Shown here: piece after piece, positions 1 to 64,000 of the stretch
Layout of the letters: the number at the start of each line of letters is the position of its first letter
Numbering within the stretch: the stretch's first letter is position 1
Origin: Geomonas sp. RF6
GTDB taxonomy: Bacteria > Desulfobacterota > Desulfuromonadia > Geobacterales > Geobacteraceae
Direction of reading: 5' to 3'
DNA length: 64,000 bases
Assembly (NCBI RefSeq): GCF_021044625.1
Contig: NZ_CP087999.1
Coordinates: forward strand, 4,857,001 to 4,921,000
Notes under the pieces: model-generated
What the model was told of the DNA's origin: nothing
Database searches by the model: none
Seen by the model: only the letters and a program-made list of their open reading frames with translations
Made by a program: the position numbers and the translations under genes

Positions 1-712
<712 letters not shown>

Positions 713-2122
713 CTACATATTCTCTATCAGGGCGTCTGCGAACTCGGAGCACTTGAGGAGGGTGGAGCCGGGCATCATGCGCTCGAAGTCGTAGGTGACG
801 CGTTTCTGGGTGATGGTCTTGTCGATGGCGGAGACGATCATGTCGGCTGCCTCCTGCCACCCCATGTGCTCCAGCATCATGACGCCGGAGAGGATCACGG
901 AGCCGGGGTTAACCTTGTCGAGGTTCGCGTACTTCGGCGCGGTCCCGTGGGTCGCCTCGAAGATGGCGTGACCGGTCACGTAGTTGATGTTGGCGCCGGG
1001 GGCGATGCCGATGCCGCCGACCTGTGCCGCGAGGGCGTCGGAGAGGAAATCCCCTTCCAGGTTCATGGTGGCGATGACGTCGAACTCTTTTGCGCGGGTG
1101 AGCACCTGCTGCAGCGCGATGTCGGCGATGGCGTCCTTGATCATCAGGAGCTTCTTCCACTGGCCGTTTCCGTGGGTCGGCATGAGGGTGAGCGCCTGCT
1201 CCACCTCTTTGACGATCTTTTCCTGCTGCTTCGGACTCATCATGTCGAAACCGGGGTCGATAAGACGGGCGTTCTCCTCGGCGGAAAGGGAGCCGTTCCT
1301 GTCCTGGTTGTCGATGATCCAGCTCTCCCGCTCGGTGACGATCTGGCTGCGGAACTCGTTCACCGCGATGCCGTACCCCCAGTCCTTGAAGGCGCCCTCG
1401 GTGAACTTCATGATGTTCCCCTTGTGCACCAGGGTCACGGAACGGCGCTTGTGGTCCAGCGCATACTGGATGGCGGCCCGGCAGAGGCGCTCGGAGCCTT
1501 CCTTGGAGATCGGCTTGATCCCGATGGAAGAGGTCTCCGGGAAGCGGATCTTGTTGACCCCCATCTCCTCCATGAGGAACTTCTTCACCTTGTCGCACTC
1601 GGCCGTGCCGACCATCCACTCGATACCGGCGTAGATGTCCTCGGTATTCTCGCGGAAGATGACCATGTCCACGTCCTCAGGCTTCTTCACCGGCGAGGGA
1701 ACCCCCTGGAAGTAGCGAACGGGACGCAGACAGACGTACAGGTCGAGCAGCTGGCGCAGAGCCACGTTGAGGGAGCGGATGCCGCCGCCGATCGGTGTGG
1801 TGAGCGGTCCCTTGATCCCCACCAAAAATTCCTGGAAGGCGTCCACCGTCTCCTGCGGGAGCCAGGCCTGGTCCCCCATCTCACCCCTGAAGAGGTTGAA
1901 CGCCTTCTCGCCGGCGTACACCTCCATCCAGCTGATCTTCTTCTTGCCGCCGTAAGCCTTCTCGACTGCAGCGTCGAATACGCGCACGGAAGCCTTCCAG
2001 ATGTCGACGCCGGTACCGTCCCCCTCGATGAAGGGGATGATCGGATTATCGGGCACGTCGAGCACACCCTGCTTCATGGTGATCTTTCCGCCGGCGGGAA
2101 CTTTCACATGTGTGTAGGCCAT
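713..2122 (-). CDS. icd: NADP-dependent isocitrate dehydrogenase
   Basis: Oxidative decarboxylation of isocitrate to 2-oxoglutarate in the TCA cycle. About 469 residues from the chosen ATG at 2122 ([12 protein letters not shown]), which has AGGAGAGGAG just upstream; the frame extends a further 28 codons but that part is unlike any family member. The protein follows E. coli Icd closely: [13 protein letters not shown] contains the serine that is phosphorylated in E. coli, then [27 protein letters not shown] and [20 protein letters not shown]. It is about 50 residues longer than the E. coli enzyme, mostly through an insert after the GAFKDWGY stretch. A perfect palindrome lies about 100 bases upstream of the start. 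Confidence 0.96.
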
Positions 2123-2223
2123 CTCCTCTCCTTTCAAACCTTTTGATGTCTGTAAAATCGGGTGTTTGCGCGATTTGCAGGTGATTATAACACGCCGTTG
2201 CCGCATCCCGGAAATCGGAAATT

Positions 2224-2242
2224 TTTGTATACAGTATACAAA
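2224..2242. promoter_or_regulatory. Perfect palindromic operator upstream of icd
   Basis: TTTGTATAC-A-GTATACAAA is a perfect 9-1-9 inverted repeat about 100 bases upstream of the icd start. Its GTATAC core is of the kind bound by GntR/FadR-type dimeric repressors (family knowledge). No such site was seen at other genes in the window, so which protein binds it is open. Confidence 0.6.
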
Positions 2243-2611
2243 GGTATGGGGGGTGTCAAGGGGGAAATCTTGACAGCGTTTTATGAAGGAGAAAGAGGCA
2301 TTTACCTCTGATCAGGCTGGAGCGCTGAAGCGGGGCGACCGGCTGGCTGCCGATCGGGGGGCGGATTGTCAAAGAAAGCAGGTTAACCGATGCAGTAGCT
2401 GTCGGCACGATCAGGAAGGATAAAAGAAGGGCCGCAGGCGTCGCGCCCTCTCAAAGGGAGGGACAGGGTGGTTAATGTAGTCCACCCCAGACGCAGCCGC
2501 CCACCAGGGAATGCCGGAAACGCTAGCGCTTATTCCGGCCTACAAATGCAAGTGCGCCCCCCCATGGAGTCCCCTCCCTTTCAAGGGGAGGGACAGGGTG
2601 GGGATGGGAAC
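2243..2611. repeat. Intergenic stretch with R and GTAGGCC-type repeats
   Basis: No gene is seen here. It holds a partial R element (about 2446-2471), half of a GTAGGCC element (2512-2544, ending TTCCGGCCTACA) and a full R element (2571-2609). The last lies immediately beyond the stop of the LysM gene. Confidence 0.7.
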
Positions 2612-3316
2612 CTAATGCAGCGGCCTCTCCAGCGCATACCTCCGAGCCTCGGCGACATCGTCGCGGCTGGAGTTACGTGGCACGCGCAGCACCTGCCCCG
2701 GCCAGAGGTGGCGCGGATCGCTGATCTGGTCGCGGTTTGCCCGGTACAGCAGGGGCCAGAGGTTGCGGTCGTTGTACACCTCCGGCTGCGCCGCGATGAG
2801 CGGCAACGACTGCCCTCTCCTCACCGTGTAGGAGGTGACGGGACGCTGCTCCTTCACGGGCTTCACCCTTTTGCGCGCAGCCTCGGCGGCCGCCTTGGCA
2901 GCTGCCTCCTCCGCAGCCTTTTGCTGCAGAAGCCGCGCCGCCTCCTCGAGCTCGATCTCCTTCTCCTTGCGCCGCTCCTCCGCGACGCGAGCAGCTTCCT
3001 CCGCAAGACGCGCGCGCTCCTCAGCGCGCCGGGCGGCCTCCGCCTCCGCTTTTTTGCGCACCATCGTTGCCTCCTGCTGGGCGAGGAGGAAGTACTTCTC
3101 AGCCTCCTTTTTCTCACCTTTTTGCAGGAGCTCTTCGGCTTTGAGGAAAGTGTCGCGGGCGGTGCGGTATTCGGCGGGGTAGATCTCTTCCGCCTTGGCG
3201 GCGGTGGCGCGATCCAGTGACGTGCGCGCCTCAGGGCGCCAGAGCGGCGGTGTGACCGCGCAGGCGCCTGCTGAGGCGATGATGAGGAGAAATATGAGGT
3301 GGCGCAGGGCCCTCAA
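2612..3316 (-). CDS. LysM-domain lipoprotein with a long coiled coil
   Basis: Probable envelope protein of 234 residues. A hydrophobic signal ends in AGAC (Cys about 19), an acceptable though not classical lipobox. Residues about 55-150 are almost entirely Glu/Lys/Ala/Arg and predict a long coiled coil. The C-terminus (about 163-215) is a LysM-like peptidoglycan-binding module: SYTVRRGQSLPLIA, then LWPLLYRANRDQI and WPGQVLRVP. The start lies 11 bases after the aspS stop on the same strand, so it is probably co-transcribed. The likely role is a periplasmic tether or scaffold binding the cell wall; no enzymatic motif is visible. Confidence 0.8.
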   Translation of the reverse strand: MRALRHLIFLLIIASAGACAVTPPLWRPEARTSLDRATAAKAEEIYPAEYRTARDTFLKAEELLQKGEKKEAEKYFLLAQQEATMVRKKAEAEAARRAEERARLAEEAARVAEERRKEKEIELEEAARLLQQKAAEEAAAKAAAEAARKRVKPVKEQRPVTSYTVRRGQSLPLIAAQPEVYNDRNLWPLLYRANRDQISDPRHLWPGQVLRVPRNSSRDDVAEARRYALERPLH

Positions 3317-3327
3317 GGCGCCGGCCC

Positions 3328-5109
3328 CTACTGCTTGGCCAGTCGGATGCCGAGTTCCCGCAGCTGCAGCGGGTCCACACCGGAAGGAGCCTCGGACATA
3401 AGGCAGGCGCCCTTCTGCGTCTTGGGGAATGCGATGACGTCGCGGATCGAGTCACTGCCGGTAAGAAGCATCATGAGACGGTCGAGGCCGAAGGCGATTC
3501 CGCCGTGCGGAGGGGTGCCGTACTCGAGGGCGTCGAGGAGGAAGCCGAACTTGCCGCGGGCGTTCTCGTCGGAGAGCCCCAGCATCTTGAACATGAGGGA
3601 CTGCACCTCTTCCTGATGGATCCTGATGGAGCCGCCGCCGACCTCGTTGCCGTTCAGGACGAGATCGTATGCCTTCGCGCGGCAGCGACCCGGATCGCTC
3701 TCCACGTACTCCAGGTCCTCGTCCATCGGTGCGGTGAACGGGTGATGCACCGCGCACCATCTCTTCTCGTCGGCGTCCCACTCAAGGAGGGGGAAGTCGG
3801 TGATCCAGACGAAGCGGTAGTCGTTGGGGTCGGTGAGGCCAAGCTTCGCGGCGAGGTGGTTTCTCAGGCGCCCGAGGGAGTCGTTCACCACCTTCGGCTT
3901 GTCCGCCACGAAGAGGAGGAGGTCCCCCTTCTCTGCGCCGAAAGCCTGGTCCAGAGAAGCGATCTCTTCGGGAGTGAAGAATTTGGCGATCGGAGACTGC
4001 CACCCTTCCTCGGTCATCTTTACGTAGGCGAGCCCCTTCGCGCCGTAGATCTTCGCGAACTCGGTGAGGTCGTCGATCTCCTTGCGGCTCATGGAGGCGG
4101 CGCCCTTCACGTTCATACCCTTCACGATCCCGCCGCCCTTCACGATGTCGGCGAAAACCTTGAAGCCGGAGTTGACCACGAGATCGGAGAGCTCGACGAG
4201 CTCGAGGCCGAAGCGAAGGTCCGGGTTGTCGACGCCGAAACGGCGAATCGCCTCGGCATAGGTCATGCGCTGGATCGGGAGCTGCACCTGGACACCTTTC
4301 GCTTCGGCGAAGATGCGGGCCATGAGCCCTTCCATGACGGAGATGATGTCCTCGCGGTCGATAAAGGACATCTCGCAGTCGATCTGGGTGAATTCAGGCT
4401 GGCGATCGGCGCGCAGGTCCTCGTCGCGGAAGCAGCGCACGATCTGGAAATAGCGGTCGAAGCCGGAAACCATGAGGATCTGCTTGAAGAGCTGCGGGGA
4501 CTGCGGGAGCGCGTAGAAATCACCCTTGTTGATGCGGGAGGGGACCAGGAAGTCGCGCGCCCCTTCCGGAGTGGACTTGGTGAGGAACGGCGTCTCGATT
4601 TCCAGGAAGCCGTTGTCCGTGAGGTACTGGCGGGTGAGCTGGGCGACCTTGGAGCGCAGAATCATGTTCCCCTGCAGCGTCGCGGTTCTCAGGTCGAGGT
4701 AGCGGTGCTTCAGGCGGATGTTTTCATTGACGTCCACGAAACCGTCGAGGGTAAAGGGAAGCGCTTTGGAGGAGTTGAGAAGCCTGCACTCAGTGACGAG
4801 GATCTCCACTTCGCCGGTCTTCATCTTGGGGTTGACGGTACCTTCGGGGCGCGGGGAGACGGTACCCTTGATGGCGAGGACGAATTCGCTGCGGACGGTT
4901 TCCGCCTTCGCGTGGGACTCCGGGGACCTCTCCGGATCGAACACAACCTGGGCAACCCCTTCACGGTCGCGCAGATCGACGAAGATCAGGCCGCCGTGGT
5001 CGCGCCGGCGTGCCGCCCACCCCATAAGAACCACCTCTTGTCCCACGTTTTGCGCGGTAAGCTCACCACAGTAGCTGCTTCTCTTCCAATCGCCCAGAAA
5101 ATCTATCAT
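3328..5109 (-). CDS. aspS: Aspartyl-tRNA synthetase
   Basis: Charges tRNA-Asp (possibly also tRNA-Asn). 593 residues, the normal bacterial length with the GAD insertion. The N-terminal OB-fold has [22 protein letters not shown]. Class II motif 2 is seen in [18 protein letters not shown] and motif 3 in [16 protein letters not shown]. The ATG at 5109 is preceded by AAGGAGG. The LysM lipoprotein follows after 11 bases. Confidence 0.97.
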
Positions 5110-5563
5110 TAAAGAACCTCCTTGAAATATACGGGGGACAAAAATCGGATTACTATACCCAAAAGTGTAGGCCGGTTCAACCTAAAAGGTCCAGCCGACG
5201 CGGCCGGAGGAAAAGAGGGCTCCTTTACCGGCAAAGAGGCATTGGATGTCTAGATGAAGGTTCGAGGAGGCCGACGGGGACATATGGGGACGTTGTAGGC
5301 CGGGATAAGCCGCAGGCGTTCCCGGCGCTGGCGCAAGCCGATCACTTCGGCACCTTTTGCCGGAAACGCTCCGCTTATTCCGGCCTACATCTCGCACAAC
5401 CTCTGGAGGAGGCGGATTACCTGCTCGCTCCCCACCTCGGTGACGCTTCTGGAGAGCACGATTCAAATCCCCCCTGTCCCCCCTTCGCAAAGGGGGGAAC
5501 GTGAGGCGTCGCTCACTCCCATGGAGGCACATAAACCGAGGTTTCCCGAAATTCCCGGATCCC
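5110..5563. repeat. Intergenic stretch with one GTAGGCC element and one S element
   Basis: No gene is seen. A complete GTAGGCC element spans 5295-5389: a left half GTAGGCCGGGATAAGCC and an inverted right half ending CTTATTCCGGCCTAC. An S element spans 5465-5501 (AAATCCCCCCTGTCC followed by a CCCCCCTT/AAGGGGGG hairpin). The S tail continues as AACGTGAGGCGTCGCTCAC, also seen near 21880. Confidence 0.75.
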
Positions 5564-5598
5564 AAAAAAAGAAGGGGAAGATGGTCAACATCTTCCCC
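5564..5598 (-). terminator. Rho-independent terminator of the FadR-type regulator
   Basis: On the minus strand GGGGAAGATG pairs with CATCTTCCCC around a five-base loop and is followed by TTCTTTTTTT. It lies about 45 bases past the regulator stop codon. Confidence 0.85.
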
Positions 5599-5644
5599 TA
5601 CCCTGCTTTCCTGAACTGTTTCGTTCCCTCTGCCTTGTTCCCTG

Positions 5645-6379
5645 TTACGCTCTCTTGTACTCTTCCTCGCGTTTGGTCACGTAGGCGCTGCACTTCATCT
5701 GGGCGAAACGCAGGTGTTCCAGCATCGCTTCGCGCGAACCCTCCAGATCCTTCGCCGCAATCATCTCGTAAATGCGGCGATGATGGCCGTAAAGGGTGCG
5801 ATGGTCCTCCTGGGTGAGATAGACGGCGCGCCACACATCGCGCTGGAACTCCTGCATCGCGTCAAAGATGCTTTGCATCATGTGGAGCCATACGACGTTG
5901 TGCGTCGCCTTCGCCACCAGGATGTGAAAGTGGGCGTCCAGATCCTCGGAAGGCTTCAGATCCGTCAGGTTGGACTCCATTCCCTTCACGATTACTTCAA
6001 GGCGGCGCACGTCATCGGGCAGCGCCCTCTGCGCCGCGTACCATGAAGTCCACGACTCGATCCCCTGGCGCACCTCGATGACGTCGAGAGCCCGGTCCGC
6101 CTCGATCCTGATGAGCTCGGAGAGAGGCATCCCCGCCGCGCTCTCCAGCAGGGAGCGGACGACAGTTCCCCCGCCCTGGTGCGTCTCCACAAGGCCTGAC
6201 GCCACGAGAGCATTCAGCGCTTCGCGAACAGATGGGCGCGACACGCCGAACATCTCCGCCAGCTCGCGCTCGGGGGGGAGCCGGTCACCGGGATTGAATT
6301 CACCCGCGAGAATAGAGGACCGGATCTGCTCCGCTATCTGTGTCGATACCTTTTTTGGTTTTATCGGCTTAAATGTCAT
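5645..6379 (-). CDS. FadR-family (GntR) transcription regulator, LldR/PdhR-like
   Basis: Probable repressor of the adjoining lactate genes. 244 residues: an N-terminal GntR winged helix with GDRLPPERELAEMFGVSRPSVREALN (about 32-57), then an FCD ligand-binding domain with the spaced metal ligands D and H in EDLDAHFHILVAKATHN, HH in GHHRRIYEM and H in LEHLRFAQ. This arrangement is known for LldR, PdhR and FadR-like proteins that sense carboxylic acids. Adjacency to glcF, glcD, lctP and the lut pair suggests lactate or a related 2-hydroxyacid as effector (inference). Shine-Dalgarno pairing before the ATG is poor, and a TATAGT -10-like box lies about 14 bases upstream, so the mRNA may have a very short leader. 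Confidence 0.88.
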   Translation of the reverse strand: MTFKPIKPKKVSTQIAEQIRSSILAGEFNPGDRLPPERELAEMFGVSRPSVREALNALVASGLVETHQGGGTVVRSLLESAAGMPLSELIRIEADRALDVIEVRQGIESWTSWYAAQRALPDDVRRLEVIVKGMESNLTDLKPSEDLDAHFHILVAKATHNVVWLHMMQSIFDAMQEFQRDVWRAVYLTQEDHRTLYGHHRRIYEMIAAKDLEGSREAMLEHLRFAQMKCSAYVTKREEEYKRA

Positions 6380-6540
6380 AGGGTGCAGATACTATATTAA
6401 TGGAGCCGAGGCAATAGAAAACAAGTGAATGAAGGAAAATGGTGAAGGTAATAGGTTGCACTTTCCGGCGGTTAGGCATCAAAGCCTTCCGCAGTCTCAG
6501 CATACTGTCGACAATGCAGGCACTCGAGCCGGGATGAAAT

Positions 6541-6628
6541 GTAGGCCGGAATAAGCGGAGCGTTTCCGGCATCGCACTTTGCACCCGCATCATCTGCCGG
6601 GAACGCCTGCGGCTTATCCCGGCCTACA
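6541..6628. repeat. GTAGGCC inverted-repeat element
   Basis: GTAGGCCGGAATAAGCGGAG at the left and an inverted half ending TATCCCGGCCTAC at the right enclose about 30 unique bases. Both halves are near-identical to the element at 5295-5389. The rest of 6380-6688 shows nothing else I can name. Confidence 0.8.
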
Positions 6629-6688
6629 TGCACAAGGTGCACAAGGCTTCATAGCCCCATAGTCCCTGCTACTTCCGGTACTTTCGAC

Positions 6689-7942
6689 TTACCCCTTCAC
6701 GCCCCCCTTGAGGCTCATCGCCAGAAGCTCGGTCAGGTGCAGCACCTTGATCGGCTCTTCTTCCGATTCCAGCGCCTGCTTCAACTGCAGCAGGCAGCCG
6801 GGGTTCCCGGTCACCAGGTACTTCGCGCCGGTCTTGCGAACGCGGTCGACCTTGCGGCGCAGGACCTTGTCAGCCATCTCCGGCTTCTCGATGTTGTACG
6901 TGCCGGCACTCCCGCAGCAGGCATCCGGATCTTCCATCTCGCGGAACTCCAGCCCCGGGATCATCTTCAGCAGGGTGCGTGGCTCGAGGCGGATTCCCTG
7001 GCAGTGAGCGATGTGGCAGGCATCGTGATACGTCACCGCCAGCGGAAGCGATTTCAACTCCTTCGCCAGAGCCTCTTTCTCCGCCGCGAGAACCTGCGAG
7101 ATGTCCCGAACTTTCGAGCTGAAGGCAGCGGCGCTGACATCGCCGTGCAGGTGCTCACCGTACTTTTTCAGCTCCGCGCCGCACCCGCCGCAATCGGTGA
7201 CGATGAAGTCGAGGTCGTAGCCGGAGAAGAGATCGGTATTGAAGCGAGCGGCCTCCAGAAGACCTTCCTTGTCCAGTCCGAGCATGTTCGGCGCTCCGCA
7301 GCACTTCTGCGCCTTCGGCGTGATGACCCGGTATCCGAGACGCGAGAGAAGCTCCACGGTGGCAAAGCTCGCCTCGCTGAAAAGAAGGCTCATGACGCAG
7401 CCGAGGAAGAAACCTACCGTCCCCTTCTCTTTTCCCACCGCCGGTGTCACTTCCTGGAGGGTCTGGCGCAGCGGTGCGGACGGCAACTTCGGAAGGAGTT
7501 TCTCCATCCGCTGCAGCTGCGGAGGGAACATCTTCATGACCCCGAGGCTGCGCACCATCTTTTGCAGTCCCACGCGCTGGTACACGCGAAGCGGCACCAT
7601 GGAAGCCTCGAGACGGTCCGGGTGCGGCACCAGGTCCCTTAGCACGATCTTCTCCATGCGCGAAAGACCCTTCTCCGCTTTCCTCTCGCAGCGCATCTCG
7701 GCCACCAGTTCACCTGCATTGACACCGCAGGGACAGGCGGAGGCGCAGGCCTGGCAGTCGAGGCAAAGGGAAAGGTACTCCATGAGCTTCTCGCTCTCGG
7801 GGAGCTCCCCCTCCTCGAATTTCCTCACCAGGGCGACGCGGCCGCGGGGAGAGGCTGTTTCCAGAAAGGTTTCCTTGTAGGTGGGGCAATGCGGCAGGCA
7901 CATCCCACAACGCATGCAGTTGATAAGCTTCAGGTAATCCAT
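6689..7942 (-). CDS. glcF: Glycolate/D-lactate oxidase iron-sulfur subunit (GlcF-like)
   Basis: Electron-transfer partner of the FAD subunit GlcD in oxidation of 2-hydroxyacids such as D-lactate or glycolate to 2-oxoacids. 417 residues from ATG 7942 (MDYLKLINCMRCG), which has TAGGAG upstream; the open frame continues 48 codons further but that part is not conserved. Two [4Fe-4S] motifs lie near the N-terminus, CMRCGMCLPHCP and CLDCQACASACP. Two CCG (DUF224) modules follow, with KCCGAPN, DCGGCG, ACCGSAG and NPGC. Unusually, glcF and glcD are separated by a DUF559 cassette and by sucDC, all on the same strand. Confidence 0.9.
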   Translation of the reverse strand: MDYLKLINCMRCGMCLPHCPTYKETFLETASPRGRVALVRKFEEGELPESEKLMEYLSLCLDCQACASACPCGVNAGELVAEMRCERKAEKGLSRMEKIVLRDLVPHPDRLEASMVPLRVYQRVGLQKMVRSLGVMKMFPPQLQRMEKLLPKLPSAPLRQTLQEVTPAVGKEKGTVGFFLGCVMSLLFSEASFATVELLSRLGYRVITPKAQKCCGAPNMLGLDKEGLLEAARFNTDLFSGYDLDFIVTDCGGCGAELKKYGEHLHGDVSAAAFSSKVRDISQVLAAEKEALAKELKSLPLAVTYHDACHIAHCQGIRLEPRTLLKMIPGLEFREMEDPDACCGSAGTYNIEKPEMADKVLRRKVDRVRKTGAKYLVTGNPGCLLQLKQALESEEEPIKVLHLTELLAMSLKGGVKG

Positions 7943-8004
7943 GGTCAGACTCCTAGCGGTACTTCTATGGTTCCTTTCCCTCCGGAGGTGGAAGGATGGT
8001 GCTG

Positions 8005-8035
8005 CTCTGGAACAGGGATGATCCCGGTTCCAGAG
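8005..8035. promoter_or_regulatory. Long interrupted palindrome upstream of glcF
   Basis: CTCTGGAAC-A-GGGAT-G-ATCCC-G-GTTCCAGAG gives nine plus five paired bases about one base, with a single A/G mismatch between the arms. It lies about 60 bases upstream of the glcF start. It could be an operator or an RNA/DNA hairpin; no family is recognised. Confidence 0.5.
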
Positions 8036-8168
8036 CGGGTGATTATTTGGATCTAGCTTCGGCTGCGAATTCAGAAGATGCAGCATACCGCGGAAGGAAG
8101 GAGGAGAGCAGTAGCGGAATCGCGAATTTTTGCAGAGAAGGTTCTTCAGGCGGTTGCGGCGGAGCGAA

Positions 8169-8210
8169 CCCCATCCCCACCCTGTCCCTCCCCTTGAAAG
8201 GGAGGGGACG
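8169..8210 (-). repeat. R element, reverse orientation
   Basis: CCCCATCCCCACCCTGTCCC followed by the C/G hairpin CCCTTGAAAGGGAGGGG. It is the first of four R copies around the DUF559 gene. Apart from this copy and the palindrome at 8005, the stretch 7943-8393 has no gene I can support. Confidence 0.85.
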
Positions 8211-8393
8211 CGGGGGCGAGGGAAGTGGCTGACGTTTTAGTTTTACGGGTTATAGCTACCACGCCCCCTCTTGCATGGAGCCGCGCAATCGATACCTTTG
8301 ACACTCATCCCCCGGCAACACCAGTGTCCACAGGTAGAAATTCCTTAGAAGCTCCGCTGACGTTGGCTGCTACCCCCAAGCCCTGCGAAACAT

Positions 8394-8432
8394 CCCCTCC
8401 CTTTCAAGGGGAGGGTCAGGGTGGGGATGGGG
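8394..8432 (+). repeat. R element overlapping the 3' end of the DUF559 gene
   Basis: Forward-orientation R copy (CCCCTCCCTTTCAAGGGGAG, then GGGTGGGGATGGGG). The last codons and stop of the DUF559 gene lie inside it, so element and gene are physically joined. Confidence 0.85.
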
Positions 8433-8793
8433 TCGACTTTTGCCTCAGCTCCAGCCAGATCCGCTCTGCTACAGCCTCAGTCTCCTGCAGGGCCTCGAGA
8501 TTCGTGAATCTCAGCACCGTGAATCCTGCGGCGTGCAGCGCCGTGGTGCGAGTTTCGTCGTAAGCGGCCTGGTCAGCATGCTGGCTGCCGTCAATCTCTA
8601 TCACCAGCATCCTGTCAAACGAGACGAAGTCGGGAATATAGCTCCCGTAGGGATGCTGCCTGCGAAACTTCACCCCGGACATGTGGCGATCCCTTAGAAT
8701 CCGCCACACCGCACGCTCCGCGTCTGTCATTTGATTTCGAAGCTGACGGTGCAGCCTCTCACGTCTTATCCTCTCGGAGGTCGGGCCACGCAT
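8416..8793 (-). CDS. DUF559 Vsr-like endonuclease-fold protein
   Basis: Small putative nuclease of about 125 residues from MRGPTSERIRRER; the frame is open about 29 codons further but that section reads through a repeat. It shows the family hallmarks: MTDAERAVWRILRDR near the N-terminus, then KFRRQHPYGSYIPDFV and LVIEIDGSQH, which give the PD and ExD residues of a PD-(D/E)XK-type active site, and TVLRFTNLE. It sits between oppositely oriented R elements and its last codons are repeat sequence. It interrupts an otherwise metabolic cluster, so it is probably a mobile or domesticated cassette. The cellular function of DUF559 proteins is poorly known. Confidence 0.8.
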   Translation of the reverse strand: MRGPTSERIRRERLHRQLRNQMTDAERAVWRILRDRHMSGVKFRRQHPYGSYIPDFVSFDRMLVIEIDGSQHADQAAYDETRTTALHAAGFTVLRFTNLEALQETEAVAERIWLELRQKSTPSPP

Positions 8794-8809
8794 ACGCACC
8801 TCAGGAGAA

Positions 8810-8851
8810 CCCCATCCCCACCCTGTCCCTTCCCTTGAAAGGGAGGGGACG
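8810..8851 (-). repeat. R element upstream of the DUF559 gene
   Basis: Reverse-orientation R copy that with 8394-8432 forms an inverted pair enclosing the DUF559 gene. Confidence 0.85.
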
Positions 8852-9015
8852 CGAGGGGCAAGGACGATGCTGACGTTCAACTATTTCTGTAGCAGCCTCG
8901 AAACTTACTAGAACGATGATGGTGTCAGATGATTCCTCGACGATACCGGTAACTGCACTTCGTTCGTCAAATATACTGTAACTCTGCGCCTCCACCTGCC
9001 ATGCCTGCCAAACGT

Positions 9016-9054
9016 CCCCTCTCTTTCAAGGGGAGGGACAGGGTGGGGATGGGG
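9016..9054 (+). repeat. R element next to the sucD stop
   Basis: Forward R copy ending about ten bases before the sucD stop codon. 8852-9015 holds nothing else I can name. Confidence 0.85.
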
Positions 9055-9063
9055 TCTTGATGG

Positions 9064-9942
9064 CTACCTCGCTCCAGCCAGCGCCTCCTGCATGGCCGTG
9101 CCCATCTTCGTCGGGCTCGTCGCGACGGTGACGCCTGCGCTCTTCAAGGTGCGGATCTTGTCTTCCGCGCGACCCATCCCGCCCGTTATGATCGCGCCGG
9201 CGTGCCCCATCCTCTTTCCCGGAGGGGCGGTGACGCCAGCTATGAAGGCTGCCACCGGTTTTTTCATATTCTCCTTGATCCAGGCGGCCGCCTCTTCCTC
9301 GGCAGCGCCGCCGATCTCCCCGATCAGAAACACCCCTTCGGTGTCCGGATCGTCATTGAAGAGGCTGAGGATGTCGATGAAGTTCATCCCGATGATCGGA
9401 TCGCCGCCGATCCCCACGCAGGACGATTGCCCGAGCCCTTCGTCGGTGATCTGCTTCACCGCCTCGTAGGTCAGCGTGCCGCTGCGGGATATTACCCCTA
9501 TCTTTCCGGGACGGTGGATGTGCCCGGGCATGATTCCCACCTTGCACTCGCCCGGTGTGATTACCCCCGGGCAGTTCGGGCCGATGAGCTTCGTCTTCCC
9601 GCCATCGATGATCCTCTTCACCGGGATCATGTCGCGGATCGGGATCCCCTCCGTTATGCACACCGCCAGGTCGAGACCGGCCTCCGCCGCCTCGAGTATG
9701 GCATCCGCTGCTGACGGGGGAGGCACGAAGATCATGGAGACATTTGCCTGCGTGTAGCGCGCCGCCTCCTCGACGGTATTGAAAACCGGCACTCCTTCGA
9801 TGTGGATGCCGCCCTTCCCAGGTGTCACCCCCGCCACCACGTTCGTGCCGTAGTCGCGGCATTGCTGCATGTGAAAGAGGCCGCTGCGGCCTGTGATACC
9901 TTGCACGACTATCCGAGAAGCCTTGTTGACTAGTATGGACAT
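9064..9942 (-). CDS. sucD: Succinyl-CoA synthetase alpha subunit
   Basis: Forms succinate and CoA with ATP/GTP from succinyl-CoA, or the reverse. 292 residues: the CoA-binding N-terminal Rossmann domain has [19 protein letters not shown], then [22 protein letters not shown]. The phosphohistidine motif RMGHAGAII is present. It follows sucC after 64 bases. Its place inside a lactate-oxidation cluster is notable because lactate growth needs this ATP-yielding step. Confidence 0.96.
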
Positions 9943-10006
9943 GAGACTCTCCCTGACTCTGCGCGCGAGCTCCTCCAGGGGCTCCAGCGCGCTGCCTGAT
10001 GCACCC

Positions 10007-11164
10007 TTACCCGAGCATGCTCACGATGCATGCCGCCGCCTCGCCGAGGGAGTCGAGGCAGCGCACGTTCAGTCCCGATTCGGACAGAAGACGCTTCCCC
10101 TCTTCCACCTGGCTCCCGTCCATGCGCACCACGATCGGAAGGGTGCAGTGCACCTCCCCTGCCGCCTCCATGATGCCGTGGGCGATGACGTCGCAGCGCA
10201 TGATCCCGCCGAAGATGTTCACGAAGATCCCCTTCACATCCTGGTCCTCCAGGATGATCTTGAAAGCCTCCGCCACCTTCTCGCGGGTGGCACCGCCACC
10301 GACGTCCAGGAAGTTCGCGGGCTCGCCGCCATACTCCTTCAGGACGTCCAGTGTCGCCATGGCAAGCCCGGCGCCGTTCACCAGGCAGCCGATGTTTCCG
10401 GTGAGCTTGATGTAGGCGAGGTCGTACTTCCCGGCCGTGATCTCCAGCGGGTCGAGCTGGGCGTAGTCCATCATGTCCGGATATTCCTTGTGCCGGAATA
10501 TCGCGTTGTCGTCGAAGGTGATCTTCGCGTCCATCGCCATCATCCACCCGCTCTTCGTCACGACCAGCGGGTTTATCTCCACGAGCGTGCAGTCCTTCTC
10601 CTGGCACACCCGGTACAGGTTCAGGATGAGGCGGACGCAGTCCTCGCCGACCGAGCCGGTAAGCCCCAGCGCCAGCGCAATCCTGCGCGCCTGGAAGGAA
10701 CGAAGCCCTATGAAGGGGTCGATGGTGACCTTGTGGATCTTCTCGGGGGTTAGTCTCGCCACCTCCTCGATATTCATCCCCCCCTCGGCGGAGGCGATGA
10801 TCATGTAGCGGGATGAATTCCTGTCCAGCGTTATGGAAAGGTAAAACTCCCTCGCCACGTCCACAGTCTCTTCCACGAGGATGCGCCTGACTTTCAGCCC
10901 CTCCGGAGATGTCTGCGCCGTAACCAGCTTTTTGCCAAAGAGCGCTTTTGCCACCTCTTGCGCTTCGTCGGGGCTGTACACCAGCTTCACGCCGCCGGCT
11001 TTTCCCCTCCCCCCTGCGTAGATCTGGGCCTTGATAACGCAGCGCCCCCCCATCTCCTTTGCAGCCCGCTCCACCTGGTCGGCGGTAAGCGCCACGCGCC
11101 CGCGCGGAATGGGGATTGCGAAGGCGCTCAGGATCTCTTTCGCCTGGTACTCGTGGATGTTCAT
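10007..11164 (-). CDS. sucC: Succinyl-CoA synthetase beta subunit
   Basis: Nucleotide-binding partner of SucD. 385 residues from ATG 11164 ([12 protein letters not shown], the universal SucC opening) with CAGGAG upstream; 34 further in-frame codons are not conserved. An ATP-grasp fold is seen in [29 protein letters not shown] and ALDGKI-like [12 protein letters not shown]. It ends in the CoA-ligase domain [16 protein letters not shown] and [14 protein letters not shown]. First gene of a sucC-sucD pair. Confidence 0.96.
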
Positions 11165-11373
11165 GGTGAACTCCTGTTTAACCCATCGGTAAAATGCGGC
11201 TCCGGTGTCGGCAGCCGGTGGCCTCACGCCACGTTGACAAGCGCACCATTCTGTACCTCCGGACACTCTGGGTCAAGGGGGTAAACCAAGTTTCCTTTAA
11301 CGTGTCGAGCGGCCTGCCGTGCGGCTCCGGACTCTGTCCGGCTTTCATTTTACCCGATAAACAGGAGTAAAGA

Positions 11374-12747
11374 TTAGAAAATCTTCCCCGGGTTCAGCAC
11401 GCCTTTCGGATCGAAGGCGTTCTTGATGCCGCGCATGACGCGCAGTCCCGATTCACCCACCAGTTTCGGCAGGTACTTCATCTTTGCCATCCCCACGCCG
11501 TGCTCGCCGGTGATCGTACCCCCCATGGCGATGGCGGCATCGAAGATCTCGGCAAATGCCTTGTGGGCGCGCGCGATCTCGTCGGCGTCCCTCTCGTCGG
11601 TGAGGCAGGTCGGGTGCAGGTTGCCGTCGCCGGCGTGGCCGAATGTCCCGATGGTGAGGGAATATTTCTGCGCCGTCTCCTGGATCATCTTCACCATCGG
11701 CTCGATGCAGCTGCGCGGTACGGTGGCGTCCTCGAGGATCGTCGTCGGCCTCAGGCGTGCGAGCGCCGAGAGCGCCACGCGGCGTGCGGTGGCGAGCTTC
11801 AGCGCTTCCTCAGCGGTGGCCGCGGTCTGGAAGAAAGAGCACCTGTGCCGCTCGCAGATATCCTTTATGGCGGCAGCGTCGTCCTCAACCTGGCCGGGAT
11901 GACCGTCCACCTCGATCAGGAGAACCGCGTCGACGTCGAGCGGGAGACCTACGTGGGCGTAGTCCTCGACGCACTTGATGGTGACTCTGTCGAGAAACTC
12001 GAGAGTCGCGGGGATGACGCGCGCTGCGATGATGTGGGAGACGGTGAGCGCTGCCTGGGAGAGCTCGGGGAAGTGCACCAGCATCGTCTTTTTCACCTGC
12101 GGCTTCGGGATGAGCTTCACCGTGATCTCGGTGAAGATGCCGAGGGTCCCTTCGGAGGAGACGAGGAGCTGGTTCAGGTTGTAGCCGGCCACGTCCTTTA
12201 CCACCTTCCCGCCGGTCTGCAGCAGATCGCCGTTCGGCAGGACCGTCTTCAGTCCCATAACGTAGTCCGAGGTCACGCCGTATTTGAGCCCGCGCAGGCC
12301 GCCGGAGTTTTCCGCCACGTTCCCGCCCATGGTGGAGATGTTCATGCTCCCCGGGTCGGGGGGGTAAAAGAGGCCGCGGGACTCCACCTCGCGGTGCACC
12401 GCGCTCGTCACCACACCGGGCTGGACCGTTGCCGTCAGGTTCTCCTCGTCGACCTCGATGATCCTGTTCAGCCGGCTCGTCTGCAGCACGAGGCCTCCGT
12501 CGAGGGAGACGGAGCCGCCGGAGAGATTCGTCCCGGAGCCGCGCGGCGTCACACGCACGCCGGCGCCGTCGCAAAGGGCGATCACGCGCGCCACTTCCTC
12601 CTCGGTCTCCGGGAGAACTACCGCGCCCGGCGCCTTGTGCAGCTCGGGGGTGGAGTCGTAGCCGTAGACGGCGAGCGATTCACGGTCTGTGAGGGTGTAC
12701 TGCTCTCCTACAATCTCTGTCAGCTCTTTTATGAAGCTCTTTTCCAT
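11374..12747 (-). CDS. glcD: FAD-linked 2-hydroxyacid (glycolate / D-lactate) oxidase, GlcD-like
   Basis: Oxidises a D-2-hydroxyacid and passes electrons to the GlcF-type iron-sulfur subunit. 457 residues, the usual length. The FAD-binding PCMH fold shows PRGSGTNLSGGSV, FYPPDPGSM and GGNVAENSGGLRGLKYGVT. The C-terminal FAD-oxidase domain has the metal/substrate motif GTFGHAGDGNLHP and GEHGVGMAKMKYL. It ends VLNPGKIF as is typical. It lies between sucC and the lactate permease gene, which favours D-lactate as substrate over glycolate (inference). Confidence 0.9.
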   Translation of the reverse strand: MEKSFIKELTEIVGEQYTLTDRESLAVYGYDSTPELHKAPGAVVLPETEEEVARVIALCDGAGVRVTPRGSGTNLSGGSVSLDGGLVLQTSRLNRIIEVDEENLTATVQPGVVTSAVHREVESRGLFYPPDPGSMNISTMGGNVAENSGGLRGLKYGVTSDYVMGLKTVLPNGDLLQTGGKVVKDVAGYNLNQLLVSSEGTLGIFTEITVKLIPKPQVKKTMLVHFPELSQAALTVSHIIAARVIPATLEFLDRVTIKCVEDYAHVGLPLDVDAVLLIEVDGHPGQVEDDAAAIKDICERHRCSFFQTAATAEEALKLATARRVALSALARLRPTTILEDATVPRSCIEPMVKMIQETAQKYSLTIGTFGHAGDGNLHPTCLTDERDADEIARAHKAFAEIFDAAIAMGGTITGEHGVGMAKMKYLPKLVGESGLRVMRGIKNAFDPKGVLNPGKIF

Positions 12748-12985
12748 TGGGGATGTCCTTTTGAGGCTGAGACTTGAACGCCAAAGTCGGGTTGTGTAGC
12801 TGCATTCCGTTGGCCCTGAGCCGGTCGAAGCATGTCTGTGGAGGCGGGTGCTTCGACAAGCTCAGCACGAACGGAAAATTGTGGTGCGAAGCTGCAGGGG
12901 AAGATGGTCAGGTAACCCCTTTCACGGCAGTTGCCCCCTCTCCCGGCGGGAGAGGGGGCTTCTGAGGTAAGGGAATAACCTGTCC
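12748..12985. repeat. Spacer with two inverted repeats between lctP and glcD
   Basis: 12806-12890 contains an inverted pair around GGTCGAAGCATG and GTGCTTCGACAAGCTCAGC, a repeat type common in many genomes. About 12936-12961 is a strong C/G hairpin (GCCCCCTCTCCCG with its complement) without a T-run on either side. Confidence 0.55.
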
Positions 12986-14941
12986 TTACGGCACCATCCA
13001 CGGTACCACGTACGCCTGGAGGGCGACTATGACACCCATCACCGTAGTGAGGAATATCGCGTGCTTCAGGGTGTAGCGGAAGAGGTTCCCCTCTTCGCCG
13101 ACGAGGCCAGTTGCCGCGCAGGCTACCGCGATCGACTGCGGGGAGACCATCTTGCCCATGACGCCGCCGCTGGTGTTGGCAGCGCAGGTGAGGAGCGGGT
13201 TCAGGCCGAGCTGCTCCGCGGTGACCTTCTGCAGACCGCCGAAGAGGACGTTGCTGGAGGTGTCGGAGCCGGTCAGGAAGACGCCGAGCATGCCGAGGAA
13301 CGGGGAGAGGAAGGGGAAGAGTTTCCCGGTGGTGGTGAAGGCCATACCCATGCTGGTGGTCATCCCCGATGCGTTCATCACGAAGGCGAGGCCGACGACC
13401 GCTGCGACGGTGACCGCAGGCCAGCGCATGTCGTGGAGGGTTTTTCCGAAGACCCTGAAGAAGTCGACTACCCCTACCCCGCAGATGAAGGCGGAGATGA
13501 TGGCGGCGATGAGGATCGCGGTACCGGCGGCGGACATGAAGTTGAAGGTGAACTTCGCCGCAACCTTCGCCGGGAGCTGGTCGCCGACAGCCTTGTCGAG
13601 CGCCTTGAAGTGATCCTTCTCCACGGTCTTTTCAGTAACCAGCGACTTCTCGATCGCCTGCAGCGCCTTGGCTTTCTTGTCGATGGCGTCGAAGGCGGCA
13701 AGCCTTTCCTTCGTCACGACCGGTTTGCCGACCGGCAGGGTCTGCTCCACCTGGATCAGGCTGTCCTCGAGGCCATTCAGTTCGGTGAGGCCTGCCGCAA
13801 GCTCGGCCTGCTTCGGATCTGCCGGGTTCAGCGTCTGGAGCTGCCTGGTGATCTGCAGCTTCGCCGCTTCAGCTTTCTTGATGCCGTCTTCCGGCTTCGA
13901 GACCTTCTTCACGATGGCGCTGTCAAGGCCGGCGATAGGGATGACGACCTTGCTCTTGTCGAGCGACTCCTTCAGCGACGGGATGCCCCAGATGAGGACC
14001 ATGATGGTCAGGACGAGATAGGGAGCCCAGGCGCGGAAGACCTGCGCGCCGGTGTAGTCATGGCTTTCTTTCCCGGCGAACTCCGGCTCGTGGTCGAAGG
14101 TCCACACGCTTGCCGGCTGCCAGAAGCGGAGCAGGATAACGAGGGCAGCGAGGGTGGCGAGGGAGGCGACGATGTCGGGGAGATACGGGCCGAGGTAGCT
14201 TGCGCATCCCCACTGGGCGAGGGCGAAGGTGCCGCCGCAGACGACGATCGCGGGCATAACCTCAAGCGTCTTTTTCCACCCGGCCATGATCATGATGACG
14301 TAGAACGGGATGAATACGGAGATGAAGGGGAGCTGGCGGCCGACCATGGTGGAGAGCTTGAACATCCCCGGATCGTCGAGCCCCATGACACCGGCGAGAG
14401 CCACGACCGGAATACCGATGGCGCCGAAGGCAACCGGTGCGGTATTGGCAATGAGGCAGACGCTTGCTGCGTAGAACGGTCGGAAGCCGAGACCTACCAG
14501 GGTCGCCCCGGCGATCGCAACCGGCGTTCCAAAGCCTGCCGCGCCCTCGATGAAGGCACCGAAGCAGAAGGCGATGAGGAGAGCCTGGAGGCGGCGGTCA
14601 CCGGTCAGTCCGGCAAGGGAAGCCCGGATGATCTCGAACTGCCCCCCCTTCACCGTGATGTTGTACAGAAGAAGAGTGGTGACGACGATGTAGAAAACAG
14701 GGAAAAGGCCGAAGGCTGCACCGTGCATCGTGGCGAGGGCGGCAAGCTTCGCCGGCATCCCCCAGACACCGATGGCGATGGCGATCGCCACTACCACGGC
14801 GAGCGGACCTGCCTTGTGGGCCTTCATTTTGAACCCGGCAAGACAGACGAAGATCACGACAAGAGGGATGGCAGCCACAAGGGCCGACATTCCCAGGCTT
14901 CCCGCGACGGGGGTGTAACTTTGAATCCACGGCATAAACAA
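12986..14941 (-). CDS. lctP: L-lactate permease with a large soluble insert
   Basis: Inner-membrane lactate/glycolate:proton symporter. 651 residues, about 100 more than E. coli LldP. N-terminal membrane segments carry the family sequences FCFGAFIEGAAGFGTPVAIAG and ANTAPVAFGAIGIP; the C-terminal half has GVFLTGSDTSSNVLFGGLQ and GKMVSPQSIAVACAATG. Between them, about residues 335-465, is a charged, Lys/Ala/Glu/Leu-rich, apparently helical and non-membrane stretch that accounts for the extra length. The ATG has AAGGAGG upstream. Two LldR-like operators lie in the divergent gap to lutC. Confidence 0.93.
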   Translation of the reverse strand: MFMPWIQSYTPVAGSLGMSALVAAIPLVVIFVCLAGFKMKAHKAGPLAVVVAIAIAIGVWGMPAKLAALATMHGAAFGLFPVFYIVVTTLLLYNITVKGGQFEIIRASLAGLTGDRRLQALLIAFCFGAFIEGAAGFGTPVAIAGATLVGLGFRPFYAASVCLIANTAPVAFGAIGIPVVALAGVMGLDDPGMFKLSTMVGRQLPFISVFIPFYVIMIMAGWKKTLEVMPAIVVCGGTFALAQWGCASYLGPYLPDIVASLATLAALVILLRFWQPASVWTFDHEPEFAGKESHDYTGAQVFRAWAPYLVLTIMVLIWGIPSLKESLDKSKVVIPIAGLDSAIVKKVSKPEDGIKKAEAAKLQITRQLQTLNPADPKQAELAAGLTELNGLEDSLIQVEQTLPVGKPVVTKERLAAFDAIDKKAKALQAIEKSLVTEKTVEKDHFKALDKAVGDQLPAKVAAKFTFNFMSAAGTAILIAAIISAFICGVGVVDFFRVFGKTLHDMRWPAVTVAAVVGLAFVMNASGMTTSMGMAFTTTGKLFPFLSPFLGMLGVFLTGSDTSSNVLFGGLQKVTAEQLGLNPLLTCAANTSGGVMGKMVSPQSIAVACAATGLVGEEGNLFRYTLKHAIFLTTVMGVIVALQAYVVPWMVP

Positions 14942-15024
14942 TTCCCTCCTTTTTTCTTTATGCCAGCCTGTGCCGGCGTTCGGATCGATTCACCACTGAC
15001 GCGCTCAAACCGAGTTCTAAAATC

Positions 15025-15035
15025 TGGTATGACCA
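15025..15035. promoter_or_regulatory. LldR/PdhR-like operator upstream of lctP
   Basis: TGGTATGACCA, an exact TGGTnnnACCA inverted repeat, followed by AT so that the right half reads ACCAATT. It lies about 85 bases upstream of the lctP start. The TTGGTnnnACCAA pattern is the known operator type of LldR/PdhR regulators. Confidence 0.55.
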
Positions 15036-15130
15036 ATTACCACGCCCCAGAATAGGCTGTCAAGGGTTTTTGTTTACGCCAGAAAATTCTTTACTGCGGG
15101 AATCTTTTGTACTAATCTGCACCTCGCTGA

Positions 15131-15142
15131 TTGGTAAGACCG
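15131..15142. promoter_or_regulatory. Second LldR-like operator in the lctP-lutC gap
   Basis: TTGGTAAGACCG matches the TTGGTnnGACCA pattern except for the last base. With the site at 15025 it lies in the 431-base divergent region 14942-15372, which has no other gene I can support and should contain both promoters. Confidence 0.45.
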
Positions 15143-15372
15143 CCTCAGCTTGAGGCCCGCCCGGGAGGTGCTGGTCGGTATACCGGCCCCCTCATACTAC
15201 CTCCGTAAAACACTTTTGCAGCACTTCCGTTAAAAATATTTGACTTTTCGCAGAAAATGTGGACGAGGGTGCAGTAAAGTGTCCCTGCGCAGCTACCCAC
15301 GCACTTAGATACAGTGGTGTCAACACGCTGCGATCCCCCCACGCAATAACATCATTTCCAAGGAGCCCCACC

Positions 15373-15951
15373 ATGACGAAGACAGCGGACCTGGATGAGC
15401 TGTACGAACGCTACAAGACGAAGGCCCAAGCCGTGGGAACGGAAGTTTACCGCTTCGGCACGCGCTACGAGGCGCTGGAGTCACTCATCCCCCTGCTGAA
15501 AAAGGAAGGGGTAGCAGACAGCGCCGGTGCCTTTGCGGTTTGTGCTGCCGGTCCTGCCATACGGTCGTGGGAAGGGGCGGAGCTTTCCACCATCCCCGGG
15601 GTGCACTTTGAAGTGACGAGGGAGCTCGCGGCGGAGGCGCTGATCGGCATCACCGAGGTCGACTTCGCCCTGGCCGACACCGGCACGCTGGTCCAGGATC
15701 AGAGCGCGGTGGAGCAGAGGCTGGCGTCTTCCCTCCCCACCATCCACATCGCCATCCTCGGGACGAATACAATACTCCCGGACAAGGGAGCGCTCATCAC
15801 CCGGATCAACCCGAGAAAGAGCAGGTTCATCGCCTTCATCACCGGACCGAGCCGCACCGCGGATATTGAACGCGTCTTGACGATAGGGGTACACGGGCCG
15901 AAGCGGCTGATCGTCCTCGCCGTAGACGAGTCGGAAGGAGAAACGCTATGA
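15373..15951 (+). CDS. lutC: LUD-domain lactate utilisation protein (LutC/LldG-like)
   Basis: Small subunit of the LutABC-type L-lactate dehydrogenase. 192 residues from ATG 15373 (MTKTADLDELYERYK) preceded by AAGGAGCCCCACC; the frame is open further upstream without conservation. The LUD (DUF162) fold is seen in the C-terminal half: GITEVDFALADTGTLVQDQS, LPTIHIAILGTNTILP and SRTADIERVLTIGVHGPKRL. It overlaps the next gene by four bases (ATGA). Confidence 0.88.
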   Translation: MTKTADLDELYERYKTKAQAVGTEVYRFGTRYEALESLIPLLKKEGVADSAGAFAVCAAGPAIRSWEGAELSTIPGVHFEVTRELAAEALIGITEVDFALADTGTLVQDQSAVEQRLASSLPTIHIAILGTNTILPDKGALITRINPRKSRFIAFITGPSRTADIERVLTIGVHGPKRLIVLAVDESEGETL

Positions 15952-18080
15952 AGAAAGATTTCAAAAGCTCCGTCAGCAAGGCGGTCCACAACGCCACCCT
16001 TACCGGCGCGCTCGGCAAATTTTCGGAAGCATACAAGGTAAACCGGCAGAAGGCGTACGAAGGGATCGACTTCGAGACGCTGCGGGAGACGATCGCGGAG
16101 CGCAAGTCGTACGCAGCGGCGCACCTCGACCTGATGGCGCAGACCTTCCAGATCAATGCAGAAGCCGCCGGCGCCAAGGTCTTCAGGACGAACGACCCGG
16201 AAGAGGTAAAAGCGTATATCCTGAAGGTGGCGCGGGAAAATGACGTGAAGTCGGTCGTGAAGTCGAAGTCGATGGCGAGCGAGGAGATCCACCTAAACGA
16301 CTATCTGGAGAAAAACGGCATCGAGGTAGGCGAGACCGATCTCGGGGAGTGGATCATCCAGCTTGCCGGGCAGAAACCGTCGCACATGGTCATGCCCGCG
16401 ATCCACATGACGAAGGAGGAAGTAAGCGAGCTATTCAGCAAGGAAGTGAACGAGCGGCTCACCTCCGACATCCCGCGCCTCGTGGAGGTCGCGCGAAACG
16501 AGCTGCGCTCCAAGTTTCTCCGCGCCGACATGGGGATCTCCGGAGCCAACATCGCCGTCGCCGAGACCGGTAGCATTGTCCTTGTGACGAACGAGGGGAA
16601 TGCGCGACTGGTCACCACCCTTCCCCGCGTACATGTGGCGATAGTAGGGATCGAGAAGTTCGTGGAGAAGTTCGAGGACGTGGTGCCGGTGCTGACCGCG
16701 CTCCCCCGAAGCGCGACCGCCCAGTTACTCACCAGCTACGTCTCCATCATCACCGGTCCCGCCCAGAATACCGACGGCTCCATGAAGGACCTGCACATCA
16801 TCCTCATGGATAACCGCCGCACCGACATGGCCGCCGACGACAAGTTCAAGCAGGCGCTGCAGTGCATCAGGTGCGGTTCCTGCCTCAACGTCTGTCCCGT
16901 CTTCCGCCTGGTCGGCGGCCATGTCTTCGGCAGCGTGTACACCGGCGGCATCGGCACCATCCTCACCGCCTGGTTCGAGGAGATGCAGAAGTCCGAAGAC
17001 ATCCAGGGGCTCTGCCTGCAGTGCGGCAACTGCAAGGAAGTGTGCCCGGGGAAGTTGGACATCCCCGACATGATACTGGAGATCCGCCGGCGTCTCGTTT
17101 CCCAGAAGGGGCAGACGCTGGTGCAGAAGTCGATCTTCTCCGTGGTGAACAACAGGAAGCTCTTCCATAGCATGCTGCGCACCGCGTCCCTTGCCGGCAA
17201 GCCCTTTACCTCCGGCGGATTCATCAGGCACCTCCCCTTCTTCCTTTCCGAGCTCACGGAGATGCGCAGCCTTCCCGCAATAGCCGCAGAGCCGTTCCGT
17301 GACCGCTTTGAAAAGATCGCCCAGCCAAAGCAGAAGGAAAAGATCGCCTTCTACGCCGGGTGCCTCATCGACTTCGCCTACCCCGAGATGGGAGAGGCGC
17401 TGGTAAAGATACTGAACAAGGCGGGATTCGAGGTCATCTTCCCGCAGGAGCAGACCTGCTGCGGCGCACCGGCGCTCTATAACGGCGCGTGGGATGTGGC
17501 GGCGCAAAACGCCATCGACAACATAAAGGCGCTCACCGCGACCGACGTGAGCTACGTCGTCTCCGCCTGCCCGACCTGCACCGTGGCGCTGAAACATGAG
17601 TTTTTGAAGACGCTCGATGTCGAGAAAAAGACGGAGTGGGTCGCCCAGGCGCAGAAGCTCGCCGACAAGTCCATCGACTTCTCCACGCTGGTGAAGAAAC
17701 TGGTGGACGACGGGCGGCTGAATATCGCGGAAGGGGTGGAGCTCGGGAAGATTACCTATCACGACTCCTGCCATCTGAAGAGGACGCTGAGGGTATCGGA
17801 GCAGCCAAGGGAGCTCCTGCAGAAGGCCGGGTTCGAACTGAGCGAGATGTTTGAATGCGACATGTGCTGCGGCATGGGCGGGTCGTACTCGCTGAAGCTG
17901 CCGGAGATTTCGGCACCGATCCTGGAGCGGAAGCTGAAGAACATAAAGGAGACCGGCGCCGGCACCGTCGCCATGGACTGCCCCGGATGCGTGCTGCAGA
18001 TCAGGGGGGGCTTTGACAAGGAAGGCGGGAAGGTCACCGTGAAGCACACGGTGGAGCTCCTGGCGGAGCGGTTGAAGTAG
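15948..18080 (+). CDS. LutB-LutA fusion: LUD, ferredoxin and CCG domains
   Basis: Predicted core of L-lactate oxidation to pyruvate. 710 residues in three parts. About 60-300 is a LutB-type LUD domain (KSKSMASEEIHLN, GISGANIAVAETGSIVLVTN, RSATAQLLTSYVSIITGP). About 305-370 holds two ferredoxin motifs, CIRCGSCLNVCP and CLQCGNCKEVCP. About 455-710 is a LutA-like pair of CCG domains with YAGCLIDFAYP, TCCGAPALY, ACPTC, DSCHL, MCCGMGGSY and DCPGC. LutA and LutB are separate proteins in Bacillus subtilis; here one chain carries both. It is co-transcribed with lutC and ends at a strong terminator. Confidence 0.9.
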   Translation: MKKDFKSSVSKAVHNATLTGALGKFSEAYKVNRQKAYEGIDFETLRETIAERKSYAAAHLDLMAQTFQINAEAAGAKVFRTNDPEEVKAYILKVARENDVKSVVKSKSMASEEIHLNDYLEKNGIEVGETDLGEWIIQLAGQKPSHMVMPAIHMTKEEVSELFSKEVNERLTSDIPRLVEVARNELRSKFLRADMGISGANIAVAETGSIVLVTNEGNARLVTTLPRVHVAIVGIEKFVEKFEDVVPVLTALPRSATAQLLTSYVSIITGPAQNTDGSMKDLHIILMDNRRTDMAADDKFKQALQCIRCGSCLNVCPVFRLVGGHVFGSVYTGGIGTILTAWFEEMQKSEDIQGLCLQCGNCKEVCPGKLDIPDMILEIRRRLVSQKGQTLVQKSIFSVVNNRKLFHSMLRTASLAGKPFTSGGFIRHLPFFLSELTEMRSLPAIAAEPFRDRFEKIAQPKQKEKIAFYAGCLIDFAYPEMGEALVKILNKAGFEVIFPQEQTCCGAPALYNGAWDVAAQNAIDNIKALTATDVSYVVSACPTCTVALKHEFLKTLDVEKKTEWVAQAQKLADKSIDFSTLVKKLVDDGRLNIAEGVELGKITYHDSCHLKRTLRVSEQPRELLQKAGFELSEMFECDMCCGMGGSYSLKLPEISAPILERKLKNIKETGAGTVAMDCPGCVLQIRGGFDKEGGKVTVKHTVELLAERLK

Positions 18081-18125
18081 TGGTTGGCTCCGCCGTCGCC
18101 GCGGCGGGAGTCAGATGAAAGAGAG

Positions 18126-18164
18126 AGGCCGGGGGAGCAATAGCTCACCCCGGCCTTTTTTTTT
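18126..18164 (+). terminator. Rho-independent terminator of the lut operon
   Basis: AGGCCGGGG pairs with CCCCGGCCT around an inner AGC/GCT pairing and loop, followed by nine T residues. It begins about 45 bases after the LutB-LutA stop. Confidence 0.92.
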
Positions 18165-18224
18165 GTTTGTTCGACAATTCCGGCGGAAGGGTGTTGTGTC
18201 CCTTCGCAAAGGACTAGCCATTAC

Positions 18225-18502
18225 GTTCCCCCCTTTGCGAAGGGGGGGCAGGGGGGATTTGCTTTTCCAGCCGATAGTCAGGACTCCAGAGGGAAGAGGT
18301 TCAGCGGTCGCAACCGGAAACGCCGGTGGTGATCAAGGAACTGTAGGCCGGGATAAACCGCAGGCGTTCCCGGCATCGGCGCAGCCGAACCGTGCTGCAC
18401 CCAAGTTGCGGGAAACGCTCCGCTTATTCCGGCATACATTCTGGCTGCCAAAGCCTAGCAAGGAGAAATCCCCCCTGTCCCCCCTTCGCAAAGGGGGGAA
18501 CG
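18225..18502. repeat. Composite of S elements flanking a GTAGGCC element
   Basis: Reverse S copy at 18225-18262, GTAGGCC element at 18343-18437 (right half slightly decayed, GGCATACA), and forward S copy at 18466-18502. The two S copies form an inverted pair around the third repeat. No gene is seen in 18165-18562. Confidence 0.78.
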
Positions 18503-18562
18503 CGGGTTCTCCTGCAGTCCTTCGTGGCGACAGTCGAAGAACCACCCCAAGACGCAACAGCT

Positions 18563-19366
18563 CTACCCCATGCTCCCCATGCTCCCCAGCGCGAAGATAT
18601 TCCCGGGCTGGTACGGCGGTGGCGCTCCCAGATACATCAGCGCTGTCTGTCCCTTAACGGAAAATCCTCGAGAACTCAGCAGCTGTGCCGCCGCATGGTT
18701 CCCCGCAGGGACATCGAGAAATACCCGTCCCTGAGCCGCGCCGAGCGCGGCGTCCAGCAGACTCGGCGCCTGCGCCGGGATCACGCACCCCCACGGGCCG
18801 ATCTGCACCCCACTACCCCACCGCTGCTTGCAGAGAAACGCTCCAGAGGTGGAAAGAAGCGCTCCGCGACTGCTGGCAAGCTGCAGCAGCCGATCCCGCC
18901 TGTCCCCCCATCCCGCCCGATCGATGGCACGCAGCCACTCGAGATCGAGCGGCGCGGCCGGCGGTGCTGCGTTTCCCTTCCCCTCCCCTACCCACCGCTG
19001 CACAGTATCCACCTGCATAAACCCGAGCCTGCGATACAACTCCGCACCCTGCTGCGACGCGGTAAGCCACACGGTTTCGACACCTGCGTGCAGAAGCGCC
19101 AGAACAGCCGCCTGCATCAGCGTCCTGCCGATCCCTTTCCGTCGCATTTCAGGGACCACCAGAAGGTTCCCGATCCAGCCGCTCTTCCCGTAGCCGATGG
19201 AGGTGACAAATCCTCCCGCGCCCCCGTTCTCGCGCCAGACCCGGCACCCCTGCCCAAAGGTTGCCAGCAGGAACTCCAGTTCCCACGCCTCGCATATCCA
19301 CCCTTCCCTTTCCGCAAGGGTGAGAAAGGACGGGATATCCGCCGCTGTGAAGGCCTCGGCCCCCAT
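18563..19366 (-). CDS. GNAT-family N-acetyltransferase, two-domain
   Basis: 267 residues. The N-terminal GNAT domain (about 1-125) contains the acetyl-CoA loop VVPEMRRKGIGRTLMQ and the following LTASQQGAELYRRLGF. The second half resembles a degenerate GNAT repeat (LDVPAGNHAAAQLLSSRGF) as in YjgJ/Acetyltransf_18-type proteins. The start is three bases after the nifB stop, so the two are co-transcribed. The substrate is unknown. The last residues (ALGSMGSMG) are low-complexity. Confidence 0.75.
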   Translation of the reverse strand: MGAEAFTAADIPSFLTLAEREGWICEAWELEFLLATFGQGCRVWRENGGAGGFVTSIGYGKSGWIGNLLVVPEMRRKGIGRTLMQAAVLALLHAGVETVWLTASQQGAELYRRLGFMQVDTVQRWVGEGKGNAAPPAAPLDLEWLRAIDRAGWGDRRDRLLQLASSRGALLSTSGAFLCKQRWGSGVQIGPWGCVIPAQAPSLLDAALGAAQGRVFLDVPAGNHAAAQLLSSRGFSVKGQTALMYLGAPPPYQPGNIFALGSMGSMG

Positions 19367-19369
19367 CTC

Positions 19370-20230
19370 CTACACCCTTGCTTCCAGTTGCAGCACCGGC
19401 TGGTCCTGTCCGATGAGACCCACGGCGTCGGCACGGCACTGGTTGCAGTGCTTGAACTGCCCGATCACCTTTTCATTCGCCGCCCGCAGCGCCTCGAGCC
19501 GTTTCGGCGAAGGGGGAAGGATCCCGGCGAAGTCCGCCTGCGGGATCAGGGGCATGATATTCATGACGTACGCGCCAAGGCTCTTCACCTTCTGGGAGAT
19601 GAGGGGGATTTCCTCCTCGTTGATGCCGGGGATGCAGACTGTGTTGATCTTTATGGTCATGTCCAGTTCCGCCGCCAGGCGGATTCCCTCCAGCTGGTTT
19701 CGCACCAGGATCTCCGCGCCCTCTTCTCCCGTGTAGGTCTTCCCGTTGTGGTGAACATAGGAATAGATCCGGGCGCCGACGCGCGGGTCGAGAGCATTGA
19801 GGGTGACGGTGAGGCTATGCAGCCCGATCTCTTTCAAAAGGTGCATCTTCTCCGGGAGAAGGAGGCCGTTTGTGCTCATGCACTTCAAAAGCTCGGGGTA
19901 CTCCGCATCGATCATGCGGAACGTCTCGAACGTCTCCGGATTGAAAAGGGGGTCGCCCGGACCGGCGATGCCGATGACCTTGATGATGGGCCCCATTATC
20001 GGGCTCCCCATCGTCTCCCGAACCTTCTCCATTGCCTCCGCGGGGGTCAGCAGCCGGCTCGTCACGCCTGGACGCGATTCATTGGCGCAGTCATGGCGCC
20101 GCGTGCAGTAGCCACACTTGATATTGCACCGCGGTGCCACGGCCAGATGCATCCTGCCGTTTTTGCGGTGATTTCCACCGAAGCACGGGTGTCCCTGGAT
20201 CTTCTCTTTCCCCTTACAAGATGTAGCCAT
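19370..20230 (-). CDS. nifB: Nitrogenase cofactor synthase NifB (short form)
   Basis: Radical SAM enzyme that builds the NifB-co [8Fe-9S-C] precursor of the nitrogenase cofactor. 286 residues, i.e. the form without the C-terminal NifX-like domain. HPCFGGNHRKNGRMHLAVAP precedes the radical SAM cysteines in CNIKCGYCTRRHDC; GIAGPGDPLFNPETF and STNGLLLPEKM follow, and the family signature CNQCRADAVG is near the C-terminus. GGGAGG precedes the ATG. A sigma-54 promoter lies about 165 bases upstream. NifX-type partners are encoded separately at 22880 and 23652. Confidence 0.95.
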   Translation of the reverse strand: MATSCKGKEKIQGHPCFGGNHRKNGRMHLAVAPRCNIKCGYCTRRHDCANESRPGVTSRLLTPAEAMEKVRETMGSPIMGPIIKVIGIAGPGDPLFNPETFETFRMIDAEYPELLKCMSTNGLLLPEKMHLLKEIGLHSLTVTLNALDPRVGARIYSYVHHNGKTYTGEEGAEILVRNQLEGIRLAAELDMTIKINTVCIPGINEEEIPLISQKVKSLGAYVMNIMPLIPQADFAGILPPSPKRLEALRAANEKVIGQFKHCNQCRADAVGLIGQDQPVLQLEARV

Positions 20231-20703
20231 TTTTTCCTCCCTTTCTGCGGTGCCGTTCCAACTACGGCAGGGAACGCGCAGGCTCCATGCGGAACCGGCG
20301 CTCGATGAGAAAACGCGGCGCGAGGCCGTGGTAGTTGTGCGGTGGGTGGTGATCTTCCGGTGCTGCCAGCGGCCAGCTTGCTGTAGCCTCTAATTAGCAG
20401 TTAGCATGCCAGCAGGAAGCTGCCCGTAACCGCCGGTATTTCTTGGCCTTTCAAGCAGAAATTGATCTCCCGGCATCGCCCGCATCTGCCTCACACCACC
20501 CGGTAACGACTATTTTTTAGGCATTGGAATATCGAATCCCGGGGCAGCCCGCCGCGCCGCACAGAGATGCCGCTTCACCTGCGGTCGCGCCTTTCGCCGC
20601 GAGTTCGCCTTCTTGCTGCAATTGAAGCCAGAGGGCTCCGTTCTCCGGCCCTTGCTACCCTCCCGCACCCGGAACAGGCGTAATAATTGCTTCCCCAGCT
20701 CTC
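20231..20703. other. nifB-draG divergent gap
   Basis: Besides the sigma-54 site at 20396, I see no gene. The nifB leader of about 155 bases can form hairpins (for example GGTTCC/GGAGCC), but none has the AnnGnn hexaloop or T-run seen before nifH. No clear promoter is visible for draG. Confidence 0.5.
20396..20411 (-). promoter_or_regulatory. Sigma-54 promoter of nifB
   Basis: Minus strand TGGCATGCTAACTGCT: GG and GC are ten bases apart as required for -24/-12 promoters. The CTGCT -12 box is the same as that of nifV. Confidence 0.65.
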
Positions 20704-21612
20704 ATGGCCGAGCGAACTGCTTCAGACATAATTTCCCGCGCACGCGCAGCCTTCATCGGACTTGCCGTAGGTGATGCCTTGGGCGCTCCTGTGGAGTTCA
20801 TGACGCGCGGGGAGATTAGCGAGAAGTACGGCGTGCTGGAGGAGATGGTGGGAGGTGGCTGGCTTCGCCTCAAGCCGGGACAGGTAACCGACGACACCGA
20901 TATGTCGCTTGCGGTAAGCCGCGCTATCGTGGAGAGCGGCGGCTGGTCACTGAAAGCGATCGCGGAGAACTTTGCGCTATGGCTCAGGTCGAAACCGGTA
21001 GACGTGGGAGACACCTGCCGCCGCGGCATCAGGAACTACATGCTGAAGGGTGTAATGGAGTCGCCGCCGAACGAATGGGACGGCGGCAACGGCGCCGTGA
21101 TGCGGATGCTACCGGTGGCGCTCTGTACGGTCGGCGATCGCGCACTCCTGGAAGATTACGCGAGGCAGCAGGCGCATCTCACCCACAACCATCCCCTCTC
21201 CGATGCGGCGTGCATCTCTTTTGGCGCCATGATGCACCTTGCCCTCATCGGGCGCTCCCGGACGCGACTGCGGGAGGAGACTGACGCTCTTATTGCGGCA
21301 TACCCCACCTTTCACTTCGAGCCGTACAAGGGGCTCGCCACCGGATACGTCGTGGACACGATGCAGACCGTGTTTCACACCTTCTTCGGAACCCGTTCTT
21401 TTGAGGATTGTCTGGTGCAAACGGTAAATCAGGGAGGAGACGCGGATACCACTGGCGCCATAGCCGGAGCGGTCGCAGGGGCGTACTACGGTGAGGCTGA
21501 GATCCCGGCGCGGTGGGTAAAGAGGCTGGACAAGAAACTGGTGGCTGAGTTGAATTATCTGGCGGAGAGGCTGGTGCGGATGGCACCGCTTGTAAAGGGC
21601 TCATTGGACTAG
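20704..21612 (+). CDS. draG: ADP-ribosyl-dinitrogenase reductase glycohydrolase
   Basis: Removes ADP-ribose from NifH to reactivate nitrogenase. 302 residues, normal length. Di-manganese site motifs are visible: TDDTDMS (about 62-68) and the C-terminal QGGDADTTGAIAGA. The opening AAFIGLAVGDALGAPVEF is typical of ADP-ribosylglycohydrolases. The ATG has poor Shine-Dalgarno pairing. It is on the opposite strand to draT and convergent with it rather than in the classic draTG operon. Confidence 0.92.
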   Translation: MAERTASDIISRARAAFIGLAVGDALGAPVEFMTRGEISEKYGVLEEMVGGGWLRLKPGQVTDDTDMSLAVSRAIVESGGWSLKAIAENFALWLRSKPVDVGDTCRRGIRNYMLKGVMESPPNEWDGGNGAVMRMLPVALCTVGDRALLEDYARQQAHLTHNHPLSDAACISFGAMMHLALIGRSRTRLREETDALIAAYPTFHFEPYKGLATGYVVDTMQTVFHTFFGTRSFEDCLVQTVNQGGDADTTGAIAGAVAGAYYGEAEIPARWVKRLDKKLVAELNYLAERLVRMAPLVKGSLD

Positions 21613-21630
21613 GCCAGGCGTGACTAAATC

Positions 21631-21886
21631 AAATCCCCCCTGTCCCCAAAGGTTCTTCCGGGAATTCTGGGGAACGCGCTACAAGAATCCGGGTGCCCCC
21701 ACGCTGGAGCGTAGGCATCTTGCCTGCGATGGCGGCGCAGCCGCCACAGACCGCGCGGCTGGCGCCGCGGTACAGGCTGGGAAGCCTGTGCTCCAGCGCG
21801 GCGCCACTAGTGTCCCCTCACCTCAACGTAAGAGACCGGGCTCCATTCCCGGAATTCCCGGATGAACCTTCGCAAAGGGGGGAACG
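21631..21886. mobile_element. MITE-like insertion splitting an S element
   Basis: The S element is broken after AAATCCCCCCTGTCCCC (21631-21647) and resumes with CCTTCGCAAAGGGGGG at 21867-21886. The roughly 220-base insert has imperfect terminal inverted repeats: AAGGTTCTTCCGGGAATTC at the left and the complement of AAGGTTCATCCGGGAATTC at the right. It carries a W-type repeat (GCTGGAGCGTAGGCATC and its inverted half CTGTGCTCCAGC) and no coding frame. The rest of 21613-21950 is featureless. Confidence 0.65.
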
Positions 21887-21950
21887 TAAGGCCTCGCTCA
21901 CGCCTTTGATTGCACGTACATCGCGGCTTCCCGTGATTCCTCTCAAGCTT

Positions 21951-22745
21951 TCACACGCTGCACATGATCCGCTTCACGAGATAGTCCCCTCCCACAACCA
22001 TGCACTCGTCCTCCCCTTTCAGGATCGAATTCGGCAGCAGATCGCTGTAGAAAAAGATCTTGCACAGCGGTACACGCACCTCCCACACGATGAAGCCGAA
22101 TTCCCACGCGCGCTCCTCCATGGTCGTGAAGGAAGAGAGGTTGTTGAGCCGCACCAGCTCTTCCCTTTTGGAAACCTTCTCCAGGAGCTCGTATTCGTCC
22201 TGATCGAACGTCCCGCGATACAAGGTCATGCACGTCTCCCCCGGGTAGCGCAACGCAAGCTCGTACTGGCAGTACTCGTAGAGCAGGTCGAGCTGCGAGT
22301 TGATGGCGCTGGTGCGCATGCTCCCCTTGGTGCGATCAAAGGCGTAGGCAAGGTACTGGTCGCTGTGCTGGCTTACGATCGGCGCCTTGTGGAAGGTCGG
22401 CGCAAGCCCCATGCGGCTCTCCACCCACCCCTTCAGCACCGCGCCCTCGATGGAGTTGGAATCCATCATCCAGCCGCGCAGAAAGCGCAGGTAGGAGTTC
22501 TTGAGCGCCTTGCGTGCACCGTCCGTCTTCTGGTCCTGCCACTGGTGCAGCTGGAACTTCACCGACATGTAATCGTTGAATATCTCGGCACGCTGGTGAG
22601 GGGTCTCAAGTGTAGCGAGGCGGTCAAAGAGGAATCTGTTGGCAAGACGCACCCCCTGGATCTCCAGTGGCTGCGGGTTTTCGTTGAAGTGGCGCGAGGC
22701 GATAACCCACGGGGGAAGATTGCACTGGTTAAAGGAGTTCAGCAC
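21951..22745 (-). CDS. draT: NAD(+)-dinitrogenase-reductase ADP-D-ribosyltransferase
   Basis: Switches nitrogenase off by ADP-ribosylating an arginine of NifH when ammonium or darkness/energy signals appear. 264 residues, near the family norm. The conserved opening NLPPWVIASRHFNENPQPL is followed by IQGVRLANRFLFDRLATL; the TLYRGTFDQDEY stretch likely supplies the NAD-binding arginine, and SSFTTMEERAWEFG follows. It is transcribed in the same direction as the nif genes but behind a terminator, so it probably has its own promoter in 22746-22833. Confidence 0.93.
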   Translation of the reverse strand: MLNSFNQCNLPPWVIASRHFNENPQPLEIQGVRLANRFLFDRLATLETPHQRAEIFNDYMSVKFQLHQWQDQKTDGARKALKNSYLRFLRGWMMDSNSIEGAVLKGWVESRMGLAPTFHKAPIVSQHSDQYLAYAFDRTKGSMRTSAINSQLDLLYEYCQYELALRYPGETCMTLYRGTFDQDEYELLEKVSKREELVRLNNLSSFTTMEERAWEFGFIVWEVRVPLCKIFFYSDLLPNSILKGEDECMVVGGDYLVKRIMCSV

Positions 22746-22833
22746 GGGCTATCACCTCTTTGTGATATTGATCAGGTGGAGAGTCACCATTGTGAAGGCG
22801 CTGCCTCGGGACAGGCAGCCTCGAATGCGCCAC

Positions 22834-22864
22834 AAAAGGGACTGGCACCTGCGGAGCCAGTCCC
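22834..22864 (-). terminator. Terminator at the end of the nif operon
   Basis: Minus strand GGGACTGGC pairs with GCCAGTCCC over a nine-base loop, followed by TTTTGTGG. It is 15 bases past the second NifX-like stop. Confidence 0.8.
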
Positions 22865-22879
22865 TCGGGGGTGTCCCCC

Positions 22880-23212
22880 TTACAGGAGCACCTTCGCCAG
22901 CTCGAGGAGCGTTTCCTTGATCGGCCCCTCGACCGTGTACTGCTCGATGCCGAGGCGGGAAAGCTCCTGCCGCGGGGCCTCCCCCATCATGGCGCACACG
23001 ATCGCGCGGCAACCGTTCAGCGCGTCTGCAGTCCCTTTCAGCGTATGGGTGCGCAGGGGGTGTTCCGGATCAAACTGGCAATAACGCTCCACTTTCTTCT
23101 CATCGACAAGTACCACCTTGCCGTCGGATACCTCGTAGATCAGGAAGCGCTCGGCGTGCCCGAAATGCTGGTCTATCTGCTTGCCATCTTTTGATGCAAC
23201 CGCGATAAGCAT
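22880..23212 (-). CDS. NifX/NifB-C-terminal-like cofactor-binding protein
   Basis: 110 residues belonging to the dinitrogenase iron-molybdenum cofactor family (MLIAVASKDGKQIDQHFGHAERFLIYEV). The HFGHA histidines are the usual cofactor-proximal residues. It could take the place of the C-terminal domain missing from the short NifB. GGAGG lies five bases before the ATG. Last gene of the nif operon. Confidence 0.85.
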   Translation of the reverse strand: MLIAVASKDGKQIDQHFGHAERFLIYEVSDGKVVLVDEKKVERYCQFDPEHPLRTHTLKGTADALNGCRAIVCAMMGEAPRQELSRLGIEQYTVEGPIKETLLELAKVLL

Positions 23213-23309
23213 GTCAGCCTCCGTTGAGTTGAAGTATGGGTCCGGGGTGTTAGTGCGGGGTGAAGCCGCCCCGGTCGAGACGGCTCCACCTCCTGTGATG
23301 GAGCTCGTC

Positions 23310-23573
23310 CTAGAGCAACACCGGCTCGAACGAGAAGCACTTCTTCGAGCAGGTCTTGCCGCATGCCATGCAACCGATGCAGTTGCCGGGGTTGGAAACC
23401 TTCATGAACATCTTCGCGGAGTCGTCCTCGTCCACCTCCTCGAATGCAAGGACGTCGTGGGCGCATACCTTGTAGCAGCGCGCGCACCCGATACAGGTCT
23501 CCTCGTCGATGTTTTTGATGAACTGCGGGGTGTACTCTTTCTTGTCCCTGGTCAAACCGGTAATGTATGCCAT
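23310..23573 (-). CDS. Nitrogenase-associated 2[4Fe-4S] ferredoxin
   Basis: 87 residues from ATG 23573 (MAYITGLTRDKKEY), chosen because AAGGAG is eight bases upstream; a GTG nine bases earlier overlaps that site. Two cluster motifs, CIGCARCYKVCAHDV and CIGCMACGKTCSKKC, the second with an extra spacer cysteine as in FdxB/FdxN-type ferredoxins found near nifX. Likely electron donor in cofactor assembly. Confidence 0.9.
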   Translation of the reverse strand: MAYITGLTRDKKEYTPQFIKNIDEETCIGCARCYKVCAHDVLAFEEVDEDDSAKMFMKVSNPGNCIGCMACGKTCSKKCFSFEPVLL

Positions 23574-23651
23574 CTCTCCCACTCCTTTGTCGATTTCAGC
23601 GTTTCGCCGTCTTTGATGATGCGCAGTAGCGCTTGTACATGGTTCATCTCT

Positions 23652-24038
23652 TTACTCGTCCAGAAACGACCCCGCCGTCCCCTTGTTCAGCGCCTTGCGC
23701 AGCCATGGCGGAGGGTTTCCCTGCAGGACTTGCTGGAGCTTTTCCACTGCTTCCTTTACCGGCACAGGCTCGTTCGTCTTAAGCGGATGGATCTTCTTCG
23801 CCACCAGCTTTGCGGCTGCAGGGCCGCCGATGCGGACGGTATAGACCATGGCGCAATCGGAAATGGCGTCGGCTCGGGCCTGGATCTTGTCCTCTTCGTC
23901 CTCCCCGGTCTCACCTATCCTGATCGTTTCCAGGAAAGATGCCTCGTCGGCTCCCACCTCCCAGATGGTGAAGCTGGTGGACATGCCGAAATGTTCGTCG
24001 ATGATTTCGCCGGTACTGCTGGTAAATGCGATCTTCAT
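23652..24038 (-). CDS. nifX: Nitrogenase cofactor carrier protein NifX
   Basis: 128 residues from ATG 24038 (MKIAFTSSTGEIIDEHFG) with GGAG upstream; the frame runs on upstream antiparallel to no known protein. It binds and shuttles NifB-co or the VK-cluster to NifEN. DEHFGMSTSFTIWEV is the family motif, and the tail PPPWLRKAL is shared with NifX proteins. It starts 17 bases after the nifEN stop. Confidence 0.9.
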   Translation of the reverse strand: MKIAFTSSTGEIIDEHFGMSTSFTIWEVGADEASFLETIRIGETGEDEEDKIQARADAISDCAMVYTVRIGGPAAAKLVAKKIHPLKTNEPVPVKEAVEKLQQVLQGNPPPWLRKALNKGTAGSFLDE

Positions 24039-24055
24039 AAGGGCTCCTTTTGCGC

Positions 24056-26809
24056 TTAGTTGTGCGAGAGCTTCTGCGCCTCTTTGGCATTTGCCTGGAA
24101 GATGTTTGCCGTCTCGAAGATGAGGTTCATGGTGCCGCGGTAGCCGACCCACATCTTCTGGTGGGCGCCGAGCCTGTCGAAGTGCGGGTAGCCTGTCCTC
24201 AGATGCGCCTTGATACCGAGCTTGGCCGCGGCCTGCCTGCCGTTGCTGTTCGCCACCAGGAGATCCGCCCCTTGCGCCATCCCCTCGAGATCCTCCAGAT
24301 CGCCGACGGAAACGTCCGGACATGGGAGGGAGTCGAGACCGCGCGTCCTCGTCGCCGCCAGCGCGACCTCCACGTTGCACCCCATGCTGCTGAGAAAGAG
24401 GGTCATCGCCTTCAGCGCGTCCGACTCCAGGGCAATGGCGATCTTCTTCTTCCCGAACTGGTAGTGGCAGTCCACCATGGCATCCATAAGGCGCCCCCGC
24501 ATGCGCAGCTGCTTTTCCGGGATCGGCCCCCCCGAGATCGCAGAGAGCGTTTCCACTATGGCATCGACCTCGGCAAGCCCGGTAGCGGAGTTGAACCCGT
24601 AGCAGGGGATGCCGAATTTCTCCTTCAGCTTCAGACCCGCCTTCGCCAGACTGTCCCCCACATAGATCGTGGCGCAGCTGCGGCCGGCGAGGCGTATCCG
24701 GTCCACCCCGGTTCCTCCCATCGCCAGATGCGAGACCTGCTCGTCGATGTGGCCGTCGAGGGAGCAGGAGATGTCGGGGATAGTGAGGACCGTAAGGCCG
24801 AAGGACTCCATCAGCTCCTTCAGCTCCTCCACTTCCGCCGGGGTCAGGTGATGCCCGGGGAGGAAGTTCACCTGCCCGGGGATCTTTTCTCCACCTTCAG
24901 CAAGGGTAGTGAGGATCGCTTCCACAGCGGCCGCGTACCCTTCCTGCAGGGAGCCGCAGTAGTCGGGGGTGGAGGCATGGATGATCGGGGTCCCGTTGTA
25001 CTCGGGGTGCTCCTGTCGGAAGGTAGCGATGGCGCTTCTGACGTCGTCCCCCATCGTCTCGGTCAGACCGGAAGTCATGACGCCCACCACCCCCGGCTGG
25101 AACTTTTCGATGACCCGACCGAGCCCCTTCTTCAGGTTGTTCCAGCCGCCGAAGATGGCGGTGTCCTCGCTCATGGCGGTGGAATTGAGCGGTATCGATT
25201 CCTTGAAGTGCCGCGAGAGCTGCAGCCTGATAAATGTGGAGCATCCCTGCGCTCCGTGCAGCAGCCCCAGCATCCGATCGATGCCGAGAAAGGCGAGCGT
25301 GGCGCCCAGTGCCGGCGAATTCTTTTGCGGGTTTACCGTGGCGCACTTCTGCGGCACCTTCACTCGCGAGAGGGAGATGTCCTCCGACAGAAAGCGCTCC
25401 GCGTGCCCGCGAGCGTACTCCAGATCCGCAGCGAGTCTCTCCGACCCCTTCTCCGCAGGGGACGCCTCGCGCAGCGCCTTCCAGATCGGGTTGTTCACCG
25501 TGAGGTCGAGCTGCTTTGCGAAGGTCACCATCCCCTCGTACCCCGCATAGGGGTGGGAGCGGCCGTGGTTTATGTCCAAAAAGGGGGTCTTCGTCTTCAG
25601 CGCGAGGAACTTCGTCTTGCCCCCCGCGACGATCAGGTCCGGCATCTTCTCGTACATGACGCTCAGGAGCCCTGCGGTGCTGGTATCCTCTATGATCTTC
25701 GCGTCCTTGTGCATCAGCGCCTTCATGCGGTAGAAGTCCTCGAGAGTGGAGTTCTGCGTCCCGGCGGCGAGGATCTCCACCCCCAGCTCTGCAAGCGCAT
25801 TCACCATCGACCAGGTCTTTACCCCGCCGGTGAAAAGGACGGCGCGCTTCCCCTCGAGTTTTTCCCGATACGGCGCGATACTCTCCCGGCAGCGGCGCTC
25901 TTCCTCCTCGATAAGCTTCTCCACCCGCTCCTGCATCACGGCGTGCGACAGCGCGGACTTATCCAGCGCCCTGGCGATGTCGCGCAGCGCCTTCGCGGTG
26001 TCGGTCATCCCGTAGAAGGACTCCTCGATGTACGGGATGCCGTAATTTTTCTGCATCTTCTTGGCGAGATTGGTGAGGCTCTTCGAGCAGACGATTACGT
26101 TCAGCTTCGCGCGGTGCGCGTAGCGCAGATCCTCGTAGCGCGCGTCTCCGCTGATGCAGGAAAGCACCCTGATTCCGAGCTTCTCAAAGAGCGGCAGCAT
26201 TCCCCACAGGTCGCCTGCGATGTTGTACTCGCCTATCAGATTGATGTCGTAGGGGGTCGTGGTCGCAGGCTCCGCGGACCCGATGACGTACTTGTACAGG
26301 ACCTCCCCCGCCAGCCTGTTGCCGATATTTTTGTCCCCGATGAAGCCGGGGGTGTTCACCGGGATCACGGGAATGGATACTCTTTCTGCGGCAGCCTTGC
26401 ACACCGCCTCTATGTCGTCGCCGGTCATGGCGGTGACGCAGGTGGCGTAGACAAAGATCGCCTTCGCCTCGTGCCCGTAGCGTTGCGCCAGCTCGAGGAT
26501 CGCCTTGTACAGCTTCTTCTCGCCGCCGAAGATGACGTCGTTTTCCAGCATCTCGGTGGTGAAGCCGCGCCTGTAGAGCTGGGAGCCGCTGGAACGGGCG
26601 CCGCGGTTGTCCCAGGAATTTCCCGCGCAGGCGATGGGGCCGTGGACCAGGTGGATGACATCGGTAAGGGGCATAAGGACGACGCGCGCTCCGTCGTAGG
26701 CGCAGGAGCGTTCCGTCCCCTCCCCCGGCTCCGATACCTTGCAGAATTTCGGAGCACCCGCGTCATTCGTCTTGCAGTCTGTAACGTCGTACCAATCCGG
26801 CTTTGCCAT
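24056..26809 (-). CDS. nifEN: Fused nitrogenase cofactor scaffold NifE-NifN
   Basis: 917 residues combining both scaffold subunits on which the iron-sulfur precursor is matured to FeMo-co. The NifE half (about 1-450) has RSCAYDGARVV, GPIACAGNSWDNRG, YATCVTAMTGDDI and FLDINHGRSHPYAGYEGM. The NifN half (about 480-917) opens QKCATVNPQKNSPALGATLAF and contains HGAQGCSTFIRL and SGLTETMGDDV. There is no stop or frameshift at the junction. The fusion is known from Geobacter species. Gene order nifK-nifEN-nifX supports operon transcription. Confidence 0.95.
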   Translation of the reverse strand: MAKPDWYDVTDCKTNDAGAPKFCKVSEPGEGTERSCAYDGARVVLMPLTDVIHLVHGPIACAGNSWDNRGARSSGSQLYRRGFTTEMLENDVIFGGEKKLYKAILELAQRYGHEAKAIFVYATCVTAMTGDDIEAVCKAAAERVSIPVIPVNTPGFIGDKNIGNRLAGEVLYKYVIGSAEPATTTPYDINLIGEYNIAGDLWGMLPLFEKLGIRVLSCISGDARYEDLRYAHRAKLNVIVCSKSLTNLAKKMQKNYGIPYIEESFYGMTDTAKALRDIARALDKSALSHAVMQERVEKLIEEEERRCRESIAPYREKLEGKRAVLFTGGVKTWSMVNALAELGVEILAAGTQNSTLEDFYRMKALMHKDAKIIEDTSTAGLLSVMYEKMPDLIVAGGKTKFLALKTKTPFLDINHGRSHPYAGYEGMVTFAKQLDLTVNNPIWKALREASPAEKGSERLAADLEYARGHAERFLSEDISLSRVKVPQKCATVNPQKNSPALGATLAFLGIDRMLGLLHGAQGCSTFIRLQLSRHFKESIPLNSTAMSEDTAIFGGWNNLKKGLGRVIEKFQPGVVGVMTSGLTETMGDDVRSAIATFRQEHPEYNGTPIIHASTPDYCGSLQEGYAAAVEAILTTLAEGGEKIPGQVNFLPGHHLTPAEVEELKELMESFGLTVLTIPDISCSLDGHIDEQVSHLAMGGTGVDRIRLAGRSCATIYVGDSLAKAGLKLKEKFGIPCYGFNSATGLAEVDAIVETLSAISGGPIPEKQLRMRGRLMDAMVDCHYQFGKKKIAIALESDALKAMTLFLSSMGCNVEVALAATRTRGLDSLPCPDVSVGDLEDLEGMAQGADLLVANSNGRQAAAKLGIKAHLRTGYPHFDRLGAHQKMWVGYRGTMNLIFETANIFQANAKEAQKLSHN

Positions 26810-26845
26810 AAGAGCCCCCTTGCTCTTTTACTTCTTTGCTGCTCC

Positions 26846-26873
26846 CCCCCCTCCCATGACGAGAGAGGGGGGA
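26846..26873 (-). terminator. Hairpin between nifK and nifEN
   Basis: A CCCCCCTC-type arm pairs with GAGGGGGG. No strong T-run follows, so it may set the ratio of structural to scaffold transcripts. Confidence 0.4.
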
Positions 26874-26882
26874 TTGTTGTTC

Positions 26883-28352
26883 CTAGCGCATGAGTTCGAA
26901 GAAGCGGCTGTCGCAGGTCTCGTCGACTACCTCGATGAGCTTGTTGCAGATGGTGGCCATCATGTACATCGCCCCCTTGTACCCGACCAGCGGCTCGCGG
27001 TGCAGGTTTACCCTGTCAAAGATCGGGAAGCCGAACCTGAAGAGGGGGACGTTGGCGTCGCGTGCGGCGAACTTGCCGTGGGAATCGCCGATGACCGCGT
27101 CGACCGGCTCGGTCACGAGAAGGCTTCTCAAGTGCCAGAGGTCCTTGTTGATGTAGATCTTCCCGTCCTTCCCGTACGGCGAGGCATCGAGAAGCGCCTG
27201 GATCTCCTTCTCGAGCTTCTTCGTCCCCTTGGAGCAGAGGATGTGGGTCGGCACGGCGCCGACTTCCAGGAGGAAGGAGACGTAGCCGAGAAGATAATCT
27301 GGGTCGCCGTACAGGGCGAACTTCTTGCCGTGGATGTACTGGTGCGCGTCGGTGATAAGGTCGACGGCGCGGCCCCGTTCCTCTTTCAGCGTCTCCGGGA
27401 TCGGCTTGTCGAAGAGCTCGGAGAGCTTCATGAGGAGCGCGTCGGTCTTGGCGATGCCGAAAGGCATGGGGATCGCTGAGTGCTTTCCGGAGTAGTTGTC
27501 CTTCACCCACGAGAAGGTCTTTGCGGTGGAGTAGGTCCCCAGCGCGAGGGTCGCCTTGCCGTTGATCGAATCGGCCGCGTCCTCCAGCTTCGTCCCCCCC
27601 GGATAGGGGCGGTAGGTGCCGTCCAGCGGAGAGTCGAAGACGTCGGAGATGTCACCGAGTATCGTGTACGGTATCCCGAACTCCTTCAGGATCCTCTTGT
27701 ACTCCCTGAAGTTCCCGGTGTTGGCGTCGAAGCCGGGGATGAGGTTCAGCTTCCCGGTGCAGCGCCCTTCCACCTGCTTCTCGCTCGTCAAGGTCTGCAG
27801 GATGGCCAGCAGCATGGCGTCGTAGCCGTGGACATGCGAGCCGTTGAAGCTCGGGGTGTTGGCGTAGGGGACCGGGAAGTCCTTCGGCACGATCCCCTTG
27901 TTGCGGGCGTTCTTGATAAAGGCGGTCAGGTCGTCGCCGATGATCTCCGGCATGCAGGAGGTGAAGACCGAAATCATCTTCGGCTTGTACAGGGTGTAGG
28001 CATTCTCCAGCGCCTCGTGCAGGTTGTTCTGCCCGCCGAATACCGCACCGTCCTCGGTCATGGCGTCGGAGACCGCCGGTGCCGGCTCGCGGAAGTGGCG
28101 GTTCAGGGTGGAGCGGTAGTAGGAGGCGCACCCTTGCGACCCGTGCACGAAGGGGAGGCTCCCCTCGAAGGCGTGGGCGACGAGCTCGGCGCCGAGCGGC
28201 TGGCAGGCGTGGGCCGGGTTGATTACCAGCGCCTGGCGGGCGAAGTTCTTTTCCTTGTACTCTTCCGTATTGATCCAGGCGGCTACCCTCTGCACTTCCT
28301 CTTCAGGGGTCTCGGTAACCGGCTTCACTGCTAATCCAAGATTGTTAGCCAT
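26883..28352 (-). CDS. nifK: Nitrogenase molybdenum-iron protein beta chain
   Basis: Beta subunit of Mo-nitrogenase. 489 residues. P-cluster cysteines are in NPAHACQPLGA, HGSQGCASYYRS and FTSCMPEIIGDDL. Other family landmarks are NTPSFNGSHVHGYDAML, NLIPGFDANTGNFREYKRIL and GFPIFDRVNLHR. ATG 28352 is preceded by AAGGAGATATGCA. Between it and nifD is a 9-base tandem repeat. Confidence 0.97.
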   Translation of the reverse strand: MANNLGLAVKPVTETPEEEVQRVAAWINTEEYKEKNFARQALVINPAHACQPLGAELVAHAFEGSLPFVHGSQGCASYYRSTLNRHFREPAPAVSDAMTEDGAVFGGQNNLHEALENAYTLYKPKMISVFTSCMPEIIGDDLTAFIKNARNKGIVPKDFPVPYANTPSFNGSHVHGYDAMLLAILQTLTSEKQVEGRCTGKLNLIPGFDANTGNFREYKRILKEFGIPYTILGDISDVFDSPLDGTYRPYPGGTKLEDAADSINGKATLALGTYSTAKTFSWVKDNYSGKHSAIPMPFGIAKTDALLMKLSELFDKPIPETLKEERGRAVDLITDAHQYIHGKKFALYGDPDYLLGYVSFLLEVGAVPTHILCSKGTKKLEKEIQALLDASPYGKDGKIYINKDLWHLRSLLVTEPVDAVIGDSHGKFAARDANVPLFRFGFPIFDRVNLHREPLVGYKGAMYMMATICNKLIEVVDETCDSRFFELMR

Positions 28353-28420
28353 TGCATATCTCCTTGGGTGAGAGACTCATCCGTCACATCACCCTTTCTG
28401 TTAGATTCACCCGACGGGTC

Positions 28421-28510
28421 AGACAAGTCAGACAAGTCAGACAAGTCAGACAAGTCGGACAAGTCAGACAAGTCGGACAAGTGGGACAAGTCGGACAAGT
28501 CGGACGAGTC
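28421..28510. repeat. Ten 9-base tandem repeats between nifD and nifK
   Basis: Ten consecutive units of AGACAAGTC, alternating with GGACAAGTC and single variants (GGACAAGTG, GGACGAGTC), flanked by partial units. The spacing is exact and no spacer sequence separates units, so it is not a CRISPR. On the transcribed strand the unit reads GACTTGTCT. It fills most of the 176-base gap. Confidence 0.9.
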
Positions 28511-28528
28511 GGACCTCTCCGACTAGCC

Positions 28529-29974
28529 CTAGAACGGCGACTTCACCAGTTTCCAGGTCGGGCTGTTCACCGCCATGTCTATGTCGCGGGCGAAGATCGG
28601 GAAACCTTTGTAGCCGTGGTACGGGCCTGAGTAGTCCCAGCTGTGCATCTGGCGGAAGGGGATCGCCATCTTCTGGAACAGGTACTTCTCCTTGATCCCG
28701 GAGCCGATGAGGTCCGGCTTCAGCACCTCGGCGAACTTCTCCATCTCGATCTCGGAGGCGTCGTCATACACGACGGTGGCCTCCGGCATCTCGGATGCGG
28801 TCCTATCGTAGTCGTCGGTGTGGGCGAACTCGTAGCCGGAACCGACGCAGGTCATGCCGAGGTCCTCGTAGGCGTTGATGGTGTGGCGCGGGCGGAGGCC
28901 GCCGACATACAGCATGACCTTCTTCCCGTCCAGGCGCGGCTTGTACTCGTCGATGATCGCCTGCATCTGCGGGTCGTACTTCGCGATGACCGCCTCCACC
29001 TTCTCCTTGATGGAGTCGTCGAAGAGTTCCGCGAGCTTTCGCAGGCTCTCCCTGATCTTCGTAGGCCCGAAGAAGTTGAGCTCGATCCAGGGGATGCCGT
29101 ACTTCTCTTCCATGACCTTGCACATGTAGTTCATGGAGCGGTAGCAGTGGATCACGTTCAGCTTCACCTGGTGGGTCGCCGCGATCCTGTCCATCTCGCC
29201 GTCGCCTGTCCAGACCGCCTTCACGTTGAAGCCGCACTCCTCGAGAAGAGGCTTGGTGGACCAGGCGTCGCCGCCGATGTTGTACTCGCCGATGAGAGCG
29301 ATGTCGTAGGGGCCGACCGGCTCGGCAAACTCACGCGTCTCGATGATGTAGTCACGGATCGTGTCGTTGGAGATGTGGTGGCCGAGGGACTGGGAGACGC
29401 CGCGGAACCCCTCGCAGTTGCAGGGGATGACGGGGATGTCGAGCTCGGCGCTCGCGGTCTTTGCGACTGCGTTGATGTCGTCGCCGATGAGACCAACCGG
29501 GCATTCGGAGAGGACGGAAATTCCCTTCGCCAGCGGGAAGAGCTCTTTTGCCTCCTTCAGGAGGACGCCGAGCTTCTTGTCGCCGCCGTACACCACGTCC
29601 TTCTCCTGGAAGTCGGAGGTGAACTGCATCGCGAAGTTCGTGACGCCGGTGATACCGCTCATGAGGTTACGACGGGTGCCCCAGGAGTACCAGCCGCAGC
29701 CGACCGGCCCGTGAGAGACGTGCACCATATCGCGGATCGGGCCCCACACCACCCCTTTCGCCCCTGCGTAGGCGCAACCGCGTGCGCTCATGACGCCGGG
29801 GACCGTCTTCTTGTTCGATTTGACGCATGCTGAACCGGAGGCCTGGTCGTTCGGCGCGAGGTGCGCGGAACGCTTCTTTTTCCCCTTTTCGGGGTAGAGC
29901 TCCAGGACCTCGTCGATCATCGCCTGGGTAGACTCCTTGGTGATACCTTCAACTGTCTTTATTTCAGTGGACAT
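28529..29974 (-). CDS. nifD: Nitrogenase molybdenum-iron protein alpha chain
   Basis: Alpha subunit carrying FeMo-co. 481 residues from ATG 29974 ([14 protein letters not shown]), which has GGAGGAG upstream; a longer open frame upstream is not conserved. P-cluster cysteines in [22 protein letters not shown] and [13 protein letters not shown]. Cofactor ligands are the Cys in [12 protein letters not shown] and the His in [14 protein letters not shown]. The [18 protein letters not shown] motif (Gln and His near the cofactor) marks a Mo-type enzyme. Confidence 0.97.
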
Positions 29975-30037
29975 ATAAAACTCCTCCGCTGCCAGTAAGT
30001 CGTAGCCTCTGGCAGATAGGTTGCTCCCCGCCCCGGA

Positions 30038-30065
30038 GGTCCCCCTCCCCTGGCGGGAGGGGACC
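30038..30065 (-). terminator. Stable hairpin between nifH and nifD
   Basis: GGTCCCCCTCCC pairs with GGGAGGGGACC with one bulged base. No T-run follows. Such hairpins commonly stabilise nifH mRNA relative to nifDK (general knowledge). Confidence 0.5.
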
Positions 30066-30098
30066 ATTCCAGGCTTGTGACAGGGTTCGTGCCTTCAG

Positions 30099-31127
<1,029 letters not shown>

Positions 31128-31131
31128 CTAT

Positions 31132-31147
31132 AGCTACTACCGTGCCA
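31132..31147 (-). promoter_or_regulatory. Sigma-54 promoter of nifH
   Basis: Minus strand TGGCACGGTAGTAGCT, with GG and GC ten bases apart and a perfect TGGCACG -24 box. Transcription should begin near 31120, giving a leader of about 150 bases that contains the RNA switch. Confidence 0.8.
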
Positions 31148-31251
31148 ACTTCTAACCTCTTGCATTTACAACTACTTTTACTTCACCCCCCCCTGCATCG
31201 AGCCGGTCCTTCAGGCAGTTGCCTATCTTTTAGTCATAGCCCCCTTCCCCA

Positions 31252-32391
31252 TCAGGCGGCGGCCGCACCGCGGTGCAGCCGGATGAGATCGTGCGCCTCC
31301 AGGGGGCGTTTCAGCCTCTGGGCGGTGCAGCGCACCTTCGCCATCAGGTGCTGAGCCTCCTCCCGGGAGAGAGGAATGCCGAGCTGGCGGTAGCTCTCCA
31401 CGATGCCGCTCGTCCCTGAGTGCTTTCCCGCCACGATGTGGCGCTTGAGACCGACCGCCTCCGGCGGGAAGAGCTCGTAGTTCGCCGGGTTCTTCAGCAC
31501 CCCGTCAGCGTGTACGCCGGATTCGTGCGCGAAGACCCGCTCCCCCACCACCGCCTTCCAGACCGGCACCTCGCGGTTAGACGCCTTTCCCACCATCCTG
31601 GAGATCGCGGAGAGCCTGCGGGTGTCGATACCGGCATCGATGCCGCTCGCCACCTTCAGCGCCATAACAACCTCCTCCAGCGCCGCGTTTCCTGCCCGCT
31701 CGCCGAGGCCATTCACCGTCGTGCTTATGTAGCGTGCCCCCCCTTTCACGCCGGCGATCGCATTCGCCGTCGCCATGCCGAGGTCGTTGTGCGCATGCAC
31801 CTCCATCTCGAGGCGGGGGACCTCCCTTTTCAGGGCGCTCACCTTCTCGTACATGGTGAAAGGATCCAGCACTCCTAGGGTGTCGCAGAAGCGGAAACGG
31901 TCCGCCCCGAGCCCCTTGGCGAGGGTCATGAGCTCCGCGAGGAAGGAGAGATCGGCGCGGCTGGCATCCTCGCCACCGACGCAGACGTAGAGGTCGTGCT
32001 CCTTTGCAAACCCCAGCGCCCTTTTCAGCTGCTCCTTCACCCACTCCCGGCTCTTGCAGATCTTGTTCTCGATCATGATGTCGGAGACGGAGAGAGAGAT
32101 GTCCACCGCCCGGATCCCGCAGGAGATGCTCGCCTCGATGTCCGGCACCAGCGCCCTGTTCCAGGTAAGGAGGCGGGCGTTGAGCCCGAGTTCCACCAGA
32201 GCCCGGATGACGCCCCGTTCCTCCCGCCCCATGGCGGGAATGCCGCACTCCAGCTCGTGGACCCCCATGGCATCGAGCATGCGGGCGATGGCGAGCTTCT
32301 CTTTTGCGCTAAAGACCACACCGGCTGTCTGCTCGCCATCCCGCAGGGTGGTGTCCGCAATGATTACATCGTTTTTCGTCATCCGATCCAT
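31252..32391 (-). CDS. nifV: Homocitrate synthase
   Basis: Condenses acetyl-CoA and 2-oxoglutarate to homocitrate, the organic ligand of FeMo-co. 379 residues from ATG 32391 (MDRMTKNDVIIADTTLRDGE) preceded by TGGAGG; the frame is open 44 codons further but overlaps the promoter. DRE-TIM barrel motifs: DTTLRDGEQTAGV, VHAHNDLGMATANAI and TVNGLGERAGNA. FAHESGVHADG is the second metal region. It lies upstream of nifH, with its own sigma-54 promoter. Confidence 0.93.
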   Translation of the reverse strand: MDRMTKNDVIIADTTLRDGEQTAGVVFSAKEKLAIARMLDAMGVHELECGIPAMGREERGVIRALVELGLNARLLTWNRALVPDIEASISCGIRAVDISLSVSDIMIENKICKSREWVKEQLKRALGFAKEHDLYVCVGGEDASRADLSFLAELMTLAKGLGADRFRFCDTLGVLDPFTMYEKVSALKREVPRLEMEVHAHNDLGMATANAIAGVKGGARYISTTVNGLGERAGNAALEEVVMALKVASGIDAGIDTRRLSAISRMVGKASNREVPVWKAVVGERVFAHESGVHADGVLKNPANYELFPPEAVGLKRHIVAGKHSGTSGIVESYRQLGIPLSREEAQHLMAKVRCTAQRLKRPLEAHDLIRLHRGAAAA

Positions 32392-32664
32392 GCAGACCTC
32401 CAGGGCAAAAAAGCAATGATTAGTGCAACTTCCGCTGCCCTTGCCCATCAAAAAGCAGAAGCTGTGCCAGCAGGGGTGAAATATTGTGAATACGGTGTAA
32501 AGGCTCGTGGCAGGCGGGTTCAACAGGGAGGCAGGGCTGGAGGAGATAAAGATGGTGAAGGGTGAGCCGCGGCCAGATGCTGGCTAGCGGGGCAAAGTTC
32601 ATTAAAATGCCGAAAAAGGAGGCATGGGCAATCGCCCCCCCTATCTCACCGTTCCCACCTCAGG
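32392..32664. other. nifV upstream region
   Basis: Holds the nifV sigma-54 promoter and leader. The leader contains a run of six T residues 12-18 bases before the Shine-Dalgarno, but I find no convincing hexaloop pair. No gene is seen. Confidence 0.4.
32454..32469 (-). promoter_or_regulatory. Sigma-54 promoter of nifV
   Basis: Minus strand TGGCACAGCTTCTGCT, GG and GC ten bases apart. About 63 bases upstream of the nifV start. Confidence 0.78.
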
Positions 32665-32692
32665 TTGCCGGAGAAACGCTATCTAATATAAT
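32665..32692 (+). promoter_or_regulatory. Sigma-70 promoter of the FemAB-like gene
   Basis: TTGCCG, a 16-base spacer and TATAAT, about 90 bases upstream of the start codon. Confidence 0.6.
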
Positions 32693-32780
32693 GTGAAGGT
32701 GCCGGATGAAGAGACCCGTACGGAATTCTTCACGGAGGTTGTGCACCACTCTGGCAACACCAAGCACCGCGGGAGTTGAA

Positions 32781-33905
32781 ATGACCGAACTGCTACCTGG
32801 ATACACCGCGAAGGTCGACGCCTTGGACAAGGCAACATGGGAAGAGATCATCGACCACTTTGATGACGCCAACATCTACCAGACATGGTCGTACGAAGCG
32901 GTCCGCAGCGGCGAGGAGAATTTGAGCCACTTCCGGCTCGAGAAAGACGGAAAGCTGGTGGCAGCCGCCCAGGTAAGGCTGGCGAAAGTCCCTTTCTTCC
33001 ACAAGAGGGTCGCCTATCTCCGCTGGGGCCCCATGTGGCACCCCCGTGGCACGGTTGGAGACATCGAGGTCTTCCAGCAGGCCCTGCGGGCGCTGCGCAC
33101 GGAGTACGTGGTGAAGCGCCGCAAGCTGCTGCGCCTCCTCCCTCTCGTTTTCGAGGACCAGGACGAAACCTTCGGCAGAATCTTTAAGGAGGAAGGGTAT
33201 GGTCATCCGCTCCTGAACGTGACGCAACGAACGCTCCTGATAGATGTGCAGGCTCCGGTGGAGGAGCTGAGGAAGGGGCTGCACGAAAAGTGGCGCTACA
33301 ACCTGAAGACCGCGGAGAAAAACGGGCTGAGAATTGAGGAGGGGACGGACGACGCCATCTTCCAGGCGTTTCTGGACACCTACAAGCAGACCCACGAGAG
33401 GAAAAAGTTCCTGGAAACTTCCGATGTGACGCAGTATTGCAAGATCCAGCACGGGCTGGCGCAACGGCACCGCATGCGGATTTTCGTCGCGTTTCACGAA
33501 GATCAGCCGGCTGCTGGGGTGATCTGCTCCTGCCTCGGGAAAATGGGTGTCTTTCTCTACGGGGGGACAAGCACCGCGGCGCTCAACCTGCGAGCATCGT
33601 ACCTCCTGCAGTGGAGGGCGCTAAACTGGATAAAGGAAGAGGGAGCGGTCTGCTACAACCTCGGCGGGATCAACAAGGCGCGCAACCCCGGGACTCATCA
33701 GTTCAAGTCCGGCTTGTGCGGCAAGAACGGGACGGAACGGTGCTCGGTCGGCTCCTACGACGCCTACGCCAACCCCTTGTACGGCACCCTCTTTCAACTG
33801 GCCGACTCCGCCCGTGTATCCATGCGGGACGGCAGGATAAAGCTGCGCGCCTACCTCAGAAAGCGAAAGCAGGAGAAAGGAACACCGAAGCCGCAACCGG
33901 CATGA
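32781..33905 (+). CDS. FemAB-like aminoacyl/acyl-transferase
   Basis: 374 residues from ATG 32781 (MTELLPGYTAKVDALD), which has GGGAG six bases upstream. It resembles FemAB/FemX proteins that add residues to peptidoglycan stem peptides and contains a double GNAT-like fold: NIYQTWSYEAVRSGEEN, KWRYNLKTAEKNGL and YLLQWRALNWIKEEGAVCYNLGG. The C-terminal LGGINKARNPGTHQFKSGL stretch is typical. It stands alone with its own promoter and terminator. The true substrate is not known; related proteins also occur in exopolysaccharide clusters, of which there is no sign here. Confidence 0.78.
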   Translation: MTELLPGYTAKVDALDKATWEEIIDHFDDANIYQTWSYEAVRSGEENLSHFRLEKDGKLVAAAQVRLAKVPFFHKRVAYLRWGPMWHPRGTVGDIEVFQQALRALRTEYVVKRRKLLRLLPLVFEDQDETFGRIFKEEGYGHPLLNVTQRTLLIDVQAPVEELRKGLHEKWRYNLKTAEKNGLRIEEGTDDAIFQAFLDTYKQTHERKKFLETSDVTQYCKIQHGLAQRHRMRIFVAFHEDQPAAGVICSCLGKMGVFLYGGTSTAALNLRASYLLQWRALNWIKEEGAVCYNLGGINKARNPGTHQFKSGLCGKNGTERCSVGSYDAYANPLYGTLFQLADSARVSMRDGRIKLRAYLRKRKQEKGTPKPQPA

Positions 33906-33934
33906 GCGTGTGGCGGCTTCAGATGGAAAGAAGA

Positions 33935-33976
33935 GAAAAGCCTTTGGCGGCGGCCAAAGGCTTTTCTTATTTTGTC
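33935..33976. terminator. Bidirectional terminator after the FemAB-like gene
   Basis: GAAAAGCCTTTGGC pairs perfectly with GCCAAAGGCTTTTC around a four-base loop, followed by TTATTTTG. The A-rich foot makes it usable from both strands. Confidence 0.88.
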
Positions 33977-34027
33977 CATCGTCGATCAGGAGTTGGGGTT
34001 CATCAACAGAAGCAGGAGCGTACGCGT

Positions 34028-34132
34028 CCCCTCCCTTTCAAGGGGAGGGACAGGGTGGGGATGGGGTAGATGTTGGTGAGGACGGCCGAACCCCATCCCC
34101 CTCCTGACCTCCCCCTTGAAAGGGGAGGTACG
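34028..34132. repeat. Inverted pair of R elements
   Basis: Forward R (34028-34066) and reverse R (34091-34132) separated by about 25 bases, bordered on both sides by CGCG-containing ends (ACGCGTCCCC and AGGTACGCG). No gene between 33977 and 34169. Confidence 0.85.
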
Positions 34133-34169
34133 CGATGCCTGCGGCTGAAAGCTTTCCGGGCAGTCAAAC

Positions 34170-34922
34170 CTATGCCCCTCCCCCCTGAAACTTCTTCAGG
34201 TACGACCTGATCCTCTCCGCGTTGGTGCCGACGTCACTTATCCCCACCCTGGAGGCGGAACGGAGGTCAAGGAGGGATCGTTCGCCGGCAGGCACTACCC
34301 GTATGGAGATATCATCCTTGAAGCCGAACCAGAAGGTCGTGTCAGTCGCTTCGATCCTCCCCTCGGCGGGAACCATGGCCACGACCTCCCACCCCATCTC
34401 CTTTGCGGTCACCAGGGCCTTCGCAAAAGCCTGGTCGGCAGGCATGTTGAGGATTACCGTCTTCAGATCCGGGTAGGCCTTCAACTGCTCCGAGGCCACA
34501 GCAGCCCCTCCGTACTGCACCCGGTCAGGGCGCTGCGGAGCGACAGCCACGAACTGTGGCGGAGAGTTCACATCGGTGCTGATGTCGTGGATCTTCGGGA
34601 CTCGGCTCGCCTTCACCCCCCACGACACGGGAAGGGCGACAGCTACCACAGCAGCGGCAAGGGCGAGAACGCTCAAGACCATGGAGACCTTCTTCTTCCT
34701 TTTTGCGGCAATAAAAAGGGTGACCGCCGCAGCGCCTGCCGCGACAAGCCCGCAGTAGGCCACCACCCTCAATACGGTAAAACCGGTCCGGAAGTGCCAG
34801 AGGCCAAGGCGCGAGCCGAAGCCGGCCACAAGAAGTGCCAGCAGGCAAAAGACAGCCAGCACCGCCACTGTCGCGGGCTGAACAAGAAACCTCCCCTCCC
34901 CCTTTTCCTCTTCCCCTTTCAT
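34170..34922 (-). CDS. DUF1499 membrane protein
   Basis: 250 residues from ATG 34922 (MKGEEEKGEGRF), which has GGAGG eight bases upstream. Three hydrophobic segments occupy about residues 18-115. The C-terminal domain (about 120-250) is DUF1499-like: DISTDVNSPPQFVAV, YPDLKTVIL, GWEVVAMVPAEGRIEATDTT, FGFKDDISIRV and SVGISDVGTNAERIRSYLK-type ending. Function unknown. It follows the methyltransferase after 16 bases and is probably translated from the same mRNA. Confidence 0.8.
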   Translation of the reverse strand: MKGEEEKGEGRFLVQPATVAVLAVFCLLALLVAGFGSRLGLWHFRTGFTVLRVVAYCGLVAAGAAAVTLFIAAKRKKKVSMVLSVLALAAAVVAVALPVSWGVKASRVPKIHDISTDVNSPPQFVAVAPQRPDRVQYGGAAVASEQLKAYPDLKTVILNMPADQAFAKALVTAKEMGWEVVAMVPAEGRIEATDTTFWFGFKDDISIRVVPAGERSLLDLRSASRVGISDVGTNAERIRSYLKKFQGGGA

Positions 34923-34938
34923 GCCGCGCCTCCGATCT

Positions 34939-35937
34939 CTACCCCGGGATAGTACCGGCAATGGCTCCCGCGCCGTTCGGCAGTTCGAGCGGGATGCGAC
35001 GTATGTCGCGCGCCCCCGCCTCCTCCAGCATCGCGCTGATCTCTCCCTGCGAGTAGGACCGCCCTTCCGTCGTCCCCACGAGCATGTTCAGCGAAAAGAG
35101 CGCCGGGAAGAGGGGGCGATCCTTCGTGTCGTCGAGGATGAACTCCTGCACCATCAGAAGCCCCCCCGGGTTCAGCGCGGCGGCCGCCTTGCGGAGTATC
35201 GTGGCGCACCCCCGCGGCCCCTCGCCGTGCAGTATGTGGGAGAGCCACGCCGCGTCGAAGCCGCCGGGTATCTCCTCCGTGTCGAAGTCGCGGGCCTCGA
35301 AGCTGATCCGGTCCGAGAGGTTGAAGCGTCCCACCGTCTCTTCGGCGAATTTCCGCGTGCTAGGTAGATCGCAGATGACGGCGAACATCTCCGGGTTTTG
35401 CAGGCAGAAGTGAATCGCGTAGGTGCCGGGACCACCGCCCAGATCAAGGAGGCGCTTGCGCCCCTTCAGGTCGAGCCCCTCCGCGACCCTCGGAGCGAGC
35501 TGCATGGCGAGGTTGAACATCCCCATGAGGAAGCTCTCCCGCACGGAGGCATCATCTTCGTAGGCGACACTCTCCCGCACCGGCACCCCTGTCGCAACCG
35601 CCTGATCAAGCCTTGTCCACGACGGGAGAAGGTGGTGATGGTGCATGATGATGTGCCCCAGGTACTCGGGGGAGGTCCGGGAGAGGAAACGGGCGGCGAA
35701 AGGAGTGGCGCCATATCGGGCGTTCCTTTTCTCCAGAAGCCCGAGAGCCGAGAGGGCGTTGAGGAGCGTCTCCATTCCGCGGGGATCGCAGGAGAGTCGT
35801 GTCGCCAGTTCGTCGGCGGAAAGAGCCCCTTCCGCCAGCGGCGTGAAGACGTTTAATTTCACCCCGGCCTGCACGGTGCACACATTCCAGTAGCTCCCTG
35901 AGAGTTCGAGGAGCTTCGGCACATTCCAGTCGTTCAT
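34939..35937 (-). CDS. SAM-dependent O-methyltransferase (family 2)
   Basis: 332 residues. An N-terminal dimerisation/winged-helix domain (about 10-95: ALSADELATRLSCDPRGMETLLNALS) precedes a Rossmann methyltransferase domain with SAM motif RLLDLGGGPGTYAIHF (about 165), FDAAWLSHILHGEG and LNPGGLLMVQEFILDD. This is the architecture of hydroxyneurosporene/acetylserotonin-type O-methyltransferases. A metabolite cannot be named from the neighbours. AAGGAGG precedes the ATG. Confidence 0.83.
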   Translation of the reverse strand: MNDWNVPKLLELSGSYWNVCTVQAGVKLNVFTPLAEGALSADELATRLSCDPRGMETLLNALSALGLLEKRNARYGATPFAARFLSRTSPEYLGHIIMHHHHLLPSWTRLDQAVATGVPVRESVAYEDDASVRESFLMGMFNLAMQLAPRVAEGLDLKGRKRLLDLGGGPGTYAIHFCLQNPEMFAVICDLPSTRKFAEETVGRFNLSDRISFEARDFDTEEIPGGFDAAWLSHILHGEGPRGCATILRKAAAALNPGGLLMVQEFILDDTKDRPLFPALFSLNMLVGTTEGRSYSQGEISAMLEEAGARDIRRIPLELPNGAGAIAGTIPG

Positions 35938-36051
35938 TTGAGAGATGCCTCCTTTTTCATGGCCAAGCTTACTGTCCGCAGATTACTCAGATTACCGCAG
36001 ATTTAAAATCGGGAGAACCTGGAGTGGGTTGTAGAGGATGGAAGAGGTTAA

Positions 36052-36072
36052 GGGGCAGCCGGGAGCTGCCCC
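36052..36072 (-). terminator. Hairpin past nrfA
   Basis: GGGGCAGC pairs with GCTGCCCC around a five-base loop immediately after the nrfA stop, followed only by TTAACCTCTT. A weak terminator. Confidence 0.5.
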
Positions 36073-36081
36073 CCTGTGTCA

Positions 36082-37551
36082 CTACTTCCCTTCGAAGGGA
36101 TCCTTGATCTCACGCTCCGGATGGAACATAAGCTTCTTCGCGCCGCGCTCGTTCAGGTACTTCGAGAGCTGGAGGTCGACCTTCACCGGCACCGGGACGC
36201 CTGCGCTCTTCATCGCCTGCCGCAGCGTGGCGTCCGCCTTCGCTGCGTACTTCTGGGCGTCCCCCAGCACACGAAGCGACTCCTGAGGGTTGTGGAACCC
36301 TACGGAGTTCTCCGCCCCGATAAATACGAGCCTGTAGAATGCCTCTTCATACGCTTCCTTCGCCTGGGCGTAAAGCGCGGGATCTACTTTTTTCCCTTCG
36401 GCGTTTGCCTTGTTGGCCATCTCGAATATTTTTGCCACTGTCGCGGTAGCATAGCCGGTGCGCAGGAAGAGAGAGACGGTACGGTCCTGGATCGCGTACA
36501 CCTTCTTGCGCAGCGAATCGGGAGCTTCCTGGTGGCATGCCACGCACGCCTTCAGGTCGCTCTTCAGAGGGCTCGTGATACGGTGGTCGGAGACCTTCTT
36601 CCCGTTCATGGTGACCTGCGGCAGATGGCAGTCGGAGCAGGTGACCCCGCCGGCCCAGTGCGGGCTGCCGTTGGAGAAGAGCTCGTACTCGGGGTGCCTG
36701 ATGAATCCCATCTTGAAGCCGGTGACCGCCTGCTTCCACTCCAGGTGCGCAGGATTGCTCCTGATGAACTTGATGATGTTCTCGATGGTGATGTGCCCCC
36801 TCTGGCTGCCGGCCCAGGGGAAGACGACATCGGTGGAGTTCATGTCCTTGTCCTTCGGTATGACGTAGGTGACGTGACACTGGGCGCATACCAGCGTGCG
36901 CCTGTCGTCGCGGGAGAGCTTCGTGGCATCGACGCCGATATCCTTGAGCGCCCTGCCGAGGGTGAAGTTGCGGCTGATCCGGGTGTCGAGGGTGCGGCTG
37001 TCGTGGCAATCGCTGCAGGCAACGCCGAGAGACTGCTTGTCAGCCGGAAGCTTCGCCAGCACATCCTTGTACGGCGTGCTGTAGAAGGCGGCGCCCATCT
37101 CATTGCGCAGCATCGGCGCGTACGGAGTCTTGCAGGCGAGGCAGGAGCCGCCCGCCTTCTTTCTCCCCGGGTCGACCTCCAGCTGGTCCTGCACCATGAA
37201 GTAGTGGCCGCGCGGCTCCTTGTACTCGAGACCAAAACCCCAGCCGTTGTACAGGAGGGCGAGAAATGGATATTCGTCGAGCTTGTCGGGACGCGGGTCG
37301 ACGCCGACCTCGTAGCCGTGCTTGTACTTCGTCTTGGTAGGGAGCGTCGGCTGCGACGTCATCTGCCACAGCTCATACTGCTCCGGATACACCTTCCCCC
37401 ACTCCGCCGGGTCTATGGCGTTATCCGCTATCTCCGGCTTCGTCACCTGTGCAGTCTGCGCCTTCGCCTGAGGCTTCGAACAGCCGGCAGCAAGGAGCAC
37501 GAGCGCTACCAGCGCAAGAGCCGACCATTTCCCCAAACCCTTTACTTGCAT
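36082..37551 (-). CDS. nrfA: Cytochrome c nitrite reductase, ammonia-forming, predicted lipoprotein
   Basis: Six-electron reduction of nitrite to ammonium in the periplasm. 489 residues from ATG 37551 (MQVKGLGKWSAL). The signal ends in a lipobox, LLAAGC, so the protein is probably membrane-anchored. Five haem sites: the diagnostic SCLACK with Lys as catalytic haem ligand, then CSDCH, CAQCH, CSDCH and CVACH. GYEVGVDPRPDKLDEYPFL and GHYFMVQDQLEVDPGRK are NrfA landmarks. No nrfH quinol oxidase gene is adjacent, which is unusual. AAGGGGG lies upstream of the start. Confidence 0.93.
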   Translation of the reverse strand: MQVKGLGKWSALALVALVLLAAGCSKPQAKAQTAQVTKPEIADNAIDPAEWGKVYPEQYELWQMTSQPTLPTKTKYKHGYEVGVDPRPDKLDEYPFLALLYNGWGFGLEYKEPRGHYFMVQDQLEVDPGRKKAGGSCLACKTPYAPMLRNEMGAAFYSTPYKDVLAKLPADKQSLGVACSDCHDSRTLDTRISRNFTLGRALKDIGVDATKLSRDDRRTLVCAQCHVTYVIPKDKDMNSTDVVFPWAGSQRGHITIENIIKFIRSNPAHLEWKQAVTGFKMGFIRHPEYELFSNGSPHWAGGVTCSDCHLPQVTMNGKKVSDHRITSPLKSDLKACVACHQEAPDSLRKKVYAIQDRTVSLFLRTGYATATVAKIFEMANKANAEGKKVDPALYAQAKEAYEEAFYRLVFIGAENSVGFHNPQESLRVLGDAQKYAAKADATLRQAMKSAGVPVPVKVDLQLSKYLNERGAKKLMFHPEREIKDPFEGK

Positions 37552-37763
37552 GAGATTCCCCCTTACCGTTAGAATGTAGACCCGCTGATGGCGCAGAAGC
37601 TTGAAAAACAATGTATCTATCCGGGCTGCACGCCCGATGAGCTGAAGTAAAGGAAGGGTAATAAGAGGTTCTGTAGCAGGAACACCAAGATTGTTACCAT
37701 GAAACCCCCGTATCGCAAGGGGGGGCGCGGCTTTATAGGAAATCGCCGCAGAGGGGCAGCTAC

Positions 37764-38663
37764 ATGATCAGGGTCGGCTCGTGCTCGTGGACGGAGAAAT
37801 CGCTACTGGAAAGCGGCGTCTTTTACCCCTCCGGCGTATCGTCCGCCGAGGGGCGCCTCAGGCACTACGCCGCAAGCTTCGACACGGTCGAGGTGGACAG
37901 CAGCTACTACGCCATCCCGGCCCAGACGACCACCACACAATGGAGCGAGCGCACCCCGGAAGGATTCCTCTTCCACCTGAAGGCGTACGCGGCGCTCACC
38001 GGTCACAACATCAACCCGAAGACCCTCCCGAAGGATCTGTTCGAACTCCTCCCCGAGGCGGAGCGCAGGCAGCCCTCCATCCGCATCGCCGACCCGCTCT
38101 TTCTCCTGGAGATCGCCGCGGCGCTGGTGTCGGCAGTGGAGCCGCTGCGCAGCACCAAAAAGCTCGGCTTCCTCATATTCCAGTTCCCCCCGTGGTTCGG
38201 CTACAAGACCGCACATCTCGACTACCTCCTGCAGTGCAAGGAGATGATGAAGGGGCTTCCAGTTGCGGTGGAATTCAGGCATGGCAGCTGGCTCACCCGG
38301 CAGCGAGCCGACGAGACCTTCAGCTTTCTGCGGGAACACAAGATAACCTACATCACCGCCGACGAGCCGCACCTCGGCACCCTTGCGACGATCCCCTTTC
38401 TCCCCGAGACGACGACCCCTATCGCCTACCTGCGCCTGCACGGCAGAAACAGGGAGAGCTGGCTCAGCAAGGGGCACGAGCGCTACCACTACAACTACTC
38501 CGAGGCGGAGCTCCTGCAGCTTGGACAGGTAGCGCGGGAGATGTCGGTGAAGGCGAGAACGGTCTTTGTCATGTTCAACAACTGCCACATCGGCTACGCC
38601 ATCATAAACGCCCTGCAGATGCAGAAGATCCTGCACGGTAACGCTCCCTCCGCGCTTCCTTGA
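37764..38663 (+). CDS. DUF72 (YecE-like) TIM-barrel protein
   Basis: 299 residues, full family length. Opens MIRVGSCSWTEKSLLESGVFYP; contains DTVEVDSSYYAIPAQTT, FLFHLKAYAALTGH, FLIFQFPPWF, VAVEFRHGSWL and VMFNNCHIGYAIINA. Widely conserved but biochemically undefined; sometimes placed near iron-sulfur or nucleic-acid genes. Stands alone here. AGAGGGG before the ATG. Confidence 0.88.
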   Translation: MIRVGSCSWTEKSLLESGVFYPSGVSSAEGRLRHYAASFDTVEVDSSYYAIPAQTTTTQWSERTPEGFLFHLKAYAALTGHNINPKTLPKDLFELLPEAERRQPSIRIADPLFLLEIAAALVSAVEPLRSTKKLGFLIFQFPPWFGYKTAHLDYLLQCKEMMKGLPVAVEFRHGSWLTRQRADETFSFLREHKITYITADEPHLGTLATIPFLPETTTPIAYLRLHGRNRESWLSKGHERYHYNYSEAELLQLGQVAREMSVKARTVFVMFNNCHIGYAIINALQMQKILHGNAPSALP

Positions 38664-38769
38664 CAAACCTTGCAGAGATGTAAAAGTCTAGTCATATCGA
38701 CCGAATCCGGCGATTCACGGGGAAGATGGAGATACTGCAGCAGCGCTCATAGAGGCTGGAGGGGGGCAC

Positions 38770-39255
38770 ATGGAAATCCTGGCATTTGCAAAGAAGATGG
38801 AACTCGACGGCAAGGCGCATTATGAAAAGCTCGCGGCGCGGTCCGGCCACATCGGGCTGAAGGCCATCTTCCTGGGGCTCGCCCAGGACGAGCAGAAGCA
38901 TTACGAGTACATCCAGAAGATGGAAGAGGGGATGTCGGGGGCGATGCTCGATACCCCCATGCTGGAGGAAGCGCAAAACGTCTTCAACGTCCTTTCCGCC
39001 GACCAGAAGGTAACCGACAGCATGAAGGAAGATACCGACGGCTACCTTTACGCCATGAAGGCGGAGGCGGACAGCGTGAGGCTTTACGAAGATGCCGCAA
39101 GCAAGGTCGATAGCGCGGATCATGCCCAGCTTCTTCTGAAGATAGCAAACGAGGAAAAGAAGCATTACAACATCATGGAGAATCTGTACGACTTTGTGCT
39201 GCAACCGAAGTACTACCTGGAGTGGCGGGAATTCACCAACCTGCGTGAGCTGTAG
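38770..39255 (+). CDS. Ferritin-like / rubrerythrin-type diiron protein
   Basis: 161 residues forming a four-helix bundle. Iron ligands are suggested by Glu11/Glu19-type residues in KMELDGKAHYEKL, then ExxH in DEQKHYEYI, Glu in MKAEADSVRLYEDAA and the second ExxH in NEEKKHYNIME. No rubredoxin domain is present. Likely peroxide or iron handling in an anaerobe. GGAGGGGGG lies just before the ATG. Confidence 0.85.
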   Translation: MEILAFAKKMELDGKAHYEKLAARSGHIGLKAIFLGLAQDEQKHYEYIQKMEEGMSGAMLDTPMLEEAQNVFNVLSADQKVTDSMKEDTDGYLYAMKAEADSVRLYEDAASKVDSADHAQLLLKIANEEKKHYNIMENLYDFVLQPKYYLEWREFTNLREL

Positions 39256-39316
39256 CAGCCTCTGAGGCTACGGCTCCCATGCCGCCCCTTCTTCCACAAA
39301 CACAGGGAGGGTGACT

Positions 39317-40639
39317 GTGAAACTGTCCGCCTTCTTCCTCTTCATCATCATTGCCGCCTTGGCCGTTGGCGGATTTTTTTACTTTCAGGACACTACCGCG
39401 CCGTACGTGGCGCTGAGCCGGGAAAGCGGTCCTCTCTCCGCAAAGGGTGAAATGACCGTCAGAGCGGGAGACCGTGGCTCCGGGCTGAAGAGCCTCACAG
39501 TCAGCGTCATCCAGGGGGAGAAGCCCGTCACGGTACTGTCGAAGAGCTACCCGAAGGGAACGGCAAACGCCACAGAGAAACTCGACCTCACACCTGCAGC
39601 GCTGAAGCAGGGCCCCTTCAAGCTGCAGGTGAGCGCCACCGACCACTCTATCTTCAACTTCGGCTCCGGAAACTCGAACTCCAAGGTCCACACCTACGAA
39701 TTCGACAACAAGCCCCCTGCGGTCGTCGTCCTCAGCACCGCCCACAACATAGCCCGCGGCGGGGTCGGCCTTGCCATATACACCGTGTCAAAGGAGGTTT
39801 CGAAAACCGGCGTAGCCTTCGACAACCGCTTCTTCCCGGCATACCGCCAGCCGGGCGGCTACTACGCCTGCCTCTTCCCCTTCCCCTTCGACGCTGACGA
39901 GACGAAGTACATACCAAAGATCCTCGCCGTTGACCTCGCCGGAAACCAGCGGCTTACCGGGATCTACTTCCATCTCCTCCCGAAGGTTTTCCCGGCGGAC
40001 AGGATCAATCTCACCGACGCCTACCTCGACCACGTGAACGGCCAGTTCCAGGACCAGTTTCCGCAGGCGAAGACGCCGCTGGAAGTCTTTCTGAAGGTAA
40101 ACAGGGAACTGCGGGTGGCAGACGCGAAAAAGCTGCAGGAGACGGGGCTTAAGACCTCCCCGACGCCGCTCTGGAAAGACGTGTTCCTGCGCATGCCGAA
40201 CTCCGCCCCCCGCGGCGCGTACGCACAGCGGCGCACCTACATCTACCAGGGGAAGGAGGTCGACCAGCAGACGCATCTCGGCACCGACCTCGCGGCGCTC
40301 GCCCACGCACAGATACCGGCAGCAAACAGCGGGAAGGTCGCCTATGCCGATTACCTGGGAATCTACGGCCAGTGCGTCATCATCGATCACGGCATGGGGC
40401 TGCAGAGCCTTTACGGGCACCTGAGCGCCATCTCGGTAAAAGCCGGTGACGTCGTACAGAAAGGGCAGATAATCGGAAACACCGGCGACACCGGCCTCGC
40501 CGGCGGCGATCATCTCCACTTCGGGATGCTGGTATCGGGGGAGCAGGTAAACCCGGTCGAGTGGTGGGATCCCTCCTGGATAAGGAACAACATTTCAAGC
40601 AAGCTGGAAGCGGCCGACGCCATGAGCAAGACGAAGTAA
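39317..40639 (+). CDS. M23-family metallopeptidase, membrane-anchored
   Basis: About 440 residues. I prefer GTG 39317 because GGGAGG lies six bases before it; a GTG six bases earlier overlaps the ribosome site. One N-terminal membrane segment (FFLFIIIAALAVGGFFYF), an immunoglobulin-like region, then a C-terminal LytM/M23 domain (about 310-425) with zinc ligands in HLGTDLAA and HLHFG, and the YGHLSAISVKAGDVVQKGQ signature. Probably a periplasmic peptidoglycan endopeptidase or LytM regulator. Confidence 0.88.
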   Translation: MKLSAFFLFIIIAALAVGGFFYFQDTTAPYVALSRESGPLSAKGEMTVRAGDRGSGLKSLTVSVIQGEKPVTVLSKSYPKGTANATEKLDLTPAALKQGPFKLQVSATDHSIFNFGSGNSNSKVHTYEFDNKPPAVVVLSTAHNIARGGVGLAIYTVSKEVSKTGVAFDNRFFPAYRQPGGYYACLFPFPFDADETKYIPKILAVDLAGNQRLTGIYFHLLPKVFPADRINLTDAYLDHVNGQFQDQFPQAKTPLEVFLKVNRELRVADAKKLQETGLKTSPTPLWKDVFLRMPNSAPRGAYAQRRTYIYQGKEVDQQTHLGTDLAALAHAQIPAANSGKVAYADYLGIYGQCVIIDHGMGLQSLYGHLSAISVKAGDVVQKGQIIGNTGDTGLAGGDHLHFGMLVSGEQVNPVEWWDPSWIRNNISSKLEAADAMSKTK

Positions 40640-40680
40640 GGCAGGGTGCCGCACCCGCCTCACACCGGGGATGGCCGCTC

Positions 40681-41277
40681 CTAGTCGAGCGGCCATTCTT
40701 CTCCCGGGATGAATTCCTCGTACATCTCCGCGATCTCCTCTATCTTTCGCCCCTTCAGGCTCTTCCCGTAGGAGGCCACTGCGTCGGCCAGACAGACCTG
40801 CAGGAGAAGGGGGAAGAGCGGCTGCTCCATGTAACGGCGCTGCAGCTTCGTGAGAGTGCCGTCGCCCCGCAGTTCCCACGTAAAGTGAAAGAGATGTTCC
40901 CGCACAAGCCAGGCCACATCGGGCGCGAGATGGGGAAAGCCAATGCGCTCCATGGCAGCGGGGACAAGGAGAGCCCCCGCCTTCGCGTGGCCGTAGGCAT
41001 GCCACTGGCCATTCACCATCACCGTCGTTTGCGCCTTGCCGATGTCGTGCAGCAGCGTCCCCCAGAAGACCCGGGGGTCCACATCGTCATCGAGGGCATC
41101 GACCGCGAGCATCGTGTGAGTGAAGACATCCCCCTCCGCATGATACGCCTCCGGCTGGGGCACGCCGCGCAGGGCCGCGACCTCCGGAAGAAGTTCATCG
41201 AAAGAGCCGTCATTCATCCAGCGCTTCAAAAGTCTCCTGCAATCTGCGCCTCTCAAGGAGAACCTCCTCAGGATCAT
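40681..41277 (-). CDS. HD-domain phosphohydrolase
   Basis: About 198 residues from ATG 41277 (MILRRFSLRGADCRR); a TTG seven codons downstream has AGGAGG at good spacing and may be the real start. HD motif: VFTHTMLAVDAL, then GTLLHDIGKAQTT, as in the HD domain of tRNA nucleotidyltransferases, but no nucleotidyltransferase domain is present. Substrate unknown. Confidence 0.75.
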   Translation of the reverse strand: MILRRFSLRGADCRRLLKRWMNDGSFDELLPEVAALRGVPQPEAYHAEGDVFTHTMLAVDALDDDVDPRVFWGTLLHDIGKAQTTVMVNGQWHAYGHAKAGALLVPAAMERIGFPHLAPDVAWLVREHLFHFTWELRGDGTLTKLQRRYMEQPLFPLLLQVCLADAVASYGKSLKGRKIEEIAEMYEEFIPGEEWPLD

Positions 41278-41579
41278 TGGTCGTGCAGAATGTGATGATG
41301 TAGATAATGTAGGCCGGGAAGCCGAAGGCGTTCCCGGCAGAGCCCGGGACCACGTTGCCACCGCGCGTCAGCGCATCGCCCACACCACAGATGCGGCTGT
41401 CGCCGCAGGACAGGCTGGGAAGCCTATCCTCCAGCGCGGCGCCGCCATTTCCCTCGCGGGCGAAGGAAGTCTCAGGGGAGGTCCGTCTCCCCCGCGCTGG
41501 AGCGTAGGCATCCATGCCTGCGGTGGCGGCGCAGCCGCCATGGAATCGGCCCACTGTTTTTGGCAAGGTCGAGCTCGCC
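41278..41579. repeat. GTAGGCC half element and W-type inverted repeat
   Basis: A GTAGGCC left half at 41309-41338 (decayed, right half absent) and two inverted arms of a W repeat: about 41393-41445 (CTGGGAAGCC ... CTCCAGCGCGGC) and 41493-41540 (GCGCTGGAGCGTAGGCATCC ...). The same W sequence is inside the MITE-like insert at 21648. No gene. Confidence 0.7.
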
Positions 41580-42617
41580 CTACAGAGGCCGTATCCGCAC
41601 CGTCCCCGGCCCGCCCCTGTCCCCTGCAACCTCGTAGGAAAAGTGCAGAAAGCGCCCGGTCACCTCCAGGTTCGTCAGGAGGTGCCCCGTAATGCGTGAG
41701 GTAAAGAAGACAGACGGTTCCCTGCAAAGGGGAAGGTAGAGCACCATCTGGTCCGCGAGGTGCGGATCTATGGGAGCGCCCGCGCGGTGGTGCTGCACCA
41801 TTTCCTGCGCAGCCTCCTCCCCTACCGTCTCGGCCCGCTTCCCCCGTTCCCCTATCGCCGAGAATCCCGCGATGCTCTCCTCATATTCCGCCTTCAAAAA
41901 GATGAAAGTTCCCGCGCCAAAAGCCTTCACTTCTTTCACCCTGACCTCACAAGGGGTATCCGCTCCGAGAGCCTCGCGGATGACGTGCACGGCACTCGCC
42001 GCCTCCCGCTCGGCTATCGAGACGGGAAGATTGGCAACCGCCGCCACCCCGCTGATACGCCGCAGCGCCCCCCTCTCTCTCGCGGCCAGCGGCACCAGGG
42101 ACGACACGGGCTCCACCTTGCAGCGGACCGCCCCTCCCCCCTTGGGGTAAAAGCCGTGCCGCTCCAGGGTGAGTGAAAGCATTACCCCGAGCTTCTTCAC
42201 TGCAGGAGCGAAGACATCGGTGAGGTAATCCCACGGAGGACTGAACGGTACATGGGTGCCGCCGCTAAAGAGGAGACGACTCTCGCTGCCGGTGAATAGA
42301 AGCGCCGGAACGACCGTCTGCAGCACCATGGAGGTGGCACCGGCCGTCCCGATCGGAAAGGAGTAGTTCCCGGGTTGCACCTGCGCAGGGACAAAGGTGA
42401 GATCACGAGAGCCCTGTTCCGCACCGGCTATCTCCGCGCCGGAGATGCGGGCAGCGGCCTGCACACAGACGAGGTGCTGCGGCATCAGCCCCGGTTTTTT
42501 CCGCGCCTTCCGTATGTCAAATATTCGGAAAGGCTTACCGGTTATGCACGAAAGACTCAGGGAAGTCCGCAGGAGCTGCCCCCCCGCCTCCCCCATGCCC
42601 CCATCTATCTCGATCAT
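41580..42617 (-). CDS. rtcA: RNA 3'-terminal phosphate cyclase
   Basis: Converts RNA 3'-phosphate to 2',3'-cyclic phosphate with ATP. 345 residues from ATG 42617 (MIEIDGGMGEAGGQLLR, the family opening). Landmarks are GKPFRIFDIRKARKKPGL, GTAGATSMVLQTVVPAL and RHGFYPKGGG; the nucleotidyl-accepting histidine is in DPHLADQMVLYL. No RtcB or RtcR gene is nearby. It lies 37 bases past the endonuclease V stop. Confidence 0.93.
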   Translation of the reverse strand: MIEIDGGMGEAGGQLLRTSLSLSCITGKPFRIFDIRKARKKPGLMPQHLVCVQAAARISGAEIAGAEQGSRDLTFVPAQVQPGNYSFPIGTAGATSMVLQTVVPALLFTGSESRLLFSGGTHVPFSPPWDYLTDVFAPAVKKLGVMLSLTLERHGFYPKGGGAVRCKVEPVSSLVPLAARERGALRRISGVAAVANLPVSIAEREAASAVHVIREALGADTPCEVRVKEVKAFGAGTFIFLKAEYEESIAGFSAIGERGKRAETVGEEAAQEMVQHHRAGAPIDPHLADQMVLYLPLCREPSVFFTSRITGHLLTNLEVTGRFLHFSYEVAGDRGGPGTVRIRPL

Positions 42618-42654
42618 CTCCGCCCTCGAAATTCGTGCTGGTGCAGATCTAGAG

Positions 42655-43329
42655 CTAGTGTAACAGCTCCCGCACACCCTTTCTCGCCGCCATATCGGCA
42701 GCACGCAGTGGCCCAGGGATGCGATACTCTCCACAGCACCTGAGGACCAGATCTACCGCCTCTTCAAGGGTAATAAGATGCCCGACCGAGACAAAGAGAG
42801 GCTTCACCCCGCTCCGCGTTCGCACCACAGCACCAACCGCCTCCCCATCGGATAGCGTGCTCCAGTCCCCCTTCTCCGGCCCCGGCGCCACGTATGTTCC
42901 CACGAGTCTCGTCTTGGCGCAGCCGATACTCGGAATGCCGACTGTAACGCCGATATGGCAAGCGATGCCGCAGCGACGCGGGTGGGCGATGCCATGCCCT
43001 TCGATCAGCAGAAGATCAGGAGGGGCGGAAAGCGCCGAGAGTGCAGCCAGGAGAGCGGGAGCCTCACGCGAAAAGAAGTATCCCGGCTGGTAAGGAACCG
43101 CACACTCCTGCACCACGACGCGCTCCTCCACAAGGCGCAACGGGTCCAGGGTAAAGAGTGCCGCAGCGGCGTGGATAACATCTTCCTGGTAGGCAGCATC
43201 CAGCGCCGCGACTGTGCGCGGCTCCCTCTCCAGCCGCCTCACGAGCACGCGGCGCGCCATCTCTCTCTGGAGAGCGTCCGCCGCAGATACATTCGTAGCG
43301 CCATTATCCACTTCCGCCTCCGGCTGCAA
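42655..43329 (-). CDS. nfi: Endonuclease V
   Basis: Cuts DNA (or RNA) near deaminated inosine. 224 residues. Conserved blocks: VAALDAAYQEDVIHAAA (first catalytic Asp), ECAVPYQPGYFFSREAPALL, LLIEGHGIAHPRRCGIACHIGV and PSIGCAKTRL. Co-transcribed with rtcA, giving a small nucleic-acid repair pair. Divergent from the short gene at 43375. Confidence 0.93.
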   Translation of the reverse strand: MQPEAEVDNGATNVSAADALQREMARRVLVRRLEREPRTVAALDAAYQEDVIHAAAALFTLDPLRLVEERVVVQECAVPYQPGYFFSREAPALLAALSALSAPPDLLLIEGHGIAHPRRCGIACHIGVTVGIPSIGCAKTRLVGTYVAPGPEKGDWSTLSDGEAVGAVVRTRSGVKPLFVSVGHLITLEEAVDLVLRCCGEYRIPGPLRAADMAARKGVRELLH

Positions 43330-43374
43330 AGGAATACCCTACTCCATAGAAGGATAAAGCACGGAGAGAACGCC

Positions 43375-43626
43375 ATGGAAAAACCGTTGCGCGTAAGGAC
43401 GGAAGTAGACGAGAAGGGAAACGAGAAACCGCTGGAGTTTGTTGCCGAAGGGAAGGAAGTGCGCATCGCCGAGATCGTCGATCGCTGGTTCGACAGCGAC
43501 TGCAACTACTACAAGGTCGTCAGCGACGACGAGATCAGCTACCTGCTGCGCCACAACCTGGAGACCGCGGGTTGGGAGCTTGTGGAGACCCCGCCCACCA
43601 CCGATGACGTGCCGTCGGAGCCGTAG
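43375..43626 (+). CDS. Hypothetical 83-residue acidic protein
   Basis: ATG 43375 with GGAGAG upstream: MEKPLRVRTEVDEKGNEK. The core RIAEIVDRWFDSDCNYYKVV and ISYLLRHNLETAGWELVE looks like a compact beta-rich domain seen in small uncharacterised proteins. No cysteine pairs or membrane segments. Codon use matches neighbours. Function not recognised. Confidence 0.7.
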   Translation: MEKPLRVRTEVDEKGNEKPLEFVAEGKEVRIAEIVDRWFDSDCNYYKVVSDDEISYLLRHNLETAGWELVETPPTTDDVPSEP

Positions 43627-43647
43627 CCCCCTCCCCTCACTGCCATA

Positions 43648-44229
43648 TCAATAGTCCACTCCGGGCTGCGGCTCGATGTCCTTGCGGTAGGCGTGCTTTA
43701 TTTCCCGCACCTCGCTCACCGTGTCCGCAAGCTCGATGATCTCGGGATGTGCATCCCGCCCCGTCAGAATAAGATGCTGGAGAGCACCTTTTCTCCGCAC
43801 CAGGTCGAGCACCTGCTCCAGGTCCACAAGCTTCAGCTTCAGGGCGTTGTTGATCTCGTCGAGGATCACCATCTCGTAGCTGCCGGAATCTATCTTCTCC
43901 CGGGCAAGGTCCACCGCATCCTGCGCATTGTCCCTGTGCTCGCTGAAGGGGTACGGGTTCCCCATGATGCCGCAGAACCCTTTCCCCGTGGCGTGCAGCT
44001 CGATCGGGCACTGCATCCGCTTGATGCCGTCCCATTCCCCGGCATAGAGGTCCCCCTTCATAAACTGGATGATGCACACCCTGAGACCGTGCCCGCATGC
44101 GCGCAGCGCCATCCCCAGCGCCGAGGTCGTCTTCCCCTTCCCGTTCCCCGTTATCACCACGACCAGCCCGTGCCGCACCTTCGGCTCCAGGTGATCTATC
44201 TTGTCAGGCAGCGTCCCACGCTTTGTCAT
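43648..44229 (-). CDS. cobO: Cob(I)alamin adenosyltransferase, CobO/BtuR type
   Basis: Makes adenosylcobalamin from corrinoid and ATP. 193 residues. The reversed P-loop-type motif TGNGKGKTTSALGMALRACGHG is followed by VCIIQFMKGDLYAGEW, VILDEINNALKLKLVDL and LTGRDAHPEIIELADTVSEV. The neighbour upstream on the same strand is an adenosylcobalamin-dependent mutase, a natural user of the product. Confidence 0.93.
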   Translation of the reverse strand: MTKRGTLPDKIDHLEPKVRHGLVVVITGNGKGKTTSALGMALRACGHGLRVCIIQFMKGDLYAGEWDGIKRMQCPIELHATGKGFCGIMGNPYPFSEHRDNAQDAVDLAREKIDSGSYEMVILDEINNALKLKLVDLEQVLDLVRRKGALQHLILTGRDAHPEIIELADTVSEVREIKHAYRKDIEPQPGVDY

Positions 44230-44282
44230 CGTCCGCCCCTTTTTCTAGTCTCCCGAAATGAACATAACAGGAAGAGTTGTTA

Positions 44283-44397
44283 CCAAAGTCCTCCCCACTC
44301 GCGGGGGAGGGACAGGGTGGGGGGGAAGATGCCGCCATTTCAGCAGATGGCAGCTTCACCCACCCCCTGCCCCCCTCCCCTCAAGGGAGGGGGAACG
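44283..44397. repeat. Diverged R-type inverted pair between cobO and the mutase
   Basis: A forward GGGGGAGGGACAGGGTGGGG at the left and a reverse arm CCCCTGCCCCCCTCCCCTC at the right, around about 40 unique bases. Confidence 0.65.
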
Positions 44398-44486
44398 GCT
44401 TGCAGTGCTCACATAGAAATTTCCGGATGACCAATTCTCAACTGGCTTTTGCACCTTCACCCGGCCGTTCCGTAGCTCCGGTGGCC

Positions 44487-47400
44487 TCACACCATCTTCC
44501 GGTACTCCCCTCCGACTTCCATCAATGCCCGAGCGATCTGTCCGAGCGTCGCGTGGCGCACGGTCTCCAGGAGCTCGTCAAAGACGTTCTCCTCGGCAAG
44601 CGCCCTTTGCTTCAACCGCTCCAGATAGGCGGGAGCGTCCGCAGCATGGCGCGCCTTGAAGTCCCGCACCCGCGCAAGCTGGCGCTCCCAGTCAGCCGGG
44701 CCCGGGCGCACAAGGTGGCTTGGGGGCGGATACTTCTGCGGGTCGCCGTCCGGGAGCTCAAAAGCGTTGTACCCCACAATCTTGCGGCGCGGCGGCTCGG
44801 TGTTGTCGCCGTTGATCCGCCGCCTCTCCATTTCGTACCGGGCCGAGCTGTCCGCGATGCATCGCCGCTGGTACCCCTGCTCCGTCGCCGGCCCCACCCC
44901 GCCGAGTTGGTCCAGACGGTCGAACTCCTCCAAGACCTGCGCCTGCACTTCCTTCAGGAGCGCGCGGAACGCGTAGGAGCCGGAAAGAAGGTTCTGCACC
45001 GCAAACGCCTCCGCCTCCTCGCGCAGATAGTTGGAAATCATCGTTGCCTGGCGCACCCACTTTTCCGCGGGGGTGGTCATCGGCTCATCCGCCGAGTCAA
45101 CGTGCAGTGAGTTTGAGTTCGCCAGGAGCCCCAGGAGTGCGTGGTAGGTGAGCCGGACCGGGTTTACGGTATCCCACTCCTCCGCCTGCAGCGCGCGTCC
45201 CGATGTCTGGGTGTGGAATTTGAGCATCTGGCTCCGCTGCGAGGCGCCGTACACGTCGCGCAGCGCTATGGCCCAGATCTTTCGCACCACCGCGCCGTAG
45301 GCGAGCCACTCCGCCTCGTGGGAAACCTTGAAAAAGAAAGAGAGGTTCGGCGCGAAGTCGTCGACCTTCATGCCGCGCGAGAGGAAGTTCTCCACGTAGG
45401 TAAAACCGTTGGCAAGGGTAAAGGCAAGTTCCTGCGCAGGGGTGGCCCCAGCCTCCCCAATGTGATACCCGGAAATGCTCAGGGAGTAGAATTTCCGGAC
45501 GCCGTGGGAGATAAACCACTCCTGAATGTCTCCCAGAAGCTTCACGGCGAAGTCCGGCTGGAAAAGGTTCTCGTTTTGCGCCTGGATCTCCTTCAGGATG
45601 TCGGCCTGCACGGTGCCGCGCAGGTCGCGCACCGTAGCGAGCTTTATCTCTTCCCGCTCGGCATCGGAAAGCGCTCCCCTTTCGCGCTCCGCACGCTCCA
45701 GCTCGATCTCCTGCGCCGCCACGAAGTACATCGCCAGAATGATCGGCGCCGGCCCGTTTATGGTCATGGAGGTGCTGATCTCCGGGATGTGGAACCCCTC
45801 GAGGACGAGCTTCATGTCCTCCCAGCTGTCGATGGCCACCCCTCCTTCGCCAATCTTACCGATGCTCCCGGGGTCGTCGTCACTGTCCCCGCCGTACAGG
45901 GTGATCCCGTCAAAGGCGATCGACAGGCGCGGATTCGCCACCCCCTGCGCAAGGAAGTGCAACCGGCGGTTCGTCTCCTCCGGGCCGCGCAGCCCGGCAA
46001 ACTGGCGCAGCGTCTGCCCCGCGGAGGGCGGGCGGTACGGGTATATCCCGGTAACAAACGGGAAGCGCCCGGGGAGCCCCTCCTCCAGGAGAAAGCGCAG
46101 CGACTCGGCGCGGTCGCGGGGGTCGGGTAGCGCCACACGCGGCAGGCGCAGCCGGTTCACCGTCTCCACCTCGGCCTCCATCCCCGCGCTCGCCGCAGCC
46201 TTCCCTGAGATCTCGCGCCATTCCTCCTGCCATCTTTCAAGAAGCTGTGTGCAGGAGGGATCGAGGGCATCGCCCCTTCCCGGAGCCTCCCTCACGCGAC
46301 GCAGCTGCCCCGCCACCCACTCGTCGTACTCCCGCACCTTGTCCGCTATCTGGGCGAGGTACGCCCGCCTGCGGTGAGGCACGAGAGTCGACTTCTTTGC
46401 GTAACGGAAGATGTCGGAGGTAGCCCGCTCCTCGCGAGGCCCGCTCCACCCGAGCCTCGAGCAGATCGCGTCGAAGACAGCCGATACTCCAGGGTCTCGC
46501 GCCGTCTTCGAGGTAGCAGGATAGACGATCCCGTTCCTGCCAAATTGCGCCAGCGCCCCCTGCAGCTCTCCCAGCGCGCTCTCGGCCCCTTCCAGATCGG
46601 CCTTGTTGAGGATCACCAGGTCCGCCTCGTGCAGCAGCTGGTCCTTCTGCAACTGGATGGGGCTGCCGGAGGATTCCCTCGTCTTTACGTAGATCGTGAG
46701 GTCCGAGGAGATACGGGAGACATCGACCCCGGTCTGCCCGGTCCCCGGCGTCTCCACCAGGACAAGATCGAATCCGGAACTGCGCATAATGGCCGCAAGC
46801 TCCGGGAGCCGCGGGGAAAGGGGGGCGTATGGCGTCCCGGTGGCGAGACTGCGTAGCCACACACTGTCGTGGTAGATGTGATTCATCCGGACGCGGTCGG
46901 CGAGAAAAGCGGTGTCGGCGCGGCCCGTGGAAATCGTCGGGTCATTCGCCAGTATCGCAACCCTCTTTTCCGGAAATGCCGCCAAAAAGCGCCGCACCAG
47001 CTCGTCGATGAGGGTGCTCTTCCCGCTTCCCCCGTCGCCGGCGAAAACGACCGTCTTCGAGGTTCCCGCCGTCATGGGTGAAGGGTCGATTTCTCCGCGC
47101 TCCGCCCGGGTAAGGAGCCTCGTCAACTCCAGATCGGTCTTCACCGGAGCGGGAGTCATCGGCACTTGATGCTCCCGTTCCACCTTCAGAGCGACCCGCT
47201 CCGTAAGGTCCCTCGCGACCTCGTCGATGGAGCAGCCGGGCCCGTAGATCCGCTCCACGCCGGACCGCTCCAGCGTGGCGATGTCACCCGCTACGATCGT
47301 CCCCCCCCCTCCGCCGAAAACCAGCACATCCGACAGCCCCTTCTCCCTAAGAGAATTCACCAGGTGAGGGAAGAAGTGCAGATGCCCGCCATTGTAGGAG

Positions 47401-47594
47401 CTCACCGCCACGGCATGCACATCTTCCTGAAGGGCAGCCATCACGATCCGTTCGCACGTCATGTTGAACCCGAGGTAGATGACCTCTATGGGAAAAGTGC
47501 CGGCGAGGAGGGCCCTGTTGAGAGCAAGCACCGAAGCGTCGTGGCCGTCGTAGGAGGCGACGGCGGTAAGTATCCTGACAACCTTTTTATCCAT
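44487..47594 (-). CDS. icmF: Fused acyl-CoA mutase with G-protein chaperone (IcmF-like)
   Basis: Adenosylcobalamin-dependent carbon-skeleton rearrangement of an acyl-CoA (isobutyryl/n-butyryl-CoA in characterised IcmF). 1035 residues from ATG 47594 (MDKKVVRILTAVAS), chosen because GGGA is at proper distance; another ATG is six bases upstream. The B12-binding domain (about 1-135) has YDGHDASVL, with Ser where methylmalonyl-CoA mutase has Gly. The MeaI-type GTPase (about 180-410) has the P-loop GDGGSGKSTL and NKADLEGAES. The mutase TIM barrel (about 500-1035) has PFVTGIYPYRPPS, TNRRLHFLAQG, STSMTINGPA and SGYHIGEAGATPAQELAF. The substrate residue stretch reads IYPY rather than the VFPF I recall for IcmF, so the substrate may differ. 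Confidence 0.88.
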   Translation of the reverse strand: MDKKVVRILTAVASYDGHDASVLALNRALLAGTFPIEVIYLGFNMTCERIVMAALQEDVHAVAVSSYNGGHLHFFPHLVNSLREKGLSDVLVFGGGGGTIVAGDIATLERSGVERIYGPGCSIDEVARDLTERVALKVEREHQVPMTPAPVKTDLELTRLLTRAERGEIDPSPMTAGTSKTVVFAGDGGSGKSTLIDELVRRFLAAFPEKRVAILANDPTISTGRADTAFLADRVRMNHIYHDSVWLRSLATGTPYAPLSPRLPELAAIMRSSGFDLVLVETPGTGQTGVDVSRISSDLTIYVKTRESSGSPIQLQKDQLLHEADLVILNKADLEGAESALGELQGALAQFGRNGIVYPATSKTARDPGVSAVFDAICSRLGWSGPREERATSDIFRYAKKSTLVPHRRRAYLAQIADKVREYDEWVAGQLRRVREAPGRGDALDPSCTQLLERWQEEWREISGKAAASAGMEAEVETVNRLRLPRVALPDPRDRAESLRFLLEEGLPGRFPFVTGIYPYRPPSAGQTLRQFAGLRGPEETNRRLHFLAQGVANPRLSIAFDGITLYGGDSDDDPGSIGKIGEGGVAIDSWEDMKLVLEGFHIPEISTSMTINGPAPIILAMYFVAAQEIELERAERERGALSDAEREEIKLATVRDLRGTVQADILKEIQAQNENLFQPDFAVKLLGDIQEWFISHGVRKFYSLSISGYHIGEAGATPAQELAFTLANGFTYVENFLSRGMKVDDFAPNLSFFFKVSHEAEWLAYGAVVRKIWAIALRDVYGASQRSQMLKFHTQTSGRALQAEEWDTVNPVRLTYHALLGLLANSNSLHVDSADEPMTTPAEKWVRQATMISNYLREEAEAFAVQNLLSGSYAFRALLKEVQAQVLEEFDRLDQLGGVGPATEQGYQRRCIADSSARYEMERRRINGDNTEPPRRKIVGYNAFELPDGDPQKYPPPSHLVRPGPADWERQLARVRDFKARHAADAPAYLERLKQRALAEENVFDELLETVRHATLGQIARALMEVGGEYRKMV

Positions 47595-47776
47595 AGTCAT
47601 TCCCGGGTCTCGGCAGCGTTTGGAAAGGTCAAGTGACAGAGGAAGGTGCACCAACAGCACTTATGCCATTATACTCACCCGGTTTTGTCTTGTCTAAGGG
47701 CAGGCGCTACGACAGAAAAGAGCCTATGCAAAGGAAGGATAGAGAATAATGAAGGAGGTTTAAAGAAAAGGTCCGC

Positions 47777-47804
47777 TTGACAGTGCGCTTGTGACTACTA
47801 CAAT
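47777..47804 (+). promoter_or_regulatory. Sigma-70 promoter of mntH-uspA
   Basis: TTGACA, a 16-base spacer and TACAAT, about 80 bases before the mntH start. No manganese riboswitch is recognised in 47805-47885. Confidence 0.65.
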
Positions 47805-47885
47805 TTCCGCTTTAACAAAAGCTGACGAACGCAATGAGCAGACAATGAAAGCAAAGGACGGCGACGAAGCAGAAAACGGGATCCC

Positions 47886-49187
47886 ATGACTGAGCCGACA
47901 CCAGCCTACACACCGAAAGCTTCCGATGCCAAGACGGTCCAGATGGCGCTCGACGTGCTCGGGAGCCGCAAGAAGAACTTCTTTGCCCGCATCATGCCCT
48001 TCCTCGGCCCCGCCTTTATCGCCAGCGTCGCCTATGTCGATCCGGGAAACTTCGCCACCAACATCCAGGGTGGCGCCCAATTCGGCTACCTGCTGATCTG
48101 GGTCATCGTCATGAGCAACTTGATGGCGATGCTGGTCCAGACCCTCGCGGCGAAGCTCGGGCTCGTCACCGGCCTGAACCTCGCGGAGCAGTGCCGGGAA
48201 CACTTCCCGAGGCCGATCGTGTACCTCATGTGGGTACTTATGGAAGGGGTTGCCATAGCCACCGATTTGGCGGAATTTCTCGGCGCCGCCCTCGGGTTCC
48301 AGCTCCTGCTCGGGGTGCCCCTTCTTCTCGGCGCGGTCCTTACCGGGATCGCCACCATCCTCATCCTCGGGATGGAACGGTACGGCTTCCGGCCCCTGGA
48401 GGCGGTCATCTCCTGCATGGTGGGGATGATCGCCCTGTGCTACGTGGCGGAAACATTCATCGTGCGCCCGGACTGGTCGCAGGTCGCCTACCACGCCTTC
48501 GTGCCCAAGTTCTCCGGCGCGGAAAGCGTCCTTCTCGCCACCGGGATACTCGGCGCCACCGTCATGCCGCACGCGATCTTCCTGCACTCCGCGCTCATGC
48601 AGGGGCGCATAGTGGTGCGCGACAAGGAGCGGCTAAAGAGCCTGTACCGCTACGAGATAATGGACGTCGTCATGGCGATGGGGGTAGCGAGCTGCGTCAA
48701 CGCTGCGATGCTCATCATGGCAGCGGCAACATTCTACGCCACCGGGCACACCCACGTCGCCAGCATCGAAGAAGCATACCGCACCCTGGAGCCGCTCCTC
48801 GGCAGCGCGGCGAAGTACATCTTCGGCTTCTCCCTCCTCGTCTCCGGCCTCTCCTCGTCGACGGTCGGGACCGGGGCCGGGCAGGTCATCATGCAGGGAT
48901 TTCTGAAGACGCACATCCCCATCTGGCTCAGGCGGCTCGTCACCATGGCGCCGTCGATGGCGGTCATCGCCTCCGGGCTCGATCCGACCCGCACCCTTGT
49001 CATCAGCCAGGTCGTACTGAGCTTCGGGCTTCCCTTTGCGGTCATACCTCTGGTGCTTTTTACCCGGAGCCGCGCTATCATGGGTGATATGGTCAACGCA
49101 CCTCTCACCACCGCAATCGCCTCCCTGATAGCGGCGCTCATCGTGGTACTCAACCTTTACCTCGTCTACAAAACGGTTACCGGATGA
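47886..49187 (+). CDS. mntH: Nramp-family divalent metal transporter (MntH-like)
   Basis: Proton-coupled uptake of Mn2+ or Fe2+ across the inner membrane. 433 residues, about eleven membrane segments. The first-helix metal motif VDPGNFATN and the sixth-helix ATVMPHAIFLHS are both intact, as required for Mn/Fe/Cd transport. Shine-Dalgarno before the ATG is weak. A universal stress protein overlaps its end by four bases (ATGA), so the two are translationally coupled. Confidence 0.93.
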   Translation: MTEPTPAYTPKASDAKTVQMALDVLGSRKKNFFARIMPFLGPAFIASVAYVDPGNFATNIQGGAQFGYLLIWVIVMSNLMAMLVQTLAAKLGLVTGLNLAEQCREHFPRPIVYLMWVLMEGVAIATDLAEFLGAALGFQLLLGVPLLLGAVLTGIATILILGMERYGFRPLEAVISCMVGMIALCYVAETFIVRPDWSQVAYHAFVPKFSGAESVLLATGILGATVMPHAIFLHSALMQGRIVVRDKERLKSLYRYEIMDVVMAMGVASCVNAAMLIMAAATFYATGHTHVASIEEAYRTLEPLLGSAAKYIFGFSLLVSGLSSSTVGTGAGQVIMQGFLKTHIPIWLRRLVTMAPSMAVIASGLDPTRTLVISQVVLSFGLPFAVIPLVLFTRSRAIMGDMVNAPLTTAIASLIAALIVVLNLYLVYKTVTG

Positions 49188-50101
49188 AAGGGATCTTCAA
49201 ACACATTCTCGTGCCGCTCGACGGCTCTGCGATGGCGGAGGCCGCGCTCCCGGTGGCAGCCTTCCTGACGGAACGGCTGAAATGCCGCGTCACCCTCATG
49301 CACGTCATCGAAAAGGATGCCCCGAGCGTGGTGCACGGCCAGACCCACCTGGTGAGCGCGCCTGAAGCGTCGGTCTATCTGAGGGAGGTGGCGAAGAAGT
49401 ACTTCGCGAGGCCAAGCGAGGTGGAATGTCACGTACATACGACGGAGGTGGACAACGTCGCCGCCAGCATCGTGGCGCACGCGGGAGAGCTGTCTCACGA
49501 CCTGGTGGTGATGTGCTCCCACGGAAAGGGAGCCGCACTGCACCTTATCCTGGGGAGCATCGCACAGCGGGTCATCGCCATGGACCGCAGGCCGGTCCTC
49601 ATCACCCATCCCGCGGAGAAGGGAGCGGAGCCGCGCGCATTCAACTGTCGCCACATCCTCGTACCGCTGGACGGTCAACCGGAGCACGCCCAGGGATTGC
49701 CGGCGTCGAAGGAGCTTGCCAGAAGCTGCGGAGCAACGGTCCACCTGGCGTTTGCCGTTCCGGAGCTGACGAGCCTCTCCGGAGACAAGGCGATGGCAAG
49801 CCGCATGCTGCCGGGGACGACATCGAGACTTCTGGACCTTTCCATGAAGGATGCCGAGGCGTATCTCACGCCACTGGCGAGGGAACTGCAGGAGGAAGGA
49901 TTTCTGGCAAGCGCCCACGTGCTGCGGGGCGATCCGGCGAAGGTGATAATGGATGCGGCGGTAAATGCGAAGATAGACCTGATCGTTCTGACAACGCACG
50001 GCAAGACAGGGATGGATGCCTTCTGGGCCGGGAGCGTGACGCACAAGATCGTCAGCAAGCTGCAGGTCCCCCTCCTGCTGATCCCGGTAACGAAGCTCTA
50101 G
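49184..50101 (+). CDS. Universal stress protein with two tandem Usp domains
   Basis: 305 residues. Domain one (about 3-145) begins KHILVPLDGSAMAEAALPVA and has MCSHGKGAALHLILGSIAQRV; domain two (about 155-303) begins RHILVPLDGQPEHAQ and has LTTHGKTGMDAFWAGSVTHKIV. The G-2x-G-9x-G-S/T ATP-binding pattern is visible in both. Coupling to mntH suggests a role in metal-transport regulation (inference). Confidence 0.9.
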   Translation: MKGIFKHILVPLDGSAMAEAALPVAAFLTERLKCRVTLMHVIEKDAPSVVHGQTHLVSAPEASVYLREVAKKYFARPSEVECHVHTTEVDNVAASIVAHAGELSHDLVVMCSHGKGAALHLILGSIAQRVIAMDRRPVLITHPAEKGAEPRAFNCRHILVPLDGQPEHAQGLPASKELARSCGATVHLAFAVPELTSLSGDKAMASRMLPGTTSRLLDLSMKDAEAYLTPLARELQEEGFLASAHVLRGDPAKVIMDAAVNAKIDLIVLTTHGKTGMDAFWAGSVTHKIVSKLQVPLLLIPVTKL

Positions 50102-50133
50102 CTTCCGCTGGTCCGCTGGGGTCATGGTCCGCT

Positions 50134-50267
50134 GGGGTCAGGCTTTGCATTTGTGGTCCGCTGGGGTCAGGCTTTGCATTTGTTGATTTGGTGGGCAGAA
50201 TCCCCAAATGCAAAGCCTGACCCCGCCACTGTTCTTGGCCGAATCCCCAAATGCAAAGCCTGACCCC
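50134..50267. repeat. Four copies of a 20-base repeat, two direct and two inverted
   Basis: GGGGTCAGGCTTTGCATTTG at 50134-50153 and 50163-50182 and its complement at 50205-50224 and 50248-50267, with a truncated fragment near 50115. The inverted copies carry a further shared GAATCCC. Similar repeats are known to border REP-associated tyrosine transposases; no transposase is present. Confidence 0.85.
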
Positions 50268-50287
50268 GGCACTGTTCTCCGACTTTC

Positions 50288-51355
50288 CTATCGAGTGCGG
50301 CTCTGTCCGAGCCCATGACCCGCGAGCACCGCGACACCGAGGAGCACCGCGAGCTTCCCGGCCAGCGGAACCCCTGCCGTGGTAGCCCCCAGCCCCAGAG
50401 ACTGCACCAGCGCGCCCCCGAGAAGCATCCCCACCGTAAGAAGCCCCGCGTCGGTGTCGCCTTCGCCGGCCTTCACGAGCTGCCTGAAGGGGCACCCCCC
50501 CACCAGCGTCGCGGTCCATCCGACAAGCCCCATCCCCAGAAAACTCCAGAGATGCTCCACGTGCGCCCCCGGCTGCCCCGCCAGGCCGGGATGGAATCTC
50601 CCTGCTGCCACGCTTGCAGCGAATGCCGAGAGCGCAAAAGCGAGGACGCCGTAAAAGAGGTACCCTCTCCAGCGCAGGACGAAGAGATCGCGAATCCCCC
50701 CGGTGATGCAGAAACGGCTGCGCTGAGCGAGGGCACCGAGAACGACCGATCCTGCCAATGACGCCGCCCAGGGGGCGTGCTGGGAACCGCTCCCCATGGT
50801 GGAAAAGGAGATCATGCCTGGGCGCCCAACCACAAGCGCCAGAAGCGCCAGCGCTGCGGCAGGGATGAGAATGCCGCTCGCGCCCGGCTGCGGGGCGCCG
50901 TGGGGAAGTTCCGCGCCGCGCGCCAGCCCGGCGGTGCCGACCCATACGCCGGCGATGAGGCCGGCGACGCCGGCGAGTGCGCCGAGATCACCGGCTCCCA
51001 GCCTCAGCAGGAGCTTTATAGGGCAGCCGATAAAGACGCCGCAGCCTACCATCAGGAGGATGCCGGCAAAGAGACGGGAAAGGGGCGCGCTGCCGCCGCG
51101 CGTGCGGAATTCGCGGAAAAAGAGGGCACTGAGAAAGGCGCCGAGGACAAAGCCGGAGAGCTCCGGCCTCAGGTACTGCATTCTGCTGTTGTCGTGCAGC
51201 CCCAGCCCGCCGGCGACATTTTCCATGAAGCAGGAGACGCAGATCCCCGAGTTCTCCGGGTTCCCCAGGACAGCGAGGAGGACGCCGAGGGCTCCGAGGG
51301 CGACACCGCACGCCACCACCAGCCACAAATGCCTGTCGCGCAGCGTCACTCGCAC
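50288..51355 (-). CDS. YedE-type transporter (putative selenium/sulfur importer)
   Basis: 355 residues, nearly all hydrophobic, about ten membrane segments. The family motifs SGICVSCFMENVAGGLGLH, MQYLRPELSGFVLGAF, IGCPIKLLLRLGAGD, RSRFCITGGIRDLF and VGGCPFRQLVKAGEGD all contain the conserved cysteines of YeeE/YedE (DUF395) permeases. The NxxNxGICVSCF opening is what I associate with the branch proposed to handle selenium, but this is not proven. The start overlaps the previous gene by 10 bases. Confidence 0.82.
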   Translation of the reverse strand: MRVTLRDRHLWLVVACGVALGALGVLLAVLGNPENSGICVSCFMENVAGGLGLHDNSRMQYLRPELSGFVLGAFLSALFFREFRTRGGSAPLSRLFAGILLMVGCGVFIGCPIKLLLRLGAGDLGALAGVAGLIAGVWVGTAGLARGAELPHGAPQPGASGILIPAAALALLALVVGRPGMISFSTMGSGSQHAPWAASLAGSVVLGALAQRSRFCITGGIRDLFVLRWRGYLFYGVLAFALSAFAASVAAGRFHPGLAGQPGAHVEHLWSFLGMGLVGWTATLVGGCPFRQLVKAGEGDTDAGLLTVGMLLGGALVQSLGLGATTAGVPLAGKLAVLLGVAVLAGHGLGQSRTR

Positions 51356-51888
51356 CCCCCGGCCAGGCGGCTTCTGAGGTAGTTCACGTCCTTCAGCGAC
51401 CGTGCGGCAGAAACGTTTTCGGGATGAGCGCGAACCTTAGCCCCGACGGAGGAGAGCCCCTCCTGCGCCACCTTCTCGATAAGGGCTCGTCTGGAGAGCG
51501 GGCTTTTCTGCTCGAGGTACTCGCCATTTAGCCGCACACCCTGTACGAGAGTGGCCAGCGACTCCTCCAGCGCCCCCATCCGGTACAAAAGCTCCCCCTT
51601 CAGGATGAAGCCGTGCGCCTCGGCAGGGTAGCTGCGCATCAGCTCGTCAAGCTTGAAGATCGCAGTCGGCAGGTCCCCCTTCTCGACCAGCGCCTGCACC
51701 GGCCCGTAAATCTTTTGGAGCAGGGCCCCCCGCGCCTGGTCCGCCATCTCCCGCTCGACTGCACGATCTATGGAGGCGCGCCCAGCGTCTTCCTTCGGCC
51801 TCCCCTCCTCTCCATAGAGAAGCGCGCCCGCTCCTGTCAGGGCGAACGCGAGTAGGCTCCAGAGTATTTTGCGGTAGGCGTTCTTCAC
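51346..51888 (-). CDS. TPR-like protein with N-terminal signal/anchor
   Basis: 180 residues. A single hydrophobic segment (ILWSLLAFALTGAGALLYG) followed by helical repeats of TPR type: TAIFKLDELMRSYPAEAHGFILKGELLYRMG and ALEESLATLVQGVRLNG. It starts four bases after the PhnD-like gene and overlaps yedE, so it belongs to the same transcript. Probably a periplasmic scaffold. Confidence 0.7.
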   Translation of the reverse strand: MKNAYRKILWSLLAFALTGAGALLYGEEGRPKEDAGRASIDRAVEREMADQARGALLQKIYGPVQALVEKGDLPTAIFKLDELMRSYPAEAHGFILKGELLYRMGALEESLATLVQGVRLNGEYLEQKSPLSRRALIEKVAQEGLSSVGAKVRAHPENVSAARSLKDVNYLRSRLAGGCE

Positions 51889-51892
51889 AGGA

Positions 51893-52807
51893 TCAAAACT
51901 TCTGGTACGGCGGCATGTTGACCCGGCGCGCCATGTCGCGGATCGGGTTGTAGTCGCTGTCCAAAAGCTCCTCGTATCCGTCGACCCAGGCCCCCTTCAG
52001 GACCTTTACTTCCTCACCGTCGACTTTCACCGTGTCGGAAGGCTTCAGCTCCAGGAGGGCCTTGCGCACCTTCGCCACCAGGTCAGGGTCGGTCCCTTTC
52101 GACGCGCCGAAGGTGCAGTAGGGGATTATCGGGCTCTGCCCCAGAACGACGAAGCTGTCGGGGGAGATGCGCCCTTCCCGGGTCATTTCCTCAAGGTCGA
52201 GAGCAGGCGCTGCGGCGACATCGTACTGACCGAAAAGGACACCGTAGATGACCTTCTCGTGCTTGAAGGAGCCGGAGGGGATGGAGTAGTAGGCGAGGTT
52301 CTTCTCCGGGTCGATACCGGACCGGAGCATCAGGTCGTACTCGGCAAGGTAACCTGTGGGTGCGAGCATGGGGCCAAAGCCCATCCTTTTGCCGCGGATG
52401 TCGGAGAGCTTCGTTATGCCGCTCCCGGCGCGGGCGATGATGGCGCCTGCGGTGCGCGAGCCGTACTGCCCACGCTTTTCGGAGGCGAGCAGTGAAAGGG
52501 AGTAGCGCTCCTTGAGGATGATGTAGAGGAGAGAGTTGGTATGGGTGAAGGCGAATTCGCCGCTCTTGAAGCGCTTCTCGAAGTCCTGGGTGTCGACAGG
52601 TACGAGGGTGAAATCGGCGCCGGTCTTTTCCGAGAGGTAGCGAGTGAGCGGGGTGAAGCGCTGCAGCGTCTCCTTCTCGTTGTTGCAGATCATAAAGCCG
52701 ATCTTTACCGCCTGGTGTTTCGACTCGGTGCGGCACCCCGCGGTGCAGAGGAGAGAGAAGAGGCAGAAAAGGAGCGGCGCCAGGCGCCAGTTCAGCGGTA
52801 GCTTCAT
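51893..52807 (-). CDS. PhnD-like periplasmic substrate-binding lipoprotein
   Basis: About 304 residues from ATG 52807 (MKLPLNWRLAPLL); earlier in-frame starts exist. Signal with lipobox LLCTAGC. Type II binding fold: KIGFMICNNEKETLQRFTPL, YLSEKTGADFTLVPVDTQDF, SDIRGKRMGFGPMLAPTGYL and YSIPSGSFKHEKVIYGVLFGQYDVAAAP. Such proteins bind phosphonates, phosphite or other oxyanions. No ATPase or permease follows, so it may serve the YedE-type transporter or act as a sensor (inference). Confidence 0.8.
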   Translation of the reverse strand: MKLPLNWRLAPLLFCLFSLLCTAGCRTESKHQAVKIGFMICNNEKETLQRFTPLTRYLSEKTGADFTLVPVDTQDFEKRFKSGEFAFTHTNSLLYIILKERYSLSLLASEKRGQYGSRTAGAIIARAGSGITKLSDIRGKRMGFGPMLAPTGYLAEYDLMLRSGIDPEKNLAYYSIPSGSFKHEKVIYGVLFGQYDVAAAPALDLEEMTREGRISPDSFVVLGQSPIIPYCTFGASKGTDPDLVAKVRKALLELKPSDTVKVDGEEVKVLKGAWVDGYEELLDSDYNPIRDMARRVNMPPYQKF

Positions 52808-52832
52808 AACAGGAATCATCCTCAAAGGTTAC

Positions 52833-52930
52833 CTGTAGGCCGGGATAAGCCGCGGGCGTTCCCGGCGCTTCCCGGCATGGTACTCAAAACACAGCTTGTG
52901 CCGGAAACGCTCCGCTTATTCCGGCCTACA
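52833..52930. repeat. GTAGGCC element between the SPASM partner and the PhnD-like gene
   Basis: Left half GTAGGCCGGGATAAGCCGCG and inverted right half ending TTATTCCGGCCTAC, with about 35 bases between. It separates two parts of the minus-strand cluster. Confidence 0.85.
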
Positions 52931-52947
52931 TCTCTACATCTCCCACA

Positions 52948-53829
52948 TCAGCCGCACCCCGGGTCCGCGGCGTCGAAGGTGAGCGCTGCAGCATACCCGC
53001 GGCCACGGCAGCCGCCGAAGCAGGTCGGAAGAGCAGCGCACTCCAGGCATTCCTCAGGGAAGCGCCGCAGTGCCTTTCGCACCTCACGCTTTTGCGGAGA
53101 CTTCGCAATGGCGGAAAAAGTCGTATCCCCGAGATTTCCAAGGGCGTATGGAAGCGCGGGACAAGGACACACCTCTCCTTCCGGCGTGACAAAGAGCATG
53201 CTGTTCGCCGCCTGGCATCCCCCCTCCGGAAAGGCCTTGTCCGGGTAAAAGATCTTCCACAGGAAAGGATCGTGTATCGTCAGCCGCAACCCCCGATCGA
53301 GCTCCATTTCTCGCAGTGCATCTGCCAGGAACCGGCGCTCGGCTGGGTTCAGGAAGAAGACGCCGCGCCCCGCCACCGCCCTCGCAATCGGAAAGCTCAA
53401 TTCTCCGATGCCATGCTGAAGGCAAAACCGGATGATCTCCGGGATCTCGCGGCAGTTGCCTGCGTGGAGCGGCAGGCTGACACCTGTGGGCATTCCCGCA
53501 TCCAACACGGAGCGGTCCAGTGAGCAGAGCTCCTCGATACCGCTCACATCCAGAAGGAGGGATTTCACCTTCAGCCGCGAAACGGTCTCCAGCGAGCGCG
53601 CAACCGTGTCGCCGGAGAGAGTGAGATTTACCGCGATCCTCTCCTTCGCAAGCCTTTCCACGACCTGTATCGTCGCAGCGGAGACCTCAGCTCCCGGCTG
53701 CCAGAGATTGAGCGCAAGGACCTGCAGCGCCACGAGTTCGTCGCATAATGCGAGGTGATCAAACGACGGGGCAGCGGGGGGCGCCGGCAGATCCCAATAC
53801 ACCCTGATCGGAACGCTCAGCTCCATCAT
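52948..53829 (-). CDS. SPASM-domain partner of a radical SAM enzyme, radical SAM cysteines lost
   Basis: 293 residues. The N-terminal two thirds looks like a radical SAM barrel (SVPIRVYWDLPAPP, LNLTLSGDTVARSLETV, LLLDVSGIEEL, PTGVSLPLHAGN) but has no CxxxCxxC. The C-terminal SPASM cysteines are complete: GGCQAANSM, GEVCPCPALPY, CLECAALPTCFGGCRG and a final DPGCG. It starts two bases after the radical SAM gene. This is the arrangement I associate with the GeoRSP SPASM protein; the likely role is a cluster-bearing or substrate-binding partner of the enzyme. Confidence 0.85.
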   Translation of the reverse strand: MMELSVPIRVYWDLPAPPAAPSFDHLALCDELVALQVLALNLWQPGAEVSAATIQVVERLAKERIAVNLTLSGDTVARSLETVSRLKVKSLLLDVSGIEELCSLDRSVLDAGMPTGVSLPLHAGNCREIPEIIRFCLQHGIGELSFPIARAVAGRGVFFLNPAERRFLADALREMELDRGLRLTIHDPFLWKIFYPDKAFPEGGCQAANSMLFVTPEGEVCPCPALPYALGNLGDTTFSAIAKSPQKREVRKALRRFPEECLECAALPTCFGGCRGRGYAAALTFDAADPGCG

Positions 53830-53830
53830 C

Positions 53831-54832
53831 TCAGGAGGCCCAGCAATGCGGGTCGGGGCTGTTCAGGTCGCCGGTGAGAGCAAGGGCGCGGGCACTGCAG
53901 CCGCCGAGGCAGTCTTCGTAGCTGCCGCAGGAGGCGCACTTTCCCGTCGCCGTCTTGTGGCGCATCCGGTACAGCACCTCGGATTCGTGCCACACGGCGG
54001 AGAGGTCATCCCGCAGGATGTTCCCGATAACCATGGGGATGAAGCCGCACGGGGTGATGTCGCCGTTGGTCTTGATGTTGAGGGAGAGTTTCCCGCACAC
54101 GCTCCCCTTCACCAGCGCGGGGTTTCGCTCCGGCCCGAGTGAGGAGATGATCGGGTCGTCCAGCGAGATCTCCACCCCCTGCGGCTGCGAACGGAGCGCC
54201 AGCGCCTTCCGGTAAAATTCCCGCCACTCCTCCGGATTGAGATCCAGGTCATCCTTGTTGGCAAGCCCGAGCCCCGAGCACTTGAAGTTGTGAAAGTTCA
54301 GCTGCTCCACGCCGCACTCCGTGGCGAGCGCCACGAGTTCCTCCACCTGCAGGTGGTTGATGCGGCAGATGACAGTGGAGATGGAGGTCTTTATCCCCAC
54401 CTCGCGCAGGTGGGCGAGCGCCTCGATGGCGCGGCGATGGCTGCCGGGGACGCCGCGGAATGAGTCATGCACTTCAGGGACGTGGCTGTCGATGCTGATC
54501 CCCACCTTGTAGAAGCCGAATTCCTTCAGCACCCGCGCCTGCTGAGCGTCAAGAAGGTAGCCGTTGCTGTTCATGGTGACGCGCATGCCGCAGCTGCGGG
54601 CAAAGGCCGCCAGCGACGGAAGGTCGTGCCGCAGCAAAGGCTCGCCGCCGCCGAAGTTCACTGCGAGGACTCCCGCCTTAGCCGCCTTCCCCATCGCCTG
54701 GCAGAGCTCGTCAAAGGAGAGCTCCTGGCTCTCGTCGCTCCTGCTGTAGCAGTGCTTGCAGCTGAAGTTGCAGCTGTTATTCACCGCCCAGTTTATGGTG
54801 AGCGGCGCCTTTATGGTCCATTCACTCCGCAT
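53831..54832 (-). CDS. Radical SAM/SPASM peptide-modifying enzyme (GeoRSP type)
   Basis: 333 residues from ATG 54832 (MRSEWTIKAPLTINWAVNN), which overlaps the PqqD-like gene by 11 bases; the upstream open frame is its antiphase. The radical SAM cluster motif is CNFSCKHC; VNFGGGEPLLR is the GGE motif and GISIDSHVPEVHD the strand-five region. The C-terminal SPASM domain has VCGKLSLNIKTNGDITPCGF, CASCGSYEDCLGGC and DPHC, enough for two auxiliary clusters as in PqqE and anSME. Such enzymes install crosslinks or other changes in ribosomally made peptides. A PqqD-like protein sits just upstream. Confidence 0.92.
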   Translation of the reverse strand: MRSEWTIKAPLTINWAVNNSCNFSCKHCYSRSDESQELSFDELCQAMGKAAKAGVLAVNFGGGEPLLRHDLPSLAAFARSCGMRVTMNSNGYLLDAQQARVLKEFGFYKVGISIDSHVPEVHDSFRGVPGSHRRAIEALAHLREVGIKTSISTVICRINHLQVEELVALATECGVEQLNFHNFKCSGLGLANKDDLDLNPEEWREFYRKALALRSQPQGVEISLDDPIISSLGPERNPALVKGSVCGKLSLNIKTNGDITPCGFIPMVIGNILRDDLSAVWHESEVLYRMRHKTATGKCASCGSYEDCLGGCSARALALTGDLNSPDPHCWAS

Positions 54833-55136
54833 GGCGCACGAACCCCTTCTGTGCGAGCTCCGCGAGGAAAGCGGAGACATCCTCAGCCAGGACCTCCGAC
54901 TCCACTTCGAACTCCTCTCCCAGAGCGGCCACGATCTCTTCCAGGGTGCGCCCGTCGCAAAGCTTCCACACCTCGGTGCCGAGAACATTGATGGAAAGGA
55001 TCGAGGAGTCGTCAAAAAGGAGAGCGGTGCCTACATCCTCCACATCCTCGCCACGCTCCAGCCCCGCCAGAGCCTCGTCGCGCGGCTCGTCCTCCTCACG
55101 CCACAGCACATCGGGATTTCTGTAGTAGCGCATCAT
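54822..55136 (-). CDS. PqqD-like peptide chaperone
   Basis: 104 residues. PqqD fold: RNPDVLWREEDE, SILSINVLGTEVWKLCDGRTLEEIVAALGEEFEV and VSAFLAELAQKGFV. PqqD proteins hold the precursor peptide leader and present it to the radical SAM enzyme. Its ATG overlaps the stop of the NosD-like gene by one base (TAATG), and its end overlaps the enzyme start by 11 bases, so the genes are tightly coupled. Confidence 0.9.
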   Translation of the reverse strand: MMRYYRNPDVLWREEDEPRDEALAGLERGEDVEDVGTALLFDDSSILSINVLGTEVWKLCDGRTLEEIVAALGEEFEVESEVLAEDVSAFLAELAQKGFVRHAE

Positions 55137-56104
55137 TACCTCCCGGAGACCTGCACCGGCTCCTTAAGGAACGGCTCGAACACGATGCGGGCAACGGTGG
55201 GATCACTTTCCTTGTCGTACAGGTGCGCCGCGATCTCGGTGCGGTCGGTGCTGCCAAACCAGTTCTGCGCTGCCGCCACGTCAGACTCCTGCTCGTCGGC
55301 TATCGCCATGTCGTACTCGGAGTTCTTGTAGATATTGTTGTGGTGGATCCGGGTACCTTCGCTGCGGTAGATGTAGATCCCCTTGTAGTTGCCGGTGATC
55401 TCGTTGCCGCTCACCTCGCCGAGCGATTTCTCCTTCGCCCAGAGCCCGAAGAACTTGTTGTCCTTGATGCTGTTGCCGGTGATGGCCACGCGGGAGGCGC
55501 GGAAGTTGATCCCCCCCTTGTTGTCGTGGATGGAGCTCCCCTTCACCGTCAGATCCGATTCCTGCCCCCACCAGGGGACCCCCTGAACCTCGTCTTCCTT
55601 CCTGATGCTTATCGCGACCGCGTTCTTCGCGAGCTCGCTGTGCTGCACCTCCACCTGGGCCCCGTGGGAGTGGATCCCGTTGTAGGCATAGAGGACGCGG
55701 CAGTAGTCGAGCACATTCCCGCTGCTCCCGAGGAAGTTGAGGGCACCCCAGTCAGCGGGCTGCGGCTCCTTTTCTGCGGAGGTAAAGACGATCATCTTCT
55801 CCGCGGTGCCGCGCGCCACCAGTTTGCCGCGCACGATAAGCTCGGCCTGGGCGTAGTACGGCACCTTTCCGCCGAAAAGGTTGCGGTCGCTCTGGGCGTC
55901 GATGCGATTGAACTTCACGATAGTCCCGGGAGCAACGGTCAGGGTCACGCCGGGGGGAACGTAAACGTCTCCCGTCACCTCCACCTCACCCGACCATACC
56001 GTGTCCTTGGTGAGCGTTTCCTTCCCCACCTGGAGAGGTGCAGCGTTGCAGTCGAGAGCGGCGAACAGGGTCAAGGCAAGGAGAGCCAGGATTCTTTTTC
56101 TCAT
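55136..56104 (-). CDS. Exported NosD-like parallel beta-helix protein
   Basis: 322 residues with a signal peptide (LLALTLFAALDCNAAP). It opens TVWSGEVEVTGDVYVPPGVTLTVAPGT, the same module found three times in the 835-residue protein at 60027, and then runs through NosD-type repeats (GNSIKDNKFFGLWA, GNEITGNYKGIYIYRS, HHNNIYKNSEYDMAI) ending in AAQNWFGSTD. It overlaps the TPR gene by four bases and PqqD by one. Confidence 0.87.
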   Translation of the reverse strand: MRKRILALLALTLFAALDCNAAPLQVGKETLTKDTVWSGEVEVTGDVYVPPGVTLTVAPGTIVKFNRIDAQSDRNLFGGKVPYYAQAELIVRGKLVARGTAEKMIVFTSAEKEPQPADWGALNFLGSSGNVLDYCRVLYAYNGIHSHGAQVEVQHSELAKNAVAISIRKEDEVQGVPWWGQESDLTVKGSSIHDNKGGINFRASRVAITGNSIKDNKFFGLWAKEKSLGEVSGNEITGNYKGIYIYRSEGTRIHHNNIYKNSEYDMAIADEQESDVAAAQNWFGSTDRTEIAAHLYDKESDPTVARIVFEPFLKEPVQVSGR

Positions 56105-56661
56105 TGGGGCACCTTCGTCGATTTGATCTTTTCCTGCAGGTTTTGCAGCGCTGCCACGAGTGCGGCGCGGCGGGTGATTTCTGCTTCCCTGTTTATCCCC
56201 TTCCGTATCAGAACGTCGCTGACGGCGATCCCTTCGCGGTACGCCGCGAGTGCCTCGGAGGTGCGTCCGCTCCCTTCCAGGGCGTTCCCCAGATCGCGGT
56301 GCACGAGGCTGTCCTCGCGGCAGAGGGAGATCGCCTTTTTGAACCAGGAGAGCGCCTCGTCGTAGCGGCGCTGCCTCAGGCGTACCAGCCCCATTCCGTC
56401 ATGCGCGTCGAAGTCGTTCGGTGCCATGCGCAGGACGGTGGCGTATTCCCGCTCCGCCTCGGCGATCTTGTTCTTCCGGCAAAGGACCACGCCGAGCCTG
56501 TTGCGGGTCTTCAGGTCGTTCGGGGTGATGTCGAGGACGATGCGGTACTCGACCTCCGCGATGGCGTCGGGAAGGAGCCCGGTCTCGGGATGCGCGTGGC
56601 ACGGCCGGGGCATCAGGAAAAGACCGAGAAGCGGCGCTATGCAGAGGGAAAGCGGTTTCAT
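56101..56661 (-). CDS. Exported TPR protein
   Basis: 186 residues. A signal peptide ends near PCHAHP. About three TPR units: [43 protein letters not shown] and [23 protein letters not shown]. It overlaps both neighbours by four bases (ATGA). A protein-protein scaffold for the exported parts of the cluster is likely. Confidence 0.8.
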
Positions 56662-57500
56662 TGCTGAGCCAGGTGACTAAGGGACGAGTAAAAGGTGACG
56701 GCGCCGACGACGGTAACCACCACGGCGCTGGCGAGGGAAACCTTCTGCGCGTAGCGCTCCGTATCGACGAAACGGGCGGCGGCCTTCACGCTGTGCACCA
56801 TGACGAGACCGATGGCAACGAGCGAACAGGCGAGGCCGACGCTGAAGACGAGCACCAGCGCGAGCCCCTTTCCGAGGGTTCCGGCCGAGACGGCAGCAAG
56901 CAGGATAGCGAGAGCAGCAGGGCACGGCACGATGCCGCCGGAGATGCCGAGAAGAAGAAGGCCGATCGGGCTGGTCCCTTCCGCGGCAGGCGCGTGCGCA
57001 TGGGAGTGGCCATGGGAATGGTCACCGTCGCTGCCATGGGAATGTCCGTGGAAAAGCTTTCGCAGGAAACCGTGAGCGTGCCCGTGGTCATGCGTGTGCC
57101 CGTGGTCATGCGTGTGCCCGTGGTCATGCCCGTGACCGTGGGAGTGGTCGTGCGTGTGCCCATGGGAGTGGCCGTGCATCGCCCCCCAGCGGGACTTCAG
57201 CATCCATACCCCCATCCCGAGGATGAGGAGACTGGCGACGATGCCGAGGTAGCCGTGCACCTGCTGCTCACTGAAGTACTGCGCGGTAAATTTGGCGAGA
57301 AGGCCGAGAAGGATGATGCTGAAGCAGTGGGTGAAGGTGACGGTGAGGCCAAGAACGAGGGCATCGATACTGCGTCCCCGCGATCCGACGAGATAAGCTG
57401 CCACCACCGTCTTGCCGTGACCGGGCTCAAGGGAGTGGGCGACACCGAGAAAGAATGCCGCGATATAGATGCTGAACCAACCGATGCTAACGCTTTCCAT
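56658..57500 (-). CDS. NicO/HoxN-type nickel/cobalt transporter with His-rich loop
   Basis: 280 residues from ATG 57500 ([15 protein letters not shown]), preceded by GAAGGTG. Membrane protein with [19 protein letters not shown] and [13 protein letters not shown], then a very His-rich cytoplasmic or periplasmic loop of about 55 residues (repeated HDHGH and HGHSH), then [18 protein letters not shown]. This is the RcnA/NicO layout for Ni2+/Co2+ movement. It overlaps the ResB-like gene by 14 bases. Direction of transport cannot be told. Confidence 0.88.
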
Positions 57501-58407
57501 AACACCTTCGAACCAAAAGCAGCACTGCACCAACACCGAGCAGGGCAAGCCCCGCGAACACCAGCGGTTTTCCCGGATCGCGCACGATCTGGATCCCCGC
57601 GTAGATCCCTTCTTGATCCCTGTCGCTCTGCACGTGGAAGAACTGGAGCCCCTGCCACGAGAAGGGCGCATTTACCTCGCTCGTACCCTCGGCGAGGACC
57701 CGGCTCTCGCGCAGCAGGGCGAGGTCCACCCAGGTCCTTTTGAGCGCCGGAGTGCGGTAGGCGACCAAGCGGAAGCGGTACGGAAAGGAAGAGGCGATAG
57801 TCCCTTCATCTGCCGTATCGATCTTCCCGAGCTCTGTCCCCTTTTCTGCCACGCTCAGGGAGAGCCTTTTCCCCTGCAGATGGAGCTCGTTTGCCGTGAC
57901 GGTAAAACGGTCGAAGCGGAAGCTCTCGCCGGTGCGCACGGTGAAGAGGGCAACCTTCTCGCTCCCGCGCAGTACACCGACCTGAACCGGCACCGGATAA
58001 TATTCCGAATTAACCTTCCGCACGGCCAGATCAAAGCCGAGCGGCAGTTCCTTGTTCACGTCCCAGCGGTATGCAGCGCCGGTGCTGCGCCCTTCGTGGA
58101 CATTGACGGTGGAGACATATCCCCTGGCGGAGATCACCGCACCGGCGAGGACCAGGACGACTGCCGCGTGGATCACCAGGACCGGCAAAGGGAGGCGCCT
58201 CCCCTTCCCGACCGTGCAGACTGCCGTCGCCATCCCCAGTGCCCCGAGAAGAAGGAGAAAGGGTGGTGACGAGTAGATCGCGCGGCTCTCGCCGAAGGTG
58301 CCCGGAAGTGCCAGGAGGCTGAGCACGAGAAAGAGGATGATGGCGAACTCGGTGGAAGCGAGCCAGCGCACTCCCCTTTTCACGCCGCTGCCGGAGCCCT
58401 GCTGCAC
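57487..58407 (-). CDS. ResB-like cytochrome c biogenesis membrane protein
   Basis: 306 residues, starting with GTG two bases after the previous stop. Membrane segments near residues 20-40, 48-66, 73-96 and 280-300 enclose a soluble domain with [31 protein letters not shown] and a C-terminal [30 protein letters not shown], as in ResB/Ccs1. No CcsA is seen in the window, so it may have another job here, for instance in haem or redox maturation of the exported products. Confidence 0.78.
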
Positions 58408-58408
58408 C

Positions 58409-58957
58409 TTAGATCAGCTTGCGCGACTTGAGGAAGTCCTTTGCAGCCTTCTTCCCCTTCTCCGACTTCAGGAGCTTTGCGAAGCTGTCGTCGTTCACGA
58501 CGCCGGAGAGCTTGTTGAGAAGCTTCGGCAGAGCGGGGAGGTTCCCGATCGTCTCCTGCGAGATCACCGGTGCCGCGTACTGGCTCACCCCGAAAGGCTC
58601 GAGCCATATCAGATTGAGGGACTTGCGAAACTCTTTTTTCGCCGCCTCGTAGGCAACCTTGCCGCTACCCTCGCCACCCTTTTCCACCGCCTTCAGGCCG
58701 CGCTCGGGGGTCTCGACGATCACGCCGACCTCACCCTTCTTCACCGCGCTGTACAGCTCGCGGGACTCCTTGAAGGGCACCACTTTCACTGTCGTGCCGG
58801 TGCGCTCGTTCACCAGCACGGAAATCATCTCGGCAAAGAGCAGATCACCAGGAGAGTTGACGACCCCGACATACAGTGTCTTACCGACACAGGCACCGGC
58901 AATTTGCTGTAAGCCAAGAAGGGATACTATCAACAGCAGCAAAATGATCTTTTTCAA
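58409..58957 (-). CDS. Small periplasmic solute-binding protein (PhnD/OpuAC-like)
   Basis: About 182 residues. TTG 58957 has AAGAGGTGA at ideal spacing; a GTG nine bases earlier is the alternative. A signal peptide ends near IAGAC. The body TLYVGVVNSPGDLLFAEMISVLVNERTG and KVVPFKESRELYSAVKKGEVGVIVET resembles one lobe of a type II binding protein. It is shorter than transport receptors, so it may be a truncated or single-purpose binder. Confidence 0.72.
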   Translation of the reverse strand: MKKIILLLLIVSLLGLQQIAGACVGKTLYVGVVNSPGDLLFAEMISVLVNERTGTTVKVVPFKESRELYSAVKKGEVGVIVETPERGLKAVEKGGEGSGKVAYEAAKKEFRKSLNLIWLEPFGVSQYAAPVISQETIGNLPALPKLLNKLSGVVNDDSFAKLLKSEKGKKAAKDFLKSRKLI

Positions 58958-58995
58958 CGCCTTCACCTCTTAATTGGATTCTATTTATACAACAC

Positions 58996-59724
58996 TCAAT
59001 CAAGGCTCTTACTGTTATCTTTTGGCTCTTCCAAGGATGCGATACTATAGTTTAGTTGAAGATCATTAGCAATAACAATCTGTTCGGACGTCACGTTGAA
59101 CGTGGTGCAAGAGGCCTCGTCGGGGGGGAAGGCAGTCGCTCCACCAATGCAGTATCTTCCGGGCGGAAGGTAGATGCTGTATCGCCCCTCCCGGTCGGAG
59201 AGGGTCGAAAAGTAGTCGGGGATCGCGCCAGTCGTTCCCTCTCTGCGAGCGAAGGCGTAGGCGCCGACGACAGGCTTCCCCTCCTTGCCGAGGAGGCGTC
59301 CCGCGACCTCGCGGCAGCCGTCGTCTTCCTCTTTTTTCAGCCGTGCCGCCTCCCTCACGTTGAGGACGCTGAAGTCTACGGAGGACTCTGCGCCGGCGTC
59401 GACATCGGTCTCGCGCGCCTCCCCGGAATGCTTTCCGCCGAAGGCGAGCGGGCCGAACCTTTCCCCCGTCCGCAGGCGCGCCACGAGCCAGTATTTGCCG
59501 GAGGGAAGGACGAGGCGGTAGATGCCGGCCCCATCGGCGGGCGCAGAGATGAAATCCGCCGGTCTGCGCGTGGCGGCGGAGTCGTAGGCGAAGACCTCGG
59601 CCCCCGGGACGGGGTGGCCGCCTCCGTCGAGGATGTGGCCGGTGAGGATCCCCTCTGCGCCTGCGATGGACGGTGCGGGAAAGGAGACAATGGACGCAAC
59701 GACAAGAAGTAAAAGCAGGAGCAA
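58996..59724 (-). CDS. Exported carboxypeptidase-regulatory-like protein
   Basis: About 242 residues if started at TTG 59724; the start is uncertain. A hydrophobic signal (LLLLLLLVVASIVSFPAPSIAGAEG) precedes two beta-sandwich regulatory-like domains: LTGHILDGGGHPVPGAEVFAYD ... IYRLVLPSGKYWLVA and VAGRLLGKEGKPVVGAYAFARR ... YSIYLPPGRYCIGG. Upstream the frame stays open through an S element and a DUF559 remnant up to 60030, so an insertion has probably replaced the original 5' end. It lacks the usual N-terminal lysines. Confidence 0.65.
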   Translation of the reverse strand: MLLLLLLVVASIVSFPAPSIAGAEGILTGHILDGGGHPVPGAEVFAYDSAATRRPADFISAPADGAGIYRLVLPSGKYWLVARLRTGERFGPLAFGGKHSGEARETDVDAGAESSVDFSVLNVREAARLKKEEDDGCREVAGRLLGKEGKPVVGAYAFARREGTTGAIPDYFSTLSDREGRYSIYLPPGRYCIGGATAFPPDEASCTTFNVTSEQIVIANDLQLNYSIASLEEPKDNSKSLD

Positions 59725-59764
59725 AGATCCCGGAATGCCGGCTGTGCCAAAGGAGCAGCCACTA

Positions 59765-59803
59765 CGTCCCCCCCTTTGCGAAGGGGGGACAGGGGGGATT
59801 TGC
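59765..59803 (-). repeat. S element, reverse orientation
   Basis: CCCCCCTTTGCGAAGGGGGG hairpin followed by ACAGGGGGGATTTG. With 59917-59953 it brackets a DUF559 remnant. Confidence 0.85.
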
Positions 59804-59817
59804 TTTTTCGTGGCACT

Positions 59818-59913
59818 CCGTGAATGAGACCACAACAGTTGCTCGGCATCTGTCACAGGCTTTTGGAGTTGGCGGGATCGTGCCTTTGTCTGGTGGTCGT
59901 ATGACAAAGGAAA
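59818..59913 (-). pseudogene. DUF559 endonuclease N-terminal remnant
   Basis: Translation gives FPLSYDHQTKARSRQL followed by VTDAEQLLWSHSR, closely matching the N-terminal block of DUF559 proteins (compare MTDAERAVWRILRDR at 8416-8793). The PD-ExD catalytic part is absent, so only about 32 codons remain. It is framed by inverted S elements. Confidence 0.72.
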
Positions 59914-59916
59914 GAC

Positions 59917-59953
59917 AAATCCCCCCTGTCCCCCCTTCGCAAAGGGGGGAACG
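59917..59953 (+). repeat. S element, forward orientation
   Basis: AAATCCCCCCTGTCC then the CCCCCCTT/AAGGGGGG hairpin and AACG; the tail CGGGTTCTCGTGCAG is shared with the copy at 18466. Confidence 0.85.
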
Positions 59954-60026
59954 CGGGTTCTCGTGCAGCGCTTCGTGGAAATGTACTTCAGGTTCCCCTG
60001 ACTTTCCCGATACTGGCACCTCGACA

Positions 60027-62534
60027 TCATTTCTCTGCCCCCGCCCTCAATTTCGGCGCGCTGCTACCTACGCCGGAGAGCGCCTGTGAGACCACAGGCT
60101 GGTAGCGCACCGTGCCGATACCTGGCTCACGCCCTGCATCATAGATCGATTCCGCCGGCTCAGCACTCCCCCACCAGTTTCCCGGCGCGGCCACATCCTC
60201 GTTATTGAAGTCGCCCAGCCGCATATTGTAGTCTGCGTTGCCGGAGAGGTTGTTCCCTTCCACCTGCAGCCCGCTCCCTTTTTCCCGTACGAAGATCCCC
60301 ACACCGTTTCCGGTGAAAACATTCCCGCTTATGACCGCGTTGCCGCGAAACGAGCGCACCCCGATCCCGTTTTCGGTGAAGACCGAGCCGCTGATGGTGA
60401 CCGGGCCGCTTCGAAACCTCATCCCGCCGTCGTTGCCGTGAAAGAGCGAGTCCTTTATCGAGAGCTTCGTGAAATGGCTGTGGACCCCCCACCCCGCGTA
60501 TTCGAAGACGCAGCCGGTGAAAGAGCTGCCATCGGCGTGCTCAAGCAGGATCTCGTCCCATGCGCCCCCCTCCTTGCGCCCGGCGGAGGTGAAGAGGACG
60601 GGGGTGGCGGCGTCTCCTGCTGCAACGATCCTGCCGGTGACGGAGAGCCCCCCCCCTGCGCCAAAGCCGACGGTCGTGCCGCGGGTGACGGTGAGGCTCG
60701 AGCCTGTCGGAACTGCGACCTTTCCCGCGACCGACAGCGTGCCGCGCCACGTCGTCTCGCGCGGCACGAAGGAGAGCGGCCAGGGGAAAAGCAGCGGTTG
60801 GGAAGCGGGAGCGGAGGCCAGTACCGTCCCGGCGGAGGCGGGTGCTGTGCAGATGGAGCTTCGCGCGTCGCTCCCCCCCCACCAGTTGCGCGGCGCCGCC
60901 ACCTCACCCTTCCCTTCCGGATCGATGGCGCACAACCCGTTCGCCGCGAAGTTGTTCCCCTCGATCGTCCCGCTAAAGGACTGGATGCCGATGCCTCGCT
61001 CGCCGTTGTCGCTCACCAGGTTCCCGCTGATCGCGCCGCGCACTTCGTTCAAATTCACCCCGTTGATCCCGTTGCCGGAGATGAAGTTGCCGCTTATGAG
61101 GAGGTTGTCGCCGTTTTTAATCGATGCGCCTATCTCCAGGTTGTTGCTGATCGCATTGCGCTCGAAGCTCGGAAAGGACGCGTCCTGCACCAGAATCCCG
61201 AAGCGGTTCTCCTCCACCAGGTTCTCCTCGAAGACCGTCGCCCCCTCCCTGATCCTGATCCCTTCCCTCACGTTGCGCATGATCCTGTTGCCGCGCGCCT
61301 TCAGCCGGACCCGCAGGAAGTTCGCCCCCTGCTGGTTTTCGCTCACGCTGTTTTCGTCGAAGGAGAGGTCCGAGTCCCTCCCCTGCACCGCGCTCTTGTT
61401 GCCGAAAAAGCGGTTGCCGCGCACGATGACGGTCGCCTCCTGGAACTGCACCGCGCGATAGCAGTTGCTGATCTCGGAGTCGGTGAGGGCGACCCTGGAG
61501 AAGTGAAAATGCAGCCCGCGATAGGCGTCCTCGATGATGCAGTGCTCGAAGAGGTTCCAGGGGCCGGCGCTGTTCATGATGTTGATGGAGTCCCAGGAGC
61601 CGCGCCGGGAGCGGTCTGCGCCGCGAAAGAGGATCGGGGAGGCGGCGCTCCCCTTTGCCACGACGATCCCCTGCACGAGGAGGCCGTTCTCGCCGATGCC
61701 GTCACCGTTGGTATCGCGGAAGGTGAACTCGACCGTCGTCCCCGGAAGGATCACCAGCCTGCTACCCTGTGGCACCCGTAGCGTCCCGTCCACCCGGACC
61801 ATCCCGCGCCACACCGTCTCCCCCGCCAGAACCTCGTCGTGGTAGACCCGGACGTCGGCGCTCTCCTTCCGGGGCTGGCGCTGGGGTGGATTCTTCACGG
61901 CAGTAACTGCTCCTCCCCTTTCCGCAGCACTGAATTCGTCCTTTTTCCTGTTGCCGCGAAGCTCCACCAATCCCTTCGGACGGGGAGCGCCGGAAAGAAG
62001 GAGAAGGCCATAGTCGTTCCCGATCGCGCTGTTCCGTGCGCCGCTGGCAGTACTCTCCCGCCCCTGCAGCACGATGCCGTACCGGTTTCCGGTAACGGTG
62101 GAACCGTCGATACGGAGGCGGCCGCGCAGGAGGTAGACGCCGCTTTCGGCGGACTCGATGCGGCAAGCAGCAAGCCGGCTCTCGCCGCCGTCGACAATGA
62201 TGCCGGCCCAGGCGCTCTCCTTCCTCTCCCCCCCCGCCTGGAAGAGGATGGGGTGTCGCTCGTCCCCCTCGGCGCGCAGCACGCCGCGCACGGTGATCTC
62301 GGTCAGGGGTGAGAGGTACTCCGGGTCGGTCTTGGAGCTTTCCGCAGCGCCCACTTTCACCGTGGTCCCCGGCGCGATGGTGAGGGTAACGCCATCGGGG
62401 ACGAGGATGTCTTCCTCGACGATCACTTCACCTTTCCAGGTGGTGTCGGAGGTGAGAACGCGGGCGTGCGCCGTCAGCGGGATGAGTTGCAGCAGAAGGG
62501 AAACGGCGATAAAAACGAGGAGACGTGCAGCCAT
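60027..62534 (-). CDS. Large exported right-handed beta-helix protein with three modules
   Basis: 835 residues with a signal peptide (LLVFIAVSLLLQLIPLTAHA). Three modules each begin with a T-x-W-x-G strand and a VxxGxxLTIxPGTTV line: TTWKGEVIVEEDILVPDG, TVWRGMVRVDGTLRVPQG and TTWRGTLSVAGKVAVPTG. Modules end in the NosD-like marks APRNWWGGSD and APGNWWGSAE. Long runs of GNxxxxNxxGI repeats lie between. Probably a surface or periplasmic scaffold or polysaccharide-active protein; catalytic residues cannot be assigned. It lies just past the terminator of the short peptide. Confidence 0.87.
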   Translation of the reverse strand: MAARLLVFIAVSLLLQLIPLTAHARVLTSDTTWKGEVIVEEDILVPDGVTLTIAPGTTVKVGAAESSKTDPEYLSPLTEITVRGVLRAEGDERHPILFQAGGERKESAWAGIIVDGGESRLAACRIESAESGVYLLRGRLRIDGSTVTGNRYGIVLQGRESTASGARNSAIGNDYGLLLLSGAPRPKGLVELRGNRKKDEFSAAERGGAVTAVKNPPQRQPRKESADVRVYHDEVLAGETVWRGMVRVDGTLRVPQGSRLVILPGTTVEFTFRDTNGDGIGENGLLVQGIVVAKGSAASPILFRGADRSRRGSWDSINIMNSAGPWNLFEHCIIEDAYRGLHFHFSRVALTDSEISNCYRAVQFQEATVIVRGNRFFGNKSAVQGRDSDLSFDENSVSENQQGANFLRVRLKARGNRIMRNVREGIRIREGATVFEENLVEENRFGILVQDASFPSFERNAISNNLEIGASIKNGDNLLISGNFISGNGINGVNLNEVRGAISGNLVSDNGERGIGIQSFSGTIEGNNFAANGLCAIDPEGKGEVAAPRNWWGGSDARSSICTAPASAGTVLASAPASQPLLFPWPLSFVPRETTWRGTLSVAGKVAVPTGSSLTVTRGTTVGFGAGGGLSVTGRIVAAGDAATPVLFTSAGRKEGGAWDEILLEHADGSSFTGCVFEYAGWGVHSHFTKLSIKDSLFHGNDGGMRFRSGPVTISGSVFTENGIGVRSFRGNAVISGNVFTGNGVGIFVREKGSGLQVEGNNLSGNADYNMRLGDFNNEDVAAPGNWWGSAEPAESIYDAGREPGIGTVRYQPVVSQALSGVGSSAPKLRAGAEK

Positions 62535-62581
62535 TGATAGGAAGCCCTGGTGAAAACTGAACCGTACGGATGAGAAGCGCG

Positions 62582-62620
62582 AAAAAAAGAGGCGCCAGCA
62601 TACAATGCCGGCGCCTCTTT
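62582..62620 (-). terminator. Terminator directly after the 20-residue peptide gene
   Basis: Minus strand AAAGAGGCGCC pairs with GGCGCCTCTTT, extended by two further pairs, and is followed by seven T residues. It begins 17 bases after the peptide stop codon. Confidence 0.93.
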
Positions 62621-62637
62621 CGCCACTTATTCCTGCA

Positions 62638-62700
62638 CTAGCAGGGATGTACCACAGAAGCGCCCACGATTCTCGGACGGACGTATTTTTTCTTTTTCAT
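62638..62700 (-). CDS. 20-residue Cys-terminated peptide, candidate radical SAM substrate
   Basis: Minus-strand frame MKKKKYVRPRIVGASVVHPC followed by TAG. GGGAGGTGA, an almost complete complement of the 16S anti-Shine-Dalgarno, lies five bases before the ATG and is formed by the last two codons and stop of the upstream gene, so translation is coupled. A strong terminator follows at once. Four lysines, a Tyr-x-x-Pro segment and a His-Pro-Cys end resemble a minimal leader plus core. It lies in the same-strand cluster as PqqD, radical SAM/SPASM and SPASM-partner genes about 7.5 kb downstream. That it is their substrate is an inference. Confidence 0.75.
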   Translation of the reverse strand: MKKKKYVRPRIVGASVVHPC

Positions 62701-62705
62701 GCTTA

Positions 62706-63590
62706 TCACCTCCCTTTCGTTTCGTTGTTGATGCCTTCAGCCTGCGGCGTTACCGCCCTAGCGGATCCCGGTCCCCTGCCGGCAAATCTTTTCGCCTTCA
62801 CCACCACACCCTTCACCAGTTCACCCTTCTTCACGGTGACCGCCTGGCTCTCCTTCTGCCCGATATTTCCCACGACTTCGCCGGCAACCGGTGCGGAGCC
62901 GCCATAGACGCTGCGGACCTTCAGGTAGTAGGTCCCCCCTTCACCGACCCGCAAGAGGAACCGGCCGTTGGGGCTCGAAGGGTACGAGGTGTACAACGGC
63001 CTGCCCACGGTCTCGGCACTGCGGTAGGCAAATACCAGCGCGTCGCGCACCGGCTTCCCCTCTTCCGACACGACCGTTCCCTCCACTGCGGTGATCCCTT
63101 TGCGATAGCCGGTCCCGCCGCTCTTGAATGGCTGCGCGCCGGAGAGGGAGCCAAGATCCATGTCTCCCGGCACCTTCACCTGGTAGCGCACCGGGTCACC
63201 CTTTTCGTCCACGCTGGTGAAGTAGTAGTCACCTTCCTGCGGCGGACCGACGAGGCGTCCCGAAAGCCTCTTCACCGCCCCGAGGTAGTAGCTCCCCTCC
63301 GGAAGCTTGAGGGAGAAGCGACCCGCCTCGTCGAGCTGCTTCATGAAATCCGGGACGCGCCAGTACCTGTCGTGGGCCGGTGCCGGACCGGTCGCCGCGT
63401 TGAAGAAGTACACCACTCCTCCGTCGAGGGGCGTTTGACCGTCGATAAGGATGCGGCCGGTCACGGTGCTCCCCTTCATCTCGGCAGGCTGCACCGGACG
63501 CTGGGGCGCCGACGGCGGCGTGATCGCAACTGCCGCCACAGGGGCTGCGAGGATAAGGAGCGCTGGAAGAATCTTTTTCAGGTAGTTCAT
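62706..63590 (-). CDS. Exported carboxypeptidase-regulatory-like protein
   Basis: 294 residues. Signal peptide (KKILPALLILAAPVAAVAI). Two to three regulatory-like beta-sandwich domains: VTGRILIDGQTPLDGGVVYFF ... FSLKLPEGSYYLGAV and VEGTVVSEEGKPVRDALVFAYR ... FLLRVGEGGTYYLKV, the second close to domains in the protein at 58996. GGAGAGGG precedes the ATG. Its last codons double as the ribosome-binding site of the 20-residue peptide. Confidence 0.85.
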   Translation of the reverse strand: MNYLKKILPALLILAAPVAAVAITPPSAPQRPVQPAEMKGSTVTGRILIDGQTPLDGGVVYFFNAATGPAPAHDRYWRVPDFMKQLDEAGRFSLKLPEGSYYLGAVKRLSGRLVGPPQEGDYYFTSVDEKGDPVRYQVKVPGDMDLGSLSGAQPFKSGGTGYRKGITAVEGTVVSEEGKPVRDALVFAYRSAETVGRPLYTSYPSSPNGRFLLRVGEGGTYYLKVRSVYGGSAPVAGEVVGNIGQKESQAVTVKKGELVKGVVVKAKRFAGRGPGSARAVTPQAEGINNETKGR

Positions 63591-63627
63591 CGACCCTCTC
63601 CGGTTTTGCTTCTGAAAGCCTCTACCA

Positions 63628-63650
63628 GACGCTGCCGCTACGGCAGCGTC
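63628..63650 (-). other. Hairpin around the stop codon of the ASPIC/UnbV-type gene
   Basis: GACGCTGCCG and CGGCAGCGTC pair perfectly over the three-base loop CTA, which is the complement of the TAG stop of the upstream gene. No T-run; possibly slows ribosomes or protects mRNA ends. Confidence 0.5.
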
Positions 63651-64000
63651 CGTGTGTTGTACTCCTCGCGGTACAGCTGGTGCTCCTCGTCGGCCGGATA
63701 CTGCTCCACCGATTCGTTGTACGGGAAGTTGGTCATGGAGTTGAACGGCAGCGGCTCCACCGTTTTGGGAATCACGCTGTTCGGCTTGAAGTCCTTGTAG
63801 AAGCCGTGGCTGTAGATCAGGAAGCGACGGTCCGCGTCCTCCGGCTGGGGTATCGGTGCCCCGAACTTCAGCCGAACCTCGTCCCCGCCGCTGTAGATCA
63901 CGAACTTGTCGTCGGCAGCGGAAAGGAGGGGGAGCACGTCGCCGTACCGCGTGTTGTTACCCGGCATGTAGTTGTACGTTCCACCGGACTGGACGCCGTA
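63638..64000 (-). CDS. C-terminal end of an ASPIC/UnbV (CRTAC1-type) exported protein, cut by window edge
   Basis: About 120 codons, open to the right edge. YNYMPGNNTRYGDVLPLL, ADDKFVIYSGGDEVRLKF, RRFLIYSHGFYKDFKPN and VIPKTVEPLPFNSMTNFPY, with an end EYNTRTLP, match the conserved tail I know from FG-GAP/ASPIC-UnbV proteins, large secreted beta-propellers. It is first in the visible order of the cluster and precedes the regulatory-like protein by 47 bases. Confidence 0.7.
   Translation of the reverse strand, partial: YGVQSGGTYNYMPGNNTRYGDVLPLLSAADDKFVIYSGGDEVRLKFGAPIPQPEDADRRFLIYSHGFYKDFKPNSVIPKTVEPLPFNSMTNFPYNESVEQYPADEEHQLYREEYNTRTLP

Follow-up and report, generated by a model that had tools for sequence, protein, structure and literature searches.

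A widespread 20-residue peptide ending in His-Pro-Cys as the probable precursor of the GeoRSP radical SAM system

The stretch of DNA analysed here (the window, 64,000 nt) carries on its minus strand a gene of only 20 codons, a size that ordinary gene finders skip. An earlier, sequence-only reading had proposed this frame together with a Shine-Dalgarno sequence formed by the last bases of the gene before it and a terminator shortly after the stop codon, and all three were found in the sequence. The frame is exactly as proposed, with the ATG at 62698-62700 and the TAG at 62638-62640. The Shine-Dalgarno sequence, GGGAGGTGA, overlaps the 3' end of this earlier gene, including its TGA stop (62706-62708), and lies 5 nt before the ATG of the peptide gene. 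The terminator hairpin begins about 17-20 nt past the peptide stop and folds with -22 kcal/mol without the T run. The window has 282 ATG frames of 15-30 codons, and 10 of them are preceded by a strong Shine-Dalgarno sequence, so this signal alone is weak evidence; the peptide gene stands far above chance because it is conserved across genomes, as described below. The genome from which the window was taken, a single contig of 5.26 Mb from the Geobacter family, contains one copy of the peptide. Features of the locus are collected in Table 1.

Table 1. Features of the peptide locus and of the GeoRSP gene cluster in the window
Feature	Coordinates	Strand	Basis or remark
Putative precursor peptide gene, 20 codons + TAG, MKKKKYVRPRIVGASVVHPC	62638..62700	(-)	Frame, family conservation, pattern scan
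Shine-Dalgarno sequence GGGAGGTGA	62706..62714	(-)	Sequence
Intrinsic terminator, 12-bp GC-rich stem then T7	62582..62617	(-)	Downstream of peptide gene
Preceding gene, N-terminal signal-like stretch and carboxypeptidase-regulatory-like domain (PF13620)	62706..63590	(-)	
Large exported beta-helix (NosD-like) protein	60027..62534	(-)	Downstream of peptide
OpuAC-like periplasmic binding protein	58409..58966	(-)	Conserved companion
ResB-like membrane protein	57487..58407	(-)	Homologue L197:15543-16469 matches PF05140
Second exported beta-helix (NosD-like) protein	55136..56104	(-)	Adjoins PqqD
GeoRSP PqqD-family peptide chaperone / RRE	54822..55136	(-)	TIGR04302, 147.8 bits (cut-off 100)
GeoRSP radical SAM/SPASM enzyme	53831..54832	(-)	TIGR04303, 580.6 bits (cut-off 400)
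GeoRSP SPASM-domain protein	52948..53829	(-)	TIGR04304, 296.5 bits (cut-off 300)
PhnD-like periplasmic binding protein	51893..52825	(-)	Conserved companion; L204 homologue has PF12974
TPR-type membrane-anchored protein	51346..51888	(-)	Conserved companion
YedE-family sulfur/selenium transporter	50288..51355	(-)	TIGR04112, over cut-off

Some 7.5 kb from the peptide gene and on the same strand lie three genes that match TIGR04302, TIGR04303 and TIGR04304, a set that NCBIfam names GeoRSP; the naming already implies a peptide substrate. The peptide of the window is thus located outside the enzyme cassette. The PDB entries most similar to a structure model of the PqqD-type protein (pLDDT 93.9) were TbiB1 (the best match; 5V1V, which includes the TbiA leader), another lasso B1 protein with its leader, and PqqD. 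In the radical SAM enzyme the CX3CX2C motif reads CNFSCKHC; its likely start at 54832 overlaps the end of the PqqD gene, while the mechanically called frame opens at an upstream TTG. The third protein matches its model over the full length and in the expected place, with a score just under the cut-off. Its predicted fold is that of a radical SAM-SPASM protein, with anSME, PqqE and SuiB among the best matches, and the CX3CX2C motif was not found in its sequence. Since it combines a predicted radical SAM-like fold with the absence of this motif, the protein is probably a non-catalytic partner (a pseudo-enzyme) or an electron relay.

Between the peptide and the PqqD gene are genes for exported beta-helix, carboxypeptidase-regulatory-like, OpuAC-like and ResB-like proteins, and the PhnD-like, TPR and YedE genes are found downstream of the GeoRSP trio. 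At the 5' end of the frame 58996-60030, a C/G-run element, CCCCCCTTTGCGAAGGGGGGACAGGGGGGATT, forms a 43-nt inverted pair (59765-59807 and 59911-59953, 93% complementary, 103 nt apart). This element is possibly a small mobile repeat.

With the 20-mer as tblastn query, 13 of the 48 family genomes were found to hold relatives, six copies at most in any one; the match in G016, counted among the 13, is at chance level. These relatives share a common anatomy, in which a start codon with a Shine-Dalgarno sequence is followed by a Lys-rich start, the sequence Y-x-x-P-[KR]-[VI]-V-G-S-[AS]-x-V-H-P-C and the stop codon. A search of the GTDB contigs of 84,980 species with a DNA pattern covering the conserved portion of the frame then gave at least 118 stretches, against about one expected by chance from the information content of the pattern. 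Among the matches listed, nearly all sources were Desulfuromonadia or Nitrospirota. Within the class, 84 of 277 genomes matched the pattern, and no genome matched the reversed control. With a profile (A1) built from 30 peptides, the peptide was found in 95 of the 277 genomes; the family also occurs in Nitrospirota. A single planctomycete match, on a contig of Phycisphaerae bacterium CS2-K091 (L099), was present among the matches listed. The HD-domain neighbour of this peptide is the same as in the Desulfuromonadales loci L102, L136 and L138, and the contig is probably mis-binned.

Members of the family are 17-21 residues long with the consensus MKKxxYxxP[KR][VI]VGSSxVHPC-stop, and nearly all of the frames have a start codon and a Shine-Dalgarno sequence. 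The Tyr, the Pro and the C-terminal His-Pro-Cys are essentially invariant, and the residues next to the stop codon are the most conserved part of the peptide. The Tyr of YxxP[KR][VI] was found in 140 of 142 members and the Pro in all 142; these counts are partly fixed by the search patterns, and both residues are also kept in the profile and tblastn matches. Copies in G003 in which the middle has drifted (VSWGT, VTESTS) still retain YxxP[KR] and HPC. Conservation of the peptide with freely varying third bases, which the sequence-only reading had named as supporting evidence, was observed: third codon positions are saturated (pS 0.78) and positions 1 and 2 are held (pN 0.22), and the other reading frames of the same DNA show the opposite pattern of substitution. 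The choice of loci partly biases pN and does not affect pS. A terminator-like signal follows 74 of 139 family members, compared with 30 of 400 random 80-mers.

Presence of the peptide was closely tied to that of the maturase genes, the other association that had been put forward for checking. Of the 277 class genomes, 84 have both the peptide and the GeoRSP PqqD, 2 the PqqD only, 11 the peptide only and 180 neither (Fisher p about 7e-56, without correction for phylogeny); presence and absence of the two vary within families. Only TIGR04302 matches well apart from the weak tail were counted, giving 86 PqqD-bearing genomes, 84 of which thus carry the peptide. When 49 genomes were picked solely by the peptide pattern, the GeoRSP radical SAM enzyme scored over its cut-off in 36, and near-cut-off or contig-edge copies were present in 6 more. 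The peptide gene of 34 genomes, belonging to several families, is found 1030-1227 nt beyond the PqqD gene on the same strand, the order being PqqD-rSAM-peptide-SPASM with the peptide directly behind the radical SAM gene. This position in a maturase cassette is the usual place for a precursor gene. Most of the 11 genomes with the peptide and without PqqD are incomplete assemblies, but G288 is 97% complete. No peptide was detectable in the PqqD-bearing genomes G030 (100% complete) and G275 (99%), where PqqD and YedE are present without a detectable HPC peptide (G030:C1:3706756 and G275:C138:9798); either a diverged precursor or decay of the system could account for these two cases.

The conserved frame, the co-occurrence, the operon linkage, a leader motif and the predicted PqqD fold form the basis on which we regard the peptide, with high confidence, as the GeoRSP precursor. 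The fuller reading, in which the peptide is a RiPP precursor that is bound by the PqqD-type protein and modified at its HPC end by the radical SAM/SPASM enzyme, is in our judgement very probably right, with binding and modification inferred. The proposal that the peptide is the substrate of the radical SAM/SPASM/PqqD cluster is thus supported by its conservation, its co-occurrence with these genes and the cassette in 34 genomes; modification has not been shown. PqqD binding, the modification, its site and the trimming of a leader are all inferences made without biochemistry. The motif [Y/W]xxPx[L/V/I/F/A] is read by discrete lasso RREs (PMC13381572), and W/Y/LxxP signals are common to RREs of the PqqD/FusE/StsC type (PMC12710340). 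An RRE-readable motif of this kind, YxxP[KR][VI], is present in the peptide family, as judged from sequence and with no binding data. Because YxxPx[VI] is an RRE motif and the PqqD model resembles leader-bound RREs, a division into a leader of about MKKxxYxxPxVVG and a core of about SxxVHPC is plausible, with the first 13 residues as the minimal leader and the last seven as the core. For the peptide of the window, the proposed leader is MKKKKYVRPRIVG, with the YxxPx[VI] motif, and the proposed core ASVVHPC.

In the mechanism that we propose, the PqqD-type protein would bind YxxPx[VI] in the N-terminal part of the peptide and present the C-terminal SxxVHPC to the radical SAM/SPASM enzyme. This enzyme, aided by the SPASM partner without a SAM cluster, would alter the invariant His-Pro-Cys end, probably at Cys20. 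Tyr6, His18 and Cys20 had been named as candidate sites of modification; His18 and Cys20 (and Pro19) remain as the likely modified end, while Tyr6 fits better as the PqqD recognition signal. The stop codon follows immediately on the invariant His-Pro-Cys, which suggests that the C-terminal Cys is where the chemistry takes place, for instance a thioether, oxidative decarboxylation or sulfur insertion, though this too is inference. Oxidative decarboxylation occurs in mycofactocin. Neither a leader protease nor an exporter dedicated to the system was recognised.

A YedE-family transporter is found in 83 of the 86 GeoRSP genomes, and at 16 loci the gene after that of the SPASM protein encodes a cysteine desulfurase. 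Both observations suggest that sulfur or selenium is involved; more speculatively, the YedE transporter might supply the element, together in some clades with the cysteine desulfurase. A selenocysteine at the position of the C-terminal Cys was rejected, as a TGA-at-Cys pattern matched none of the 277 genomes. Dependence on selenium was likewise not upheld: selD is present in 244 of the 277 class genomes and is therefore uninformative, and one GeoRSP genome, G111 (99% complete), has no selD match. The window YedE matches TIGR04112, a selenium-transporter model. GeoRSP-linked YedE proteins match it with E of about 1e-115 to 1e-125, compared with 1e-142 to 1e-148 for selD-adjacent YedE. Because G111 lacks a selD match and the GeoRSP-linked YedE proteins score lower, sulfur is at least as likely as selenium; TIGR04112 may lump two functions.

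Among known systems, GeoRSP itself is the closest, since the window cluster is the same system and the precursor peptide its missing part. No precursor family for GeoRSP is present in NCBIfam 20.0 or Pfam; the only match, in Pfam, was a sub-threshold one of DUF5972 to the leader part of the peptide. We found no paper on GeoRSP or on such a Geobacter/Desulfuromonas peptide in the open-licence literature. Mycofactocin (MftA/MftB/MftC) and PQQ (PqqA/PqqD/PqqE) share with it a short precursor, an invariant C-terminal core, a PqqD-type RRE and a radical SAM/SPASM enzyme, and, as expected for a cofactor rather than an antibiotic, a core kept across distant lineages (compare PMC3023750). In contrast to both, the GeoRSP core ends in HPC rather than in VY or an E..Y pair, the precursor is shorter (17-21 aa) and exists in several dispersed copies beside secreted-protein genes, and the system has an extra SPASM partner and the YedE/PhnD companions. 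The peptide is not an MftA, having HPC in place of the Val-Tyr end and a radical SAM enzyme that scores 166.7 bits against TIGR03962 (cut-off 265), nor a PqqA, as it has no Glu and the enzyme reaches only 128 bits against TIGR02109 (cut-off 381). Lasso and LPP leaders read by discrete RREs (FusB1, TbiB1, LppB) have the YxxPx[L/V/I] motif and the RRE fold in common with GeoRSP, whose maturase is a radical SAM enzyme and which has no lasso cyclase or B2 protease. A lasso peptide does not fit, in that no asparagine-synthetase-like cyclase or transglutaminase-like protease domain was found among the cluster proteins scanned. The thio(seleno)oxazole RiPPs (SbtA/SbtM) also involve a Cys-containing peptide modified by a radical SAM enzyme (for GeoRSP the modification is inferred), and the GeoRSP cluster has a YedE-family transporter; the GeoRSP enzyme, however, is of a different family, and there is no TGA at the Cys codon in the 277 genomes.

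Most copies of the peptide are not in a cassette and instead adjoin secreted-protein genes, mostly about 20-150 nt behind another gene on the same strand; the preceding gene in the window is a neighbour of the typical kind. Of the 109 upstream genes that could be scored, 35 encode at least five CxxCH motifs and 4 more encode one to four; at the same loci, five or more are encoded by 18 of 670 other genes. One upstream protein has up to 52 when spaced variants are counted. The remaining upstream genes mostly encode exported proteins bearing FnIII, carboxypeptidase-regulatory-like, CRTAC1/FG-GAP or lectin-like domains; an NtrC-type regulator and an HD-domain protein are among the exceptions. The neighbourhood, which is the only argument available, suggests joint production of the modified peptide and giant secreted proteins, and a role for the peptide outside the cell as a cofactor, ligand or attached group. 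Export of the peptide, or its attachment to an exported protein of the cluster as had been suggested, remains an inference, with which the secreted and multiheme cytochrome neighbours agree. More speculatively, the product may be a small redox-active or metal-binding peptide that works in the cell envelope alongside multiheme cytochromes and large secreted proteins. Our confidence as to what the product does is low to moderate, its chemistry and function being unproven. A broader and only tentative proposal, possible but one that we would not expect to hold in full, is that GeoRSP makes a further ribosomal-peptide cofactor after PQQ and mycofactocin, a His-Pro-Cys redox or metal-binding group working outside the cell with multiheme cytochromes and giant secreted proteins, with precursor copies placed beside the genes they serve and co-made with them, and a phage having picked up the gene.

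Three other explanations of the peptide can be considered. It might be an arrest or attenuator leader peptide, at whose HPC the ribosome stalls to control the terminator and the downstream gene, and no enzyme substrate at all. The peak of conservation beside the stop codon, the frequency of terminators after the peptide (74/139) and the same-strand beta-helix gene downstream in the window would all fit. Such a peptide should open an operon, whereas a co-directional gene precedes it in 98 of 106 cases and the downstream gene is oppositely oriented in 24 of 115; nor would it be expected to track the PqqD and radical SAM genes so closely or to carry an RRE motif. A stand-alone copy also exists in a phage record (see below). 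We consider attenuation very unlikely, the orientation of the neighbours in particular disfavouring it. That most copies are beside secreted-protein genes and outside the cassette, and that modification is unproven, leaves room for an unmodified small protein that helps to fold, secrete or anchor its secreted neighbours, linked to GeoRSP only indirectly through a shared envelope process. Its place within the PqqD-rSAM-peptide-SPASM cassette in 34 genomes, the YxxPx[VI] leader motif and its presence in 84 of 86 PqqD genomes make this improbable.

An antimicrobial would be the remaining candidate, the peptide being the precursor of a secreted, bacteriocin-like RiPP such as a sactipeptide or lasso peptide. 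Enzymes of the same types and the same recognition motif do serve antimicrobial RiPPs (PMC13381572), but the core here is nearly invariant between two phyla, unlike antimicrobial cores, and no immunity gene, peptidase-transporter or lasso cyclase was seen among the cluster proteins scanned; there is little to recommend this explanation.

If the peptide is the GeoRSP precursor, an orphan radical SAM system gains a substrate, and its chemistry becomes testable with a 20-residue peptide and three proteins. The GeoRSP enzymes were already catalogued and the class of RiPPs with an RRE and a radical SAM/SPASM enzyme is known; the novelty lies in an extremely short precursor with an invariant HPC end, in copies dispersed next to genes for secreted proteins and in the copy carried by a phage. 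The family is common to many metal-respiring bacteria, where its genes are often neighbours of those for huge exported electron-carrying proteins. Through the extra copies, the inferred modification of the peptide becomes associated with extracellular cytochromes and other giant secreted proteins across Geobacterales, Desulfuromonadales and Nitrospirota; no report of such an association was found in the open-licence literature.

The phage-borne copy, MKKYMKPKVVGSSSVHPC, is a perfect family member at L213:6695-6751 (-) in the virus record IMGVR_UViG_3300002231_000542. It was the only match in all viral contigs, a search of a phage database gave no further copies, and the GeoRSP radical SAM enzyme is absent from this record. 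MKKYMKPKVVGSSSVHPC has a Shine-Dalgarno sequence, an apparent promoter of its own and a hairpin downstream, and the 78-kb contig also carries ribonucleotide reductase and helicase-like genes.
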